Shown here: one piece after another, positions 1 to 63,017 of the stretch
Numbering within the stretch: the first letter of the stretch is position 1
Layout: each line of letters starts with the position of its first letter
Source of the DNA: Verrucomicrobiota bacterium
GTDB lineage: Bacteria > Verrucomicrobiota > Verrucomicrobiia > Opitutales > Opitutaceae
Reading direction: 5' to 3'
NCBI GenBank assembly: GCA_030601755.1
Contig: JAUWBF010000012.1
Coordinates: 1-63,017 of the forward strand
Length of the DNA: 63,017 nt
Made by a program: the position numbers and the translations under genes
The notes under the pieces: model-generated
The model's input: only the letters and a program-made list of their open reading frames with translations
Database searches by the model: none
Told to the model about the DNA's origin: nothing

Positions 1-1411
1 GGCCGGCCCGCGAGGCCGCGCGCACGCCGCCCGCGCAGGTGTTGCCGCGCTCGGTCGGCCCGGCCGCGCCGCCCCGCTGGGGACGACTCGCGGTCGCCGG
101 CGGCGCGTGCCTGCTCGCGGGTGCGATTTGCACGCGGTTGCCCGCGCTGCCGCTGGCGGGCGGAGGACGTTTTCCGTTGGCCGGCTACGTGGCGGCGTTG
201 CTGCTGACCGTGGGCGCGGGGTTGTGGTGCGCGTTTTTGTTGCGGTCGTGTCGGCGACGCTGCGGCGGTTGCGCGGCGGCTCGGCCCCGGCGGCGGTCGC
301 GGCCGGACACCTGCGCGCGCCGTCCGGGCGGCACCGGCTGGCTGCGGCGGCGCTGCTCTGCGCAGTGGCCATGACGTCCGGCATGTTGGTGCTGGTGGGC
401 AGCTTCGAGCAGACGCTACGCGGATGGATCAACCGCACGCTGCAGGCCGATCTCTACGTGTCCGCACTGGGGCCGACCAACGTGTCGTCGCGCGTGCAGA
501 TCCCCGCGGAGATCGCCGACGCGGTGGCCGCGACCGGCGGCGTGGAGCGCGCGGCGCGCATCCTGTCGCTGCCCGTGCGTATCCAAGGAATCACGACAAC
601 GCTGTCCGGCGCCGACCTGCAACGCGCCGACCTGCGGCCCGACTTCACCTGGCTGGAGACGCCGGACGCGGACGCGTTTGCCCGCGAGGACTTCGCGATG
701 GTCAGCGAAAGTTTTTCCAAGCGCTTCGGCGTGCGTCGCGGCGACCGGATCGAGGTGCCCGCGCGGGGCGGCGTCCGCTCGCTGCGGGTGGCGGGCGTGT
801 TCGCCGACTACGGCAACGAGCAGGGCTCGGTGCTGGTCGACCGCGCGCGGCTGCTGGCGTGGTTCGGCGACGACCGCGCAACGAGCCTCGCGTTGTGGCT
901 GAAGCCCGGCGTCGACGCCACCGCGCTGCGGGCGGAGTTGCGCGAACGTTTTCCGGGACTGGAGGTGACCGGCAGCGCGGCGCTGCGCGCGGAGGTGCTG
1001 CGGGTGTTTCGGCAGACCTTCGGCATCACGCACGCGTTGCAGGTCATCGGCGTGGCGGTGGCGCTGGCCGGGCTCGGCCTGACGCTCGCGAGCATCCTCC
1101 TTGATCGGCGCGCGGAGCTGACGACGTTGCGCGCGCTGGGTTTTGCGCGAAGCGAACTCGCCGCCGCCGGCGCGCTGGAAGGACTCGGCGTCGCGCTGGC
1201 CGGCGCGGTCGGCGGCGTCGGGCTCGGACTCGCGCTCGGCTGGGTGCTGGTGCACGTCGTCAACAAGCAGGCCTTTGGCTGGACGCTCGCGCTGGCCTGG
1301 CCGTGGGCGGGTCTGTTCGCGCTGGCCGCGGTGGTCGCGACGGCGGGCGCGCTGGTCGGCCATCGCGTCGGCCGCTGGGGCGCGGCGCTGCCCGCCGACC
1401 GGGAGGAATAA
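1..1411 (+). CDS. FtsX-like ABC transporter permease, 5'-truncated, apparent frameshift
   Basis: C-terminal part of an inner-membrane permease of the FtsX/MacB type. Reading starts at the window edge in the frame of position 3, where a hydrophobic segment (GYVAALLLTVGAGLWCAFLL) is coded. The sense then continues in the frame of position 2 with AVVSATLRRL, so the reading frame changes near 234-250, next to a run of five T (234-238). The rest holds a periplasmic domain and a terminal FtsX domain with about three membrane helices and the signature RRAELTTLRALGFARSEL. The gene directly downstream is AttH/CrtC-like, a partner often seen with such permeases in AttEFGH-type systems. The stop at 1409-1411 overlaps the ribosome binding site of that gene. 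One missing base (error or mutation) would explain the shift. Confidence 0.75.
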   Translation, partial: AGPRGRAHAARAGVAALGRPGRAAPLGTTRGRRRRVPARGCDLHAVARAAAGGRRTFSVGRLRGGVAADRGRGVVVRVFVAVVSATLRRLRGGSAPAAVAAGHLRAPSGRHRLAAAALLCAVAMTSGMLVLVGSFEQTLRGWINRTLQADLYVSALGPTNVSSRVQIPAEIADAVAATGGVERAARILSLPVRIQGITTTLSGADLQRADLRPDFTWLETPDADAFAREDFAMVSESFSKRFGVRRGDRIEVPARGGVRSLRVAGVFADYGNEQGSVLVDRARLLAWFGDDRATSLALWLKPGVDATALRAELRERFPGLEVTGSAALRAEVLRVFRQTFGITHALQVIGVAVALAGLGLTLASILLDRRAELTTLRALGFARSELAAAGALEGLGVALAGAVGGVGLGLALGWVLVHVVNKQAFGWTLALAWPWAGLFALAAVVATAGALVGHRVGRWGAALPADREE

Positions 1412-1414
1412 ACC

Positions 1415-2554
1415 GTGGACGTAACCATGATGAACCCCGCAACCGGACAAGGATTCCAACGCAAATTTCTGAAAGCGCTCACGCTGTCCGCGCTGGTCGT
1501 TTTGAGCTTGGCCGGCGCGCCCGCGCCGCTGGCGTCGACCACGCCGGAGGGTTTCGCCGTGCCGCAGCCGGGGCGGCTTTTTGAGTTTCCGCGCGACCAC
1601 GGCTCGCACCCCGAGTTCAAGATCGAGTGGTGGTATCTGACCGGCCACCTCTTCGCGGAGGACGGCGCGCGGCGCTTCGGTTATCAGGCGACGTTTTTCC
1701 GGCAGGCGTCGCCAGACGGCACGCGGCAGATCTACCTCGCGCACATGGCACTGACCGACGTGACCGGCGAACGTTTCCGGCATCAGGCGCGGCTCAATCG
1801 CGAGGGTTGGGACGCCCAAGCATCGACCGAGACGCTCGACCTGCGCAACGGTCCGTGGACGTTGACGATGACCGACCCGACCACCGAAAAGATGGAGCTG
1901 CGCGGCGGCGTGCGCGCGGAAGCGGGCTTTGCGTTGACGCTCACGCCGGCCAAGCCGCTGGTGTTTTTCGGCGAGGACGGCGTCTCGCGCAAAGGCGACG
2001 CGCCGACCGCGGCGAGCCACTACCTGACCTTCACGCGCCTGCGCACCGCCGGCACGCTTACGCTTGGCGACGAGACGCTCGCGGTGACCGGCGAGAGCTG
2101 GATGGACCACGAGATCAGCAGCAGCCAGCTCGACGAAAACCAAGTCGGCTGGGACTGGGTGAGCGTGCATTTCGACGACGGCCGCGAACTCATGCTCTAC
2201 CGCCTGCGCCGCGCGGATGGCACGACCGACCCCGCGTCGACGCTCACCTGGGTCGACGTCGCCAGCGCGACGCAAAAGGCCGGGTTCAGCTGGGAGCCGC
2301 TGACCCGTTGGCGCAGCCCGCGCAACGCCGCCGAGTATCCCGCACGTATCCGTTTGACCACGACAGACCCCGCCGACGGTCGCGAGCGGGTGCTACTCAT
2401 CGAGCCGCTCCTCGCGGACCAGGAACTCGACGGCGACCGCGACGGCATCGCGTATTGGGAAGGCACCTGCCGAGTGCGCGACGAGTCCACCGGCCGAGTC
2501 CTCGGCTCCGCCTACATGGAACTCACCGGCTACGCCAACCCCCTCGACCTCTGA
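1415..2554 (+). CDS. AttH/CrtC-like lipocalin-type exported protein
   Basis: A 379-residue protein of the AttH / carotenoid 1,2-hydratase (CrtC) superfamily. The family hallmark KIEWWYLTGHL lies near residue 70, followed by GYQATFFRQ and, further on, the conserved ESWMDHEISSSQL and GWDWVSVHF. A hydrophobic stretch at about residues 22-40 ending in a small-residue region suggests a signal peptide, so it probably acts outside the inner membrane. The GTG start at 1415 is chosen because GGGAGGAA lies seven bases upstream; ATG codons at 1427 and 1430 are alternatives. It follows the permease by three bases and probably works with that transporter. CrtC homology does not make it a carotenoid enzyme: AttH-type members next to ABC permeases have no established reaction. 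Confidence 0.85.
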   Translation: MDVTMMNPATGQGFQRKFLKALTLSALVVLSLAGAPAPLASTTPEGFAVPQPGRLFEFPRDHGSHPEFKIEWWYLTGHLFAEDGARRFGYQATFFRQASPDGTRQIYLAHMALTDVTGERFRHQARLNREGWDAQASTETLDLRNGPWTLTMTDPTTEKMELRGGVRAEAGFALTLTPAKPLVFFGEDGVSRKGDAPTAASHYLTFTRLRTAGTLTLGDETLAVTGESWMDHEISSSQLDENQVGWDWVSVHFDDGRELMLYRLRRADGTTDPASTLTWVDVASATQKAGFSWEPLTRWRSPRNAAEYPARIRLTTTDPADGRERVLLIEPLLADQELDGDRDGIAYWEGTCRVRDESTGRVLGSAYMELTGYANPLDL

Positions 2555-2570
2555 CCGCCACCCAATCGCT

Positions 2571-2607
2571 CCCGGAAAAGACTAACGTATCTGGTTAGTC
2601 TTTTCCG
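2571..2607 (+). repeat. Palindromic repeat family A, copy 1 (forward)
   Basis: Left arm CCCGGAAAAGACTAAC, loop GTATCTG, right arm GTTAGTCTTTTCCG. The 13-base core arms pair perfectly. The loop sequence sets the orientation, and this copy is forward. It begins 17 bases after the attH-like stop, so it could also end transcription, but the same element also occurs upstream of mutS. Confidence 0.85.
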
Positions 2608-2743
2608 AGTTTTTGATCGGTCAACCAGGCGCGCCAACACGGCTCCGATGCCGAGCAGGCGCATGGTCGGAGCCTGCATTTTCACTCTAAAAATGCGCAT
2701 AGACGGACACTTTTCTCAGGCCGCCGAGCTGAGCGCCGATGCG

Positions 2744-2782
2744 CCGGAAAAAGACTAACCAGATACGTTAGTTTTTTCTGGG
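2744..2782 (-). repeat. Palindromic repeat family A, copy 2 (reverse)
   Basis: Same element in reverse: CCGGAAAAAGACTAAC, loop CAGATAC, then GTTAGTTTTTTCTGG. The arms are less perfect than in copy 1 (an extra A on the left, a T run on the right). With copy 1 it brackets about 136 bases. Confidence 0.85.
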
Positions 2783-2881
2783 AAAAGGGAGGGATTTGAG
2801 GCGACGAGCGGGCAAAGAGGCGGGCGGAGAATTTTTTGGCGGGGCGCGGTGACAAACGGCGCGGGGCGGTTTTGCTCCGGC

Positions 2882-3634
2882 ATGGACGATACTTCTCCCG
2901 TGGTGCTGATCGCCGGCGTGACCGGCGGCATTGGGTCGACGGTGGCGCGCAAGCTGCACGCGGCCGGTTGGCGCGTGGCAGGGTTTGCGCGTGATCTGGG
3001 ACGGCTGGGCGCGCTGTCAGGCGAGTTGAGCGGAGCGGATTTGTCCGCCGCCGAAGCCACCGACCCGGAGGCGGTCGAACGCGTGGTGCGGGATGTCGTG
3101 GAACGTCACGGGCGGCTCGACGCCTACGTGCACGCGGTCGGCACGATTTTGGTGAAAAACGCGCAGCAAACCACCGTCGAGGAATGGCGGAGCACGCTGG
3201 ACGCGAATCTCAACTCGGCGTTCTACGGCCTCAAACACGCGGTGGCGCCGATCCAGCGGCAGGGCGGTTCGCTGGTGTTCGTAAGCTCGGTGGCGGCGCG
3301 CACGGGGCTGGCGTCGCACGAAGCGATCGGCGCGTCGAAGGCGGGCATCGAGGGCTTGGTGCGCTCGGCGGCGGCCAGCTACGCGTCGCGCAACGTGCGG
3401 GTGAACGCGGTCGCTCCGGGTTTGGTGGACACGCCGTTGGCGAGACCATTGCTCGGCAGCGACGCGGCGCGGGCGTTTTCCGAAAAACTGCATCCGCTGG
3501 GTCGGGTCGGACGCCCGGAAAATATCGCCGGCGTGATCGCGTGGCTGCTGTCCGAGGAGGGTTCGTGGGTGACCGGCGAGGTTTGGTCGGTCGACGGCGG
3601 CATGGCCAACGTGCGGCCGCGTCCGAAGGTATGA
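2882..3634 (+). CDS. SDR-family oxidoreductase-like protein lacking the catalytic tyrosine
   Basis: A 250-residue short-chain dehydrogenase/reductase fold protein. The nucleotide-binding motif GVTGGIGS is near residue 10 and the catalytic-region serine is in VFVSSVAAR. The C-terminal WVTGEVWSVDGG is typical of FabG-like members. At the YxxxK active site the sequence reads HEAIGASKAG: lysine is present but tyrosine is replaced by isoleucine. I chose ATG 2882 because the Rossmann strand follows at once; a GTG at 2849 would add an unlikely leader. It stands between a repeat pair and tRNA-Ala with no operon partner. The substrate is unknown, and the missing tyrosine makes ordinary SDR chemistry doubtful. 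Confidence 0.85.
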   Translation: MDDTSPVVLIAGVTGGIGSTVARKLHAAGWRVAGFARDLGRLGALSGELSGADLSAAEATDPEAVERVVRDVVERHGRLDAYVHAVGTILVKNAQQTTVEEWRSTLDANLNSAFYGLKHAVAPIQRQGGSLVFVSSVAARTGLASHEAIGASKAGIEGLVRSAAASYASRNVRVNAVAPGLVDTPLARPLLGSDAARAFSEKLHPLGRVGRPENIAGVIAWLLSEEGSWVTGEVWSVDGGMANVRPRPKV

Positions 3635-3712
3635 AAAAAGTTTGGGCGAAGTTCAAAAAACTCCTTGCCATACCTCCGCAAAGACCGCTTTTTCACCTCT
3701 CCCTTAACGAAA

Positions 3713-3788
3713 GGGCTCTTAGCTCAGTTGGTAGAGCGCCTCAATGGCATTGAGGAGGTCAGCAGTTCGAACCTGCTAGGGTCCACCA
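3713..3788 (+). tRNA. tRNA-Ala (GGC anticodon)
   Basis: A 76-base cloverleaf. The acceptor GGGCTCT pairs with AGGGTCC and includes the G3:U70 wobble that identifies alanine tRNAs. The D-arm is AGCTCAGTTGGTAGAGC. The anticodon loop ATGGCAT sits on stem CCTCA/TGAGG, and the T-arm contains GTTCGAAC. CCA is encoded at 3786-3788. A terminator follows. Confidence 0.97.
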
Positions 3789-3797
3789 ATTTACAAC

Positions 3798-3829
3798 AAA
3801 AAAGCCGCCTGCAATCAGGCGGCTTTTTT
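3798..3829 (+). terminator. Rho-independent terminator after tRNA-Ala
   Basis: Stem GCCGCCTG / CAGGCGGC (3804-3811 with 3816-3823), four-base loop, six T (3824-3829), preceded by six A. It could act in both directions. Confidence 0.92.
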
Positions 3830-4009
3830 GCGTTTCGTAGTGGCGGTGCGTATTCGAGGCGGGAGTCGGAGCGACGGCTGCTGGGCACGGGCGGGGATGC
3901 GTGGCGAGAGGGCGACGCGGAGACCGAGGAGAGACGGCGGAGAGCGACACGCAGGAAACCGAGACCGGACGTGGCGGGGCGGTTAGCGGGCCGCTGGACC
4001 CGCGCGCGC

Positions 4010-4882
4010 TCAGAGGTCCTTCATGCGGAAATTGACCTCGCGGCTCCCGCTCTTGCCGTCGGGGCGGGCACCGAGCGGGGGCAACGCGGCGAAGGCGGCG
4101 AGCACGGAGTTGTCAAAGGCTTGGTTGCCGGAGGAGCGGGTGATGCGCACCTGCGACACGGTGCCGGCGGCGGAAACGTGGTAGGACACGGTGGTGACAA
4201 GCTGGTCGCTGAGGCCGGGTGGTTTTTGATGGGCCTTTTTCAGCAGGGCCAGCAGGCGGGAGAAGTAGGCGTCCATCTGGCTCTGCATCTGCGCGGTGAG
4301 CGCGGTGCCGCCGCCGCCTTGCGAATTGTTGCGCAGGCCGTCGGTCACGGCGCCGGGGTCGACGAGCTTGGGCTTGACGGGCGCAGGGGCGGGTTTGTTC
4401 GCGGTGGAGGCGTTGGCGGTTTTGCCGAACTTTTTGTCGAACTCCTCCTTGGTCATGGTCTGGCGCGGAGCCGGGGTGGCCTTCGGCTTGGTTGGCGCGG
4501 GCGTGGACTTTGGCGTGGGCTTAGGTGGCGCGGGAGTGGGTTTGGTGGGGGCCGGCGTGGGTTTGGGCGGCACGGGCACGGGGTCGGGAATGACCACGGG
4601 GTCCGGCGGGGTGACCGGTTCGGGGATGACAACGGGCTCGGGGATGACGAGGTCGGGCAGCGGCTCCGGCATGTCGATCTTGAAGCTGGGGTCGCTGGGC
4701 TGCTCGGAGGCAGGCGCCTCGGTGGCCATGTATTCGTCGCCGGGACCCTGCACGACTTCGAAGAGCTGGGTGTTTTCGGGCTCCTTCTGGCGAAGCAGAT
4801 AGGCGAACGCGACGAGCGCCACCGCGAGCGCGACATGGAGCAGCAGGGACAGAAAAAATGAGCCGGTGTAGCGGTCGTTCAT
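4010..4882 (-). CDS. TonB-family energy transducer
   Basis: A 290-residue TonB/TolA-type protein that would carry proton-motive energy from an ExbB-ExbD motor across the periplasm. One N-terminal membrane helix (about residues 8-28) is followed by a long Pro-rich linker (about 70-165, with repeated PVVIPEPV and PTPAPTKP units). A C-terminal TonB-like domain contains SYHVSAAGTVSQVRITRSSG and ends REVNFRMKDL. It lies four bases after exbD in an exbB-exbD-tonB operon. No TonB-dependent receptor is in the window, so the client is unknown. The domain order would also fit TolA; I prefer TonB because the C-terminal domain matches TonB and no tolB or pal is present. Confidence 0.88.
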   Translation of the reverse strand: MNDRYTGSFFLSLLLHVALAVALVAFAYLLRQKEPENTQLFEVVQGPGDEYMATEAPASEQPSDPSFKIDMPEPLPDLVIPEPVVIPEPVTPPDPVVIPDPVPVPPKPTPAPTKPTPAPPKPTPKSTPAPTKPKATPAPRQTMTKEEFDKKFGKTANASTANKPAPAPVKPKLVDPGAVTDGLRNNSQGGGGTALTAQMQSQMDAYFSRLLALLKKAHQKPPGLSDQLVTTVSYHVSAAGTVSQVRITRSSGNQAFDNSVLAAFAALPPLGARPDGKSGSREVNFRMKDL

Positions 4883-4886
4883 CGCC

Positions 4887-5318
4887 TCAGTTGCCCGGGA
4901 CCTGGGTGTCGAAGCTGACCTTGGAAAGGTTGTTTTGTTTCAGCGCGTCCATCACCGAGATGAAGTGCTGGGCGGTGGCCTTGGCGTCCATGCGGATGCG
5001 GAAGACGGGCGGCTTGGACTGGGCGGCGAAGCTGGCGAGCGAGGTCTTGAGTTGCTCGAGCGGGAGCACGATCTCGCCGAGCTGAACGGTGCCGTCGGCG
5101 CGGATGACGATGGTCTGAAACTGGGTGTCGGGCGGGGGCTTGGGTTGCGCGCTTTTCGACTCGACGGGCAGATCGACGGGCACGGTCTGCTCGTTCTGGA
5201 TGAGCGGCGTGGCGATCATGAAGATGATCAGCAGCGTGAAGCCGAGGTCGATGAGGTTGGTGACGTTGAGCTCCGAGATCGGGGCCGTCTGGCGCGGTCG
5301 GCGAAAGGTGCGGGCCAT
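4887..5318 (-). CDS. exbD: ExbD/TolR-family biopolymer transporter
   Basis: A 143-residue protein with one membrane helix near residues 18-40. The helix contains the conserved aspartate in NLIDLGFTLLIIFMIATPLI and is followed by a periplasmic domain. Together with ExbB it forms the proton-driven motor that energises TonB. The ATG at 5318 gives MARTFRRPRQ, the usual short cytoplasmic start; longer upstream reading is antisense-like sequence. It lies between exbB (41-base gap) and tonB (four-base gap). TolR is the close alternative and cannot be separated from sequence alone. Confidence 0.9.
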   Translation of the reverse strand: MARTFRRPRQTAPISELNVTNLIDLGFTLLIIFMIATPLIQNEQTVPVDLPVESKSAQPKPPPDTQFQTIVIRADGTVQLGEIVLPLEQLKTSLASFAAQSKPPVFRIRMDAKATAQHFISVMDALKQNNLSKVSFDTQVPGN

Positions 5319-5358
5319 GGTGCGTGGGCTTTGCGGCGCGAGGGACGACGGCGGCGGG

Positions 5359-6045
5359 TTACTTCGACTCGAGTTCGATGCGGTCGGCGAGCGAGCTGGA
5401 GTAGTTTTCCAGCTCGGTGGTGAGTCGCTTGGTCGAGGAGAGCAGGTAGTTGTAGCCGAAGACCGAGGGGATCGCGACGACGAGGCCGGCGACGGTGGTG
5501 AGCAGTGCCGAGGACACGCCGGGGGCGAGGGTCTGGATCGTGGCGTTTTGCTGGAGGCCGATCGCGCCGAAGGCCGCCATGACGCCCCATACGGTGCCGA
5601 GCAGGCCGACGAAGGGCGCGCCCGAGACGATGGTGGCAAGGAAGATCATGCTCGATTCGTAGCGGAGGGTCTGGCGGGCGATGGCGCGCGAGATGGCGTT
5701 CTCGGCGTGCTCGAGGCGGGCGCGGCCGGAGTCCTCGCCCTTTTCCTTCAGAATTGAGGCGGCGCGCCAGTAGGCCTCGATGGCGTCGTTGAACACGTCG
5801 GCGTAGGGAATGGCCCGGCGATGGCGAAACGACTCGGGCAGGTCGAGCACAGTGCGCTCTTCGCGCAGGCGTTGTTCAAAGGCGAGATTAAGCTCGCGCA
5901 GGCGCTTCAATTCAAAGTGTTTGCCAAACATCACGGTCCACGCGATCAGGCTGAAGATCGCCAGGCCCACGGTGAGGATTTGGCCGAAAAGATCGGAGTT
6001 GGAGAAGACCTGGACGAGGTTGGTGACGGCGAAAATCGTGGGCAT
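5359..6045 (-). CDS. exbB: ExbB/TolQ-family proton channel protein
   Basis: A 228-residue three-helix inner-membrane protein. Helix 1 is near residues 20-40 (ILTVGLAIFSLIAWTVMFG). Helices 2 and 3 contain the family core, IVSGAPFVGLLGTVWGVMAAF and TVAGLVVAIPSVFGYNYL. It is the channel subunit of the ExbB-ExbD-TonB machine coded next to it. The start is uncertain: ATG 6045 gives MPTIFAVTNL; in-frame ATGs at 6072 and 6102 would add 9 or 19 residues, and none has a clear ribosome site. It is divergent from the PfkB-tmk operon, with about 130 bases between. Confidence 0.9.
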   Translation of the reverse strand: MPTIFAVTNLVQVFSNSDLFGQILTVGLAIFSLIAWTVMFGKHFELKRLRELNLAFEQRLREERTVLDLPESFRHRRAIPYADVFNDAIEAYWRAASILKEKGEDSGRARLEHAENAISRAIARQTLRYESSMIFLATIVSGAPFVGLLGTVWGVMAAFGAIGLQQNATIQTLAPGVSSALLTTVAGLVVAIPSVFGYNYLLSSTKRLTTELENYSSSLADRIELESK

Positions 6046-6174
6046 CGGGCGATGTGGGTGCGGCGGGGCCATAGCGTTGCGGGCATGCCGCGGGGCCTTC
6101 AACGGAAAACGCGCGGCGATTGTGTTTGCGGGCTATGGCGCAGGGTCTTTCGTAACTTTTTCCGCTTTCCATCC

Positions 6175-7296
6175 ATGGACTTCAAAGCCCGCGCCCTCGC
6201 CTCGCTCCGCACCCAACGCGCCCAAAAACGCTCGCTTCAGGCCGTCGTCGGCCTCGATGGCTTCGTCGACACGATCGTCAAGCCCGTCGGACAACGCAGC
6301 GGCCAGGGCGACGCGTTCACTCCGATCAAGACGATCCCGGAGTTCGCGCAACGCATCCTCGGCGCGGCCGGCAAGAGCACCAACATCGAGTTCTACCCGC
6401 TCATGGACAAGCTCGGCGGCAACGGTCCAATCATGGCCAACGCGCTGCACGCCGGCGGCACCGCCATCACCTACATCGGCGCCCTCGGCGCACCCGCGGT
6501 GCACCCGGTCTTCGCGGAGTTCGCCGAAAAGACCCGCGTCATCTCCCTCTGCAATCCCGCCGCGACCACCGCCGTCGAGTTCGGCGATGGCAAGCTCATG
6601 CTCGGCCAGATGAAGAGCCTCGACGAGATCACGTTGCCCACCATCACCGCCGCCCTCGGTGCGGACGGCCTGCGCGACACCCTCGCCGCGGCCGACGCCA
6701 TCGCGTTGGTCAACTGGACCATGATCCCGAACATGACCGCGATCTTCAACGGCCTGCTCGCCGACGTCCTGCCCGCCCTGCCCGCGCGCGCCGACGGTGG
6801 CGAACGCCTGTTCTTCTTCGACCTCGCCGATCCGGAAAAACGCTCCCGCGACGACCTGCGCGAGGTGCTCGGCGTCATCGGCAAGTTCACCGCCTTCGGC
6901 CGCGTCACCCTCGGCCTCAACCTCAAGGAGGCCCAGCAGGTCTCCGCCGCGCTCGAGCTCGGCGACTTCGCCAACGACGAGGCCGGCCTGCGCGCCCTTT
7001 CCGCGGCCATCCGCGAAAAGCTCGCGCTCACCACCGTCGTCGTTCACCCGCGCGAATCGGCCGCCTGCGCCACCGCCGCCGGCACCGCCTGGGTGCCCGG
7101 CCCGTATTGCGACTGCCCGCTGATCACCACCGGCGCCGGCGACCACTTCAACGCCGGCTTCACCAACGGCCAGCTTCTCGGCCTCGATCCCGAGGGATGC
7201 CTCGCGCTCGGCGTCTGCACCAGCGGCCACTACGTGCGCACCGCCGCCAGCCCCACGCTCGACGACCTCGAAACCTTCCTCGCCAACTGGAACTGA
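6175..7296 (+). CDS. PfkB-family carbohydrate kinase
   Basis: A 373-residue ribokinase-fold kinase. It opens with VVGLDGFVDTIV, has the glycine motif KLGGNGPIMANAL near residue 80, and carries PfkB signature 2 TTGAGDHFNAGF near residue 320 with the catalytic aspartate in GAGD. It phosphorylates a sugar or nucleoside; the substrate cannot be read from sequence. ATG 6175 is chosen because the reading frame upstream is shadow sequence opposite exbB. It leads a tight plus-strand operon (19 bases to tmk), though a metabolic link with replication genes is not obvious. Confidence 0.88.
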   Translation: MDFKARALASLRTQRAQKRSLQAVVGLDGFVDTIVKPVGQRSGQGDAFTPIKTIPEFAQRILGAAGKSTNIEFYPLMDKLGGNGPIMANALHAGGTAITYIGALGAPAVHPVFAEFAEKTRVISLCNPAATTAVEFGDGKLMLGQMKSLDEITLPTITAALGADGLRDTLAAADAIALVNWTMIPNMTAIFNGLLADVLPALPARADGGERLFFFDLADPEKRSRDDLREVLGVIGKFTAFGRVTLGLNLKEAQQVSAALELGDFANDEAGLRALSAAIREKLALTTVVVHPRESAACATAAGTAWVPGPYCDCPLITTGAGDHFNAGFTNGQLLGLDPEGCLALGVCTSGHYVRTAASPTLDDLETFLANWN

Positions 7297-7315
7297 TCCA
7301 ACCATCCTCCCGACC

Positions 7316-7963
7316 ATGCCCTTGAAACAAAAGCCCGCCGGCAAACTCATCTCGTTCGAAGGCTCCGAAGGCAGCGGCAAGTCCACGCAGATCGCGCTGC
7401 TCGCCGAACACATCCAGCTCCTCGGTCGCGACACCCTCGTCACCCGCGAGCCCGGCGGCACCGAGATCGGCGAACAGATCCGCAACATCATCGTGCACAA
7501 CTCCAAGGGCGACGAGATGAGCGCCGAGACCGAGTTGCTGCTCTTCGCCGCCGCCCGCGCCCAGCTCGTGCGAGAGATCATCGCCCCCGCGCTCGTCGCG
7601 GGCACCGTTGTGCTCAGCGACCGTTTCCTCGACTCCACCACCGTCTACCAAGGCGTCGCGCGCAACCTCGCCATGGACCCGGTGCAGATGATCAACGCCT
7701 TCGCCGTCGGCAACGTCATGCCCGCGCTCACCATCATCCTGGACGTGCCCACCGAGGTCAGCATCGCCCGCATCCGCCGCCGTGCCAGCGACCTGCCCGA
7801 CCGCATGGAGCGCGAGAGCGTCAGCTTCTACGAAAAGGTCCGCGAGGGCTACCTCGTCCTCGCCAAGAGCATGCCCGAGCGCTTCCTCGTGATCGACGGC
7901 ACCCAGGACGAGGCCACCGTCGCCAAGCAGGTCTGGGCCGCCGTGCAAAAGCTCCTCGCCTGA
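7316..7963 (+). CDS. tmk: Thymidylate kinase
   Basis: A 215-residue dTMP kinase (dTMP + ATP to dTDP + ADP), essential for DNA synthesis. The P-loop FEGSEGSGKST is near residues 14-24, followed by TREPGGTEIGE, the DR motif LSDRFLDSTTVYQG near residue 100, and a LID-region RRASDLPDRME. Length matches the family. It is followed eight bases later by the delta-prime gene; the tmk-holB pairing is widespread in bacteria and supports both calls. Confidence 0.97.
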   Translation: MPLKQKPAGKLISFEGSEGSGKSTQIALLAEHIQLLGRDTLVTREPGGTEIGEQIRNIIVHNSKGDEMSAETELLLFAAARAQLVREIIAPALVAGTVVLSDRFLDSTTVYQGVARNLAMDPVQMINAFAVGNVMPALTIILDVPTEVSIARIRRRASDLPDRMERESVSFYEKVREGYLVLAKSMPERFLVIDGTQDEATVAKQVWAAVQKLLA

Positions 7964-7971
7964 CCCGGCCG

Positions 7972-8952
7972 ATGCCGACCGCCACCAGCCCGGCCGTCTG
8001 GCCCGAACGCCTCGAGGGCACGCCCGCCGTCGCCGTCATCGACCGCGCCATCAACCGCGGCCGCCTCTCGCACAGCCTGCTGCTCACCGGCGACGACCAC
8101 GCGCTGCTCGTCGAGGTCGCGCACGTCATCGCCGACCGCCTGCTCAACCCCGTCGGCACCCCGCCCGACCGCCGCCGCCCCGTCGCCGACGGCACCCATC
8201 CCGATTGCTTCACCCTGCGCCCCGCCGGCAAGATGCGCCAGATCAGCGCCGATGGCACCCGCGAGCTCATCGGCAAGGTCCAGGTGTCCGCGACCGCCGG
8301 CGACCACAAGGTCGCCATCATCCACGAGTGCGACCGCATGCACGTGTCGGCGGCCAACATCTTCCTGAAAACCCTCGAGGAACCGCCGGCCAACACCACC
8401 ATCCTGCTGCTGACCACGCGCCCCTACGCGCTGCTCACGACCATCCGCAGCCGTTGCCTCAATTTTCGTTTTCCCGTCGTCGACGCCGGCCACCAACCCG
8501 ACGGCTGGACCGCCTGGCTCGCCGACTATCAGGCCTGGCTCGGACGCCTGACCGCCGGCGTGGCCGACAAGACCGCCGCCGCCGACGCCGTCATGACCGC
8601 CTACGGCCTCACCGCACGATTCGGCGCAATCCTGGACTTCGCCACCAGCGAGCAGTGGAAGGAGCACAAAAAGACGTTGCCCGAAGACCTCAGCGAAGCC
8701 GAGCAAGTCGCCATCGAGACCGGCATCGCCAACGGCCTGCGCTCCGGCCTCTTCGCCGGAATCGAGCACGCCACCAGCACCTTCGCCCGCGAGCGCCTGC
8801 TGGCCGGCGACGAGACCGTGCGCCGCGCCTTCACCGACGCCATTGCCAGCCTTGAGCACCACGTCGGCCTGCTGCGGCTCAACCTCAACGTCTCCGCCGC
8901 CGTCGAGGGCTTCCTGCTCGCCTCGCTGCGACTCTGGACGCGCAAGGTCTGA
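7972..8952 (+). CDS. holB: DNA polymerase III delta-prime-type clamp loader subunit
   Basis: A 326-residue clamp-loader AAA+ protein. The P-loop region is degenerate (LLLTGDDHALLVEVAHVIA instead of GxxGxGKT), as expected for the non-hydrolysing delta-prime subunit. The region KVAIIHECDRMHVSAANIFL, then LKTLEEPPANTTILLLT, and the SRC motif TIRSRCLNFRF are all present. It would help load the sliding clamp at the replication fork. The position directly after tmk is the classic context. The Cys zinc finger present in many homologues is not evident. Confidence 0.92.
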   Translation: MPTATSPAVWPERLEGTPAVAVIDRAINRGRLSHSLLLTGDDHALLVEVAHVIADRLLNPVGTPPDRRRPVADGTHPDCFTLRPAGKMRQISADGTRELIGKVQVSATAGDHKVAIIHECDRMHVSAANIFLKTLEEPPANTTILLLTTRPYALLTTIRSRCLNFRFPVVDAGHQPDGWTAWLADYQAWLGRLTAGVADKTAAADAVMTAYGLTARFGAILDFATSEQWKEHKKTLPEDLSEAEQVAIETGIANGLRSGLFAGIEHATSTFARERLLAGDETVRRAFTDAIASLEHHVGLLRLNLNVSAAVEGFLLASLRLWTRKV

Positions 8953-8967
8953 GCCACCCGCCCGCCG

Positions 8968-9723
8968 ATGATCCGCTGGTTACGCCGTCATCGCCTGCTG
9001 CTGGCTTTCCTGCTGTTTTCCCCATTTTCGGGCACGCCCACGCACGCTATGTTGGAAGGAACGTTTCTCTACTTTCCCACGCACCTACCCAACCAATCGG
9101 CGCTAACCGACTGGGTCATCGACGGCCAACCCGCCGGCTGCGCGCGCCTCGTCGACAACCCCGCGGCGGTCTGGCTCGTGCTTCACGGCAACGCCGGCCA
9201 GGCCTCCAACCGCGGCTACATCGTCGACCTGCTGCCGCGCAACGCGTCGGTCTACATCCTCGAGTATCCGGGCTACGGACTCCGCCCCGGCAAACCCTCC
9301 AAGAAATCCATCAACCGCGCCGCCGAGGAAGCCGCCGACTGGTTGCGCGCCAACCACCCCGCGCTGCCCCTGAATGTCTTTGGCGAATCGCTTGGCAGCG
9401 GCCCCGCCTCCCATCTCTGCTCGCGCCCCGCCCCGCCCGATCGCCTCGTGCTGGCCGTGCCCTACGACAACCTGCTCTCCGTCGCCAAAAAACACCTCCG
9501 CTGGCTGCCCGTCGGACTGCTCATGCGCGACAAGTGGGACAACGTCGCCGCGCTTTCCGGTTATCGCGGACCCGTGACCATCTTCGCGGCCACGCACGAT
9601 CAAGTCATTCCCGTTGAGCACGCCCGCAACCTCGCCGCCGCCGTGCCTCAGGCCCGCTACATCGAGTTCCCCTGCGGACACAACGAGTGGTCGTTGTTCG
9701 ACCAAGTGCGCATCACCGACTGA
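8968..9723 (+). CDS. Exported alpha/beta hydrolase
   Basis: A 251-residue hydrolase with an N-terminal signal sequence (RRHRLLLAFLLFSPFSG). Oxyanion-type loop LVLHGNAGQ precedes the nucleophile elbow FGESLGSG. The acid lies in ATHDQVIP and the histidine in CGHNEW. The overall pattern is that of BEM46/YfhR-like hydrolases, which lack an assigned substrate. It lies 15 bases after the delta-prime gene, probably co-transcribed as the last gene of the PfkB-tmk-holB operon, and is convergent with the next hydrolase. A serine esterase or thioesterase role is inference. Confidence 0.85.
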   Translation: MIRWLRRHRLLLAFLLFSPFSGTPTHAMLEGTFLYFPTHLPNQSALTDWVIDGQPAGCARLVDNPAAVWLVLHGNAGQASNRGYIVDLLPRNASVYILEYPGYGLRPGKPSKKSINRAAEEAADWLRANHPALPLNVFGESLGSGPASHLCSRPAPPDRLVLAVPYDNLLSVAKKHLRWLPVGLLMRDKWDNVAALSGYRGPVTIFAATHDQVIPVEHARNLAAAVPQARYIEFPCGHNEWSLFDQVRITD

Positions 9724-9758
9724 ACGTCGCCCCGACTCCCCGTCAACCTCGCGCCCGG

Positions 9759-10532
9759 CTACAAAAACGCCCGCACCAACGCCACGAACTCCGTGCGCGT
9801 CTCCATGTGCGGATTGTGCCCCGAGCCGGCGATGATCTCCACCCGCGCTCCGGGAAAATGCGCCTCGATCGCGCCGAGGTCGCCCGCCTGCACGTAGCGC
9901 GACTTGCCGCCCGCCACGAACAACGTCGGACCCGCGAACGACTCGCCCTCGCCCAGCGGATTGCGCTCCACCTCCGGCAACGCCGCCGTCAGCGCCGGCA
10001 GGTTGACCGTCCAGCGCCACCCGCCCGCCTCGGTGCGCTCCAGATTGGTCGTGAGAAACTTTCGCATCGCCCAGTCCCCCACCCTTGCCTCGAACCGCAA
10101 CTCGGCCTCGGCGCGCGACTGCAACGTGTCCAGCCGCAGCTCGTTCATCGCGGCAAACTCCGACCGGTGCGCGTGCGACAGGTAGTCTTTCGGCGCGATG
10201 TCGACCACGATCAGTTTTTCAACCCGCTCCGGATGCCGGCACGCCAACGCCATGGCGACCTTGCCGCCCATGCTGTGCCCCATCAGCGCGACTTTTTTCA
10301 GACCCTGCGCATCCATCCACCCGAGCACATCTTCGACCATCGCCGCGTAGGTCATCGGCTCGGCATGCGGCGACTGTCCGTGGTTGCGCAAATCGAGCGC
10401 CAGCACCTGCCGCGCGTCGGCCAGATCCTTGCCCGTCGTCAGCCAATTGCGCGACGACCCCAGCAAGCCGTGCAGCACCACCAACGGTGCCCGCCCCTCC
10501 CCGCCCAGATCACGATGAAACAACGAAACCAT
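9759..10532 (-). CDS. Alpha/beta fold hydrolase, YbfF-like esterase
   Basis: A 257-residue cytosolic hydrolase. APLVVLHGLLGSSRNW near the start, LDLRNHGQSPHA, the nucleophile elbow ALMGHSMGGKVAM, and a late GSGHNPHMET with the catalytic histidine match the YbfF-type esterases, which cleave short acyl esters. I chose ATG 10532 (MVSLFHRDLGG) because the family usually begins just before the first strand. ATGs at 10589 and 10595, the former with a purine-rich leader, would add about 20 residues. It is divergent from mutS across a repeat-bearing region. Confidence 0.85.
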   Translation of the reverse strand: MVSLFHRDLGGEGRAPLVVLHGLLGSSRNWLTTGKDLADARQVLALDLRNHGQSPHAEPMTYAAMVEDVLGWMDAQGLKKVALMGHSMGGKVAMALACRHPERVEKLIVVDIAPKDYLSHAHRSEFAAMNELRLDTLQSRAEAELRFEARVGDWAMRKFLTTNLERTEAGGWRWTVNLPALTAALPEVERNPLGEGESFAGPTLFVAGGKSRYVQAGDLGAIEAHFPGARVEIIAGSGHNPHMETRTEFVALVRAFL

Positions 10533-10656
10533 CCTCCCACTCAGCCGCCCCGCTCCGCCAAACGCCACAAAAACACTCCGCCTTTTCATCTCCATCCTCA
10601 CCGCCTCCCGACCTGCCCGCCCGACCACCGCCCGCTGGTCGCACGCCGCTATCCAC

Positions 10657-10688
10657 GGAAAAACTAACGTATCTGGTTAGTCTTTTTT
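10657..10688 (+). repeat. Palindromic repeat family A, copy 3 (forward)
   Basis: GGAAAAACTAAC, loop GTATCTG, GTTAGTCTTTTTT. Same core and loop as copy 1, with one G lost from the left arm and a longer T run on the right. Confidence 0.85.
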
Positions 10689-10842
10689 CAGCTCAATCCG
10701 CCGAGAATACACCGTGCACCAGCGATGCGAAATATTTCCACAAGACACTCGTCACCAAATGAAAACACCATAAAATCCAAAATAACCACTCGCCGTCTTC
10801 CTCCCTAGACACCCGTTCATCCGCGACAACGCGCCCCAAAAC

Positions 10843-10881
10843 CCCGGAAAAGACTAACCAGATACGTTAGTCTTTTCCGGG
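10843..10881 (-). repeat. Palindromic repeat family A, copy 4 (reverse)
   Basis: The most perfect copy: 16-base arms CCCGGAAAAGACTAAC and GTTAGTCTTTTCCGGG around loop CAGATAC. Reverse orientation, paired with copy 3. It lies 177 bases before the mutS start. Confidence 0.88.
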
Positions 10882-11057
10882 CAGAGAGGACTCTCCGCCG
10901 CAACGATGACGACAACGGTGGCAGCGGCGGTGTCTGCAACACCACGGCCGGCGCGCTGATGCGGACGCGCACGCAGTGGGGCCGGCGGCGGAAAAAATCC
11001 CCGGCGGTTGCAGTTTCTCCGTGCCCTCGACGGCCCGCTTGGTTCAATCCCGCCCCT

Positions 11058-13628
11058 ATGTCGTCCGAAAAGAAGCTCACCCCCATGATGGAGCAATACT
11101 TCGAGGTGCGGAACACCCTCTCGAAGGACACCATGCTCCTCTTCCGGTTGGGCGACTTCTACGAGATGTTCTACGACGACGCCATCGACGCCGCTCGCAT
11201 CCTCGGCATCACCCAGACTCTGCGGCAAAACTACCCGATGGCCGGCATCCCCTACCACGCCGCCGACGCCTACGTGGGCAAGCTTCTCGCCGCCGGCAAA
11301 AAGGTCGCCATCGCCGAGCAGGCCGAACCCGCAAAGGCCGGCAAACTCGTCAAACGCCAGCTCACCCGCATTCTCACCCCCGGCACCACGCTCGAGGCCA
11401 ACCAACTCGACGCCGCCCGCAACCACTACCTCTGCGCCGTCGCCATCGACCGCCGCGGCCTGCACGCCGCCTGGCTCGACCTCTCCACCGGCGAGTTCCA
11501 AGTCGCCACCGACGCCTCCGCAGAGAATCTGCTACCCGTGCTAACCGCGCTCGATCCGGCCGAGCTGATCGTCGTCGAAGGCGAGCCCGAGCGCTGGCAC
11601 CTCGCCCCGCACGATCAGGTCGCGCTGCACAACCTGCACGCCTTCGCCGCCACCCGCGCCGTCACCGAGCAGCCCGCCTACAACTTCGAAACACCCGCCG
11701 GCGCCCGCGCCGTCATGGAGACCCTCGGCGTGCTCAACCTCCAGGGCTTCGGTCTGTCCGACGACCACGCCGGCCTCGGCCCCGCCGGCGCGCTCGTCAA
11801 CTATGCCGCCGAGTCTCTCTGCGCCAAGCCCGGCCACCTGCGCGCCATTCGCGAATACCGCAGCGCCGCCACCCTGCTCCTTGATCCGGCCACGCTGCGC
11901 AACCTCGAGATTTTCCAATCCTCGCGCGGCACCCGCGACGGCTCGCTCATCCACGCCGTCAACCGCACCGTCACCGCCGCCGGCGCCCGCCTGCTCGAAC
12001 GCTGGATCGCCGCGCCCACGCTCGACATCGACGCCATCCGCGCCCGCTCCGCGGCCGTCGGCGAATTCATCGCCCAGCCCCAGTCGCTCGCCGACCTGCG
12101 CGAACACCTCGCCCTCGTGCGCGACATCCCGCGCATCCTCGCCCGTCTCCAGAACAAGCTCCGCAATCCCCGCGAACTCGGCGGTATCCGCGACACCCTT
12201 ACACAGCTCCCGCTGATCCGCGGCGCGCTGGTCGCATTCGGTCCCGAGTCCACACGCATCGCCGCGCTCGCCGGCCGCGTGGCCGAGCTCTCCGCGCTGC
12301 GCACGTTGCTGGAAGGCGCGTTGTCCGACGACATCCCGGGCGACCTCACCACGGGCGGCGTCATCCGCGCCGGACACGACGCCGAGCTCGACCGCCTGCG
12401 CTCGCTCATGACCGACAACAAGACCTGGCTCTCCGACCTCGAGCGCCAGGAGCAGGAGCGCACCGGCATCAAGAGCCTGAAGGTCAAATACACGAACAAT
12501 TTCGGCTACTACATTGAGATCACCAAGGCCAACCTGCACCTCGTGCCCGAGGACTACATCCGCCGCCAGACTACCGTGAACGGCGAGCGTTACGTCACCG
12601 AGGATCTCAAGCAAAAGGAGAAGGAAATCCTCCACGCCGAGGAACACGCCCTCGCCCGCGAAAACGTGCTTTTCCAAGACCTCGTCGGCGCCGTGCTCGA
12701 CGAGTCGGTCGCCCTCGCCCAGACCGCCGACGCACTGGCTGAGATCGACGTGCTCGGCGGCTGGGCCGTGCTCGCCCGCGAGTGGGATTATTGCCAACCC
12801 GAGCTCGACGACGGCGACATCCTCGACATCTCCGAGGGCCGCCACCCGGTGGTCGAGCAGATGTTAAAAGACCCGAACGCCACCGCCGCGCGCGGTCCGC
12901 AGGCCTTCGTGCCCAACGACACGTTGCTCTCCTCGACCGACGCCCAGCTCGCGTTGCTCACCGGCCCCAACATGGCCGGCAAGTCGACCTACATCCGCCA
13001 GGTCGCACTCATCACGTTGCTCGCGCAGATCGGTTGCTGGACGCCGGCCAAGAAATGCCGCGTCGGTCTGGTGGATCGCATCTTCTCGCGAGTCGGCGCC
13101 AGCGACGACCTCGCGCGTGGCAACTCGACCTTCATGGTCGAGATGAACGAGACTGCCAACATCCTCAACAACGCCACCGACCGCTCGCTCATCATCCTCG
13201 ACGAGATCGGCCGCGGCACGTCGACCTACGACGGTCTGTCCATCGCCTGGGCCGTGGTCGAGCACCTGCACCGCGACGCCGAGCGCGGCCCGCGCACGCT
13301 CTTCGCCACGCATTACCAGGAGCTCACCCAGCTGGAAAAATCACTCGGGCGTCTGCGCAATTTCTCCGTGGCCGTGAAGGAGTGGAACGACGACATCGTC
13401 TTCCTGCGGCGCGTCGTCTCCGGCGCCGCCGATCGCAGCTACGGCATTCAGGTCGCGCGTCTCGCCGGCCTGCCCACGCCGGTCATCGACCGCGCGAAGA
13501 GCATCCTCGCCCGTCTCGAAAGCGACGACACCACCGTCGAGTTGCCCGCGGCGCAGCCCAAGGCCCGACCGAAGAAAAAGATCACGGTCAAAGCCGCCGA
13601 CGACGCCGAGCAGCTCAGCCTGCTATGA
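11058..13628 (+). CDS. mutS: DNA mismatch repair protein MutS
   Basis: An 856-residue MutS, close to the usual bacterial length. The mismatch-reading domain is at the N-terminus with LLFRLGDFYEMFYDDA (the Phe-x-Glu element). Core and lever domains follow, then the ATPase domain with Walker A LTGPNMAGKSTYIRQ near residue 635. LARGNSTFMVEMNE, the Walker B region IILDEIGRGTSTYDG and LFATHYQEL complete it. It recognises mismatches and recruits MutL, which is not in this window. ATG 11058 starts directly at MSSEKKLTPMMEQY; the open frame upstream is not MutS-like. The gene is single, preceded by a repeat-rich region and followed by a REP doublet. Confidence 0.98.
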   Translation: MSSEKKLTPMMEQYFEVRNTLSKDTMLLFRLGDFYEMFYDDAIDAARILGITQTLRQNYPMAGIPYHAADAYVGKLLAAGKKVAIAEQAEPAKAGKLVKRQLTRILTPGTTLEANQLDAARNHYLCAVAIDRRGLHAAWLDLSTGEFQVATDASAENLLPVLTALDPAELIVVEGEPERWHLAPHDQVALHNLHAFAATRAVTEQPAYNFETPAGARAVMETLGVLNLQGFGLSDDHAGLGPAGALVNYAAESLCAKPGHLRAIREYRSAATLLLDPATLRNLEIFQSSRGTRDGSLIHAVNRTVTAAGARLLERWIAAPTLDIDAIRARSAAVGEFIAQPQSLADLREHLALVRDIPRILARLQNKLRNPRELGGIRDTLTQLPLIRGALVAFGPESTRIAALAGRVAELSALRTLLEGALSDDIPGDLTTGGVIRAGHDAELDRLRSLMTDNKTWLSDLERQEQERTGIKSLKVKYTNNFGYYIEITKANLHLVPEDYIRRQTTVNGERYVTEDLKQKEKEILHAEEHALARENVLFQDLVGAVLDESVALAQTADALAEIDVLGGWAVLAREWDYCQPELDDGDILDISEGRHPVVEQMLKDPNATAARGPQAFVPNDTLLSSTDAQLALLTGPNMAGKSTYIRQVALITLLAQIGCWTPAKKCRVGLVDRIFSRVGASDDLARGNSTFMVEMNETANILNNATDRSLIILDEIGRGTSTYDGLSIAWAVVEHLHRDAERGPRTLFATHYQELTQLEKSLGRLRNFSVAVKEWNDDIVFLRRVVSGAADRSYGIQVARLAGLPTPVIDRAKSILARLESDDTTVELPAAQPKARPKKKITVKAADDAEQLSLL

Positions 13629-13653
13629 ACAGCCTGGGCGCAGGCAGTCTCCC

Positions 13654-13750
13654 GTAGGGGCCTCGCTCGCAAGGCCCGTTTAACGAGCGCCTAGGAAAAC
13701 GCGCCAACTTCCGACATGTGCGCAACGGGCCGAGCGAGCTCGGCCCCTAC
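13654..13750. repeat. GTAG-type REP doublet (inverted pair) after mutS
   Basis: Forward unit starting GTAG at 13654: GTAGGGGCCTCG, loop CTCG, CAAGGCCC. Reverse unit: GGGCCGAG, CGAG, CTCGGCCCC, ending CTAC at 13747-13750. Two imperfect hairpins in opposite orientation between the convergent mutS and protease genes, as in REP/BIME elements. They may also limit read-through. Confidence 0.85.
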
Positions 13751-13772
13751 GTTCGGGCCCGTGCAAACGGTC

Positions 13773-15680
13773 TCAGCGCCCCTGGCCGTTGCGGACTTGG
13801 GCGCGCCAGCCGTCGACGTTGCGTGTCATCATGTCGATGCGTTGCGAGGTCCATTCACGGAACTCGAGCTGATCGTTGATGTTGGTTTTCCAATACAGGC
13901 TGCTGCGGAAGTAGTCGTAGAACTGGCCGCTCCTGAGTTCGCGCACGCCGGTCTGGCCGCGGCCGCGCAGGTTGCTCAGAAAATTCTGCATCTCGCCGAC
14001 GACGCCGTTCGAGCTGGAGCCGAAGCGGTTGAAGCGCTCCTCGAACGACTCGACGTAGGGACGGAGGCGGGGGTTGGCCTTGCCGGCGCCGAGGTTCGCT
14101 CGCGACAGGTAATACAGGGCCTCGCTGTCCTCGAAGAATTCCTGGATCTGGCGGTATTGCGTGCGCCATTGCTGCGGGTCGATCGACTCCCACTTGGAGA
14201 TGCCGTCGAGGCGGTAGGCGAACCAGCGCTGCTCGACCTCTCCCTTGTCGCCGGTGGCTTCGTCGTCCTTGCGGCGGGTCTCGGAATAGGTGGCGACGCC
14301 GATGACCTTGCCGCTTTTCAGGTGCACGACGGGGCTGCCGCTGTTGCCCGGCTCGAACGGCGCGTCGACCTCGATGCGGCCGGGGCCGATACCGAGAACC
14401 TTGCCCTCGACCTGGGTGGCGACGCGGCCGCCGCGGCGGTTGCCCACCACGACCACTTCGTCGCCGATCTGCACACCGCCGAGGATGTCGTCGAGCGGGC
14501 TGAGATCACCGGTAACCGCGCCGACACGGATGATGGCGATGTCGCGACCGACCGCGCCGAAAATGCCCTGCGTGGGGATGACCTCGCCGTTGAGATTGCG
14601 CACGGTGAGCTGCGGGTCGGCGCCGAGCACGTGGAGGTTGGTCACGATGAAGGGAACGTCGCGGATTTTCGTGAGAAACCCGCTGGCCTGCCCGTCGCCA
14701 TTCTCGATGAGCACAATGGCCCCCATCTGTTCGGCCGTGAGCTTTTGGGAAATGGGTCCGGTCGGCTTGGGCGCGACCGGCCGGGTCGACGAGGCGATGG
14801 CGGAGACTCCCGTGGCGACATCGTCCACCGCCGGCGCGGCGAACTCGCCGGCCAGCGTCGCGTAATCAGTCAGCGACATGCTCTCCAAAGAGAGGGGTTG
14901 CTGGTAGGGCAATTGACGGGGGCGGCTGAAGTCTACGCCGGCCAAGTTGCCGGAATTAAACGTCTGGTCATAGAACCACTCGGAAATGGTGCGGATCTGT
15001 CCACCGGCGCGGTCGATGACCACGCTGCGGATGAGCGTGTGGGTGAAGCGATCAAACCAGAGGTGCACCTCTTGGTTGCGTTCGTCGCGACCGGCCACGT
15101 GCCACGAGGGAGCGCCGCCGAGGCGGTCGTCGGGAATCAAGACGGGATTTTTCAACCGCCAGTCGAAGGATCCGTCTTCGCGGGCATTCCAATGCTGCAC
15201 CACCCGGGCGAAGGGATCGGAGCCGAGACGGCGGGAAATCTCCATGCCCATGTTGATCGACGCGCCCTCGCGCCCGGCCATTTCCGTGCCGCGTGGAGTC
15301 CAACCGCCACTTCGAGCGTCATCACCGTCGACCTGAAAAACAAACGTTTGACTGCCACCGCCACCAAAGGACCGGCCGTTGATCACGCGATCGTTGAGGC
15401 TGACGATCAGGAAATCTCCCGGGGCGCGATAGAGCGATTCGTAGGCGATCAGCGTGGCGGGGGTGTTGGTCCTGCCCGAGTGCATGCACCCCCAACCGCG
15501 GGCGCTGAATTCCCGAACGCCCGACACGGCCTGCGCGCCTTGGTTCAAAACCTCCTCGGCGGTCTCGGCGCTGGCCGACCCCAACCACGGGACCATAAAT
15601 AAAACCAGGCGGATCGCATGAGCACGCATTCGTAAAAAAAGGTTATGAGCAGAATACATCCTGCTGTGCACCTTTTTCAC
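13773..15680 (-). CDS. Exported trypsin-like serine protease with extra N- and C-terminal domains
   Basis: A 635-residue secreted protein. A signal sequence is evident (RAHAIRLVLFMVPWLGSASA). The first 250 residues resemble a LolA/DUF2092-type lipoprotein-carrier fold (YRAPGDFLIVSLNDRVING). A trypsin-like domain follows with His350 (VTNLHVLG), Asp380 (GRDIAIIRV) and Ser447 (PGNSGSPVV). The last 130 residues are helical and charged with no recognised domain; no PDZ is visible, unlike HtrA/DegP. The start is uncertain: ATGs at 15659 and 15629 would both keep the signal peptide. It follows folC by 36 bases. A role in envelope quality control is inference. Confidence 0.82.
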   Translation of the reverse strand: MKKVHSRMYSAHNLFLRMRAHAIRLVLFMVPWLGSASAETAEEVLNQGAQAVSGVREFSARGWGCMHSGRTNTPATLIAYESLYRAPGDFLIVSLNDRVINGRSFGGGGSQTFVFQVDGDDARSGGWTPRGTEMAGREGASINMGMEISRRLGSDPFARVVQHWNAREDGSFDWRLKNPVLIPDDRLGGAPSWHVAGRDERNQEVHLWFDRFTHTLIRSVVIDRAGGQIRTISEWFYDQTFNSGNLAGVDFSRPRQLPYQQPLSLESMSLTDYATLAGEFAAPAVDDVATGVSAIASSTRPVAPKPTGPISQKLTAEQMGAIVLIENGDGQASGFLTKIRDVPFIVTNLHVLGADPQLTVRNLNGEVIPTQGIFGAVGRDIAIIRVGAVTGDLSPLDDILGGVQIGDEVVVVGNRRGGRVATQVEGKVLGIGPGRIEVDAPFEPGNSGSPVVHLKSGKVIGVATYSETRRKDDEATGDKGEVEQRWFAYRLDGISKWESIDPQQWRTQYRQIQEFFEDSEALYYLSRANLGAGKANPRLRPYVESFEERFNRFGSSSNGVVGEMQNFLSNLRGRGQTGVRELRSGQFYDYFRSSLYWKTNINDQLEFREWTSQRIDMMTRNVDGWRAQVRNGQGR

Positions 15681-15716
15681 AATCTTCGAATTGGGAATGG
15701 TTACTCTAACGATAGA

Positions 15717-17036
15717 TCAAAAATCCTGGAGTCGCCCCTCGCCGCCAGCCGCTGACGGTTGCAGGCGCTCCATGACCTCGCCGAGCAGGTAGATCGAGCC
15801 GGTCACCAGCAGGAGGTCGTCAGCGCCACCGGCGGTGCAAACGTCGGGCGCGGGGAAGAGCGCGTCGACCGTCGAGCGGCGCAGCGGACCCGCGAAGTCC
15901 GCCGGGATCAGCGCCTCGAGTTCCTCGAAGGTGCTGGCGCGGGCCTGCTGCGGTTTGACCAGGATGATCTCCGAGGCGTGGGCGGCGATGGTGGCGAGCA
16001 GCGGACGGGCACGCTCCCGGCCGAGCACGCCGACGATGACGACCGGACGGCGACCGGTGTCCTTCACCAGTTTTTGGAGACAGGCGGCGAGCACCGACGC
16101 GCCCTCGGGGTTGTGCGCGGCCTCGAGGATGAGCGGGCGTCCGCCGACCGTGGTGCGTTGCCAGCGGCCGGCCCACTCGACCTCGGCGAGGCCGCGAGCG
16201 ATGGCGTCGGCGGGCAGGCCGAGTTCACGGGCGACGAGGGTGGCCATGGCGGCGTTGAGACGCTGGTGTTCGCCTTCGAGGCGGGTGGCCGGCCAGGGTT
16301 CGCGGGAGGGGCCGTTTTCCGGGCCGAAGGTGTCGTCGATGGCGCGGAGCGGGCAACCGAGTTCGGCGGCGCGGGCGCGCACCACGGCCTCGGCGGCGGC
16401 GGGCAGGCGTCCGAGGACGACGGGCACGCCGGGCTTGAGAATGCCGGCTTTCTCGGCGGCGATTTTTTCAACGGTGTCGCCAAGGATCTCGCAGTGGTCG
16501 AGCGCGATGGAGGTGATGACGCAGACGCGCGGCGTGACGACGTTGGTCGCATCGAGTCGTCCGCCGAGTCCGACCTCAAGGATCGCGAGATCGCAGCCTC
16601 GGCGGGCGAACTGAAGGAACGCCATCGCGGTCATGAACTCGAAGAAGCTGGGATGATTGTCCGGAGAGTCGGTGCCGATGCGCGCGGCGACGGGCAGCAG
16701 TTCGCGCACGTAGGCGGTGATCTCGTCGTCGGTGAGCGGCGTGCGGTCGACCTGCACGCGTTCGCCGAGGCGCAGGAGGTGGGGCGAGGTATAGAGTCCG
16801 GTGCGGCGGCCGGCGGCGCGGGCGATGGACTCGACCATGGCGCAGACGGAGCCCTTGCCGTTGGTGCCGCCGACGTGGACGGCGGGCACGGCGCGTTCGG
16901 GGTGGCCGAGCTCGGCCACAAGGGCCCGCATGCGGTCGATGCCGAATTTGACGCCGCCGGCCTTGAGGCCTTGCAGCCAGGCGGCGACGTCGGTGTAGGA
17001 CGTCAGGTCGCTCGGCGGACGCGCATAGAGGTTCAT
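15717..17036 (-). CDS. folC: Bifunctional folylpolyglutamate/dihydrofolate synthase
   Basis: A 439-residue Mur-ligase-fold enzyme that joins glutamate to dihydropteroate or folates using ATP. It opens FGIDRMRALVAELGHPE, and the P-loop VHVGGTNGKGSVCAM is near residues 53-67. LYTSPHLLRLGERVQ, ILEVGLGGRLDATN, VITSIALDHCEILG and LEAAHNPEGA mark the ATP-, metal- and folate-binding regions. Length is typical. It is separated from accD by a REP doublet and followed by the protease. Many bacteria have accD-folC in this order, which supports both calls. Confidence 0.96.
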   Translation of the reverse strand: MNLYARPPSDLTSYTDVAAWLQGLKAGGVKFGIDRMRALVAELGHPERAVPAVHVGGTNGKGSVCAMVESIARAAGRRTGLYTSPHLLRLGERVQVDRTPLTDDEITAYVRELLPVAARIGTDSPDNHPSFFEFMTAMAFLQFARRGCDLAILEVGLGGRLDATNVVTPRVCVITSIALDHCEILGDTVEKIAAEKAGILKPGVPVVLGRLPAAAEAVVRARAAELGCPLRAIDDTFGPENGPSREPWPATRLEGEHQRLNAAMATLVARELGLPADAIARGLAEVEWAGRWQRTTVGGRPLILEAAHNPEGASVLAACLQKLVKDTGRRPVVIVGVLGRERARPLLATIAAHASEIILVKPQQARASTFEELEALIPADFAGPLRRSTVDALFPAPDVCTAGGADDLLLVTGSIYLLGEVMERLQPSAAGGEGRLQDF

Positions 17037-17042
17037 GGTCGC

Positions 17043-17132
17043 GTAGGGGCTTTGCTCGCAAAGCCCGCGGGACGTGGTGACGGGGCGGGCGGCTTTCGTT
17101 CGCGTAAAGGGCCTCGCGAGCGAGGCCCCTAC
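17043..17132. repeat. GTAG-type REP doublet between folC and accD
   Basis: Forward unit GTAGGGGCTTTG, loop CTCG, CAAAGCCC from 17043. Reverse unit GGGCCTCG, CGAG, CGAGGCCCC, ending CTAC at 17129-17132. Stem bases differ from the copy at 13654 but change in matched pairs, so the hairpin is kept. Confidence 0.88.
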
Positions 17133-17144
17133 GGGAAAGCACGT

Positions 17145-18008
17145 TTACTTGGCGACGGCGGGGGCCTTGCGCAGGTGGAGCGCCGAGAGGATGTCGCGGA
17201 GTTCGTCGCGCATCTCGAGGCGGTTGACGATGCGGTCGACGAGGCCGTGGGTCTGGAGGAACTCGGCGGTCTGGAAGCCGGGGGGCAGGGTCTGCTTCAC
17301 GGTGTCCTTGATCACGCGGGCGCCGGCAAAGCCGATGAGCGCGCCGGGCTCGGCGATGTTGACGTCGCCGAGGACGGCGAAGCTGGCGGTGACACCGCCC
17401 ATGGTCGGGTGGGTCAGCACGGAGATGTAGGGCAGGCCGGCGTCGGACAGGCGGCCGAGGGCGGCACTGGTCTTGGCCATCTGCATGAGGGAGAAGATGC
17501 CTTCCTGCATGCGGGCGCCACCGGAGGCGCTGAAGATGATGCAGGGGATCTTGAGCTCGAGGGCGCGCTCGATGGCGCGGGTGATTTTTTCACCGACGGC
17601 CGAACCCATGGCGCCGCCGCAGAAGCGGAAGTCCATGACGGCGACGGAGACCTTGATGCCGTGAATCTTGCCAGTGCCGCAAACGACGGCCTCGGTCAGG
17701 CCGCTGTCGCGCTCGTATTTCTTGATGCGCTCGGGATAGGGCTGCGAGTCGACGAATTGCAGCGGGTCGGCGGAGCGCACGGTGGCGTCCTGCTCCTCGA
17801 AGGTGCCCTCGTCGAAGAGGCCGGCGATGCGGGCGCGGGCGCCGATCGGGAAATGGTAGCCAGACTTCGGCACCACCATGAGGTTGGCCTCGAGTTCCTT
17901 GTTGAAGATGACTTCCCCCGAGATAGGACACTTGGTCCAGAGTCCCTTGGGGATGTCCTTCTTTTTGACGACGACCGTGGAATACTTCGGCTTGCTGAAG
18001 AGCGACAT
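17145..18008 (-). CDS. accD: Acetyl-CoA carboxylase carboxyltransferase beta subunit, zinc ligands lost
   Basis: A 287-residue carboxyltransferase beta subunit, making malonyl-CoA for fatty acid synthesis with AccA and AccBC (not in the window). The catalytic crotonase-like core is well kept: [46 protein letters not shown] and [11 protein letters not shown]. The N-terminal zinc ribbon is degenerate. Where the family has CxxC and CPKC, this protein has [10 protein letters not shown] and VVPKSGYH, leaving only one of the four cysteines. ATG 18008 gives [10 protein letters not shown], the normal start. It lies 40 bases after the comF-like gene in the minus-strand run. Confidence 0.95.
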
Positions 18009-18048
18009 AGACGCGGTGAAAGGGTATCGGTGAGCGGTGGTGGGACGT

Positions 18049-18783
18049 TTAGCCGTGGCCAAACGTGAGGACGTCGAGGTTCAGGCAGCCGTGGCGGCGC
18101 AGGACGCGGGCGCAGGCGTTGAGGGTTGAACCGGTGGTGAAGACGTCATCGACAAGTAGATAGGCAAGGTCGGGATTTATGGCGGCCCCGGGGGCGGGTG
18201 CAAAGGCATTTTTGAGGTTGGCCCGGCGGGCCTTGCGATCGAGGCGCGTCTGCGAACCGGTGTCTTTAACCCGTTGGAGCAGAGGCGCTATTTGCGTCGA
18301 ATCGCCGGCGGCGCGCGCGAAGATCCGCGCGATGAGATCGCTTTGGTTGTAGCCGCGAGCGCGTTGTTTGACCGGGTGCAGGGGCACGGGAACGAGGATT
18401 TTGCCGCGGATGAACTCGAGCACGTAGGGGTGGCGGCGCACGAGGGTTTCGATGTCGGCGAGCACGTGCAGGCCGTTGTTGTATTTGAGGGTGTGCACGA
18501 GGTGGCGCGCCGGGCCCTTGAAGAGCACGCAGGTGCGACCCTCGCGGTAGTCGGGCCGCAGACCGTCGCAGTGCGGGCAGATGCGTTCGCCCTCGACCTG
18601 GCCGAAGAACGGGTGCCCGCAGGTCTGACAATGGGGTTCGCGCACGAGCAACACCCGCGACACGCACGGCGCGCACAGATGTCGCAGATCCGAGCCCTGG
18701 ACCAAGCCGCCGCACTCCAGGCAAACCGGCGGGAAGACCACGTCGCGCAGGCCTCGGAGCAGGTTGGTCAGCGGCGCGGTCAT
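18049..18783 (-). CDS. ComF-family phosphoribosyltransferase-like protein
   Basis: A 244-residue ComF/GntX-type protein. Four N-terminal Cys pairs form zinc-finger-like motifs (CLECGG, CAPC, CQTCG, CPHC, within residues 21-75). A type I phosphoribosyltransferase domain follows with [16 protein letters not shown] and the PRPP-binding loop [13 protein letters not shown]. In competent bacteria ComF helps import DNA; elsewhere members are linked to repair or nucleotide salvage. No competence genes surround it. It lies 25 bases after truA. Confidence 0.9.
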
Positions 18784-18808
18784 GGTGGGCGGCGGGTTTG
18801 CGGGCGGG

Positions 18809-19591
18809 TCAGTAGTGGACCTTCATCAGGCAGAGGCCGCGGGCGGGCGCGGTCTCGACACGGCGGGTGCGTTCGCGTTGGGCGAGGATGGCGGCGAGAT
18901 CGTCGGGAGTGAGTTTCCCCTGCCCGACCGAGATGAGCGCGCCGACGAGGCTGCGCACCATTTTATAAAGAAAGCCATTGCCCTCTGCGTCGATGCGCAG
19001 GCGCGAGCCGCGGGCCGTCAGGTCGAGCCGGTGGAGCGTGCGCACGGTGCTCTCGCGTTCGACCCCGCCGAAGGCACTGTAGGCGCGGAAGTCATGCGTG
19101 CCGACCAGTCGCGCGGCGCCGGCACGCATGGCCTCGATGTCGAGCGCGCGCGGCACGGAGTGCGTGTAGCGGTGCTCGAACGGATCGGCGAACGCGCCGT
19201 GGCACAGGTGGTAGCGGTAGATCTTCCCCTTGGCGGAATAACGGGCGTGAAAATCTGCGGTCACGCGGCGCGCGGTCTGCACCTGGATGGTCTCGGGCAG
19301 GCCGGCGCGCAGGGCGGCGATCAGTTTGGCGGGGCCGTGTTTCCAATCGGCGTCAAAGTGAAACACCTGGCCGCGCGCGTGCACGCCGGCGTCGGTGCGG
19401 CCGCTGCCGTGGATACGCACCGGCGCGCCGAGGATGGTCGCGAGGCGGCGCTCAAGGTGGTCCTGGACGGCGTTGTGGTCGGGCTGGCTTTGCCAACCGG
19501 AGAAGTCGGTGCCGTCGTAGGCGACTAGGCACTTCCAGCGCGGCGCGGCGGGGGCGGCGGACGACGGGTCGGCGGGCGGCGGCTGGTCCAT
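18809..19591 (-). CDS. truA: tRNA pseudouridine synthase A
   Basis: A 260-residue TruA, converting uridines 38-40 of the tRNA anticodon arm to pseudouridine. The catalytic aspartate lies in GSGRTDAGVHARGQ near residue 65. The N-terminal strand LVAYDGTDFSGWQ, the central HFDADW and the late FLYKMVRSLVGAL are all typical. It has an Ala/Pro-rich extension of about 18 residues before the domain; no nearer ATG is in phase. It lies three bases after ruvX. Confidence 0.96.
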   Translation of the reverse strand: MDQPPPADPSSAAPAAPRWKCLVAYDGTDFSGWQSQPDHNAVQDHLERRLATILGAPVRIHGSGRTDAGVHARGQVFHFDADWKHGPAKLIAALRAGLPETIQVQTARRVTADFHARYSAKGKIYRYHLCHGAFADPFEHRYTHSVPRALDIEAMRAGAARLVGTHDFRAYSAFGGVERESTVRTLHRLDLTARGSRLRIDAEGNGFLYKMVRSLVGALISVGQGKLTPDDLAAILAQRERTRRVETAPARGLCLMKVHY

Positions 19592-19594
19592 GAT

Positions 19595-20032
19595 TCAAAC
19601 GGACGGTGGCGCGGGCGGCACGGCGGGGAAGCGCTGGTCAAGGTAGTCCTGAAGGATGATCGCGGCGGCGCGCGAATCGATGACGCCCTTGGCGCGAATG
19701 TCGCGCAGCTGTTTTTGGTTCATGCCGGCCTCGGCGAGGTGCGAGGTGAGACGCTCGTCGACGGTGTGCACGGGCAGACCGAAGTCGGCGCGGAGTTGTT
19801 CGATGAAGGCGTCGACCTCCTTGGCCTTGAAGCCGGCGGTGCCGTCCATGTTGAGCGGGTAGCCGATGACGATCTCGGTGATGCGGCGCTGGCGCACGAC
19901 ATCGGCCAAGGCGACGCGGCGCTTGTCGGCGTCGTTTTGCGTGAGGGCCGGCAGGGGCGTGGCGATGCCGAGGTCGTCGCCGTAGGCGAGCCCGACGCGG
20001 CGCGTGCCATAATCAATGCCAAGAAAACGCAT
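19595..20032 (-). CDS. ruvX: RuvX/YqgF-type pre-16S rRNA nuclease
   Basis: A 145-residue RNase-H-fold protein of the YqgF/RuvX family, linked to maturation of the 16S rRNA 5' end and proposed as a Holliday-junction resolvase. Motifs: RFLGIDYGTRRVGLAYG at the N-terminus, EIVIGYPLNMDG, VHTVDERLTSHLAE and SRAAAIILQDYLDQ. ATG 20032 is chosen because the family begins directly with the first strand; a start at 20074 would run through the 35-base palindrome at 20061-20095. The gene is followed by truA three bases on. Confidence 0.94.
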   Translation of the reverse strand: MRFLGIDYGTRRVGLAYGDDLGIATPLPALTQNDADKRRVALADVVRQRRITEIVIGYPLNMDGTAGFKAKEVDAFIEQLRADFGLPVHTVDERLTSHLAEAGMNQKQLRDIRAKGVIDSRAAAIILQDYLDQRFPAVPPAPPSV

Positions 20033-20060
20033 GCTGGATGCAAAGCAGAGAGCCGCCCCA

Positions 20061-20095
20061 CCGGAGTTTGTCACTTAATAAGTGACAAACTCCGG
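20061..20095. promoter_or_regulatory. Palindrome upstream of ruvX, shared core with 57915
   Basis: Arms of 17 bases (CCGGAGTTTGTCACTTA and its complement) around one central A. The core has arms TTGTCACTTA and TAAGTGACAA and occurs unchanged at 57915-57935. It lies about 30 bases before the ruvX start, at a place suited to an operator. There is no T run, so it is not a standard terminator. Function unknown. Confidence 0.6.
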
Positions 20096-20205
20096 TTCCG
20101 CGCGGGAGCGCCGGAAGGCTAAGGGCGCGCGGGTTCCGCAAAGTGAGCGGGTTTCGCGTAGTGAGCGGGATGCGCGGATTGTGCGGGCGGGATCGGACGT
20201 CGGCG

Positions 20206-21297
20206 TCAGAGGTAGCGTCGGCCGTTCTTCAACGCGGCGAGTCGCGGCAGGAGCTTTTTGATGTCCTGCGCGCGAGACTTGGGCATGACGAGCGTGGCGT
20301 CGGCGGTGTGCACGACGACGAGGTCGTCGGCGCCCAAGACGGTCACGACGTGCTTGCCCTCGGAGAAAACGATGTTGTCCGAGCCGTCCTCAACGATGAC
20401 GGAGCCGCGGGAGACATTGCCGGCCTCGTCGGGTTTGAAGTGGCGGGCCACGGCCGGCCAGGCGCCGACGTCGTCCCAGTCGAAGGTGGCGGGCAGCACG
20501 ACGACGTTGTCGGATTTCTCGAGCAGCGCGTAGTCGACGGAGATTTTGACGAGCTTCGGGTAGAGTTTTTTCAGGACCGGCGGCAGTGCGTCGCCGGCGG
20601 CGAGCGCCGCGCGGATCTTGGCGAGGCCGGCGTCGAGCTCGGGTGCGTGGGCGGCGAAGGCCTTTTCGACGACGGGCACGCTCCAGATGAACATGCCGGC
20701 GTTCCAGAGATAGTCGCCGGACTTTAGGTATTTTTTGGCGACCTTGAGCTCGGGTTTTTCGACGAAGCGCTTCACCGCATAGACCTCGCGGCGGGCGACT
20801 TTTTTCCAGACGGAGCCGCGGTGAATGTAGCCAAAACCGGTGGCGGGCTCGGTGGGCGGAATGCCAATGGTGACCATGACCGGCGCCTTGGCGGCCGCGG
20901 CGAAGGCTGCCTGCAGGTTGGCCTGATAAGTCTTGGCGTCATGGATGACGTGGTCGGCGGGCAGCACGGCGAAGATGCCTTCGGGGTCACGCGCTCCCAC
21001 GACGGCGGCGGCGAGGCCGACGGCGGCGGCAGTGTCGCGGCCGACGGGCTCAACGACGATGTTGGCGGCGGGGATGCCCTTGCAGACCTTGCGCACGGCG
21101 TCGGCCTGGGCCGCGCTGGTGATGACGAAGATGTTTTTCGACGGCGCGATCGGCTTCACGCGGTCGATGGTCTGGGCGAGCAGCGGCTTGTCGCCGACGA
21201 CGGGCAACAGGTGCTTGGGGCAGGCGGTCCGGCTTTGCGGCCAGAAGCGCTCACCTTTTCCGCCGGCAATGATCACGATATAGGGTGTTTTTGCCAT
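20206..21297 (-). CDS. Mannose-1-phosphate guanylyltransferase
   Basis: A 363-residue nucleotidyltransferase that would make GDP-mannose from mannose-1-phosphate and GTP. Signature IIAGGKGERFWPQSR is at residues 9-23. FAVLPADHVIHDA, TGFGYIHRGS, RFVEKPELKVAKKYL and LWNAGMFIW follow, and the late FDWDDVGAWPAV is typical of ManC-type enzymes. The C-terminal phosphomannose isomerase domain of bifunctional homologues is absent. ATG 21297 is chosen by family fit. GDP-mannose usually feeds polysaccharide synthesis; no glycosyltransferases are nearby. Confidence 0.92.
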   Translation of the reverse strand: MAKTPYIVIIAGGKGERFWPQSRTACPKHLLPVVGDKPLLAQTIDRVKPIAPSKNIFVITSAAQADAVRKVCKGIPAANIVVEPVGRDTAAAVGLAAAVVGARDPEGIFAVLPADHVIHDAKTYQANLQAAFAAAAKAPVMVTIGIPPTEPATGFGYIHRGSVWKKVARREVYAVKRFVEKPELKVAKKYLKSGDYLWNAGMFIWSVPVVEKAFAAHAPELDAGLAKIRAALAAGDALPPVLKKLYPKLVKISVDYALLEKSDNVVVLPATFDWDDVGAWPAVARHFKPDEAGNVSRGSVIVEDGSDNIVFSEGKHVVTVLGADDLVVVHTADATLVMPKSRAQDIKKLLPRLAALKNGRRYL

Positions 21298-21376
21298 GAC
21301 CGGCACCTTGGGCACGATGCGGCGATGCGCAAATAATCATTTGCCGCCGCGACTTCCGCGCAGCCTGATTGCGCGC

Positions 21377-21715
21377 ATGTCCGACTCCGAAACGCCGCTC
21401 GAAATCACCGTCGCCGAGACCCGCCGCCTGCTCGACGAAGCGCCCGACGAGGTGCTGCTCATCGACGTGCGTGAACCGTTCGAACGCGACATCTGCAAGA
21501 TCGCCGAGGCCGAGCCGATTCCCATGCGGCAAATCCCGGAGAGCCTGACCACCCTGCCCCGCGACCGGCACCTGCTCATCCATTGTCACCACGGCGGCCG
21601 CAGCCTGCGCGTAACCCAGTATCTGCGCGCCAACGGCTTTGACCGCGTGAGCAACGTCGCCGGTGGCATCCAAGCCTGGGCCGACGAGATCGAACCCGGC
21701 ATGCCTCGGTATTAA
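21377..21715 (+). CDS. Rhodanese-like domain protein
   Basis: A 112-residue single rhodanese domain. The active-site loop LIHCHHGGRSLRV holds the catalytic cysteine near residue 75. The N-terminal EVLLIDVREPFERDICKI and the C-terminal NVAGGIQAWADEID-like stretch are standard. Such small cytosolic proteins carry persulfide sulfur or act as sulfur relays. It is monocistronic and divergent from the mannose-1-phosphate guanylyltransferase gene, with 79 bases between. Confidence 0.93.
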   Translation: MSDSETPLEITVAETRRLLDEAPDEVLLIDVREPFERDICKIAEAEPIPMRQIPESLTTLPRDRHLLIHCHHGGRSLRVTQYLRANGFDRVSNVAGGIQAWADEIEPGMPRY

Positions 21716-21772
21716 ACCCGACGCCGCGCAGGCAGCCGCGCCGAAAAATCACCAGACACGAGACCGTCGACG

Positions 21773-22687
21773 TCAGACCGTGAATTCGTCGGCGCGGTGC
21801 TTCGCGTAATCCGCCGCGTAGTCGGCAAAGGCCGCCTTTAGACGACGCGTCACCGTATCCACACCGGTTCGGAAAATTTGGCCGTCAATTCGCGACACCG
21901 GCTGCAGGTCCTTGGTTGTCGAGAGCAAGCAGCACTCTTCCAGTCCGGCCAGATCCTCCGGCCGAATGGTTTCTTCGCGAGCGACCACACCAGCGGCCGG
22001 AGCGATTTTTTCGAGCAACAATCCCCGGGTGATTCCCACAAGAATACCGGCCGAAAGAGGCGGAGTGACGAGCACGCCGTCGCGCACGAAGGCGAGGTTG
22101 CAGACCGCGGCTTCGGTGATCTCGCCGGCGAGGTTGAGCACGACGACCTCGTCGGCGCCGCGCACGCGGGCTTCGCGCAGACAGAGCAGGTTGTTGAGAT
22201 AGTTGCCGGTCTTCCAAGCGGGGTTGAGCGCGAGCACGGGATTGCGGCGCAGTTCCGTGGCGATGGACAACACCTGGCCTTGCTCCAGTTGTTTTTCCGT
22301 CAACGCCGGGACCGGCTGCACCAACAATACATAAGCCGGCCGGTCGGCCAGAGCCGTGTCCAAACCGATCCGGCCGTCGCCGCGGCTGATCTGCAAACGA
22401 ATATACAGTTCCCCCGCGTAGCCCGTCGCCTCGCCGTAGGCGCGCACCGTGCGCTTGATCTCGGCGAGCAAGTCGTCGTGGGTCCACGGCAGCTCCAGAT
22501 GCAGCGCCGCGGCCGACCGTTCGAGTCGCGCCCAGTGTTCGTCCCACGCGAATATCACCCGGTCGTAGGTGCGCCAAACCTCATAAATGGCGTCTCCATA
22601 TAAAAAACCGCGATTAAGCGGAGAGATCGACGGTTCGGAGGCCGGATGCAGGCGCCCGTTGGTATTGGCCTGAATATAAGGAGTCAT
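21773..22687 (-). CDS. Class IV aminotransferase (D-amino-acid / branched-chain type)
   Basis: A 304-residue fold-type IV PLP enzyme. PLNRGFLYGDAIYEVWRTY near residue 23 and EHWARLERSAAAL are the family start. The PLP lysine is in PAWKTGNYLNNLL near residue 160. EVVVLNLAGEITEAAVCNLAF and the glycine-rich LSAGILVGITR complete the cofactor site. Candidates are D-alanine transaminase, branched-chain aminotransferase or aminodeoxychorismate lyase; sequence alone does not decide. ATG 22687 is preferred over an upstream frame without homology. Confidence 0.88.
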   Translation of the reverse strand: MTPYIQANTNGRLHPASEPSISPLNRGFLYGDAIYEVWRTYDRVIFAWDEHWARLERSAAALHLELPWTHDDLLAEIKRTVRAYGEATGYAGELYIRLQISRGDGRIGLDTALADRPAYVLLVQPVPALTEKQLEQGQVLSIATELRRNPVLALNPAWKTGNYLNNLLCLREARVRGADEVVVLNLAGEITEAAVCNLAFVRDGVLVTPPLSAGILVGITRGLLLEKIAPAAGVVAREETIRPEDLAGLEECCLLSTTKDLQPVSRIDGQIFRTGVDTVTRRLKAAFADYAADYAKHRADEFTV

Positions 22688-22738
22688 GGCAAGGGGAACG
22701 ACCAGCCGACCACAGCGTGGCCACGGCGCAAGTGACAA

Positions 22739-22768
22739 ATAAAAAAGACCCGGCCGCGAAGCCGGGTC
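22739..22768 (-). terminator. Rho-independent terminator of the coiled-coil/HTH gene
   Basis: On the minus strand: GACCCGGC, loop TTCGCG, GCCGGGTC, then six T. It lies 34 bases after the stop of the 22802-23260 gene. Confidence 0.92.
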
Positions 22769-22801
22769 TCGTTAAAACAAAAGCGACGGATCGGCGACCG
22801 A

Positions 22802-23260
22802 TCAGCTCTGCTGCTCGGCGGGAGCCGGGGCGGCCTCGGCGGCGGCGCGGGCCTTCACCAAGCCGGCCTCCTTCTTGATGTTCTGCACGCTGGGCAGGGA
22901 AATGCCGAAGGACTTGGCGATCTCGGCACCGGACTTGCCTTCCTGCACGGCGGAGATGACCTGAGCTTTCAGCTCGGCGGTGATCTTGGCACGGGTGCGC
23001 TTGGCGGGCTTTTCGGCCTTGGGGGCCTTCGGAGCCTTGGCGGCTTTGCCGGGCTTGCGTCCCTTCTTGCCCTTGGCCTTGCCACCCTTGGCGGCGGCGT
23101 CCTTCACGGCCTTGATAAAGTCGTTAAGGTTATCAAAACCGAAGTCGTGGGGCAAGGAAGCCAGCGCCTGCTCGCGTTCGCTAAGAACGCTCTTTTCGAG
23201 CTCGGCGACCTTGGCCTTGGCGGCCTCGAGTTGATTTAGTTTGTCGATGAATTGTGCCAT
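22802..23260 (-). CDS. Nucleoid-like protein: coiled coil, Lys/Ala/Pro linker, HTH
   Basis: A 152-residue protein I cannot assign to a named family. Residues 1-35 form a heptad-rich helix (KLNQLEAAKAKVAELEKSV). Residues 36-55 hold a short conserved-looking segment (HDFGFDNLNDFIKAVKDAA). Residues 56-90 are very rich in Lys, Ala and Pro, with KGKKGRKPGK resembling an AT-hook or H-NS-type GRKP core. Residues 92-135 form a resolvase-like HTH (ITAELKAQVISAVQEGKSGA, then EIAKSFGISLPSVQNIKKEA). The layout suggests an oligomerising, DNA-coating protein like H-NS or Lsr2, but with an HTH reader. It has its own promoter-like sequence and strong terminator, so is probably monocistronic and well expressed. 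Confidence 0.85.
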   Translation of the reverse strand: MAQFIDKLNQLEAAKAKVAELEKSVLSEREQALASLPHDFGFDNLNDFIKAVKDAAAKGGKAKGKKGRKPGKAAKAPKAPKAEKPAKRTRAKITAELKAQVISAVQEGKSGAEIAKSFGISLPSVQNIKKEAGLVKARAAAEAAPAPAEQQS

Positions 23261-23297
23261 ACGACTTTGTAAAGAGACGCGTCCGGCGCTTTTATCA

Positions 23298-23326
23298 AGT
23301 ATAATATCAAACTATATTAAACCCAA
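23298..23326 (-). promoter_or_regulatory. Sigma-70-like promoter of the coiled-coil/HTH gene
   Basis: On the minus strand, -35 TTGGGT (23321-23326), 17-base spacer, -10 TATACT (23298-23303). The stretch is strikingly AT-rich against its surroundings. The start of transcription would fall near 23290, about 30 bases before the ATG at 23260. Confidence 0.5.
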
Positions 23327-23333
23327 AACGCCC

Positions 23334-24122
23334 TTATATTGTCATCGCGTGATAACCGCCGTCCACGATCAGCTCGGCGCCGGTGATGAACGAACCGCCC
23401 GGTCCGGCCAGCAGCAAGGTCGCGCCGACCAGTTCCCGGGCCTCGCCGAAACGCTTCATGGGCGTGTGGCCGAGGATCGACGCGACGCGGTCCGGCGTGA
23501 GCACCTTGCGGTTCTGCTCGGCGGGGAAAAAGCCCGGCACGAGCACATTGACCCGCACGCGCTGCGGCGCCCACTCGCGGGCCAGATTTTTGGAGAGGTT
23601 GTGCACCGCGGCCTTGGAAGCCGAATAGGTAAACACCCGGGAGAGCGGCACCACGCCGGACATCGAGCCGAGGTTGATGATGGACCCGCCTTCGCCGCGT
23701 TCGACCAGGTATTTGCCAAACACCTGACAGCCGAAGAACACGCCCTTGTAGTTGATGTCGAGGATGCGATCGCACTCCTCCTCCGTGATTTCGAGGAAGG
23801 GCGTGGGCGAGTTAACACCGGCTCCGTTGATCACTATATCAACCTTGCCATACGCCTTTAAAACATCGGCCAGCAGGGTTTCGAGCGCCGCCTTGCTGCT
23901 CGCCTCGGCCGCTATGAAGACGGCCTCGCCGCCGGCCGCCCGGATGCGCTCCAGCCGCGGCGCGGCCTTCTCGGCGTTGCGTCCGACCAGCACCACCTTG
24001 GCTCCGGCGGAGGCGAGGGCCTCGGCCATCGCGCCGCAGAGTTCGCCGGTGCCGCCGATCACGACGGCCACCTGGCCATTGAGAGAAAAAACCGAGGAAA
24101 GATATTCGGAGTAGTTGGTCAT
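23334..24122 (-). CDS. SDR-family oxidoreductase, D-mannonate/gluconate dehydrogenase-like
   Basis: A 262-residue classical short-chain dehydrogenase. The dinucleotide motif [14 protein letters not shown] is near residue 23 and the NAG motif in INGAGVNSP. Catalytic Ser lies in INLGSMSGV, and Tyr and Lys in [29 protein letters not shown] closes the protein. The TGxLCGA glycine motif and the segment [16 protein letters not shown] resemble the SDR-type D-mannonate oxidoreductases or gluconate 5-dehydrogenases. It is divergent from a Gfo/Idh/MocA oxidoreductase with 114 bases between, which fits a sugar-acid or polyol pathway. Substrate is inference. Confidence 0.88.
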
Positions 24123-24236
24123 GGAAATCCCAAGTTACGCCCACGGCCGGTCGGCTACAGCCCCTGTTTCTGAATCAATTTTCAGCCCTCCTCGGCTTGC
24201 CATCCCGCGCATCACCCGAGTTGTATAGCCGACTCC

Positions 24237-25337
24237 ATGAGCACCCCAGTGTCCTCCCGTCCGGTTTCCATCGCCATTGTCGGCTGCGGCGCGATCGCGC
24301 CCACCCAGGCCAAGGCCTTGCGCGGGCTGCCGTCCCAATTTCACCTCACGCACTGCTGCGACCAGGATAGTGCCAAGGCCGAGGCCTTCGCCAAGGAGCA
24401 CGGCCTGCAAACCATCGGCTGGGAAGCCCTGCTGGACGATCCGGCCATCGAGGCCGTCACCATCTGCGTGCCCAGCGGCCTGCACGCGCGACTCGGCGCG
24501 GAGGCCCTGAAAAAGGGCAAGCACGTCATCATCGAAAAGCCCATGGACGTGTCGGTCGAGGCCTGCGAGCGACTCCTCACCGCGCAGACCGAAGGCGACC
24601 GCGTGTTGTCGATCATTTCCCAGCACCGCTTCGACCCCGACAGCCAGCGCGTGCGCGCGCTTATCGATCAACAGGCGCTCGGCAAAACCGTCCTCGTTGA
24701 CGTCGGCATCCCTTGGTATCGCACGCAGGAATACTACGACTCCGGCGACTGGCGCGGCACCTGGGCCATGGACGGCGGCGGCTGCCTGATGAACCAGGGC
24801 GTGCACACCATCGACCTCATGCTCTGGCTGTGCGGCCCGGTGAAAAGCGTCTTCGCCCGCACCAAGACCGCCGCGCACGAGCGCATCGAGGTCGAGGACG
24901 TGGTCTCCGCCTCGCTCGAGTTCGCCAACGGCGCGATCGGCACCCTGCTCGCCTCGACCTCCTGCTATCCCGGCTTTCTCGCCAAGCTTGCCATCTACGG
25001 CACCGACGGCACCGCGATTCTTGAGGGCGACGAATTGGTGACGCTCGCCATCCGCGGACAGGAAATGCAGACCGGCGCCACCGGCAGCGCGCACGCCCTG
25101 CAAGTAGCCACCGGCGGCACCCGTTCGGCCACCGCCAACAGCACCGCCATCCCTCCCGCCAGCGCCAAGGCCGGCTGGGCTTGGGGCGACGCGCACCGCG
25201 CACAGTTCGTGGACTTCTTCGAGTGCATCCGCACGGGCCGCGCGCCCCTCGTCGACGGCCGATCGGGACGCGACGCCGTGGCCCTCATCAAGGCCGTTTA
25301 CGAGTCGGCCCGCACCGGCCTGCCCGTCACGCCGTAA
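24237..25337 (+). CDS. Gfo/Idh/MocA-family oxidoreductase
   Basis: A 366-residue NAD(P)-dependent dehydrogenase. The N-terminal Rossmann motif is VGCGAIAPTQAKAL (about residues 14-27). The cofactor/substrate lysine lies in IIEKPMDVSVEACE, and the C-terminal half has GGGCLMNQGVHTIDLMLWL with the usual histidine. Such enzymes oxidise or epimerise sugars, inositols and their acids. It is divergent from an SDR that may share the pathway. No signal or regulator gene is attached. Confidence 0.92.
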   Translation: MSTPVSSRPVSIAIVGCGAIAPTQAKALRGLPSQFHLTHCCDQDSAKAEAFAKEHGLQTIGWEALLDDPAIEAVTICVPSGLHARLGAEALKKGKHVIIEKPMDVSVEACERLLTAQTEGDRVLSIISQHRFDPDSQRVRALIDQQALGKTVLVDVGIPWYRTQEYYDSGDWRGTWAMDGGGCLMNQGVHTIDLMLWLCGPVKSVFARTKTAAHERIEVEDVVSASLEFANGAIGTLLASTSCYPGFLAKLAIYGTDGTAILEGDELVTLAIRGQEMQTGATGSAHALQVATGGTRSATANSTAIPPASAKAGWAWGDAHRAQFVDFFECIRTGRAPLVDGRSGRDAVALIKAVYESARTGLPVTP

Positions 25338-25411
25338 CCCCCGCTCCATCAAAGGGGACCGACCGGCCATTCGGCTTGCGCCCGGCGGCGGGGTGGTAGT
25401 TACTGCGGGCG

Positions 25412-26236
25412 ATGCCGCGAATCCCGATCGAAGACCTTTGCCAGGACGTAGTCGCCAAGGCCCAACGCGGCCTGCACATCAGCGACGAAGACCTCTGCGC
25501 CCGCGCCGAAATCACCGCCCCCGAGCTGGCCGCCGTCAAGGCCGGCCGCGGCCGCGTCGCCGTCATCCGGCGCATCGCCCGGCACCTCAAGCTCAACCCC
25601 AGCGCGCTCGAAAACCTCGCCGCCCAGTCGTGGTATCCCGAGTGCCCCGCCTTCCGACTGGGCTTCATGATGTTCAACACCCCGCACGAGGACATGACGG
25701 TCAACAGCTACCTCGTCTGGGACGCCAAGACCAAGGTCGCCGCCGCCTTCGACAGCGGGGCCGACTGCGGACCCGCCCTCGACTTCATCCGCTCCGAGGG
25801 CCTGCGCGTGAAATACATTTTCCTCACCCACACTCACGAGGATCACGTCGCCGACCTGCCCCGCCTCGCCGCCGAGACCGGGGCCGAGGTCTGGGCCTCC
25901 GAACTCGAGCCCGTCGACCTGCCCGGCGCGCGCACCTTTGCCGAAGGCGCCTACTTCCACCTCGAGGGCCTCGCCATCAAGACCCTGCTCACCTCAGGCC
26001 ACTCGCCCGGCCAGACCACCTTCTACGTCACCGGCCTGAGCTGGCCCCTCGCCATCGTCGGCGATTCCCTCTTCGCCGGCTCCATGGGCGGAAGCGCCAC
26101 CCGCTACGACGAACAGCTCCGTAACAACGTCGAAAAACTCACCCGCCTGCCCCGCTCCACCGTGTTCGCGCCCGGTCACGGCCCCCTGACCACGCTCGCT
26201 CAGGAACTGCGCTACAACCCCTTCATCGCCCGCTGA
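25412..26236 (+). CDS. HTH-metallo-beta-lactamase fusion protein
   Basis: A 274-residue two-domain protein. Residues 14-70 form an XRE-like helix-turn-helix (SDEDLCARAEITAPELAAVK, then IRRIARHLKLNPSALENLA). Residues 90-274 are a metallo-beta-lactamase/glyoxalase II-type domain with THTHEDHVADL (His140, His142, Asp144, His145), TSGHSPGQTTF, VGDSLFAGSMGGS and FAPGHGPLTTL, so all metal ligands are present. It could hydrolyse a thioester-like metabolite while binding DNA, or the HTH-like part may only recruit a partner. It stands alone, 74 bases after the Gfo/Idh/MocA gene. Confidence 0.85.
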   Translation: MPRIPIEDLCQDVVAKAQRGLHISDEDLCARAEITAPELAAVKAGRGRVAVIRRIARHLKLNPSALENLAAQSWYPECPAFRLGFMMFNTPHEDMTVNSYLVWDAKTKVAAAFDSGADCGPALDFIRSEGLRVKYIFLTHTHEDHVADLPRLAAETGAEVWASELEPVDLPGARTFAEGAYFHLEGLAIKTLLTSGHSPGQTTFYVTGLSWPLAIVGDSLFAGSMGGSATRYDEQLRNNVEKLTRLPRSTVFAPGHGPLTTLAQELRYNPFIAR

Positions 26237-26339
26237 CCCGCCCGTCGGCCCGACTCGGCCCGCAAGACGCCGCACGACCGTCACGAAGGTTTGGGTAGAC
26301 AACGCGAATGATTGGCAACAGAAAGACCCAGCCCCCAAC

Positions 26340-27809
26340 GTGAACAACACCTATCGCAAAAGCGCGATGATCATCGCCTTGGCCAGCAGCCTTGCGCTGG
26401 CCCTGATTCTCCTCGCCCGGGACGAAAAGCTGCGCGAGCAACTCGGCGACAACTACTGGATCATCAGCCTCTCGCTCATCGGCGCCATTCTGCTCGTCCT
26501 CTCCGGCTACGTCTGGGACCGCACCCTGCTTGAGCGCATCCGCGACATCAACCACAAGGCCAAGCAACAAAACGACGCCGCCGAGGAGTTATCCGACGAT
26601 CCCGACGAGATCATCGGCCTCGCCCGCAAGATCGAGCAGATGGCCCGCTCCCTGCAAAAGGTCGAGGCCAGCTACCGCGGCATCGTCGAGGACCAGACCG
26701 ACCTCATCTGCCGCTACAAGGCCGACGGTCGCCTCACCTTCGTCAACGGCGCCTACGCCGACTTTTTTGGCAAACGCCGCCCCGAGTTCGTCGGCCAGCC
26801 CTGGGCCGTATTCGCCAGTCCCGAGTCGCCGCTCGCCATCGGCAAGACCTGGCCCGACGCCGTCACCTTCGAGTGCACGCTCGACAACGGCACCGGCTCC
26901 ACCGCCGTGCACCAGTGGACGCACCGCGCTATCAAGGACCGCGACGGCACCATCTTCGAATACCAGGCCGTCGGCCACGACATCACCGGCCGCAAGGAGT
27001 TTGAGTCCGCCCTCCGCCAGGCCAAGGAAGCCGCCGAATCCGCCGACCGCGCCAAGAGCGAGTTCCTCGCCATCGTCAGCCACGAGATCCGCACGCCCAT
27101 CAACGGCGTCGTCGGCTTCGCTCGTCTCCTTCGCGAAGGTCCGCTCAACCCCGAGCAGGCCGGCTACGTCGAGACCATCCACCGCTGCGGCATGAGCCTT
27201 GAGACGCTGGTGACCGACATCCTCGACCTCTCCAAGATCGAGGCCGGCCGCCTCGAGATCGCCCGCTCGTCCTTCTCGCTCATCGACTGCGTCGAAGACG
27301 TGATCAACCTGCACAAAACCGTCGCCGCCGCCAACGGCATCGACCTGCGCGTCGACGCCTCGCCCGACCTGCCCGCCATCCTCAACGGCGACCAGGACCG
27401 CCTCCGGCAGATCCTCAACAACCTCGTCGGCAACGCGCTCAAGTTCACCGAAAAGGGCGAGATCGTCGTGCGTCTCTCCGCCACCATCGGCGCCGACCTG
27501 CCCGGCACGGCGATGCGCGAGATCCGGCTTTTCTGCACCGTGCGCGACACCGGCATCGGCATCCCCGCCGCGCAGATGGACAAGCTCTTCCGCCCCTTCA
27601 GCCAGATCGACACCTCGATCCGGCGTCGCCACGGCGGCACCGGCCTCGGCCTGGTGATCTCCAAGCGACTCTGCGAACTGATGGGCGGCGAGATCAGCGT
27701 GCACAGCGATCCGGGCAAGGGCTCGGAATTCCGCTTCAACGTGCTGATGGAATACCAGCAGGGCGACTCACGCACCCCCTTCGTGCAGAAGGCCGAGGCC
27801 GCGCACTGA
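26340..27809 (+). CDS. Membrane-bound PAS-domain sensor histidine kinase
   Basis: A 489-residue kinase. Two membrane helices (about 8-26 and 40-58) enclose a very short periplasmic loop. A linker coiled coil is followed by a PAS domain (about 115-225, ending EYQAVGHDITGRKEFE). The phosphoacceptor is His248 in IVSHEIRTPINGVVG. The ATPase domain has the N box LNNLVGNALKFTE near residue 360, then RDTGIGIPAAQMDKLF and GGTGLGLVISKRL. There is no receiver domain and no regulator gene beside it, so it is an orphan. GTG 26340 is the start used; no ribosome site is obvious. Confidence 0.93.
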   Translation: MNNTYRKSAMIIALASSLALALILLARDEKLREQLGDNYWIISLSLIGAILLVLSGYVWDRTLLERIRDINHKAKQQNDAAEELSDDPDEIIGLARKIEQMARSLQKVEASYRGIVEDQTDLICRYKADGRLTFVNGAYADFFGKRRPEFVGQPWAVFASPESPLAIGKTWPDAVTFECTLDNGTGSTAVHQWTHRAIKDRDGTIFEYQAVGHDITGRKEFESALRQAKEAAESADRAKSEFLAIVSHEIRTPINGVVGFARLLREGPLNPEQAGYVETIHRCGMSLETLVTDILDLSKIEAGRLEIARSSFSLIDCVEDVINLHKTVAAANGIDLRVDASPDLPAILNGDQDRLRQILNNLVGNALKFTEKGEIVVRLSATIGADLPGTAMREIRLFCTVRDTGIGIPAAQMDKLFRPFSQIDTSIRRRHGGTGLGLVISKRLCELMGGEISVHSDPGKGSEFRFNVLMEYQQGDSRTPFVQKAEAAH

Positions 27810-27886
27810 CCCTCGGCAAGATTCCCGTATTTCCGGACTTGCCCCGCCAAAAAAAGCGCTGCAAGTTCGCCCCCCTTTCAGTTCAA

Positions 27887-27960
27887 GGCGCGATAGCCAA
27901 GTGGTAAGGCCGAGCTCTGCAAAAGCTCTACCGCCGGTTCGATTCCGGCTCGCGCCTCCA
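27887..27960 (+). tRNA. tRNA-Cys (GCA anticodon)
   Basis: A 74-base cloverleaf. The acceptor GGCGCGA pairs with TCGCGCC, with discriminator U73, a cysteine identity base, and encoded CCA at 27958-27960. The anticodon loop is CTGCAAA on stem GAGCT/AGCTC. The T-arm contains GTTCGATTC. Confidence 0.97.
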
Positions 27961-27970
27961 ATTTTAAGAT

Positions 27971-28005
27971 AAAAAGCCGGCGACCGTGATGGTCGCCGGC
28001 TTTTT
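27971..28005. terminator. Bidirectional rho-independent terminator
   Basis: Ten-base stem GCCGGCGACC / GGTCGCCGGC around GTGAT (27976-28000), with five A before and five T after. It serves tRNA-Cys on the plus strand and the phosphohexomutase gene on the minus strand. Confidence 0.93.
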
Positions 28006-28031
28006 GACGTCCAGGTGGCTTGCTTGGACGA

Positions 28032-29993
28032 TCAGCCCTCGGCGCGGCGCTTGGCGTCGGCTTCGATCAGGGCGCGCACGCGGTCGAGCTCGGCCTGCAC
28101 CGAGGCCTTCACGGCGGGCAGCTCGGCGGCGGATGCGACCGGCGCCTTGGCGAAGACGTAGAACTTCATCTTCGGCTCGGTGCCGGAACCGCGCGCAGCG
28201 AAGGTGTAGCCGTTGGCCAGCGTCACGAAGTAGAGGTCCTGCTTCGGGATGAGCTCCCCGTCGGCGTCGCGGATGTCCTGCACGCCGAAGTCGTCGAACT
28301 TCGTCACGGCGATGTCGCCGAAGCTCTTCGGCGGCTCGCTGCGGTAGGTCTCGAGGATGCGCTTGATCTTGGCCGCGCCGCTGGCGCCCTCGTAGTAGAT
28401 GTTGACCACGCCCTCGAGGTAGAAGCCGTATTTGAGGAAAACCTCGTCGAGGAACGCGGGCACGGTGAGCCCGCGGGTCTTCACCCAGGCACAGACCTCG
28501 GCGAACATGAGGCAGGCGGCGTTGCCGTCCTTGTCGCGCACGCTGTCGTTGGGCAGGTAGCCGTAGCTCTCCTCGCAGCCGAACGCGTAGAAGGTGCTGT
28601 GCTCCTGCAGGAGCTTGGCGCGGCTGGCGAAGGGCGTGTTGTCGTAGTCCAAGGCGACGCCCTGCTTGGCGAGCAACGCGGATTTCAGCTGCTCCTCGTA
28701 ACCGCGGATCTTGGCGGCGATCCACTTGAAGCCGGTCAGGGTGTTGATGACCTTCACGCCGTGGCCGTGGCCGATGGCGTCCTGCAGCGCGGTGGTCACG
28801 AAGGTCTTCACCAGCGCGACACCCGGGCCGCCGGCCTTGGGAATCCAGCCGAGCTCCTTGTATTTGGAAATCCGATACTCGGCGAGCAGCGCGCCGATCT
28901 GGTTGCCGGTGAGCAGGTGCATCTTGCCGTCGGGGCCGCGCACGGCGACGCCCATGCGGTCGCAGTCGGGGTCGGTGGCCATGACGACGTCGAGGCCCTG
29001 CGCCTCGGCCTGCTTGACGGCGAGGGCGAGCGCCTCGGCGTTCTCGGGGTTGGGCGACTTCACCGAGGGGAAGCGCGGGTCCATGACGGCCTGCACGGGC
29101 TCCTCGACGACCTCGCAGCCGGCGGCCTTGAGCAGGGGCACCGACATGATGCCGCCGACGCCGTGGATGTTGGTGAAAGATACCTTGAGGCCGGCCTTGC
29201 GCAGCATGTCGCCGTCGATGACGGCCTGCTCGGCGGCGGCGAAGTAGGCGTCGTCGGCCGACTTGCCGAGGGTGATGACGCCGGCGATGTCGACGTTGAG
29301 ATAGTCGCCGATCTCGGCGAGCGGCACGGCCTTGACCTGCGAGACGATGCCGGTGTCGTGCGGGGCAACCACCTGCGCGCCGTCGTCGAAGTAGGCCTTG
29401 AAGCCGTTGTCGTGCGACGGATTGTGGCTGGCGGTGATGACGACGCCGCAGTGGGCCTTGAGCCAGCGCACGCTGAAGCTGAGCTGCGGGGTTGAGCGCG
29501 GGCCCTCGAAGATGCAGGCGACGCCGCCGAGCCGGTTCCACGCGGAGGCGGCGAGTTCGCAGAAGTGGCGCGAGAAGTGACGCACGTCGTGGGCGATGAC
29601 GAGCTTGGGCGGGTTGGGGTCGCCAAGCGTCGCGAGGTGGGACTTCACATGGCGGAAGAGGCCGATGGTGGCGCGGACGAGGGTGAAGTCGTTGAGGATG
29701 TTGCTGCCGATGGCCGCGTGGGCGGGCGTGCCCTGCGGGCCGGGCTGGCCGAGCTCAGCGGCGGTGGTCTTGTGGCCGATGGTGCGGCCGCGCATGCCAC
29801 CGGTGCCGAAGGCGAGGTCCTGGTAGAAGCGGTTGTTGAGTTCCTCCCAGTCGCCGGCGTCGACGAGTTCCTTGATGCTATCGGCGGCCCAGGACGGGAG
29901 CGGGGCGGCGAGCCAGGCCTCGAGGTTCTTGACGGTGGAGGCAAGGAGCTTGCCGGACTGGCCGGCGGCGTGGATGGCGGGAAGCAGTGACAT
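28032..29993 (-). CDS. Phosphoglucomutase/phosphomannomutase
   Basis: A 653-residue alpha-D-phosphohexomutase. The phosphoserine loop is VVITASHNPSHDNGFKAY. The metal-binding loop is VMATDPDCDRMGVAV, the sugar-binding loop FGCEESYGYL, and the phosphate-binding loop RGSGTEPKMKFYV near the C-terminus. It interconverts hexose 1- and 6-phosphates, most likely glucose, supplying the UDP-sugar pyrophosphorylase coded just upstream. At 653 residues it is longer than the 450-550 usual, with an N-terminal extension of about 100. ATG 29993 (MSLLPAIHAAG) is chosen; the open frame beyond it overlaps the neighbour. Confidence 0.93.
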   Translation of the reverse strand: MSLLPAIHAAGQSGKLLASTVKNLEAWLAAPLPSWAADSIKELVDAGDWEELNNRFYQDLAFGTGGMRGRTIGHKTTAAELGQPGPQGTPAHAAIGSNILNDFTLVRATIGLFRHVKSHLATLGDPNPPKLVIAHDVRHFSRHFCELAASAWNRLGGVACIFEGPRSTPQLSFSVRWLKAHCGVVITASHNPSHDNGFKAYFDDGAQVVAPHDTGIVSQVKAVPLAEIGDYLNVDIAGVITLGKSADDAYFAAAEQAVIDGDMLRKAGLKVSFTNIHGVGGIMSVPLLKAAGCEVVEEPVQAVMDPRFPSVKSPNPENAEALALAVKQAEAQGLDVVMATDPDCDRMGVAVRGPDGKMHLLTGNQIGALLAEYRISKYKELGWIPKAGGPGVALVKTFVTTALQDAIGHGHGVKVINTLTGFKWIAAKIRGYEEQLKSALLAKQGVALDYDNTPFASRAKLLQEHSTFYAFGCEESYGYLPNDSVRDKDGNAACLMFAEVCAWVKTRGLTVPAFLDEVFLKYGFYLEGVVNIYYEGASGAAKIKRILETYRSEPPKSFGDIAVTKFDDFGVQDIRDADGELIPKQDLYFVTLANGYTFAARGSGTEPKMKFYVFAKAPVASAAELPAVKASVQAELDRVRALIEADAKRRAEG

Positions 29994-30022
29994 GTGGGCG
30001 TGGGCGGTGGGTTGCGTTGAAA

Positions 30023-31441
30023 TCAGGCAAGGTAGAGTCCGGCGGAGACGGCGGGCTTGGGCGCGAGGGCGGCCCAGGACTCGGCGAAGGAATCCTCGTC
30101 GTATCCAAAGGTCGGAGACACTTCGATGTCGAAGGCGGGGCGGCCGGTCTCGTCGACGGGCACGGCGGCGCCGTGGGCGTTGAGCCAGCGGGCGAACTGG
30201 CGGCACTGGTCGTCGGCGCAGGTCTGCGGCGAGTCGAGGCCGGTGGCGTTCTTGACCGGCGAGAAGTCGTCGGCGCGGTCGGTCTCGATGACGACGGGGT
30301 TTTTGGCGAAGGGCAGCGCGTCGAAGACGAAGAGCTCGAACTTGATGCCGTTGGCTTTCTCGGGCTTCACGGGGTTGCCGTCGGCGTCGACGGTGGGGAT
30401 TTTTTTGTCGGCGCGGTGGAAGGGCAGCGCGGTGTCGCCGGTGGCCATGCGGCGGATGAACTCGCGGTCGAGCAGGTGGATGGCGATGCTGCCGGCGACG
30501 TAGCGGAGGCGGCCGTCGGCGTCGGTCTCCTTCTGCATGTCCATCGGCAGGTCGGAGTATTCGACGACGACGAGATTGCCGCGCTGCATGCAGAAGTGGC
30601 CGACCTTTTCCTCGGCGTAGGCCTTGGGAACCATCTTGCTGCTCATCTCGGAGCCGCGGATGACGTGCCAGCCGACGAAGGCGGGGTCGATGAAGCGCAC
30701 GAGCGGGTTGTCGACCTGGAAGTAGCTGAGCACGTCGATGCCCTCTCGCTGCATGAGGTCGAGCGCGCCGGCGCGGTGCAGGGCGCGCAGCGAGCCGCCG
30801 TGGCCGTCGGGCGACATGGCGATGGTGTGCGTGTTCTCGAGCAGGATCTTACCCTGCGGATCGACGGCGGGCATGCGGCCTTGGCGGAAGAAGTGGACCT
30901 TGGCGCGGTCGAGGCCGAAGTAGTTGTTTTCCTCGAAGTGCGCCTCGGTAGCGGCGTGGTTGATGTGACTGGTCATGATGAACCAGTGCAGGGGGCGACC
31001 GTAGCGGCGGCCGGCGGCGAGGAGCTTTTCGGCGAAGACGTGGAAGAGGGTCTTCTTTTTTAGCGGAGTCACCGGATAGGTGCCCTTGGGGCCGTCGTAG
31101 CCGAGGCGGGTGCCCTGCCCTCCGGCGACGGTGAAGGCGGCCACGCGGCCGGCGCGCAGGGCGTTTTCACCGGCGACCTTGGCGGCGGCCCACTGGTCGG
31201 CGTCGCCGCCGTTCTTGGGCAACGACTCGTAGGGCGCGGGACTGAGATCGCTCAGGTCGACGCCGGCCGCGCCGCTCTTGGCGACGAGGGTGGCGTTGAG
31301 GCGCGCGATCTCCGCGAGGTCGATCTCGGCGGCATCGGCCAGCAGCTGTTTTTGCTGCTCGGCGTTGAGTCGGTCAAAGAAGGCAAAAACCTGGGACTGT
31401 CCGGCTTCTGCAAACGCTTGGATGAGGGGATGCTGGCTCAT
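30023..31441 (-). CDS. UDP-sugar pyrophosphorylase (UDPGP family)
   Basis: A 472-residue nucleotidyltransferase of the eukaryote-like UDPGP type (UGP/AGX), unrelated in layout to bacterial GalU. The nucleotide loop AGGQGTRLGYDGPKGTYPV is near residue 105. The uridine and sugar-binding parts include MSPDGHGGSLRAL, FQVDNPLVRFIDPAF and KPEKANGIKFELFVFDAL. AGX-like spacing suggests UDP-GlcNAc or UDP-glucose as product. It is 29 bases upstream of the mutase, which would give hexose 1-phosphate, and downstream of an FtsB-like gene. Confidence 0.9.
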   Translation of the reverse strand: MSQHPLIQAFAEAGQSQVFAFFDRLNAEQQKQLLADAAEIDLAEIARLNATLVAKSGAAGVDLSDLSPAPYESLPKNGGDADQWAAAKVAGENALRAGRVAAFTVAGGQGTRLGYDGPKGTYPVTPLKKKTLFHVFAEKLLAAGRRYGRPLHWFIMTSHINHAATEAHFEENNYFGLDRAKVHFFRQGRMPAVDPQGKILLENTHTIAMSPDGHGGSLRALHRAGALDLMQREGIDVLSYFQVDNPLVRFIDPAFVGWHVIRGSEMSSKMVPKAYAEEKVGHFCMQRGNLVVVEYSDLPMDMQKETDADGRLRYVAGSIAIHLLDREFIRRMATGDTALPFHRADKKIPTVDADGNPVKPEKANGIKFELFVFDALPFAKNPVVIETDRADDFSPVKNATGLDSPQTCADDQCRQFARWLNAHGAAVPVDETGRPAFDIEVSPTFGYDEDSFAESWAALAPKPAVSAGLYLA

Positions 31442-31530
31442 GGAAAACAGGAAGCCTCATGCAACCGGCCGCTTTGGACGCGGGCAATGCCATTTTGGGT
31501 CACTGACGCGTGACTCGGGGCGTTCCCCGA

Positions 31531-31812
31531 TCACTCCTCGAAGCGCCAGACGAATTCGTCGGGCTTGGCGTAGCCGAGCCGGCGCCGGATGACGCGCTCC
31601 ACATAGGCGGGGTCGGTGCGCAGGCGACGGAGGATTTCCTCCTGCTCGGCGAGCTTCAGCTCGGTCTCGGCAAGGCGCTGCTCGACGCGCTGCTCGATGG
31701 CGCGCAGGCGCATGTATTCGCGCCGGGTCTGCCAAAAAAACAACGCCGAGCCCGCCGCGGCCCCGACAAGGGCCAGCGCGTAGATAAAGATGACCAGACG
31801 CCGAATGAGCAT
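31531..31812 (-). CDS. FtsB/DivIC-type septum formation initiator
   Basis: A 93-residue bitopic protein. The N-terminal membrane helix (LVIFIYALALVGAAAGSALFF, about residues 6-27) is followed by a coiled coil (residues 30-68, ending LKLAEQEEILRRL). The segment DPAYVERVIRRRLGYAKPDE is the hallmark of FtsB/DivIC proteins (the ExxAR-x-xLG-type stretch). Such proteins link FtsL and FtsQ in the divisome. It precedes the UDP-sugar pyrophosphorylase gene by about 90 bases. Confidence 0.85.
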   Translation of the reverse strand: MLIRRLVIFIYALALVGAAAGSALFFWQTRREYMRLRAIEQRVEQRLAETELKLAEQEEILRRLRTDPAYVERVIRRRLGYAKPDEFVWRFEE

Positions 31813-31949
31813 GGGAGAAACCGCGACGCGGAAGAAGCGAATCGCCGAGCATGAACGTCGCGCGCCGCCTGTAAATAAATCGTGTGAACTGAATTCGCCG
31901 CCGTCTTTTGTCGTGCGTTGTCCGGCGGGGGTCGTTAGCCCGATTGCGC

Positions 31950-32765
31950 ATGTATCAGAGCTTCTACGGGCTGCGCGAGCTGCCCTTCAACATCACGCCT
32001 GATCCCAAGTTTCTCTACCTGAGCCCGACGCATCAGGAGGCGTTGCAACACCTGCTTTTCGGCGTGCAGGAGCGCAAGGGCTTCGTGGTGCTGATCGGCG
32101 AGGTCGGCTGCGGCAAGACCACGCTCTGCCGCCATTTTCTCAACCAGCTCGACCATGCGCGCTTCGACACGGCGTTGATCCTGAATCCGCGCGTCGACGA
32201 GAAGGAGATGCTGATGGCGATCCTCACCGAACTGGGCGAAACCCAGCTCGCGCAGAGTCACAACGAGCTCGTTTCGCAGATGAACCGCGTGCTGCTCGAC
32301 CGCATCGCCGCCGGCCGCGACATCGTGCTCATCATCGACGAGGCCCAAAACCTTTCCTTCGAGGTGCTGGAGCAAATCCGCCTGTTGTCCAACCTCGAGA
32401 CCGACAAGCAAAAGCTCCTGCAAATCGTGCTGATGGGCCAGCCCGAGCTGAAGGAAATCCTGCTGCGCCCGGAGCTGCGCCAGCTCCGGCAACGCATCCT
32501 GATCCACTACGACCTGAAGCCGCTCGGCGTGCAGGACCTCGCGCACTACGTCCACCACCGCATAACCCTGGCCGGCGGCATGGGGCGCCCCTACTTCACC
32601 AAGTGGGCCCTGCGCGCCATCCGTCGCTACAGCGAGGGCATTCCCCGCGTGGTGAACAATCTCTGCGACAAGTCCATCCTTGCCGCCTACATCCGCGAGT
32701 CCGACGAGGTCACCTGGTGGGACGTGCGCCGCGCCATCAAAGACCTGCGTTCCCTCACCGAATAA
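31950..32765 (+). CDS. GspA/ExeA-like AAA ATPase
   Basis: A 271-residue AAA protein. The GspA-type start MYQSFYGLRELPFNITPDP and FLYLSPTHQEALQHL are almost diagnostic. Walker A GEVGCGKTTLCR is near residue 51 and Walker B IVLIIDEAQNLS near residue 132. LSNLETDKQKLLQIVLMGQPEL is the sensor region. GspA (ExeA) works with GspB to place the type II secretin; here the usual C-terminal peptidoglycan-binding part is missing, so this is the ATPase core alone. It lies 67 bases before a GspB-like gene. ATG 31950 is set by family fit. Confidence 0.9.
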   Translation: MYQSFYGLRELPFNITPDPKFLYLSPTHQEALQHLLFGVQERKGFVVLIGEVGCGKTTLCRHFLNQLDHARFDTALILNPRVDEKEMLMAILTELGETQLAQSHNELVSQMNRVLLDRIAAGRDIVLIIDEAQNLSFEVLEQIRLLSNLETDKQKLLQIVLMGQPELKEILLRPELRQLRQRILIHYDLKPLGVQDLAHYVHHRITLAGGMGRPYFTKWALRAIRRYSEGIPRVVNNLCDKSILAAYIRESDEVTWWDVRRAIKDLRSLTE

Positions 32766-32832
32766 AGCCCCTTGCCCCGCGGCCACTCCGCGCAACCATC
32801 CACCTCGACCGCGAGCACCTCCCATCACCGGC

Positions 32833-33642
32833 ATGAGCCTCATCAACGAAGCCCTCAAAAAAGCCCAGCGGCAACGCGCCGCCGAGCAGACCGCCGCCAC
32901 CACCGGGACCCCCGGCGACCCGCCGATGACCGAGCCGACCGCCGGCGCTCCCGGCCCCCGCCCCCGTCGCCGCAACCGTCCCGCCCCCGCCCAGACCGTG
33001 GTGCTGCTGTGCATCGGCGCGATCCTCCTGCTGCTGACCGGCGGCGCGACCGCGTTTATTTTTCTCGCGCCCGATTCCGAGCCGGCCCGCCACGCCTCCG
33101 CCCCCTCCCCTGTCGCGCCCTTGGTCGGCACATCCGCGCCCCTGCAACCAACACCGACCCAGCCGGCGGCCCCAGTTCAGCCTGAGCCTGCCTTGGTCGT
33201 GGCGTTGCCCACTCCCGTCCCGACGCCCGCACCCGCGGCCGTCGCACAACCCTTGCCGGCTCCTCCGGTCGCGGCTGTCGCCCCCACCCCGCCGCCAGTC
33301 GCCCCCGTTCCGGTTTCGCCGGCCCCCGTCATGCAGCCAACGCCCGCGCCCGTCGCGCCCGCGGCCTCCGTGGCCGGAGCGTCCCCCGCGGTCGGGGGTC
33401 CGCCCGCGGCCACAGTCGCGTCACCGGACAAGCCCAACCCCGAGGTGCACCTCTTTCTCGAAAAACTGCGCGTTACCGGCATCCGCGCTTCGCAAAACGA
33501 TCCGCGCGTGTTGATGAACGACCGCATGTATCGGCTCAACGATCTGGTCGACGCCCGCCTGCAACTGCGGCTCACCGGAATTTCCAACCTCGCGCTGACG
33601 TTCACCGACGCTAACGGCCACGTCTACACGCACGATTTCTAA
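32833..33642 (+). CDS. GspB-like bitopic protein
   Basis: A 269-residue protein. It begins MSLINEALKKAQRQRAAEQ, the common cytosolic start of GspB/ExeB-type proteins. One membrane helix (about 56-80, VVLLCIGAILLLLTGGATAF) follows. A long Pro/Ala/Val linker (about 85-200) crosses the periplasm. A C-terminal domain of about 65 residues (FLEKLRVTGIRASQNDPRVL, then MYRLNDLVDARLQLRLTGI) matches the T2SSB domain. It should partner the ATPase upstream in placing a secretin; no other secretion genes are in the window. A REP doublet follows 25 bases after the stop. Confidence 0.85.
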   Translation: MSLINEALKKAQRQRAAEQTAATTGTPGDPPMTEPTAGAPGPRPRRRNRPAPAQTVVLLCIGAILLLLTGGATAFIFLAPDSEPARHASAPSPVAPLVGTSAPLQPTPTQPAAPVQPEPALVVALPTPVPTPAPAAVAQPLPAPPVAAVAPTPPPVAPVPVSPAPVMQPTPAPVAPAASVAGASPAVGGPPAATVASPDKPNPEVHLFLEKLRVTGIRASQNDPRVLMNDRMYRLNDLVDARLQLRLTGISNLALTFTDANGHVYTHDF

Positions 33643-33667
33643 GCACGGCCCGGGCGATTGCTCACCC

Positions 33668-33744
33668 GTAGGCCGCCTGCTCGCAGGCGCATTGGACTCC
33701 GATCACTCGAGAACCGTTTTCGCGCCTGCAAGCAGGCGGCCTAC
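33668..33744. repeat. GTAG-type REP doublet, divergent stem subtype
   Basis: Forward unit from 33668: GTAGGC followed by stem CGCCTG, loop CTCG, CAGGCG. Reverse unit: CGCCTG, CAAG, CAGGCG, ending CTAC at 33741-33744. Same head and loop as the other doublets but a different stem. It lies between convergent genes. Confidence 0.85.
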
Positions 33745-33818
33745 GCGAAACGAATTCGTCCCTCATCGTGTCCGCGGAAATAACCGCCCCGCGCGTCGCC
33801 ACGCGTTGCGCCGCCCCC

Positions 33819-34823
33819 TCAGTGCGGCGAACCGGTCAGGCGGGCGAAGACGATCTTGCCGCCGGCCGAGGGCAGCACGCTGATGATCTCGGCGGTCACG
33901 CGCGACCCCTGATGGGCGCCTCCGCCGTTGACCACCACCATCGAGCCCTCGGGCAGGTAACCGACGCCTTGGGACGGCTCCTTGCCCGGCTTGATGATCT
34001 CGACCTCGATCGTCTCGCCCAGCACGAGCGACGGCTCGAGCGCCTTGGCCAGCACGTTGGGGTTCAGCCACGGGACGCCGTGAAACTCGGCCATCTTGGC
34101 CAGGTTGTAGTCGGTGGTGAGCAGCTTGGCGCGCATGGACTGCGCGATGAACACGAGCTTGGCCTCGATCTCGCCTGACTTGGCCTCGCTCTCGTGGATG
34201 CGCAGTTCGAGGCCGGGAATTTTGCGGAGCTCGCCCAGCATCTCGAGACCGCGTCGACCGCGAGCCTGCTTTTGCGGATCGTCCGAATCGGCGACCGCCT
34301 GCAATTCACGCAGGATGAAGCGCGGGATCACCAGCGCTCCGGGCAGGAACCCCGACGAGCAGATGCGGGCGATGCGACCGTCGATCAGTCCGCTGGTGTC
34401 GACCACCACGAGGGGCACGTCCACCTCGTGCGGCACAAAGCGCACGTAGGGGATCACCAGGTTGAACTCGTCCTTGCCGCGCAGCGCGATCACGGTGCAC
34501 AGGTAGGTCAAAACCAAGAACAATCCCAGCCGCACCAGAAAGATGATCTGAGGGTCGCCCTGCTCCAGCAGCGGCGACACGCCCACGAGGTAGGCGATCA
34601 AGGTGCCGACCATCAGGCCGAAGGTGATCGCGGACAGCCCGCGCAGCGAAAAGCCCTTCAGCATGATGTCCACCAGCACCATGAGCATGCCCAGGCTGAG
34701 GCCGATGAAGACGGCCAGCGCCCGGTAGTCGTCCCACTCTTTGACAGAGTAGCAGACCAGCCACCCGCCTGCCGCGCACAGCAGCGTGAAGACGACACGG
34801 ATGGGCCAGAGGGTGGAGTTCAT
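33819..34823 (-). CDS. Membrane-anchored PIN-TRAM domain protein
   Basis: A 334-residue YacL-like protein. The first 110 residues have four predicted membrane helices (for example VVFTLLCAAGGWLVCY and LGLFLVLTYLCTVIAL). A PIN nuclease domain (about 135-255) starts VVVDTSGLIDGRIARI and ends KLLTTDYNLAKMAEFHGV, with the acidic residues present. A C-terminal TRAM domain (about 265-330, GETIEVEIIKPGKEPSQGVG) would bind RNA. Family members are proposed membrane RNases of unknown target. It is divergent from the EVE gene. Confidence 0.92.
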   Translation of the reverse strand: MNSTLWPIRVVFTLLCAAGGWLVCYSVKEWDDYRALAVFIGLSLGMLMVLVDIMLKGFSLRGLSAITFGLMVGTLIAYLVGVSPLLEQGDPQIIFLVRLGLFLVLTYLCTVIALRGKDEFNLVIPYVRFVPHEVDVPLVVVDTSGLIDGRIARICSSGFLPGALVIPRFILRELQAVADSDDPQKQARGRRGLEMLGELRKIPGLELRIHESEAKSGEIEAKLVFIAQSMRAKLLTTDYNLAKMAEFHGVPWLNPNVLAKALEPSLVLGETIEVEIIKPGKEPSQGVGYLPEGSMVVVNGGGAHQGSRVTAEIISVLPSAGGKIVFARLTGSPH

Positions 34824-34921
34824 TTTGGGAGTGAGAAAGTAAGGCTAACCGACCATCGAAAGGCGCGGACCATCAACGGTGTTGGCTTTTGCCCGCGCAC
34901 AGTTCATTGAGCCCCATAATC

Positions 34922-35335
34922 ATGACAACTCAATACTGGCTCGTGAAAACCGAACCCGAGGCCTACGCGTGGGAGACCTTCGTGCGCGACGGCGAGACCA
35001 CCTGGGACGGGGTTCGCAATTTTCAGGCGCGCAACCACCTCAAGGCGATGCGCCCCGGTGACGCGGTGCTGTTCTACGCCAGCGTCACCACCAAGGCCGT
35101 GCTCGGCACCGCCCGGGTCGCTCGCACCGCCTTTCCCGACCCCACCGCCAAGGAGGGCGACTGGGTCGCGGTGCGGCTCAGCGTCGGCGAGACGTTTTCC
35201 ACGCCGGTCACCCTGGCGCGCATCAAAGCCGAACCGGCGCTGGCCGAGATCGCCCTGCTTCGTCAGAGTCGTCTTTCGGTCATGCCGCTGAGCAAGGCGG
35301 AGTTTGCCCGCATCGTGCAGCTCGGCCGCGAATGA
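34922..35335 (+). CDS. EVE-domain (PUA-like) protein
   Basis: A 137-residue single EVE domain. The hallmarks are YWLVKTEPEAYAWETF at the N-terminus, WDGVRNFQARNHLKAM, and GDAVLFYASVTTKAVLGTAR. EVE proteins bind modified bases in RNA or DNA, and some act in defence when fused to nucleases; this one is stand-alone and no defence genes are nearby. It ends about 30 bases before the convergent FGE-like gene. Confidence 0.93.
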   Translation: MTTQYWLVKTEPEAYAWETFVRDGETTWDGVRNFQARNHLKAMRPGDAVLFYASVTTKAVLGTARVARTAFPDPTAKEGDWVAVRLSVGETFSTPVTLARIKAEPALAEIALLRQSRLSVMPLSKAEFARIVQLGRE

Positions 35336-35365
35336 CGCGGGGCCGGCCGGACCGCGATCGGCGCG

Positions 35366-37096
35366 TCACTCGGCCTCGGGCTTGAGCACCACGAAACGGA
35401 AGCCGATGTGACGGGCCCGGTCGATGCGCGGACGATTCTCGATCGGCAGCGACTGCAGGCTGATCTCGCGGTCCAGGTAACTGCCCCCACCGACCGGCGC
35501 GGTGGTGCCGCCGAGCACGTAGAGCCACTCGGCCGCGTTGCCCAGCAGGTCGCTGAAACCGTAGGCGTTGGGCTCGCCCTCCGTGACCGGCTGGGTGCGC
35601 CCGCCACCCGTATCCGCGGTGACGACCCGGCCGCCGCCCTCCCCGACCGCCACCCGAAACTCGTCCGGCGTGGGCAGGCGGGTTTCCGAGCCAAGAATCC
35701 AGCTCATGCGCGTGCAAAACTCGGCGGCGTCGGGCCAGTTGACCGAATCGACCGGCAGCGTCCGTCCGGGATTGCGGCTGGGATTGGTGTTCATGACCTC
35801 CGCGTAGATGCGCTGGGGCAGCTCGGTCTTGAAAAGCAGCACGCCCTGCGCGCCGGGCAACGGCAACAGGCTCTCGTAAACTTCGTCCTGCAACCGGCGG
35901 AGCACGTCGCGCTTGAGAGACAGGTAGGCGAGTTTGATTTTCAAGGCACCCAGTTGGAAATCGTTTTTTGGATACTCCGTGGTGATGCGCTCAAGCAGCG
36001 CCGCGGCCTCGGGGATGTGCTGCTCGGCCCCGATCACGCGGCGCGCGGCCAGATCGGAGACGATGCGCCGGTCCAGCTCCAGCAGCAGCTCGTAGTGCGG
36101 GCGGGCGCGGGATGTCTGCTGCTTGGTCTCCAGGCGATCAAGGCGGGCCGACGACACGAAGCGGCTGCGCACGTAGTTGAGGTTGATCTCCTGCTGCAAT
36201 GTGTAGGCCTCGCCGTAGAGGCGGGCCGCGGTTTCATAGTCGCCGGTCTTCGCCGCGGAGTCCGCGGCCTTTTCCTTGGCGTCGATCTCGGCGGCGACAC
36301 CGGCGGAGTTGAGCGAGGCGATCTCGGACTCCAGTCGGTCATAACCGGACAAGTCGGCGTAACGGGTGCGCGAATACTCGCGGTTCAGGCGTCCCTGCAG
36401 GTCGCGGGCCAGCACATAGGCGGCGAGCGCGTCGCCCCAACGCTCCTCCGAGACGGCGAGCTGCGCGGACTTGAGGGCCGCCTCCTTTTCCTTGAACAGC
36501 GGGGTAGCCTCGATCGAGGAGATCGACTGCAGGAGCGCGGTCTCGCGAACGTAGTTCTTGTAGCGCGGGCTGGCGCTGCTGGCGTTGACGGAACGCTGCA
36601 GTTCCAGCGCCTCGCCGAGCAGGCGGGCCGCCTCCTCGTAGCGCCCGTCCTGAAGGGCGGCCTCGCCGTCCTTTTGCAACTGGGTGATCCGCACGGCCGA
36701 GCCCGCCGCGCGCGCCGATCCGAGCAACGTCTCGAGCTCCGACAGCCGGGTGCCCTGGACGTAGTCGCCAGCCGGATACGCAAGCAGGAGCTGGCGTTGT
36801 TTCTCCACGGCCTGCTCGAGGGCCTGTATGGCCTCCTCGGTCATCAGTTCGGCGACGGCGGCCTGGCGGTAGACCCGCTCGAGGCGCGCGATCTCGTCGA
36901 CAAGGGCCTGCTTGGCGGCGTCATTCACCTGCACCGTGTCGGTCGACGGATAGTCCGACTTGATCGCGCGGGGCCCGATGTTGGCCAAAAAGTAATAAAG
37001 GAAACCCAAGGCGCAGACACCGATGATGGAGAAAAACACGACGCGGTAGGATTCCCAAAACTGGGCGCAACCACGCTTGAAACGGCGGAATGACAT
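35366..37096 (-). CDS. Membrane-anchored FGE-like protein with helical repeats
   Basis: A 576-residue protein with three parts. One membrane helix (about 18-38, VVFFSIIGVCALGFLYYFLA) follows a short basic cytosolic start. A long helical region (about 55-400) contains at least three related units of the form GxYEEAARLLGEALELQ, GDALAAYVLARDLQ and GDYETAARLYGEAYTLQ, each followed by a Tyr/Arg-rich RSRF- or SPRY-like turn. A C-terminal sulfatase-modifying-factor (FGE) fold (about 420-576) has PVDSVNWPDAAEFC, TRLPTPDEFRVAV, LLGNAAEWLYVLGG and HIGFRFVV. The paired active-site cysteines of true FGE are not seen, so it probably binds rather than catalyses. Function unknown. Confidence 0.82.
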   Translation of the reverse strand: MSFRRFKRGCAQFWESYRVVFFSIIGVCALGFLYYFLANIGPRAIKSDYPSTDTVQVNDAAKQALVDEIARLERVYRQAAVAELMTEEAIQALEQAVEKQRQLLLAYPAGDYVQGTRLSELETLLGSARAAGSAVRITQLQKDGEAALQDGRYEEAARLLGEALELQRSVNASSASPRYKNYVRETALLQSISSIEATPLFKEKEAALKSAQLAVSEERWGDALAAYVLARDLQGRLNREYSRTRYADLSGYDRLESEIASLNSAGVAAEIDAKEKAADSAAKTGDYETAARLYGEAYTLQQEINLNYVRSRFVSSARLDRLETKQQTSRARPHYELLLELDRRIVSDLAARRVIGAEQHIPEAAALLERITTEYPKNDFQLGALKIKLAYLSLKRDVLRRLQDEVYESLLPLPGAQGVLLFKTELPQRIYAEVMNTNPSRNPGRTLPVDSVNWPDAAEFCTRMSWILGSETRLPTPDEFRVAVGEGGGRVVTADTGGGRTQPVTEGEPNAYGFSDLLGNAAEWLYVLGGTTAPVGGGSYLDREISLQSLPIENRPRIDRARHIGFRFVVLKPEAE

Positions 37097-37201
37097 GAGG
37101 GAGAGACTGGATTCGGGGGGGGACGAATAACGGGAAAGCGACCGACTCAACGGTTTTGCGATGAACTCGACAATCCCGAAGGCATTTTGTTTCTGGGTCC
37201 C

Positions 37202-38053
37202 GTGATCGTCGACCACCTTGTTGTTCTAGCCCCCGGTCTGCTCGGGGCCTCCGTCGCCCGCGCGGCCCGCGCCCGCGGTCTCGCCCGGCGCATCACCCTC
37301 TGGGCCCGCCGCCCCGAGGTGCGCGCCGCCCTGCGGGAACAACCGTGGTGCGACGCCGTCGCCGAGACGCCCGAACTGGCCGTGCACGGGGCCGACCTCG
37401 TCGTGCTGGCCGCGCCAGTCGAGCGCATCATCGAACTCGCCGCGCTGGTCGGGCCACATCTGGCCGCAGGCGCGGTTTTGACCGATGTCGGCAGCGTCAA
37501 GGGCGAGCTTTGCCGGCAGGTCGCAGCCGCCCTGCCGCCGGGCCCGGTCTTCATCGGCGCCCACCCCATGGCCGGCGGCGCCCACACCGGCTGGGAGCAC
37601 GGCACGACGAATCTTTTCGAAAAACGCGTCTGCTTCGTCACGCCTCCCGAAGGCGCACCGACCCCAGCCGTCGACAAGGTCGCCGCTTTTTGGCGCGGGA
37701 CCGGCGCCGAGGTCGTGCCGGTCTCCCCCGCCGAACACGACCGCATCGTCGCCCATATCAGCCATTTGCCGCAAGCCCTGGCCACGGCGCTGGCCGGTTT
37801 TCTCGCGCAACATCCCGGTGACTGGCGCCACCTCGCCGGCAACGGCCTGCGTGACACCACCCGCATCGCCGCGAGCGACGCGACCATGTGGATCGAGATT
37901 TTCCAGCAAAACCGCACCGAGGTCGTGCGCGCCCTCGACGGCTGCCTCGCAGAGATTCAAGCGCTGCGCGACAACATCGCCGCCAAGGACTGGGAGGACG
38001 TGCGCGCCCGCCTCGTTGCCGGCAAAGTCTGGCGCGACGGTTTTCGCCCCTGA
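37202..38053 (+). CDS. tyrA: Prephenate dehydrogenase
   Basis: A 283-residue TyrA converting prephenate to hydroxyphenylpyruvate with NAD(P). Its coenzyme loop APGLLGASVARA is near residue 9. DLVVLAAPVERI and TDVGSVKGELCR follow, with GAHPMAGGAHTGWEHG holding the substrate histidine and HISHLPQALATAL. Chorismate mutase and ACT parts are absent. Start: GTG 37202 is chosen because the Rossmann strand begins immediately; TTG 37187 would add five residues. It leads a tyrA-aroA-cmk-plsC operon, 53 bases before aroA. Confidence 0.9.
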   Translation: MIVDHLVVLAPGLLGASVARAARARGLARRITLWARRPEVRAALREQPWCDAVAETPELAVHGADLVVLAAPVERIIELAALVGPHLAAGAVLTDVGSVKGELCRQVAAALPPGPVFIGAHPMAGGAHTGWEHGTTNLFEKRVCFVTPPEGAPTPAVDKVAAFWRGTGAEVVPVSPAEHDRIVAHISHLPQALATALAGFLAQHPGDWRHLAGNGLRDTTRIAASDATMWIEIFQQNRTEVVRALDGCLAEIQALRDNIAAKDWEDVRARLVAGKVWRDGFRP

Positions 38054-38106
38054 CGAATTGCGGGCTGGAAACCGGCCCGCGTTTGTCCGCATGCTCGCCC
38101 TTTTCC

Positions 38107-39444
38107 ATGCCGCTGCCCGCCCAGCTTCCGATCATCCCCTTTGTCCAACCGGTCCGCGGTGAGGTCACCCTGCCCGGCTCGAAGAGCCTGACCAATCGTG
38201 CCCTGCTGCTCGCCGCGCTGTGCGACGCCCCCGTCACGTTGACCGGCGCGCTCTTCAGCGAGGACACCGAGCTGATGATGTCCGCGCTCACCGCGCTGGG
38301 CTTCGATGTCAAGTCCGAGGCCGGCGCCCGCACCATCGCCGTCTCGGGACAGGACAACGGCTTCAAGTCCGACTCGCCCGTGGATCTTTTCGTCGGGCTC
38401 GCCGGCACCGCCGCCCGTTTCCTGACCGCGCTCTGCGCCGCCGCCCCGCGCGGCGTCTACCGCATCGACGGCGTGCCCCAGATGCGCAAACGCCCGATGA
38501 AGGGCCTGATCGACGCCCTACGCGCGCTCGGCGCCGACATCCGCTGCACCGGCGCGGAAGGCTTTTTTCCGCTCGAAATCCACGCCCGCGGTCTGCGCGG
38601 CGGCGCCGTCTCCATCGACGCCAGCGAGAGCAGCCAGATGTTGTCCGCACTGCTGATGGTCGCGCCGCTGGCCGCCGGCGACATCGCCATCACCTTGGCG
38701 ACCAAGGTGCGCGCGCCCTTCGTCGTGATGACGATGAAGCAGATGGCCCAGTTTGGCCAACCCGCGCCCGCCGCCGAGGGTTCGCTCATCGAGGTGCGCG
38801 CCGGCGTGCCCTACCGTTTGGCCGGCGGCACCTATCCCGTGGAGGCCGACGCCAGCGCCGCCAGCTACTACCTCGCCCTGCCCTTCGTCACCGGCGGCGG
38901 CCTCACCATCCCGGGCTACCCGCTCAACGGCCTGCAGGGCGACGTGCGCTTCGGACGCCTGTTCGCCGAGCACGGCCTCATCGCGCCGCTCGACGAAACC
39001 GGCTCCGTTCAACACATCGCCAAGGGACCGCACCGCGCCGGCATCACCGCCAACTTCCGCGAGTTCTCGGACACGTTTCTCACGCTCGCGGCCATCGCGC
39101 CGCTGCTCGACGGGCCGACCAAAATCACCGGCATCGCCCACACCCGCAAACAGGAGACCGACCGCGTGGCCGGCATGGCGCGCGAACTCATCAAGCTCGG
39201 CCAGCACGTGATCGAGACCGAGGACTCGCTCGAAATCCACCCGCGCCCGCTCAAGTCCGGCGTCGTCATCGAGACCTACCACGACCACCGCTTCGCCATG
39301 AGCTTCGGCATCCTCGGCTGCCACGACCTGCACGGCGACGGCACCCCTTGGCTCACCATCGACAACCCCGCCTGCTGCGCGAAGACGTTCCCGAACTTTT
39401 TTGAGTTGCTGGACTCCCTGCGCGGCCAAACCTCCCGCCCCTGA
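38107..39444 (+). CDS. aroA: 3-phosphoshikimate 1-carboxyvinyltransferase (EPSP synthase)
   Basis: A 445-residue EPSP synthase, joining phosphoenolpyruvate to shikimate-3-phosphate. PGSKSLTNRALLLAAL is near residue 22. LFVGLAGTAARFLTAL, QMRKRPMKGLIDALR, IDASESSQMLSAL and the late YHDHRFAMSFGILG are the standard signatures; key Lys, Arg and Asp residues are present. The gene ends by overlapping the cmk start (the stop TGA at 39442 and the ATG at 39444 share one base), so the two are translationally coupled. ATG 38107 is set by the family N-terminus. Confidence 0.97.
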   Translation: MPLPAQLPIIPFVQPVRGEVTLPGSKSLTNRALLLAALCDAPVTLTGALFSEDTELMMSALTALGFDVKSEAGARTIAVSGQDNGFKSDSPVDLFVGLAGTAARFLTALCAAAPRGVYRIDGVPQMRKRPMKGLIDALRALGADIRCTGAEGFFPLEIHARGLRGGAVSIDASESSQMLSALLMVAPLAAGDIAITLATKVRAPFVVMTMKQMAQFGQPAPAAEGSLIEVRAGVPYRLAGGTYPVEADASAASYYLALPFVTGGGLTIPGYPLNGLQGDVRFGRLFAEHGLIAPLDETGSVQHIAKGPHRAGITANFREFSDTFLTLAAIAPLLDGPTKITGIAHTRKQETDRVAGMARELIKLGQHVIETEDSLEIHPRPLKSGVVIETYHDHRFAMSFGILGCHDLHGDGTPWLTIDNPACCAKTFPNFFELLDSLRGQTSRP

Positions 39445-40109
39445 TGTCCACCTTTGTTATCATCGCCATCGACGGCGGCGCCGCCTCCGGCAAGTCCTCG
39501 ACCTCCCGCCTGCTCGCCGAGCGCTTTAATCTGCTCCACGTGGACACCGGCTCGTTCTACCGCGCCGTCACCGCCGAGCTGCTGCGCGCGGGTGTGAAGA
39601 CCGACGATGTCGACGGCGTGCGCGCGGCCGTGGCCGGCCTCAAGTTTGGCACCCGCATCGAGGGCCGCAGCGCGCGCATGGAGATCAACGGCCGCGTGCC
39701 GCCCGAGGCCGAGATCCGCGGCGCCGAGGTCACCGCCGCCGTGTCGCATTTCGCCGCCATCCCCGAGGTGCGCGCCGCCCTGCTCGCCTATCAACGCGGC
39801 CAGGCCGATGTCGGCCGCGAGAAAGGCTTCCGTGGACTCGTCATGGAAGGCCGCGACATCGGCTCGGTGATTTTCCCCGACGCCGACTTCCGTTTCTTCC
39901 TCCACGCCGACCCCGAGGAGCGCGCCAAGCGCCGCGCCCTCGAGGGACGCCAGGACGCCGTCGCCGAGCGTGACCGGCTCGACGCCTCCCGCAAGACCGC
40001 CCCGCTGGCCCGTCCGGAGGGCGCGACCGACATCGACTCCACGCACCTGACGCTGGAGCAGGTAGTCGACCGCCTGTCCGCCGACATCGCCGTGCGACTG
40101 CCGCTTTGA
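39444..40109 (+). CDS. cmk: (d)CMP kinase
   Basis: A 221-residue cytidylate kinase. The P-loop AIDGGAASGKSSTSR lies at residues 8-22. LLHVDTGSFYRAVTAEL, MEGRDIGSVIFPDADF and DRLDASRKTAPL are family signatures. It makes CDP and dCDP for nucleic acids and phospholipids. The overlap with aroA and the plsC gene eight bases later form an operon common in Gram-negative bacteria. Confidence 0.96.
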   Translation: MSTFVIIAIDGGAASGKSSTSRLLAERFNLLHVDTGSFYRAVTAELLRAGVKTDDVDGVRAAVAGLKFGTRIEGRSARMEINGRVPPEAEIRGAEVTAAVSHFAAIPEVRAALLAYQRGQADVGREKGFRGLVMEGRDIGSVIFPDADFRFFLHADPEERAKRRALEGRQDAVAERDRLDASRKTAPLARPEGATDIDSTHLTLEQVVDRLSADIAVRLPL

Positions 40110-40116
40110 TCCCCGC

Positions 40117-40770
40117 ATGAGCCGTTTCGCCCAGGTTGAAATGGAGCCCGTGTATGGGCTTTGCCACTACGTCCTCGCCGGGCTCAACAGCGCGTTTTTC
40201 CGCGGTCCGGTCGCCGGCCTCCACAACATCCCGCGCACCGGTCCGTTTCTGATCGCGGCCAACCACGCCAGCCACCTCGACCCGCCCTTCATCGGCGCGC
40301 AGGTGCCGCGTCAGATCGCGTTCTTCGCCCGAAAGTCCCTGTGGAAACCCGGCATCGGCAGCTGGTGGATGGACCACGTCGGCTGCATTCCGGTCGAGCG
40401 CGAGGGCGGCGACGTGCAGGCCATCAAGCGCGTGTTGCAGACGCTCCAGTCGGGCAAGGCGCTGATCCTCTTCCCCGAGGGCACCCGCTCGGACGACGGC
40501 GAGCTGCAGCCGGCCAAGGCCGGCGTCGGCCTGATCGCCTGCAAGACCCGCGTGCCCGTGTTGCCGGTGCGCATCTTCGGTTCGCACCTAGCCTTCGGCA
40601 AAGGCCGTCCGCTCAAGCCCGGAACGCCTGTCTCGATCGTATTCGGCCCGCTGTTGCAACCCGACGACTACGACCACAAGGACGACGGCAAGGAGCGCTA
40701 CCAGCGCGCTAGCGAGCGCATCATGGCCGCCATCGCCGCGCTCAAGGAACCGCAGGCCGCGGTGGTCTGA
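40117..40770 (+). CDS. plsC: 1-acylglycerol-3-phosphate O-acyltransferase
   Basis: A 217-residue PlsC-type acyltransferase. The catalytic HX4D motif is in AANHASHLDPPFIG (near residue 51), and FPEGTRSDDGELQ binds the phosphate. IPVERE and VPVLPVRIFGSH complete the four acyltransferase blocks. It makes phosphatidic acid at the membrane. Downstream priA is convergent, ten bases away. Lyso-ornithine acyltransferases look similar, so the substrate is probable, not certain. Confidence 0.92.
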   Translation: MSRFAQVEMEPVYGLCHYVLAGLNSAFFRGPVAGLHNIPRTGPFLIAANHASHLDPPFIGAQVPRQIAFFARKSLWKPGIGSWWMDHVGCIPVEREGGDVQAIKRVLQTLQSGKALILFPEGTRSDDGELQPAKAGVGLIACKTRVPVLPVRIFGSHLAFGKGRPLKPGTPVSIVFGPLLQPDDYDHKDDGKERYQRASERIMAAIAALKEPQAAVV

Positions 40771-40780
40771 GAGGCCGCCG

Positions 40781-43021
40781 TCAGCACAGGCTCACCGGAT
40801 CCACGTCGATCACCTGCACGACGTCCTCCGGCCAGGTGAAGCCGGCGCGCAGGCGCGTGAGGTCGGCGACGATGCCCGTGATCGGCGCGTTGGTGAAATA
40901 CCAGAGCTGATACCGATACTGGTCCTTTATCTTCTCGATCGGCGACGGCGACGGGCCGCGCAACTCGACGCGTTCGCCGAGTTCCTTTTCGACGAGGCGC
41001 GCCCACTGCTCGGCGAAGAATTTCAACTTCTCCGGATTCGGTCCGCGGAACAGGTGGTGGATCAGGTGCCGGAACGGCGGGTAGTGAAACGCGCGTCGCA
41101 TGCCCAGTTCGTGCTCGGCGAAACCGTCGAAGTCGGCGTGGCGTGAAAACTGAATCACCTCCGCCTGCGGCGAAAACGTCTGCACGACGACCTCGCCCGC
41201 GCGGTCACCGCGGCCGGCGCGGCCGGCCACCTGCACGAGCAGTTGAAACGTGCGCTCGTTGGCGCGGAAGTCCGGCACGTGCATCGACAGGTCGGCGTCG
41301 ACCAGGCCGACAAGGGTGACGTTGGGAAAGTCGAGCCCCTTGCCGATCATCTGCGTGCCGATGAGCACGTCGATCTTGCCGGCGCGAAACTCGGCGAGCA
41401 CCTGCCGGAAGCGGTTCTTCTGCCCCATCGTGTCGGCATCCATGCGCTCGATGCGGGCGCGCGGCAGCACGCGCATGACGGCCTCCTCGATCCGTTGCGT
41501 GCCGGAGCCCTTCCAGCGGATGTCCGGCGCGGAGCAGGCAGGGCAGCGGTTGGGCGCGGAGCGTTCGTGTCCGCAGAGGTGGCAGCGCAGCGTCTCGTCC
41601 TTGCGATGGTAGGTCATCGTGACGCTGCAATGCGGGCACTCCTCGACGTGGCCGCACTGGCGGCACTGCATCGACGACGAGTAGCCGCGACGGTTGATGA
41701 AGAGGATGCTTTGCTCGCGGCGCTCGAAGCGCGCGTGCATGGCGTCGACCAGCTTGCGCGAAAGCACGGTGAAGCCGCGCTGGCGCATGATTTCGACGCG
41801 CATGTCGACCACGTCGATGTGCGGCAGCTGGCGGTCATCGATGCGCTTCGTCATGCGCAGGATTTCGTATTTGCCCGAGGCGGCGTTGGCGAAGCTCTCC
41901 AGCGAGGGCGTGGCCGAGCCGAGCAGGCAGAGGCCGTCGGCGAGCTTGGCGCGCATGACCGCCACGTCGCGGCCGTGGTAACGCGGCGACTCGTCCTGTT
42001 TGTAGGCGGGCTCGTGTTCCTCATCGACGACGATGAGCCGCAGGTCGTGCACGGGCGCGAAGATCGCCGAGCGCGCGCCGACCACCACGCGGGCCTCGCC
42101 GGTGGCCAGCGCGAGCCAGCCGTCAAAACGTTCACCCTCGCTGAGGTGGCTGTGCCAGACGACGCACTTGTGGCCGGGCGCGATTGCCTCCAGCCGTCCG
42201 CGCAGGCGCGCCACGGTCTGCGGAGTCAGCGCGACCTCGGGCACCAGAAAGATCACCCCGCCGCCGGCTTGGAGCGCTTCGTGAATGGCGTGCAGGTAAA
42301 CCTCGGTCTTGCCCGAACCGGTGACGCCGTGGAGGAGCGTAACGCCGAATTTTTGCGCGGCGAGCGAGGCCGACAACGCGTCGGCCGCGGCGCGTTGTTC
42401 GCCGTTGAGCAGATGCGGCAGGGCCGGCACGACCTCGCCGGTCGCCCAGTCGTCGTGGTAGGCGACGCGCTCGACGCGGTGCAGTTCCTCGCGGACGACG
42501 CCGCGCTTGACCAGGCCCGCGACCACGCCCGCGGTGATCTTGAGGCGCGAGAGCACGAGGGACTTTTTCTGGGGCTTGAACTGCTGGGCGAGAAAGCGGT
42601 GCAGGCGAGCCTGGGCCGGGGCGCGTTTTTCGAGCCTGGCCAACTCGTCCTCGGGCAGCGGTTGGGCGAGGACCAGTTGGCGCTCCTGCTTGATACCGGC
42701 GGCATTGCGCACGGCGGCCGGCAGCATGGTCTCGATGATGGCGTCGAGTCCGCAGGCGTAGTAGGCCGCCATCCACTTGGCCAGCCGCAGCAGGTCGGGC
42801 CGGAGCGCGGGGAACGGGTAGACGACGTCCGTCAGGGGCTTGAGCCGCTCGACCGGGAAGTCCGTCGGCTCGCCGAACTCCGCCACGATGCCGAGCAGGA
42901 TGCGGTTGACCACCGGCACCCGGACCAAGGCCCCGACCTCCACCTGGTCGCGCAGACGCTCCGGCACCTTGTAGTGCAGGAGCTTGTCAAAGCCGGCCAG
43001 GGGATGGACGCCAACGATCAT
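40781..43021 (-). CDS. priA: Primosomal protein N' (replication restart helicase)
   Basis: A 746-residue PriA, which reloads the replisome at stalled forks. The N-terminal DNA-binding domain (PLAGFDKLLHYKVPERL) precedes Walker A LLHGVTGSGKTEVYL. The DEEH box is VVDEEHEPAYKQDESP, and an eight-Cys zinc module (CRQCGHVEECPHC, CHLCG, CPACS) follows. Helicase motifs include LIGTQMIGKGLDFPNV and QVAGRAGRGDRAGEV. ATG 43021 (MIVGVHPLAG) is chosen because the family begins with such a strand; the longer frame overlaps upstream sequence. Divergent from the Fur-family gene. Confidence 0.97.
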   Translation of the reverse strand: MIVGVHPLAGFDKLLHYKVPERLRDQVEVGALVRVPVVNRILLGIVAEFGEPTDFPVERLKPLTDVVYPFPALRPDLLRLAKWMAAYYACGLDAIIETMLPAAVRNAAGIKQERQLVLAQPLPEDELARLEKRAPAQARLHRFLAQQFKPQKKSLVLSRLKITAGVVAGLVKRGVVREELHRVERVAYHDDWATGEVVPALPHLLNGEQRAAADALSASLAAQKFGVTLLHGVTGSGKTEVYLHAIHEALQAGGGVIFLVPEVALTPQTVARLRGRLEAIAPGHKCVVWHSHLSEGERFDGWLALATGEARVVVGARSAIFAPVHDLRLIVVDEEHEPAYKQDESPRYHGRDVAVMRAKLADGLCLLGSATPSLESFANAASGKYEILRMTKRIDDRQLPHIDVVDMRVEIMRQRGFTVLSRKLVDAMHARFERREQSILFINRRGYSSSMQCRQCGHVEECPHCSVTMTYHRKDETLRCHLCGHERSAPNRCPACSAPDIRWKGSGTQRIEEAVMRVLPRARIERMDADTMGQKNRFRQVLAEFRAGKIDVLIGTQMIGKGLDFPNVTLVGLVDADLSMHVPDFRANERTFQLLVQVAGRAGRGDRAGEVVVQTFSPQAEVIQFSRHADFDGFAEHELGMRRAFHYPPFRHLIHHLFRGPNPEKLKFFAEQWARLVEKELGERVELRGPSPSPIEKIKDQYRYQLWYFTNAPITGIVADLTRLRAGFTWPEDVVQVIDVDPVSLC

Positions 43022-43132
43022 CCGGTGTTGATGCCGACCGTGTCCGGCACGTGCAAGCCGTGTCCGCGCCCGCGGCGGGGGTTTTGAGCTACGGGTTGAC
43101 ACCCGGCCTTATTGAGACCGAATGTAACCTTT

Positions 43133-43594
43133 GTGAGCAACGACGCCGCCCGCGCCAAATTTCAATCCTACCTCGGCACCAAAGGCCTTCGCGTGACCAA
43201 CCAGCGGCTGGCGATCTTCGAGGCGGCTTTCGCGCAGAAAGAGCATTTCACCGCCGAGGAGCTGCTCGAACACGCCCGCGCCATCGACGACTCCGTGTCG
43301 CGCGCCACCGTTTACCGCACCCTGCCGATTATGATCGAGAGCGCCCTCCTCCGTGAGGTCGACATCGGCAAGAACCTGAAATACTACCTGCCCAACCAGG
43401 GCAACAACACCCAGGTCGCCCAAGTCATCTGCATGGACTGCGACAAGATCTTCGAGATCAGCGCCCCCTTCATGGAGTGGTATGGCGCCACCGTGTCATC
43501 CAAGCTCGGTCTGACCCCCGCCACCCAGCGCCTGCAGGTCAACGCGCACTGCGACGCGCTCAAGGCCACCGGCACCTGCAAACACCGCGGCTGA
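43133..43594 (+). CDS. Fur-family transcriptional regulator
   Basis: A 153-residue metal- or peroxide-responsive regulator. The winged-helix part has [27 protein letters not shown] and [16 protein letters not shown]. The dimer domain has the first zinc pair [10 protein letters not shown], but the second pair is atypical: [11 protein letters not shown] instead of CxxC. Start GTG 43133 is chosen; a TTG at 43112 would add seven residues. A TTGACA lies at 43096-43101 upstream, without a good -10. The TPR gene follows after four bases and nadA after that, so these genes may share a transcript. Confidence 0.9.
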
Positions 43595-43598
43595 TCCG

Positions 43599-43967
43599 AT
43601 GGCGCGCAAGGAAGACCCCCAATTCGACATCGCGTTCTACGAATCCGTGCTCCGCCGCGATTCGTCCTACGTCGACGTCATCGAGCTGCTCGGCGGCCTC
43701 TACACCAAGACCGGCCGCATCGCCGATGGCTTGAAGATGGACCGCAAGCTCGTGCGCCTGCAGCCCGACAACGCCACCGCGCACTACAACCTCGCCTGCA
43801 GCCTCGCCCTCAGCAAACGCCTCGCCGACGCCATGAAGTCCCTGCGTCGCGCCATCGAGCTCGGCTATGACGACCACGAGTGGATGGCCAACGACCCCGA
43901 CCTCGAACCGCTGCGCACCAACCAGGAATTCCAGGACATGATCAAGCTGCTGCGCTCCCTGCGCTGA
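43599..43967 (+). CDS. Small TPR-repeat protein
   Basis: A 122-residue protein with about two tetratricopeptide units. VIELLGGLYTKTGRIADGL, then MDRKLVRLQPDNATAHYNLA and LALSKRLADAMKSLRRAIEL carry the W/L-G-Y-A-F-like spacing of TPRs. There is no signal peptide, so it is cytosolic. The protein is conserved-looking next to a Fur regulator and nadA; a scaffold role is inference and no partner is evident. Confidence 0.85.
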   Translation: MARKEDPQFDIAFYESVLRRDSSYVDVIELLGGLYTKTGRIADGLKMDRKLVRLQPDNATAHYNLACSLALSKRLADAMKSLRRAIELGYDDHEWMANDPDLEPLRTNQEFQDMIKLLRSLR

Positions 43968-44038
43968 GCCGTCCGCGCCGAACCGTAACGCCACCTCGTC
44001 CTCGCGCACCGCCTCCCTCTTCAATTTCAGACCAAGCC

Positions 44039-45019
44039 ATGACCTCCGTGCTCAACTACGAACCGCTCGTCCTCGAGCCCCGCAAAACCGCCCCCGCGCT
44101 CACCGCCATCCAGGAGGAAATCCTCGCCCTCAAGCGCGAGCGCAACGCCGTCATCCTCGCGCACAATTACCAGATCGAGGCCATCCAGCAGGTGGCCGAC
44201 TACGTGGGCGACTCGCTCGGCCTCTCCTATCAGGCGCAGGCCGCGCAGGCCGACGTCATCCTCTTCTGCGGCGTGCACTTCATGGCCGAGACCGCCAAGA
44301 TCGTGAATCCCGGCCGCACCGTGCTCCTGCCCGACCTTGAGGCCGGTTGCTCGCTGTCCGACTCCTGCCCGGCCGAGCGTCTCGCCGCCTACAAGGCCGC
44401 CAACCCCGACGTCTACGTCGTCGCCTACATCAACTGCTCCGCCGCGGTGAAGGCCCTCAGCGACGTCATCGTCACCAGCGGCAACGCCATGAAGATCGTC
44501 GGCAAGGTCCCCGCCGACCGCGAGATCCTCTTCGTGCCCGACCAGAACCTCGGCCAGTGGGTCTCGTCCAAGACCGGCCGCCAGATGCGCCTGTGGCCCG
44601 GCAGCTGTTACGCCCACGTGCAGTTCACCACCTCGGCCATCGAGAAAATCCGCGCGCAGTTCCCCGACGCCCCGGTCGTCGCCCACCCCGAGTGCACGCA
44701 GGCCGTGCGCGACCTGGCCGACGAGGTCTGCTCGACCGAGCTGATGGTCAAGTTCGCCAAAGAGACGCCCGCCGACCGCATCATCGTCGTCACCGAGAGC
44801 GGCATGCTGCACCGCCTGCGAAAAGATGTGCCGCACAAGACCTTCATCGCCGGCCCGACCGACACCTGCGCCTGCAACGACTGCCGGTTCATGAAGATGA
44901 ACACCATCGAGAAGGTTCGCGACGCGCTCAAAAACATGGCCCCGCAGATCGACCTGCCCGAGGACATCCGCACCAAGGCCCTCGCGCCCATCCAGCGCAT
45001 GCTGGACTGGAGCCGCTGA
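44039..45019 (+). CDS. nadA: Quinolinate synthase
   Basis: A 326-residue [4Fe-4S] enzyme condensing iminoaspartate with dihydroxyacetone phosphate to quinolinate for NAD. VILAHNYQIEAIQQVADYVG, ILFCGVHFMAETAKI, LEAGCSLSDSC, VAHPECTQAVRDLADEV and the C-terminal cluster ligand region TDTCACNDCRFMKMN are typical of NadA. ATG 44039 gives MTSVLNYEPLV, with no strong ribosome site. nadB and nadC are not in the window. It follows the TPR gene by 71 bases. Confidence 0.96.
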   Translation: MTSVLNYEPLVLEPRKTAPALTAIQEEILALKRERNAVILAHNYQIEAIQQVADYVGDSLGLSYQAQAAQADVILFCGVHFMAETAKIVNPGRTVLLPDLEAGCSLSDSCPAERLAAYKAANPDVYVVAYINCSAAVKALSDVIVTSGNAMKIVGKVPADREILFVPDQNLGQWVSSKTGRQMRLWPGSCYAHVQFTTSAIEKIRAQFPDAPVVAHPECTQAVRDLADEVCSTELMVKFAKETPADRIIVVTESGMLHRLRKDVPHKTFIAGPTDTCACNDCRFMKMNTIEKVRDALKNMAPQIDLPEDIRTKALAPIQRMLDWSR

Positions 45020-45102
45020 GCCCCTGCGCCATGTGGCCCGAGGCGTGAGCCGAGGGACCGGCTGTCGCTCCAACGCACTCGACCGCCAACAACGGCCCGC
45101 GC

Positions 45103-46131
45103 TCAGCGCAGGCCGAACAGCAGTTGCGCCAGCGTTTGCAAGTCGCGACCGGGCGCGTAGCGCGAGCCCTTCTTGATGGCGAGATTCTTGCAGCGGCACT
45201 CCGCGCGGCTGGCCTCGTCGACCGACACGATGCGCACCTCATCACGCTTCTGGCCGTCGAGTTCGGCGGCGGTCAACGCACGCCAACGAAACGGCAGGCC
45301 GACGCAATCAACGGAAACCTCCCAGCCCGCCGGGGCCAGCACGAGCGAGCCGGCGTTGTCCTGAAGCGACGGATACCGCCGCAGAAAGTCGGGCACGCCC
45401 ATGCGCGCCACGCGAAACACGACGGCGGCCTCGCGCGTCGCCAGATAGTCGTCGACGTTGTCGATCTCACGGGCCTTGAACCGCGTGTAGAAATCGAGCG
45501 GGTCGAAGCCGACGAGGTTCATGCCGTTCCAGACGCCGTGATCGTTGGGGTTGCCGAACTTTTTCCAGCGATACCAATCCTCGAACCGGTCAGTCAGGCG
45601 CAGGCCCATCTCGAAGTGCAGGTGCGCGCGGTCCTTCGGAATCGTGTAGCCGCCCGCGCTGCGTCCCATGGTGGCGATGGTCTGGCCGAGCTTTACCGGC
45701 TCGCCCTCGCCCAGCCCCGGCGCGACCTCCGCGAGGTGCGCGTAAAGCGTGTAGATCGGCGGCGTCACGTCCGGATGCTCGAGCACGACGTAGCGTCCGT
45801 AACTGCTGTCGCCGGCGGTGCGGTTGATGTAGCGCACAACGCCGGACATGACCGCGAAGATCGGGTCGGTCGCCTCGCCGCGCTTGTCGCGCGCCACGGG
45901 AGACAGGTCCAGGCCCTCATGAAATTGCCGCCCGCCACTGCGCACGCAGCCGAACAATCCCGAGCTCGTCTCGCCCGATACAGTGGGCTGCACAAATTCG
46001 TCAAGCGGCCGGCCTTCCAGAAAAGCGCGACTTGGGGTGGGCCAAACCAGTTCTAATCGCTGCGCGCACAACCCCCCGGTCACCGCGAGGACCATGGAGG
46101 CGAATAGCCACCAACGACCATCGGACCTCAT
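45103..46131 (-). CDS. Exported M23-family peptidase-like protein
   Basis: A 342-residue exported LytM/M23-type protein. A signal peptide ends near residue 23 (MVLAVTGGLCAQ). The M23 domain has FHEGLDLSPV (first His and Asp), YGRYVVLEHPDV, and HLHFE with the last metal ligands, near residue 160. It would cleave or bind peptidoglycan cross-links. A C-terminal segment of about 150 residues is unassigned. Its start overlaps the stop of the lipoprotein gene by four bases (ATGA), so the two are coupled. Confidence 0.9.
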   Translation of the reverse strand: MRSDGRWWLFASMVLAVTGGLCAQRLELVWPTPSRAFLEGRPLDEFVQPTVSGETSSGLFGCVRSGGRQFHEGLDLSPVARDKRGEATDPIFAVMSGVVRYINRTAGDSSYGRYVVLEHPDVTPPIYTLYAHLAEVAPGLGEGEPVKLGQTIATMGRSAGGYTIPKDRAHLHFEMGLRLTDRFEDWYRWKKFGNPNDHGVWNGMNLVGFDPLDFYTRFKAREIDNVDDYLATREAAVVFRVARMGVPDFLRRYPSLQDNAGSLVLAPAGWEVSVDCVGLPFRWRALTAAELDGQKRDEVRIVSVDEASRAECRCKNLAIKKGSRYAPGRDLQTLAQLLFGLR

Positions 46132-46628
46132 TTCTTTTTCTTGGCCAGTTCCTTTTGCAGGTCGACGCAGGTGCGCGTGATGTTCTTGGCGAGTTCGGGC
46201 AATTCGGTGGCGGGCACTTCCAGATAAGCGACGATAACGCCTTCCGCGAGCGGACGATCCATGCGGCTGGCGGCGAGGGCTTCGCCGTTGAGCGTGGTCA
46301 CGATGCGTTTCCCCTGGTTGGTTGCGGATATTCGGTAAAGGTCACGGGTGGCATCGGGGGTCAGTTGGAACATCAGCGCCGCGCCAAGATCGCTCTGCAC
46401 AACCTGCACGTTGGTGACGTCATATTCGGTAACCATCGACTTCGGCGATACGCGCACGACTGATCCACTGATCGGCAAACGCGCATTGATGCCCACCTCC
46501 TCGCTGTCCGCCTCGATGAGAAACCGTGGCACGGTGACCGGATAATCTTTTTGGCTCGGCGTGGAGCCGCAGCCGGCGAGCAACAGACTCAAAGTGAAGA
46601 AAACGGACAAAAACGAGAAACGACGCAT
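46128..46628 (-). CDS. SecD-P1-like lipoprotein
   Basis: A 166-residue lipoprotein with lipobox LLLAGCG (Cys near residue 20). Its second half resembles the P1 head of SecD/SecDF: LGAALMFQLTPDATRDLYRI, then NQGKRIVTTLNGEALA and RPLAEGVIVAYL. The C-terminus is Lys-rich. No SecD membrane helices are present, so it cannot be a translocase by itself. It is coupled to the M23 peptidase gene and follows hemW by 87 bases. ATG 46628 is set by the lipobox. Confidence 0.8.
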   Translation of the reverse strand: MRRFSFLSVFFTLSLLLAGCGSTPSQKDYPVTVPRFLIEADSEEVGINARLPISGSVVRVSPKSMVTEYDVTNVQVVQSDLGAALMFQLTPDATRDLYRISATNQGKRIVTTLNGEALAASRMDRPLAEGVIVAYLEVPATELPELAKNITRTCVDLQKELAKKKK

Positions 46629-46715
46629 AGTGTAAAATATTCGGAACAGGGTAATGAAGAAACGGATTGTGAAGCAATGCCGACGAGGAATGACGCGCGC
46701 AATCACCGTTTGGAC

Positions 46716-47930
46716 TCAACGCGCGTCCGCCGGTTCCGCGTCGATCAATCCCATCAGCTCCGAGCCGATTGCGTCGGCCAGCAGACGTCCCCGGCCGGTC
46801 AGACGCACGCGACCGGCGCCGGCGGACTGCTGCTCGGCGAGGCCCTCGGCGACGAGCCGGTCGAGCGCGCCGCGCAGATCGGCCAATCCGCGGGCCGGAA
46901 ACCGCCGCGCCAACTCCGCGAGGTCGATGCCGGCGTTTATGCGCAGGCCAAAGATCACCGCGTCCTCCAGCAGCAGCGCCGGGGTCAGCCGCACGCGGTC
47001 CTCGGTCATGCGTTCACCGCGGGCGACCTCGGCCTGCCAGCGTTCGAGGTCGGCCGGGTTGCCACCGCGCCAGCCGCCGTGCTGCGACGCAGCCGAGGGG
47101 CCGAGACCAACCCACTCGCGCATGCGCCATGTATTCACGTTGTGAACACAGGCATGACCGGGGCGGGCGAAGTTGGACACCTCGTATTGGCCGTAGCCGT
47201 GTTCCTCCAGGCGCGCCCAAGTGGCGGCGTAGAGTCGCGCCTCGTGCTCGGGGTCGAGCTTCACCTGGCCCTTGGACAGCTTCACCCAGAGCTTGGTGTC
47301 CTCCTCGAAGGTCAGGCAGTAGGTCGAGATGTGGTCCGGCGCCAGCGCCACGGCCTGGTCGATGTCGGCCAGCCACTCGTCCTCGGCCTGACCGGGCAAG
47401 GCGAACATGAGGTCGAGATTTACACTTTTGAAACCAGCCTCCTTCACCCGTTCATACGCCCGGAAAACTTGCTCGCGCGTGTGCTGGCGGCCGAGGGCGT
47501 CGAGCAGCTCCGGACGAAAGCTCTGCACGCCCATCGAGATGCGGGTGACGCCGATCTCCTTCAATGCCTCCAACCGCGCCTCGGTGACGGAGGCCGGGGC
47601 CATTTCCACGGTCCACTCTTCCACGCCGGCGGGCGCGAGCGCGTTCACCAGCGAACCCAATTCCCTCAGTGCGGACGGCGAAAGCAGCCCCGGTGTGCCG
47701 CCGCCCCAGAAGACCGTGCCCGGCGCGCGCGTCCACGAAACGAGCGCGGCCTCGGCCTTCATCGCATCGAGGTAGCGACGAATGCCATCGGCGCTCGGCT
47801 TGGTCTGATAGAACGCGCAAAAGTCGCAGGTGGTCGCGCAAAACGGCACGTGCATGTAGAGCCCCGGCGGATGTTGGTCCGTCGCCGGCGACTCCGCGCT
47901 CGAAGTGATTTCGCTCATTGCCAATGCCAT
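46716..47930 (-). CDS. hemW: HemW-type radical SAM protein
   Basis: A 404-residue radical SAM protein. The cluster motif CATTCDFC is near residue 34, and GGGTPGLLSPSAL and MGVQSFRPELLDALGR follow. The HemW heme-binding motif region is HNVNTWRMREWVGLGPSA. HemW inserts heme into proteins and is not a coproporphyrinogen oxidase, which this family was often called. A C-terminal HemN_C domain is present. ATG 47918 is a possible later start. Divergent from the TIG lipoprotein gene. Confidence 0.92.
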   Translation of the reverse strand: MALAMSEITSSAESPATDQHPPGLYMHVPFCATTCDFCAFYQTKPSADGIRRYLDAMKAEAALVSWTRAPGTVFWGGGTPGLLSPSALRELGSLVNALAPAGVEEWTVEMAPASVTEARLEALKEIGVTRISMGVQSFRPELLDALGRQHTREQVFRAYERVKEAGFKSVNLDLMFALPGQAEDEWLADIDQAVALAPDHISTYCLTFEEDTKLWVKLSKGQVKLDPEHEARLYAATWARLEEHGYGQYEVSNFARPGHACVHNVNTWRMREWVGLGPSAASQHGGWRGGNPADLERWQAEVARGERMTEDRVRLTPALLLEDAVIFGLRINAGIDLAELARRFPARGLADLRGALDRLVAEGLAEQQSAGAGRVRLTGRGRLLADAIGSELMGLIDAEPADAR

Positions 47931-47973
47931 GCCTTTGTGTTGCGTTCGGCGCAAATTGGACCGCCTCGACCCA

Positions 47974-48888
47974 ATGCTCAACAACCGTATTTTCTCCGTG
48001 AAACGTCTCCTCGCCTCCGTGTTCGCCGCCGGCTGCCTCTTCCTGCTCGCCGGCTGCAATCTCACCGTCACCAACCTGACGCCCACCGCCCTGCCCTCCA
48101 ATCCGTCGCGCATCTACACGCTGACCACCCGCGTGACCCCCAAGGGCACCAACATCGTCCGGGAGAGCGTGCGCGCCAGCATCATCATCGACGGCCAGAC
48201 CCACCCGATGCGCAAGAGCGGCCTCGGCGCCGAAATCTACGAGTTCGACTACCAACTGCCGGCCGGCCGCGACGAGATCGCCTACTACTTCCTCGTCAAC
48301 TACAACGTCGAGAACAACGGCTTCACCTCCCCACGCGAGGAATACACCAAGGTCCTCCGCAGCAAGATCGTCGGCCGCTACGTCTTCTCCCTCGAGGCCA
48401 ACCGCGGCCCGGTCGGCGCCCGCATCAGCATCGTCGGCCGCGGCTTCACCAAGGACGACGTCGTCTCCTTCGACGGCACGCCCGTGCGCACCGAGTTTGA
48501 GTCGGCCAACGCCATCGCCTTCTACGTGCCCAGCGTGACCACCGGCGCCAACTACGCCGTCACCCTCAGCGGTCCGAACGGCACCTCCCCCGTCGGCACC
48601 TTCCGCGTCGACGCCGGCGAGGTCAACGTCGCCCCCTCCAGCCTCGAGCTCTCCACCGGCTCCAGCGCCGACCTCACCTTCAACCTGCCCGCGCCCGCCG
48701 CCGTGGGCGGTCAACTGCTCGACGTCACCACCGACATTCCCGACAGCGTCATCATGCCCGAGGTCGTCGTGCCCGCCGGCCAGACCTCCGTCACCGTGAG
48801 CGTCAAGGGCGGCCAAGCCGGCAGCGGCAGCCTATTCCTCAAGGGCTACGGCGAGGGCGAGGTCGTCATCCCGGTCACCGTCCGCTGA
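47974..48888 (+). CDS. IPT/TIG-domain lipoprotein
   Basis: A 304-residue lipoprotein. The lipobox LFLLAGCNL has its Cys near residue 28. An Ig-like N-terminal part (to about 145) precedes an IPT/TIG domain (about 148-225, GARISIVGRGFTKDDVVSFD). A last Ig-like beta-sandwich region (about 226-304) follows. No enzyme motif is visible; surface binding or adhesion is inference. It is monocistronic, divergent from hemW, and ends at a strong terminator. ATG 47974 is set by the signal peptide. Confidence 0.85.
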   Translation: MLNNRIFSVKRLLASVFAAGCLFLLAGCNLTVTNLTPTALPSNPSRIYTLTTRVTPKGTNIVRESVRASIIIDGQTHPMRKSGLGAEIYEFDYQLPAGRDEIAYYFLVNYNVENNGFTSPREEYTKVLRSKIVGRYVFSLEANRGPVGARISIVGRGFTKDDVVSFDGTPVRTEFESANAIAFYVPSVTTGANYAVTLSGPNGTSPVGTFRVDAGEVNVAPSSLELSTGSSADLTFNLPAPAAVGGQLLDVTTDIPDSVIMPEVVVPAGQTSVTVSVKGGQAGSGSLFLKGYGEGEVVIPVTVR

Positions 48889-48927
48889 GCGAACGCGGCA
48901 CCGCGCCAACCATCCATCACTTCACAC

Positions 48928-48957
48928 AGCGCCGGTCCTTGAGACCGGCGCTTTTTT
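48928..48957 (+). terminator. Rho-independent terminator of the TIG lipoprotein gene
   Basis: Ten-base stem AGCGCCGGTC / GACCGGCGCT around CTTGA, followed by a T run to 48957. The convergent EEP gene stops within the T run. Confidence 0.93.
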
Positions 48958-49867
48958 ATTGGGCCGACAAAGCATCGGCCGCCTCAATCTCCACCGCGAC
49001 GGGCCGGTGGTCGCTGGCCGCCGCCGTCTCCGGCAGGTCGGCGATCCAGGCACGTTTCACCCACGGCAGCGCGGCCGGCGACGCGAGCACATGATCGACC
49101 CGCGAATAAACCTCGTCCCGCGCATAGTAGTGCGTCCAAGTCTCGCCACGCGAGTCCGCCGCCGGCACCCACTCGGCTATTTTCGTCTGTCCGCGATCCA
49201 TGATCGCCCGCAACGGGCGGTTGGGCCGCAGGTCGTTGAAGTCGCCCAGAATCAAAAACGGCGTCGTCGCCGGCTCCGGGCAACGCTCCAGCACGCGGTC
49301 GCGAACCGCCACGGCCTCGGCCGCGCGCAACGTGGCCGCGCCGGGATCGTCGGGCCGCTCCGTAAGACGGCTCTTCAGGTGCACGACGAACAGCTTGAGC
49401 GCCCCCTCGCCCACCCGCACCGACACCTCCAGCAGGCCGCGCCGCACCGCGATGTCCTCGTCGAAATAACGCGCGACCAGATCGCGGTGCTCCTGCACGG
49501 CGGCGAACTCGCGCCGAGACAACACCGCCAGGCAACGCGCCTCGTCGGCGGCCTCCAGCACCACCGCGTGCGGGTAATCGAGCCCCTCGGCCCGCAGGTC
49601 GAGTTGCAACTCGCGCAGGTGTCCGGCGCCGCCGACCTCCTGCAACGCGAGCACGTCGGCGTCGAGCGCCCGGATCACCGCGCGGAGGGCGGTTTTCGCC
49701 GCCTCGGTCTTCGGGTAATCGGGACGGAAGCGTCCGTCGACGCGGCGGTTGGTCGATAGGTAGTTCTCGACGTTGTAGGTGGCGACGACCAGCGAGTCGG
49801 CGAACGCCGGCGACACGACCGCCAGCGTCAGCCAAACGCCCGCGACCAGCCGTCGTCCGCCCGCCAT
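48956..49867 (-). CDS. Exported endonuclease/exonuclease/phosphatase-family protein
   Basis: A 303-residue exported EEP-fold enzyme. A signal peptide ends near residue 24 (LTLAVVSPAFA). VATYNVENYLSTNRR, LALQEVGGAGHL, LFVVHLKSRL, LILGDFNDLRPN and AASDHRPVAVEI hold the metal and catalytic residues. It could be a nuclease, phosphodiesterase or phosphatase outside the cytosol. ATG 49867 lies two bases after the M48 protease stop, so the two are probably co-transcribed. Confidence 0.9.
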   Translation of the reverse strand: MAGGRRLVAGVWLTLAVVSPAFADSLVVATYNVENYLSTNRRVDGRFRPDYPKTEAAKTALRAVIRALDADVLALQEVGGAGHLRELQLDLRAEGLDYPHAVVLEAADEARCLAVLSRREFAAVQEHRDLVARYFDEDIAVRRGLLEVSVRVGEGALKLFVVHLKSRLTERPDDPGAATLRAAEAVAVRDRVLERCPEPATTPFLILGDFNDLRPNRPLRAIMDRGQTKIAEWVPAADSRGETWTHYYARDEVYSRVDHVLASPAALPWVKRAWIADLPETAAASDHRPVAVEIEAADALSAQ

Positions 49868-49869
49868 GG

Positions 49870-51120
49870 TCAGACCGCCTCCCGGGCCAGCGCCGCCTCG
49901 CGTTCGACCAATGTGGGGTGCGAGTAATAAAACCCGCTGAACCACGGGTGCGGCGTCAGGTTGCTGAGGTTTTTCTGCGAGAGCTTGCGCAGCGCGGCGA
50001 CCAGCGGAGCGGGCCCGCCCATGGCCTCGCGGGCGAAGACGTCGGCCTCGTATTCATGTTTTCGCGACAGGAGGTTGCCAAGCGGCGTGAGCCAGAAGGT
50101 CGCCAGCCCGCTCAGCATCAGAAACAGCAGCAACGCCGGCGCCGGCTCGCCCGCCGGCAGGCCGAAGGCGGGGTTGAACCACGCGCTCCGCGCCAGCCAC
50201 GCGATGGCCGCGAAGCCCGCGAACATCATGCCGGCCGACACGAAGAGCATCTTGGGGATGTGGCCGCGGCGGTAGTGGCCGACCTCGTGCGCGAGCACCG
50301 CCTCCAGCTCCTCGGGCGTGAGCTGGTTGACCAGCGTGTCGAACAGCACGATGCGACGGAAGCGGCCGAAGCCGGTGAAGAACGCGTTGGAGTGGCCCGA
50401 GCGTTTGCTGCCGTCCATCACCTGGATGGTCGCGGCCTTGAACCCCGTGCGCTCGCCGAGCGCGAGCAGCCGGTCCTTCAGCTCGCCGTCGGGCAGCGGC
50501 GTGAGCTTGTTGAACAGGGGCATGATGAGCTTCGGGTAGAGCACCAGCATCAGCAGCTGGAAAACGAACACGAGGCCGAAGCCCCACAGCCACCACGCTC
50601 GCCCCGCCAGGTCCACCAACACGAGCAGCGCCCACAGCAGCGGAAACCCAATGGCCAGCGCCAGCACGAAGCCCTTGACTTTGTCGCCGATCCAGAGGCC
50701 GAGCGTGGACTTGTTGAAGCCGAACTTCGCCTCAAGCCGAAACTGGTCATACCACTCGAAGATCAGCCCGGGCAACCCGATGGCCATCGCCGTCGCCAGC
50801 ACGAACAGCGCGTCGTCCCACCGGCCCGTCGCCGAGAGCGTGCCGATCTTGGCGTGCATCCACGGCAGCACGCCGCCAACCAGCACGATGAGCAGGATCA
50901 GCGCATCGAAGACCAGCTCCAGCGAGCCGAACTTGTTTTTCTCCAGCGAATACGCGGTCGACTTCGCGTGGGTCTCGCCGTCCATGACCGCGGCCACCGC
51001 GGCGGGCGGCCTGCCGGCGTGCCGCTTGATCTCGGCACGGTTCAGCCCCGACAAGATCAACTGGGCAAGCAACTTGGCCCCGACCGCGCCGGCCAGGATG
51101 GCGAAAACATCGATGCGCAT
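49870..51120 (-). CDS. M48-family CAAX-type metalloprotease
   Basis: A 416-residue membrane protease of the Ste24/HtpX group. Its zinc motif HEVGH is at residues 278-282, with the third ligand in the later segment RKHEYEADVFAREAM. NKLTPLPDGELKDRLLALGE and VMDGSKRSGHSNAFFTGFG precede it. Several membrane helices are visible. It removes or cuts membrane or prenylated proteins; no target is evident. ATG 51120 gives MRIDVFAILAG. It is divergent from xseB. Confidence 0.93.
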   Translation of the reverse strand: MRIDVFAILAGAVGAKLLAQLILSGLNRAEIKRHAGRPPAAVAAVMDGETHAKSTAYSLEKNKFGSLELVFDALILLIVLVGGVLPWMHAKIGTLSATGRWDDALFVLATAMAIGLPGLIFEWYDQFRLEAKFGFNKSTLGLWIGDKVKGFVLALAIGFPLLWALLVLVDLAGRAWWLWGFGLVFVFQLLMLVLYPKLIMPLFNKLTPLPDGELKDRLLALGERTGFKAATIQVMDGSKRSGHSNAFFTGFGRFRRIVLFDTLVNQLTPEELEAVLAHEVGHYRRGHIPKMLFVSAGMMFAGFAAIAWLARSAWFNPAFGLPAGEPAPALLLFLMLSGLATFWLTPLGNLLSRKHEYEADVFAREAMGGPAPLVAALRKLSQKNLSNLTPHPWFSGFYYSHPTLVEREAALAREAV

Positions 51121-51232
51121 TACCTCACCACAGCGGGTTTGCCCGTCCGGGCGAAGCCCAAAAACGCCCCCGACACCTGGCCGTAAAGATGGATTGAAAT
51201 GCCCGCCCCCGCCCGCAACCGTCTTCCCCCTA

Positions 51233-51481
51233 GTGGATAAAAAACCGGCAAAGACTTCCTCATTTGAAGACTCCATGGAGCGCCTCGAGGCCATCGTCGA
51301 CGCGATGGAGTCCGGCGACGTGCCCCTGGCCGAGTTGCTGGAGAAATTTGCCGAGGGCACCAAGCTGCTCAAGGTGTGCGAACAGCGGCTCAAGGAAGCC
51401 GAGCTCAAGATCGAACAACTCACCAAGGCCCGCGACGGCTCCGCCGAATTCACCGCCTTCGAGCAGAGCCCCGAGGCCTGA
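51233..51481 (+). CDS. xseB: Exodeoxyribonuclease VII small subunit
   Basis: An 82-residue XseB. SSFEDSMERLEAIVDAMESG and PLAELLEKFAEGTKLLKVC, then RLKEAELKIEQL are the family core; length is typical. With XseA (not in the window) it degrades single-stranded DNA. GTG 51233 is the start. It precedes dxs by 35 bases, a pairing found in many bacteria. Confidence 0.92.
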   Translation: MDKKPAKTSSFEDSMERLEAIVDAMESGDVPLAELLEKFAEGTKLLKVCEQRLKEAELKIEQLTKARDGSAEFTAFEQSPEA

Positions 51482-51516
51482 GCCCGGCTCCGCCAGACAT
51501 CCCTCTTTTCGTTGAG

Positions 51517-53475
51517 ATGAATACTTCCGCCGACTCATCGGCTCCCCGACCCGCCTCCCGTCGCCTGCTGCCGATCATCAAGGGCCCAGCCGACGTCAAG
51601 GCGCTGGACCCCGACCAGCTCCCGCAGCTCGCTCAGGAAATCCGCGACGAGATCATCGCCGTCACGTCGCAAAACGGCGGCCACGTCGGCCCCAATCTCG
51701 GCGTCGTCGAGCTCACGATCGCGCTGCACCGCGTGTTCAGCACGCCCGCCGACAAGTTCGTCTTCGACGTCGCCCACCAGGGCTACGTGCACAAGCTGCT
51801 CACCGGGCGCGGCGGCGAGTTTTTCCGCGGACTGCGCCAGACCGGCGGCGCCAGCGGTTTCCTCAACCGCTCCGAGAGCGACCACGACTCCTTTGGCGCC
51901 GGCCACGCCGGCACCGCCCTCAGCGCCGCGCTCGGCATGGCCACCGCCCGCGACCTCAAGGGCAGCAACGAGCATGTCGTCGCCCTGTGCGGCGACGCGG
52001 CCTTCACCTGCGGCGTCACGCTCGAGGCGCTCAACAACGTCGTCAGCTCCACCAAGCGCCTCGTCGTCATCCTCAACGACAACGAGTGGTCCATCGCCAA
52101 GAACGTCGGCGCCATCGCCAAATACCTCACCCGACTCTCGACCAACCGCACCTACAACAAGGTCCACTCCGACCTGGAGAAGTTCTTCACCAGCCTGCCC
52201 GGCGGCCCCGACATGCACCGCATGTGGACCAAGTGGAAGCGCGAGACCAAGGACTTCTTCGTCGAGTCCTCCCTCTTTGAAAAATTCGGCCTGCGCTACA
52301 TCGGCCCGATCGACGGCCACAACCTCGACGAGCTGATCCGCGACCTCGAGTTCGCCCGCGACTGCGACACGCCCATCCTGCTCCACGTCATCACCAAGAA
52401 GGGCAAGGGCCTCGACGCCGCCATCAACTCCCCCGAGAAGTTCCACGGCGCCAGCCCCTACGATCCGCTCACCGGCGAAAGCAAGAAGGGCCCGCCCGGC
52501 ACCCCGCCCAATTATCAGGACGTGTTCGGCAAGGCGCTCGTGCGCTTCGCCGCCGCCGACAAGCGCATCGTCGGCATCACCGGCGCCATGCCCAGCGGCA
52601 CCGGCCTCACCCACCTCGCGAAGGAGCTGCCCGGCCAATTCTTCGACGTCGGCATCGCCGAGGAGCACGCCGTGCTTTTCGCCGCCGGTCTCGCCACGCA
52701 GGGCATCCGCCCTGTGGTCGCGATCTACTCGACCTTCCTGCAGCGCGCCTACGACCAGATCATCCACGACGTCGCCCTGCAAAACCTGCCCGTCACCTTT
52801 TGCATGGACCGCGCCGGCCTCTCGGCCAACGACGGGGCGACCCACCACGGCCTCTTCGACGTGTCCTACCTGCGCTGCGTGCCGGGCATCACGCTCATGC
52901 AACCCAAGGACGAGGACGAACTCGTCGACATGATGCGCACCAGCCTGCAACTCGACGGCCCCGGCTTCATCCGCTACCCGCGCGGCGCCGGCACCGGCGT
53001 GACCATGAAGGAAACGCCCGCGGTAATCCCGGTCGGCAAGGCCGAGGTGCTGCGCGAGGGGTCCGACATCGTCATCTGGGCGCTCGGCACCATGGTCGCC
53101 GACGCGCTGGAGCTGGCCGACCGCCTCGCCCGCGAGAACGGCCTCTCGGTCGGCGTGGTCAACGCCCGCTTCGTCAAGCCGCTCGACCGCGACCTGCTGC
53201 TCGCGCAGGCGGCGGGAGTGCCGCTGATCGTGACTCTCGAGGACAACGTGGTCACCGGTGGCTTCGGCACCGCGGTGCTGGAGGCGTTGCAATCGTGCGG
53301 CGTCGACGCGACCTGCGAGGTCGAGCGCCTCGGCTGGCCGGACAAGTTCGTCGACCACGCCAGTAGCGTGGCCGACCTGCGCGCTTTGAACGGACTCTCT
53401 CCCGACGACCTGCACCGGCGGGTCGTCGAACGCTGGCGCAACCGCCAGCACGCCGACCTCACGGCCGACGTGTGA
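51517..53475 (+). CDS. dxs: 1-deoxy-D-xylulose-5-phosphate synthase, GDA variant
   Basis: A 652-residue DXS, condensing pyruvate and glyceraldehyde-3-phosphate to start the MEP isoprenoid route. GGHVGPNLGVVELTIAL, FDVAHQGYVHKLLTGR, DSFGAGHAGTALSAALGMA, IAEEHAVLFAAGLA and YSTFLQRAYDQIIHDVALQN are all present. The thiamine-diphosphate motif reads LCGDAAFTCG then LNDNEWSIAKNVG, so the usual GDG is GDA. The N-terminal RRLLPIIKGPADVKALD is standard. ATG 51517 lies just after GTTGAG. A flavoprotein of the phytoene-desaturase type is convergent. Confidence 0.95.
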   Translation: MNTSADSSAPRPASRRLLPIIKGPADVKALDPDQLPQLAQEIRDEIIAVTSQNGGHVGPNLGVVELTIALHRVFSTPADKFVFDVAHQGYVHKLLTGRGGEFFRGLRQTGGASGFLNRSESDHDSFGAGHAGTALSAALGMATARDLKGSNEHVVALCGDAAFTCGVTLEALNNVVSSTKRLVVILNDNEWSIAKNVGAIAKYLTRLSTNRTYNKVHSDLEKFFTSLPGGPDMHRMWTKWKRETKDFFVESSLFEKFGLRYIGPIDGHNLDELIRDLEFARDCDTPILLHVITKKGKGLDAAINSPEKFHGASPYDPLTGESKKGPPGTPPNYQDVFGKALVRFAAADKRIVGITGAMPSGTGLTHLAKELPGQFFDVGIAEEHAVLFAAGLATQGIRPVVAIYSTFLQRAYDQIIHDVALQNLPVTFCMDRAGLSANDGATHHGLFDVSYLRCVPGITLMQPKDEDELVDMMRTSLQLDGPGFIRYPRGAGTGVTMKETPAVIPVGKAEVLREGSDIVIWALGTMVADALELADRLARENGLSVGVVNARFVKPLDRDLLLAQAAGVPLIVTLEDNVVTGGFGTAVLEALQSCGVDATCEVERLGWPDKFVDHASSVADLRALNGLSPDDLHRRVVERWRNRQHADLTADV

Positions 53476-53493
53476 GGCGCGATGGGATTTCAA

Positions 53494-53570
53494 TTAATCA
53501 CGGAAACACGGAAGCACGGAAAATACAGGGAGTCCGATTCCCTTCCGTGCTTCCGTGTTTCCGTGATTAA
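53494..53570. repeat. Long perfect inverted repeat between dxs and the flavoprotein gene
   Basis: Arms of 28 bases (53494-53521 and 53543-53570) pair perfectly around a 21-base loop. The left arm is built from repeats of CACGGAA: CACGGAAA, CACGGAAG, CACGGAA. It could end both convergent transcripts, though only short T/A runs follow. Confidence 0.9.
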
Positions 53571-53581
53571 AAACCTCCGCC

Positions 53582-55033
53582 TCAGGCCTTGGCGGCCGCG
53601 GCGTTCTTCAGACCGAAGAGGTATTTGTCGATCTTGTTGGCGGTGATGACGCCGTAGTTGATCGTGCCCAGCCAGCCGGACATGATGATACCCACGCTGC
53701 CGGCGTGGAAGAGGCCGGGGAGCTTTTCCGACAAATTCATCGAAATCGGCAGGCCCTCGAACTTGGTGCCGAATGACGTGCCGTTCATGTGCGTGGTGTA
53801 GCGCTCGATGGTGCGGGGCGTGGCGGCCTCCATCCAGTCGATCTTGGCGCGCACGTCGGGGATGTATTTCTCGAGCGAGACGATGGCCTCCTCGATGAGA
53901 CGCGCCTTGTGCTTTTCGTAGTCCTCCTCGGAAAGCGCGTTCCAGTCGGGATAGCGGCCGTTGAGTGAGGCGACCACGGTGTAGCGGTCGGTGCCGGGGC
54001 GGGTCTCGGGATAGTAGACGGAAAAGGTGCGGCTGGTGGTGTGCAGCGCGGTGAGTTCCTCGGGGCTGTATTCGGGAGCCTCCGACGTGAAGACGAGGTC
54101 GCCGATGTTGGGGATCGACTCGCCCTTGCGGATGCCGAGGTAGACCTGGCAGGAGCTGGTGTTGATGCGGACCTTGCGCGCTTCCTCGACGAAGTCGGCG
54201 GGGAAGTTCTCCTCGCCGGCGAGACGGAAAATGGTGTTCTTGATGTTGGCGTTGGAGAGCACGGCCTTGGCGCGGATGACGCGGCCGCTCTTGGCGACGA
54301 TGCCGCAGGCGATTTTTTGCCCGTCGCGCTCCTCGACGAGGATGCGTTCGACCATGACCTTCTTGCGCAGTTCGACGCCGTTCTTCTTCAGCTCGTCGGT
54401 CATCTTTTCAATGAGCAGATCAGAGCCGCCCTGAAAGGTGAAGACGCCGGCGCCCATAAAGTTTGAGAAGACGATGCCGAAGGTGATCGCGGGGTCGTCG
54501 AAGGTGGAGCCGTTGGCGTAGGAAATGGGTTCCATCAGCAGGCGGTGCACGTCGGGCCGGCCGGGGAAGAAGCGGTTGAACATCTCGCCGGTGGTCTCGG
54601 TGTTGCGGTCGTAGTAGTTCATCGACCGGAGGTGGTCGTAGAAGGCCTCGACCTTGGCGGGCTCGAGCTTGAACTGCTCGACGAGCACGCGGGTGTAGTC
54701 CTCGCGCGTGAAGGTGGTCCAGACGTCCATCTGCGGGTTGATGAAGCGGACGTTTTTGAGCTGATGGATCGAGTCGGCGATCTCCTTGGTCCAGTAGCGG
54801 CGGCAGCTCTTGATCATGCCGCTGGGGAAGCCGTGCAGCGAGATGTCGAAGATGTGGCCGCCCTTGCGGGTGAACCAGGTGGCGAGGCCGCCGAACTGGT
54901 AGTGGTGCTCGAGCAGCAGGACCTTGTGGCCGGCCTTGGCCAGCACGTTGGCCCCGGTGAGACCACCGAGTCCGCTACCGATGACGATGACGTCGTATTC
55001 ATCGTCCACGCCTTTCAACCAGTCGTATGCCAT
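53582..55033 (-). CDS. FAD-dependent oxidoreductase, phytoene desaturase/isomerase-like
   Basis: A 483-residue flavoprotein. The dinucleotide motif [17 protein letters not shown] is near residue 14, followed by [20 protein letters not shown]. The C-terminal FAD contact region is [18 protein letters not shown]. The pattern is that of CrtI/CrtISO or retinol-saturase-type proteins, which act on polyene chains, but many members have other substrates. Next to dxs it may serve isoprenoid metabolism, though no carotenoid synthase is in the window. Confidence 0.85.
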
Positions 55034-55163
55034 GGGGAAAATCGGTCAGTGAAGGCGGCGGGGCGACAAGCGCAAGGGTTTTGCCCAAGGTGTTGGCCGC
55101 GAACGAATCGGGGCTCGCCCAAAACGGTCCAAGGCGGCTTTGTGGCGGCAACGTTTTAAAAAC

Positions 55164-56126
55164 ATGAGCCCGTTTGGTCCCGAAAAAGTCACGCCGATCA
55201 GCCGCCGTCTGCCGCAACGTCAGGTGCGTCGCGGCTGCGGCGGGGCGACGGGGCTGAGCACGGTGGGCGGTTTTTTATTCGGCGCGGTGTTTGTGGGCGC
55301 GGGCACGTGGATGCTGCTGGCGGGGCTGAAGATCGTGCCGATCGACGCGCGCAAGCTGCACGTGCCGTTCTGGGTGCTGGCGTTGTTGGGCGGGGTGTTT
55401 TTGTTGCCCGGTTTGTGGGTCTGGACGGCGACGTTGAAGGCCCGGCTCGAGGCCCGGAAGAAACGCCAGCGCGCGCTGGCCCATGGCGACGGGGCACGGG
55501 CTCAGGCCGACTATCCGTGGGACCCGGCGCGCTGGGAGATCGACCGGTGGGCGTCGTCGCGCCGGCTGGGGTTTGGCGCGGTGTTCATGACGGTGTTCAT
55601 GACGGCGGTGGGTTACATCGTGTATTTCGAACGAGGCACGCCGGGGGTTGTGAAGGTGTTCGCGAGCATCTTCGTGCTGGCGGCGATCTGGTGCTGGGTG
55701 CTGCTGTTTCGCGAGCTCTGGCGCGCTTGGAAATTCGGCGTGACGGCGGTGGCGTATGAGCGTTTCCCGATGAAGCTCGGCGAAGTCGCGCGGCTGCGTT
55801 GGGTTCCGCCGCGACGGTTGCTCATGGTGCAGTCGGGCCAGGTGACGCTGCGCTGCGTGCGCGAGTGGACCGAAGTTGTCGGTCGCGGCAAGAACCGCAC
55901 GGTGAAGATCTGCCACGAATCCGCCTGGGAATCGGTCCGCGAAATCGACGCCGGCACGCCGATCCGCGCGACGGACGACATCGAGGTGAGCTTTGCGCTG
56001 CCCGCCGATCAACCGGGCACCTGCCTGAGCGCGGCGCAGACGGTCACGTTCTGGGAACTGGAGGTAAAGCTCGCGTTGCCCGGGCTGGACTTTTGCGAGA
56101 GTTACCTCGTGCCGGTTTACGCCTGA
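55164..56126 (+). CDS. Membrane protein, DUF3592-like
   Basis: A 320-residue protein of unknown function. Two membrane-helix pairs: about 36-60 and 75-92 (LSTVGGFLFGAVFVGAGTWM; FWVLALLGGVFLLPGLWVW), then about 140-160 and 170-190. A C-terminal soluble part of about 120 residues contains LRWVPPRRLLMVQSGQ and SWEVEVKLALPG-like segments. The layout resembles DUF3592 proteins. It overlaps the convergent menD stop by ten bases. ATG 55164 is chosen over GTG/ATG further upstream by position after the divergent flavoprotein start. Confidence 0.7.
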   Translation: MSPFGPEKVTPISRRLPQRQVRRGCGGATGLSTVGGFLFGAVFVGAGTWMLLAGLKIVPIDARKLHVPFWVLALLGGVFLLPGLWVWTATLKARLEARKKRQRALAHGDGARAQADYPWDPARWEIDRWASSRRLGFGAVFMTVFMTAVGYIVYFERGTPGVVKVFASIFVLAAIWCWVLLFRELWRAWKFGVTAVAYERFPMKLGEVARLRWVPPRRLLMVQSGQVTLRCVREWTEVVGRGKNRTVKICHESAWESVREIDAGTPIRATDDIEVSFALPADQPGTCLSAAQTVTFWELEVKLALPGLDFCESYLVPVYA

Positions 56127-57850
56127 GCGAGCGCGTCGCCGGCAGCCTGCGCGGCGGCGGCGAACAACTCGCGGCGCGTGATCACGTCGGCCTGGCGGTC
56201 GGTGCGAACCTCAAGCACGCGCAAGCCGGCCTCGGATAGGCTCGACGTCAGTTCGCGCAGGTGTTCCCAATCGCGCACCGCGACGTGCTCCACGCCGTAG
56301 GCCGAGCAGAGCTTGGCAAAATCCACCGCCTGCGGCGTGGCCCAGAAGCGTTCGAACGGCCCGGGGAACGCCGCCACCGGCAGGTGCCCGAAGATGCCGC
56401 CGCCGGCGTTGTTGATCAGCACGATGGTCAACGACCCGCGCAGCTCGGGTCGCAGCAGGAAACCGTTGGTGTCGTGCAACAGCGCCAGATCGCCCGTCAG
56501 CAACACCGTGGGCCGCCCGCCGTGCGCCACGCCGAGCGCCGTCGAGAGCGTGCCGTCGATGCCGTTGGCCCCGCGGCTAAAATGGATGCGGCGTCCGCCA
56601 AGGGCGAGCGGCCAGAAATACTCAAGGTCGCGCACCGGCATGCTGTTGGCCACACACAAGGCCGAGCCGGTGGGCAACGCCTGCGCGAGCGTCCAGACGG
56701 CCTTGCCCTCGAACCCGCCGATGGCCGCGCTGTCCAGCGCCTCGCCCAAGGTCGCCCTCGCCGCCTGCTCGGCGCGCGCCCAGGCGTCGCGGTAGTCGTC
56801 GCCATCCCGCGCGCCGACCGCCACCAGCGCCTCCGGCGAAGTGGTGATTTGCGTGGTCCGGCCGTGCAGCGCGTCGAGGTTGACGCCCCGCGGCGTCACC
56901 AGCGTGACCTCCGGCTGATGCCGCTCGATCCAGCCGCGCAGCACCTTGCTGATCGGCCAGCCGCCGAGACAAAGAACCTGATCCGGCGCCAGCGCCTCCG
57001 CCGCGCGCTCGTCGCGCAAAATAGCGTCGTAAGCCGTCACCACCACCGCGCCCTCCGCCGCGTATTCGCGCAATGGCGACAACGCGTCGGCCAACACCGG
57101 CCAACCGGTTGAATCGGCCAGCGCGGCCACCGTCGCGGCAAGTTGTTCCGGCGCGCTCCAACCCGTCGCTCCAATCACGATCACCCCACGCTCCGCCGAA
57201 CACTCGACCTCCACGCCGTGTGACGTCGCCGGCAGCGGTGGTTGCAAGTGCGCGAAAAAGTCCTCGTCGATCCGCCCCACCAGCCCCTTGGCCGAGCCGT
57301 CCTCGACCGGCGGCAACGGGTCGCGAAACGACGCGTTCAGGTGCACCACCCCGCCGGCCATCGCCCGCGCCACCGCGTGCGCGACGGTTTGCCGCAGGTA
57401 GCGCAGCAGACCGAGTTCCGCCGCCGGCACCGCCAGTTCGTGATACCAGTCGGCGAACGTGCCGAACAACTTCTGTTGGTCGATGGTCTGTCCCGACGCG
57501 CATTCGCGCAGTTCCGGCGGACGGTCGGCCGTGATCACGATCAACGGAGTGCCGCTCTCATGCGCCTCGATCACCGCCGGCAGATAGTTGCCTCCCGCGC
57601 TGCCGCTTGAGCAGACCAGCACTGCCGGGCGTCCCGAGCGCCGGGCCAGCCCCAGCGCGAAAAACGCCGCCGAGCGCTCGTCGAGCACCGGAATCGCCTC
57701 GACGCCCGGGTTTTCCGCCAACGCCATCGTGATCGGCGTCGACCGCGACCCCGGCGACACCACGGCGGTCGTCACCCCGCAACGAATCAAAGTCTCCACC
57801 AGCACGGAACCCCACAGGGCGTTGGTATTTCGAAAATCGAGGGCGGTCAT
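56117..57850 (-). CDS. menD: SEPHCHC synthase (menaquinone biosynthesis)
   Basis: A 577-residue thiamine-diphosphate enzyme joining 2-oxoglutarate to isochorismate. [66 protein letters not shown] and [13 protein letters not shown] then [13 protein letters not shown] fit MenD. The start ATG 57850 has GGGGGAC eight bases before it, one of the few clear ribosome sites here; a TTG at 57856 is possible. A palindrome shared with ruvX lies 65 bases upstream. Other men genes are not in the window. Confidence 0.95.
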
Positions 57851-57914
57851 CGGCAAGAGTCCCCCACCCTAGGCGCGCGCCCGTCACCCGCAAGCCCCGC
57901 CACCGACCAACCCT

Positions 57915-57935
57915 TTGTCACTTAATAAGTGACAA
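57915..57935. promoter_or_regulatory. 21-bp palindrome in the menD-purL divergent region
   Basis: Arms TTGTCACTTA and TAAGTGACAA around a central A, identical to the core at 20068-20088. It lies 65 bases before menD and 149 before purL, where an operator could serve either gene. Protein unknown. Confidence 0.6.
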
Positions 57936-58083
57936 TCGGCTCGGATCGCGGTCCCACCTTGGGGACTCGGGAGCTGCTTTAGGCGGCTTTCGGCGGACAT
58001 TGGGTCCGCGGGCAAACCCACGCGTTTTCCCTATCGCCAAACGCCCCCGGACCGTGCCTCAATCCTTCTTTCGTTTTTCGACC

Positions 58084-61000
58084 ATGCTGATCCTCCGCGG
58101 CTCCTCCGCCCTCTCCGAATTCCGCCTCTCCAAGCTCCTCAACGACCTCGCCGGCGCCGGCCTGCCCGTGCGCGCCATCAGCGCCGAGTTCGTGCACGTC
58201 GCGGAGACGACCGAAGCCCTCACCGCCGACGAGCGCGCCGTCCTCGAAAAACTCCTCACCTACGGCCCCAGCCGCGCCGCCGCCAAGACCGACGGCCTCA
58301 CCCTCGTCGTTGCGCCCCGCCCCGGCACGATCTCGCCGTGGTCCTCCAAGGCCACCGACATCGCCCACATCTGCGGTCTGGCCAAGCTCCAGCGCGTCGA
58401 GCGCGTCATCGCCTACACCGTCGCCATCGACAACGCCGCGCTAGCCAAGCCCCTCAGCGTCCTCTCCGCCGACCAGCTCGACGCCATCAAGGCCCGCCTC
58501 CACGACCGCATGACGCAGGTCGTCTTCACCGACCTCGACGCCTGCGCCGCCCTCTTCAGCCACGAGACGCCCCGCCCCATGACCAGCGTGCCGGTGCTCG
58601 CGCGCGGTCGCGAAGCCCTCGTCGAGGCCAACACCGCCCTCGGCCTTGCGCTGGCCGACGACGAGATCGACTACCTCGTCAAAAACTTCACCGCGCTCGG
58701 TCGCGACCCCAACGACGTCGAGCTCATGATGTTCGCGCAGGCCAACTCCGAGCACTGCCGCCACAAGATCTTCAACGCCACCTGGGACATCGACGGACAG
58801 CCGCAGGACAAGTCGCTGTTCCAGATGATCAAGAACACCTACAACCTGCACAGCGACGGCATCCTCTCCGCCTACAAGGACAACGCCGCCGTGCTCGCCG
58901 GTTCCGTCGGCGGACGCTTCTGGGCCGACCCCGTGACCAACGAATACGGCTCCCACGAGGAGCCCGTGCACATCCTCTGCAAGGTCGAGACCCACAACCA
59001 TCCCACCGCCATCTCCCCCTTCCCCGGCGCCGCCACCGGCTCCGGCGGCGAGATCCGCGACGAGGGCGCCACCGGCCGCGGTTCCAAGCCCAAGGCCGGC
59101 CTTTGCGGTTTCACCGTATCCAATTTAAAACTACCCGGCGCCGTCCAGCCTTGGGAAAAGGACCACGGCAAGCCCGGCCGCATCGTCTCCGCCCTCGACA
59201 TCATGATCGACGGTCCCCTCGGTGCCGCCGCCTTCAACAACGAGTTCGGCCGCCCCAACATCAACGGCTACTTCCGCACCTTCGAGCAGGCCGTGCCCTC
59301 CGCCGCCAACCCGGGCTCCGAGGAACTCCGCGGCTACCACAAGCCCATCATGCTCGCCGGCGGCCTCGGCAACATCCGCGAGGGCCACATCCAGAAGGGC
59401 GCCATCAATCCCGGCGACCACCTCATCGTGCTCGGCGGCCCCTGTATGCTCATCGGCCTCGGCGGCGGCGCGGCCTCCTCCATGGCCAGCGGCTCGGGCA
59501 ACGAGGACCTCGATTTCGCCTCAGTCCAGCGCGACAACGCCGAGATGGAGCGCCGCTGCCAGGAGGTCATCGACCGCTGCTGGGCGCTCGGCGACCAGAA
59601 CCCGATCTCGTTCATTCACGACGTCGGCGCCGGCGGCGTGTCCAACGCCCTGCCCGAGCTCGTCAACGACGGCGGCCGCGGCGGCAAGTTCGACCTGCGC
59701 AAGCTGCCCAACGACGAGCCCGGCATGTCTCCGCTCGAGATCTGGTGCAACGAGTCCCAGGAGCGCTACGTCATGGCCGTGCCCGCCGACCGCCTCGATA
59801 CCTTCAAGGCAATCTGCGAACGCGAGCGCTGCCCCTACGCCCTCGCCGGCATCGCCACCGAGGAAAAGAAACTCGTCCTCGAGGACCCTCATTTCAACAA
59901 CACCCCCATCGACCTCCCGCTCGAGGTTCTGCTCGGCAAGCCGCCCCGCATGCACCGTGTCGCCGAGACGCTGGTCCGCCCGCAGCACGATCTCGACCTC
60001 GGCGAGATCACCCTGCACGACGCCGTCGACCGCGTGCTCCGTCACCCGACGGTCGCCGACAAAACCTTCCTCATCTCCATCGGCGACCGCACCGTCACCG
60101 GCCTGATCCACCGCGATCAAAACGTCGGCCCCTGGCAGGTGCCCGTCGCCGACTGCGCCGTCACCGCCACCGCGTTCGACGTCACCACCGGCGAGGCCAT
60201 GTCGATGGGCGAGCGCACGCCCGTCGCCGTCAACAACGCCGCCGCCTCCGCCCGCCTCGCCGTCGGCGAAGCCCTCACTAATCTCGCCGCCGCCCAGGTT
60301 GGCGATCTCGGCAAGGTCAACCTTTCGGCCAACTGGATGGCCGCCCCCGCCCTGCCCGGCGAAGGCGCCGACCTCTACGCAGCCGTGAAGGCCGTCGGCA
60401 TGGAACTCTGCCCGGCGCTCGGCATCACCATCCCCGTCGGCAAGGACTCCATGTCCATGTCCACCGTCTGGAAGGACGCCGCCAGCGGCGCGCAGAAACG
60501 CGTCACCGCGCCCACCTCGCTGATCATCTCGGCCTTCGCGCCGGTCTCCGACATCCGCCTCTCGCTCACCCCGCAGCTGGTCACCGACGCCGGCGACACC
60601 ACGCTGCTGCTCATCGACCTCGGCCGCGGCCAGAACCGTCTCGGCGGCTCCATCCTCGCGCAGGTTGTCTCCCAGATAGGCGCGGCCACGCCCGACGTCG
60701 ACGACCCCGCGCTGCTCAAGGGCTTCTGGAACGCCATCCAGCAACTCGGCCGCGAGCAAAAGCTGCTCGCCTACCACGACCGCGCCGACGGCGGCCTGCT
60801 CGCCACCGTCGTCGAAATGGCCTTCGCCGGCAACGTCGGCGTCGACCTGGAGGTGCCCTCCGGCCACAGCGAGTTCTCCGCGCTCTTCAGCGAGGAGCTC
60901 GGCGCCGTCGTCCAGATCAAATCCGACGACCTCGACCACGTCTCCGGCGTGCTCCGCGCCAACGGCCTGAAGACCTGCGTCAGCCGTATCGGAACGCTGA

Positions 61001-62010
61001 ATACGCACCGCGCGCTCCGCGTCACCCGCGGCGGCCAGCCGCTCTACAACGAGAACTTGTCCAAACTGCGCGACGCCTGGTCCGACGTCACCCGCCGCAT
61101 CGCCGCGCTGCGCGACAACCCCACCTGCGCCGAGATGGAGCACGCGGTCCGCCTCGACGCCGCCAACCCCGGCCTGTCGCCCAAGGTCACCTTCGATTTG
61201 TCCGCCGCGCCCGCCATCACCGGCAACGCCCGTCCGCCCATGGCCATCCTCCGCGAGCAGGGCGTCAACGGCGAGGTCGAGATGGCCGCGGCCTTCCACC
61301 GTGCCGGTTTCAAGACCGTCGACGTGCACATGACCGACATCCTGTCGGGCCGCATTTCGCTGAAGGACTTCCGCGGCCTCGTCGCCTGCGGCGGCTTCTC
61401 CTACGGTGACGTGCTCGGCGCCGGCGAAGGCTGGGCCAAGAGCATTCTCTTCAACGCCCGCGCCCGCGACGAGTTCAGCGCTTTCTTCGCCCGCGAGGAC
61501 ACCTTCGCCCTCGGCGTGTGCAACGGCTGCCAGATGATGAGCAACCTGCACTCGATCATCCCCGGCGCCGACAACTGGCCGCGCTTCGTGCAGAACCAGA
61601 GCGAGCGTTTCGAGGCCCGCGTCTGCTCGCTCGCCATCGAGAAGACCCCCAGCGTGCTGTTCGCCGGCATGGAGGGCAGCGTGCTGCCCATCGCCGTCGC
61701 GCACGGCGAGGGTTTCGCCGAGTTCAAGAGCGCCGCCGACGCCGATGCGTTCAGCGCCTCCGGTCTGGTCGCCGCCCGCTACGTGGACAACCGCCACGCC
61801 GTCACCCAGCAGTATCCGCTCAATCCGAACGGCTCGCCGCACGGCATGACCGCGCTCACCACCACGACCGGCCGCGTGACCATCATGATGCCGCACCCCG
61901 AGCGCGTTTTCCGCACCGTGCAGCAGAGCTGGGCTCCGGCCGAGTGGCGCAAGCACGAGGACGCGCCCTGGATGCGCTTCTTCCGCAACGCCCGCACCTG
62001 GGTCGGCTGA
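58084..62010 (+). CDS. purL: Phosphoribosylformylglycinamidine synthase, large single-chain form
   Basis: A 1308-residue FGAR amidotransferase, close to the E. coli length, with synthetase and glutaminase in one chain. [48 protein letters not shown] and [17 protein letters not shown] mark the synthetase. In the glutaminase [13 protein letters not shown] holds the nucleophile Cys1146, and [12 protein letters not shown] the His and Glu partners. It makes FGAM in purine synthesis using glutamine and ATP. ATG 58084 gives [12 protein letters not shown] transposase gene follows 26 bases after the stop. Confidence 0.98.
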
Positions 62011-63017
62011 GACCAAATCCCTCTAGCTTTTAGACTTTATGCTGAGGCGCCATTGTTTACTTGATCGCGCAGCCAGTCGTGTATGAGGGAGGCGACGTTG
62101 GCGGGGAGCAGGCAGCGTTTGGCGACGGCCTCGATGTGGCGCTCCAAGCGGGCGAGGGTTGGGTAAAGGCGATTGCAGACCTGGGCCTTGATCAGGCCGC
62201 CGAGCCGCTCGACCGGATTGAGTTCGGGACAGTAGGGAGGCAAAGGGAGCAGCCGAAGGTTGGCGGGCAACCGAGGATCATCGACGGGAAGGTGGAAGCC
62301 GGCCTGGTCTTGGATGACCACGTGCAGCGCCTCGGGGTCGGAAGCGGCGATTTGGTGCAGGAAGATGGCGTGGGTGCCCTGGTCGATGGCCGGGGTGAAG
62401 AGCAGTTCGGCGGCGTTGTTTCCGTCCACCTCCATCGCCTCGTGCAGGTAGCCCCACTTGTATTTGGTGGCGTAAGGCGCGTGGACGCGCACGCCGCGCT
62501 TGCCCCAGACCCGACGGATGACCGGCAAAAGCCCGTAACGGTGCTCGTCGAGCACCCATACGCGCACCCTGCGCGTGTCCGCTCCCACCACCTGGCCCAA
62601 ACGCGCGGGCAACTCCGCCCTGAACGCATCGGCCTTTGCCTGATCCTTTTTGGCGTGGCTTTTGCGCGGAGCCTTCAGCCTGCCGCCCAGTCGGCGCAAC
62701 ACCTTCCGTGCCCCGCTCACGCTGAGCCGCTTGCGGGTGCGTTTGGCAATCCACTGCTGCGCGTCCTTGGCCTGGCGGAACTTGCCTTGCTCCAAGGCCT
62801 GTGCGAACTCCTCGGCCACCGCTCCGCGCACCGCAGGTTTGCGCGCTCCCGCCCACTGTCGGCGCAAGAGACCTTCCACGCCCTCGTTCACCACCAAGTC
62901 GCGGTAGTTGAAGACGCTCGCGCGCGACACCCCGGCCGCCTCCGCGATGCCCTTTGCGTCGAGCCGATGCTGCGCGATCAACCGAACCACCAGCAAACGC
63001 TTGCGCTGCCAGTCCGC
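62011..63017 (-). mobile_element. IS630-type insertion sequence, cut by the right edge
   Basis: The transposase gene occupies nearly all of this span and its reading continues past the window end. The left boundary lies in 62011-62036, directly after purL. TA pairs, the usual IS630 target, occur at 62023-62024, 62031-62032 and 62039-62040; the true end cannot be set because the other end is not in view. Confidence 0.6.
62037..63017 (-). CDS. IS630-family transposase, 5' end outside the window
   Basis: At least 326 residues of a DDE transposase. The N-terminal HTH is in HRLDAKGIAEAAGVSRASVF. Catalytic Asp residues are in RVWVLDEHRYGL and HVVIQDQAGFH, and the Glu lies in the classic PPYCPELNPVERLGG. 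The reading frame stays open to the window edge, so the start is missing; a TTG at 62996 is in phase but a longer protein is more likely. It lies 26 bases from purL, so the insertion spared that gene. Confidence 0.93.
   Translation of the reverse strand, partial: ADWQRKRLLVVRLIAQHRLDAKGIAEAAGVSRASVFNYRDLVVNEGVEGLLRRQWAGARKPAVRGAVAEEFAQALEQGKFRQAKDAQQWIAKRTRKRLSVSGARKVLRRLGGRLKAPRKSHAKKDQAKADAFRAELPARLGQVVGADTRRVRVWVLDEHRYGLLPVIRRVWGKRGVRVHAPYATKYKWGYLHEAMEVDGNNAAELLFTPAIDQGTHAIFLHQIAASDPEALHVVIQDQAGFHLPVDDPRLPANLRLLPLPPYCPELNPVERLGGLIKAQVCNRLYPTLARLERHIEAVAKRCLLPANVASLIHDWLRDQVNNGASA

Follow-up and report, generated by a model that had tools for sequence, protein, structure and literature searches.

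Near the start of the 63,017-nucleotide stretch of DNA analysed here (the window; contig JAUWBF010000012.1 of a Verrucomicrobiota bacterium of the Opitutaceae), two hairpins face each other between an attH-like gene and an SDR gene, which raises the question of whether they bound a small mobile element or belong to a dispersed repeat family, the two possibilities offered in an earlier note on this sequence. The facing arrangement and its recurrence at a second site were borne out: we found four copies of the core ACTAACGTATCTGGTTAGT in the window with zero mismatches, forming two inverted pairs (2581-2599 on the plus and 2754-2772 on the minus strand; 10663-10681 on the plus and 10853-10871 on the minus strand), whereas 100 dinucleotide-shuffled versions of the window contained none. 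Copy 1 of this hairpin, family A (2568..2612, +; loop GTATCTG), lies directly 3′ of the AttH/CrtC-like lipocalin gene (1415-2554), and copy 2 (2741..2785, −), in the opposite orientation, precedes the SDR gene (2882-3634). Copies 3 (10650..10694, +) and 4 (10840..10884, −) sit between divergent alpha/beta hydrolase and mutS genes. The outer spans of 212 and 225 bases had been given correctly, with core starts 173 and 190 bases apart; the arms GACTAAC/GTTAGTC, described as common to the copies, were exact in two of the four, and the copies starting at 2754 and 10663 have A for G on one arm. Stems extend beyond the core, and in the first pair the arms 2570-2604 and 2749-2783 are 94% mutually complementary. 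Among the mutS upstream regions of relatives from other genera (8 read of 19), we found no hairpin of at least 10 pairs.

Counting the core across the 3.55-Mb genome to which the window belongs (G000) gave 48 copies when up to 3 mismatches were allowed, split 22 to 26 between the two strands, against 0 matches to a reversed control pattern, so the hairpin is not confined to the four window sites and the idea of a REP-like dispersed family held up. A sequence-plus-structure model built from the 48 copies added one weak place (C24:46236, 22.6 bits; 150 of 322 candidates scored). In the 48-row alignment the core was nearly invariant, columns outside the stem were variable and the flanks were unrelated, with a variant, GGTGATT, common to four copies on three contigs. 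The arms outside the core are variable, with some compensatory change: of 720 cells, 84.4% pair, a figure that was 80.0 (sd 0.9) after shuffling of columns and 34.7 to 53.6 with the partner slid. The arm covariation score was 0.192 versus 0.125 in shuffles (0 of 500 as high), although two of five arm measures, double-change pairs and additional pair types, were not above shuffles. Beyond this genome the exact core is uncommon: the degenerate 17-base core at up to one mismatch had a single match in 1 of 37 genomes of relatives, which are of genera other than that of the window, and at two mismatches one match each in 3 of 383 other genomes of the class; an exact scan of GTDB and IMG/VR, from both of which near relatives may be absent, returned none.

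We then assessed the arrangement of these copies. Thirty of the 48 form 15 pairs less than 500 bases apart and 18 lie outside pairs; eight pairs are inverted (four →,← and four ←,→) and seven direct, with spacing from 68 to 451. Pair interiors were mostly unrelated, since only 2 of 105 comparisons exceeded z 4, both between pairs holding a CTCT box; this box, TTTCACTCTAAA, lies at 2680..2691 (+) between window copies 1 and 2, and related boxes occur between the members of four other pairs in the genome (five in total). CTCTGA and TCAGAG were also seen near hairpins across related hairpin types, in 14 and 22 of 560 flanks of 75 bases versus 4 and 4 of 546 control stretches. In two of the eight inverted pairs (C36, 15831/16036; C137, 973/1076) the arms are reciprocal hybrids of two arm types, which is suggestive of DNA inversion between paired hairpins. 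With genes predicted by a codon-usage caller and each pair counted once, except for the pair round a protein gene described below, 34 family A sites were classed as 20 co-directional, 5 convergent, 5 divergent, 1 intragenic and 3 unknown. The loop orientation of single copies bore no constant relation to neighbouring genes, both orientations occurring downstream of genes, and an RNA-strand-specific role was therefore set aside.

The same genome carries two further hairpin families, B and C, each with a protein of its own, and similar hairpins with different stems, here called dialects, recur among 61 genomes of the bacterial family. The GTAAC-type, GTAACNTATTNNGTTAC, was detected in 22 of 61 genomes, one of which had as many as 45 matches, and the control pattern had 0 in all of them; its 16 matches in the window's genome constitute family B. 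The GTCAA-type, GTCAANTATTNNTTGAC, was found in 11 of 61 genomes, up to 39 copies (one control match, in one genome), and the GTCAC-type, GTCACNTATTNNGTGAC, in 34 of 61, up to 66. Family C comprises 57 GTCAC-type sites, including two hairpins GTCACTTATTAAGTGAC in the window, at 20070..20086 (−), with long perfect arms (GGAGTTTGTCAC...GTGACAAACTCC), and at 57917..57933 (−). Most dialects have a TATTA/TATTG centre, whereas that of family A is TATCT/TAGCT, and whole hairpin sets differ between genera. Among 229 unique hairpins of the main dialects, 46 have at least 6 further paired bases, and such extended stems fit a hairpin intermediate but equally fit selection for a hairpin. In other genomes, 46 of the 49 close-pair distances below 90 among the places listed (nine genomes) were 44-47, 53-57 or 64-67, steps of one helical turn that suit a protein on duplex DNA; this spacing rule of ~10 bp was not seen in family A itself. 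In one genome, G204, all 11 close pairs were inverted.

A recurrent small helix-turn-helix (HTH) protein of about 120-140 aa, belonging to no curated family, is encoded between two hairpin copies. It was encoded at seven places in six genomes, comprising six intervals of ~400 bases between hairpins and one border, and an alignment search detected it in 26 of 61 genomes, three times in the window's own. When the seven proteins were compared with Pfam HTH_3 and its relatives and with NCBIfam, all matches fell below the curated cut-off, the sub-threshold ones being mainly to HTH_3, YdaS, HigA and phage repressor models. A scan of GTDB based on one peptide pattern (smaller alignment A2) yielded 53 loci, of which 52 were labelled Opitutia/Opitutaceae-type or Verrucomicrobia and one Akkermansia. 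The family A protein had no match in phage and plasmid collections, and a pattern scan of viral contigs confirmed no relative. In its predicted structure (137 aa, pLDDT 86.8), a long helix at the N terminus is followed by a helical domain, and residues 44-115 aligned with many Cro/CI-type DNA-binding proteins at Z 5-6.4 and with HNF-1A at 7.5, values under 8 that may mean only a common arrangement; Foldseek alone was not significant (best E 0.55). Searches of domain and fold libraries found no enzyme that matched the protein convincingly. As it has no recognisable nuclease, transposase or recombinase domain, the idea that it carries out the copying is speculative. In a kept neighbourhood (L219, L220, L269-L301), the hairpin-flanked HTH gene is accompanied by genes for a class I/II aminotransferase and a dihydrouridine synthase (Dus). 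Among 75 loci compared, an aminotransferase gene lies beside 16 and a Dus gene beside 20, and this conserved neighbourhood points to long vertical inheritance of one HTH gene.

Hairpin and protein were closely associated. Defining a strict hairpin as a perfect six-base stem round an ATT centre, we found that, of 104 protein matches, 72 had one upstream and 62 had one downstream, within ~300 bases, and that none of 149 control windows held one; wherever both sides had one, the two shared the same six-base stem (54 of 54). Removing duplicates left 99 matches, with 67 upstream, 57 downstream and 49 on both sides, again with the same stem in 49 of 49, compared to a mean of 12.2 shared stems and a maximum of 20 in 5000 partner shuffles for these 49 genes. 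The other 50 distinct matches had a hairpin on one side only (26) or on neither (24), some being fragments or cut by contig ends, and six of the 24 (L221, L234, L247, L248, L250 and L254) share a variant hairpin on both sides. Family A is missed by the strict test because of its TATCT/TAGCT centre, and its gene (contig C125) has 32 identical hairpin bases on both sides; the family C gene, on contig C119, has a family C hairpin upstream. Across the 61 genomes, GTAAC-type hairpin and protein occurred together in 17, the hairpin with no detected protein in 5, the protein only in 9 and neither in 30 (Fisher P = 5 × 10−5). All seven genomes with at least 10 GTCAA-type hairpins (G023, G427, G024, G423, G009, G430 and G421) encode a protein of the matching type, with helix DRQ[T/A/Q], or PRQS in G423; in six of them the protein has a GTCAA hairpin on at least one side, and that of G430, which has undetermined bases, has one upstream. 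The ten GTCAC-richest genomes include two exceptions, G022 (86% complete; 30 GTCAC-type copies and only a GTAAC-type protein) and G318 (20 copies, no protein found). These results indicate that the dedicated HTH protein and its hairpin are very probably a cognate pair.

We also assessed whether stem sequence goes with residues of the predicted recognition helix (81-89 in the numbering of the 137-aa family A protein, residue 81 being the first) among 75 proteins less than 95% identical with an assigned stem. Residue 81 was R or K in all 67 proteins whose stem begins with GT and another residue in all 8 with other stems (67:0 vs 0:8, P = 6 × 10−11), while R83 went with C at stem base 5 (62:6 vs 0:7). 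Among the 67 GT-stem proteins, an H or D at residue 85 was associated with C at base 3 (23:4 vs 5:35). When a tree was built with the helix columns left out, the stem label changed 27 times along it, and in independent contrasts the traits nearly always agreed in direction where both differ, the second trait often not differing; with only 1 to 4 pairs on well-supported branches the contrasts were without significance, so shared ancestry may be the cause. Nearest-neighbour prediction of the stem gave 45.5 of 75 correct from seven helix columns and 49 of 75 from the other 103 (chance 0.17), so the helix was no better a predictor than the remainder of the protein. Within the window's genome, the family A and B proteins are 56-57% identical, with A81 accompanying CTAAC and K81 accompanying GTAAC. 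One locus, L277, lies in the aminotransferase/Dus neighbourhood of GTAACC proteins, yet the hairpins on either side of it are GTCACC and its helix is altered.

Some copies lie within genes. The intragenic family A copy (L040:1495-1513, contig C121) lies within the linker of a UvrA-like fusion gene of ~1900 aa, in frame, and has GGTGATT at a position where GGTTAG, the usual sequence, would put a stop codon in frame; this variant is also found outside genes, on contigs C91 and C120. The corresponding UvrA linker of relatives from other genera can hold a perfect hairpin of different sequence: five of 29 other linkers have a dialect hairpin (L074, L078, L082, L087 and L090), three more (L079, L085 and L088) a perfect hairpin of at least 8 pairs with an ATT, AAT or GGATTAA centre, and coordinates place further linker hairpins in G204 (a pair) and G020. 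A few other UvrA linkers hold G+C-rich hairpins of different make-up and most hold none. In six of eight linker cases (G000, G418, G023, G421, G204 and G020) the linker dialect has at least 10 copies in the genome and a member of the protein family was detected; the exceptions are G411, where GTAAC copies number only 4 and the protein was not detected, and G009, whose linker hairpin is its only GTAAC copy. As uvrA is also a known place of REP insertion, described for Opitutus terrae in passages of PMC3733652, the linker may simply tolerate hairpins. By eye, GTAACC-type hairpins were seen in frame at apparently the same place in one protein (LTGKxTGQLQV...MT) of two genera (L209:2654; L153:1589 and 1643), probably old, inherited intragenic copies. 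Similar flanks, apparently coding, were likewise seen by eye round GTAACGTATTAYGTTAC at position 1501 of L124 and L125, from two species of one genus (G421 and G001), and as no protein was detected in G001, hairpins may outlive their protein.

Several known kinds of element were weighed against these observations. Pair orientation, unrelated interiors and the spread of gene contexts exclude both a pair-bounded MITE and a pure terminator. A small transposon or MITE with two inverted hairpins as its ends, the other reading in the earlier note, would suit the window, where both pairs are inverted and similarly spaced, but for family A its likelihood is negligible given the genome-wide mixture of inverted, direct and unpaired copies at widely varying spacing and the interiors that are not shared. 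Intrinsic, bidirectional terminators with a conserved loop would account for the A-rich left and T-rich right arms and for some genes that end within the hairpin, but are highly improbable as the sole explanation, as 5 of 34 sites lie between divergent genes, so the copies are not merely terminators found singly after genes; moreover, both loop orientations follow genes, the core is nearly invariant though a terminator needs only a stem, and a cognate protein exists. Three further candidates, integron attC sites, lox-like recombination sites and LexA operators, were also considered and set aside. Closer in appearance are classical GTAG-type REP elements moved by RAYT, a Y1 HUH transposase. REP/REPIN-RAYT systems share with these hairpins their dispersed, mostly extragenic placement (48 family A copies, with one of 34 sites intragenic), several distinct families per genome, a protein gene per family that adjoins its own repeats at a fixed place, repeat-protein coevolution (as presented in passages of PMC3116915), and doublets of alternating orientation, seen here in G204; dispersed palindromes, doublets and intragenic uvrA copies are also described for Opitutus terrae REPs in the passages of PMC3733652 on them, and Y1_Tnp genes were present in 24 of 25 genomes. 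REPs of this type are defined in that text by a GTAG tetranucleotide, or variant, at one hairpin foot, whereas the 48-row alignment has GTAG at neither foot. Y1 genes occurred in genomes both with and without hairpins, and in G000, G204, G418, G022, G430 and G407 a comparison by eye found no GTAAC hairpin less than 1 kb from one of them (the closest was at 1.8 kb, in G407), and one GTCAC-type hairpin of G204 lies 1.5 kb from a Y1 gene. A transposase elsewhere in the genome, expected earlier for a REP-like family, does exist in the form of three Y1_Tnp genes, but no family A hairpin was found in the surrounding 2.5-4.0 kb (two lie at contig ends, with one side covered), and the HTH protein adjoins the hairpins instead. 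The hairpins thus depart from REP-RAYT membership in two features, the GTAG foot and an adjoining Y1 gene, and that reading is very improbable. They differ further in that the protein is a small HTH without a Y1 HUH domain, in that its helix covaries with the inner stem and in the centres of the dialects, and family A does not show the inverted doublets with conserved spacer of REPINs. Y1 (HUH) transposase-like genes at two contig ends of the window's genome (C72:42 and C125:75175) have, by eye, a GGGGTC-type sequence near their ends and seem to form a repeat system of their own. CGTC-tagged REPs and Rickettsia palindromic elements, in the passages of PMC3733652 that treat them, are likewise palindromes without an associated transposase and with copies in DNA-repair genes; the present hairpins differ in having no CGTC at the hairpin end (48-row alignment) and in their dedicated cognate protein.

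The main rival holds that the hairpins are immobile operators of a chromosomal regulator or nucleoid-type protein, whose site set turns over as the regulator's specificity drifts. Cro/CI (XRE) repressors and restriction-modification controller proteins resemble the present system in the operator-sized 17-bp palindrome and the sites flanking their own gene, and possibly in predicted fold, and a regulator would also agree with one such gene at a fixed place beside aminotransferase and Dus genes, with the helical-turn spacing in other genomes and with the lack of phage or plasmid matches for the family A protein and of confirmed relatives in viral contigs. Here, however, the sites are scattered and number in the tens per genome, and many are drawn out into longer hairpins. 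Promoters are not their main location: they occur between convergent and between co-directional genes and, in some cases, within a gene. Individual copies have extended stems of unrelated sequence that a duplex operator does not need, and GGTGATT is common to copies on three contigs. We consider this reading rather unlikely.

Instead, we regard the pair as probably two members of a REP-like dispersed hairpin system that has a putatively Cro/CI-like DNA-binding protein in place of a transposase. In the P22 and lambda class, a dimer binds a 17-bp palindrome with six-base half-sites, one helix each. The covariation suggests that a dimer of the HTH protein would similarly grip the palindromic core as double-stranded DNA, with one recognition helix per six-base half-site, and the bound protein may act on its own gene, through autoregulation via the flanking sites, and on the dispersed copies. 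That the hairpins multiply is supported by their copy number with unrelated flanks, by the turnover of sets between genera and by the occurrence of GGTGATT on three contigs; whether multiplication depends on the protein we judge evenly balanced. New copies might arise, with less certainty, if the hairpin were copied into other, mostly intergenic places as the bound protein steered host replication or repair enzymes, and a change in the protein's specificity would then bring in a new dispersed set in place of the old, as has been suggested for REP-RAYT. In its fullest form the proposal, which we hold tentatively and at somewhat less than even likelihood, is that a non-catalytic HTH protein drives multiplication of hairpins with a 17-bp core via host enzymes, that helix shifts create dialects replacing the old set, and that many genomes of the bacterial family carry one to several such systems. 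The literature searched held no description of such a system of hairpin and HTH protein.

Dispersed bacterial palindromes would thereby gain a partner other than a transposase, along with a suggested, readable protein-DNA code in which recognition-helix residues go with stem bases. The means by which REP-like repeats spread and the reason for their retention become testable, as does the joint change in specificity of a DNA-binding protein and tens of dispersed sites, for which families A and B, with CTAAC versus GTAAC half-sites, are a natural pair within one genome.
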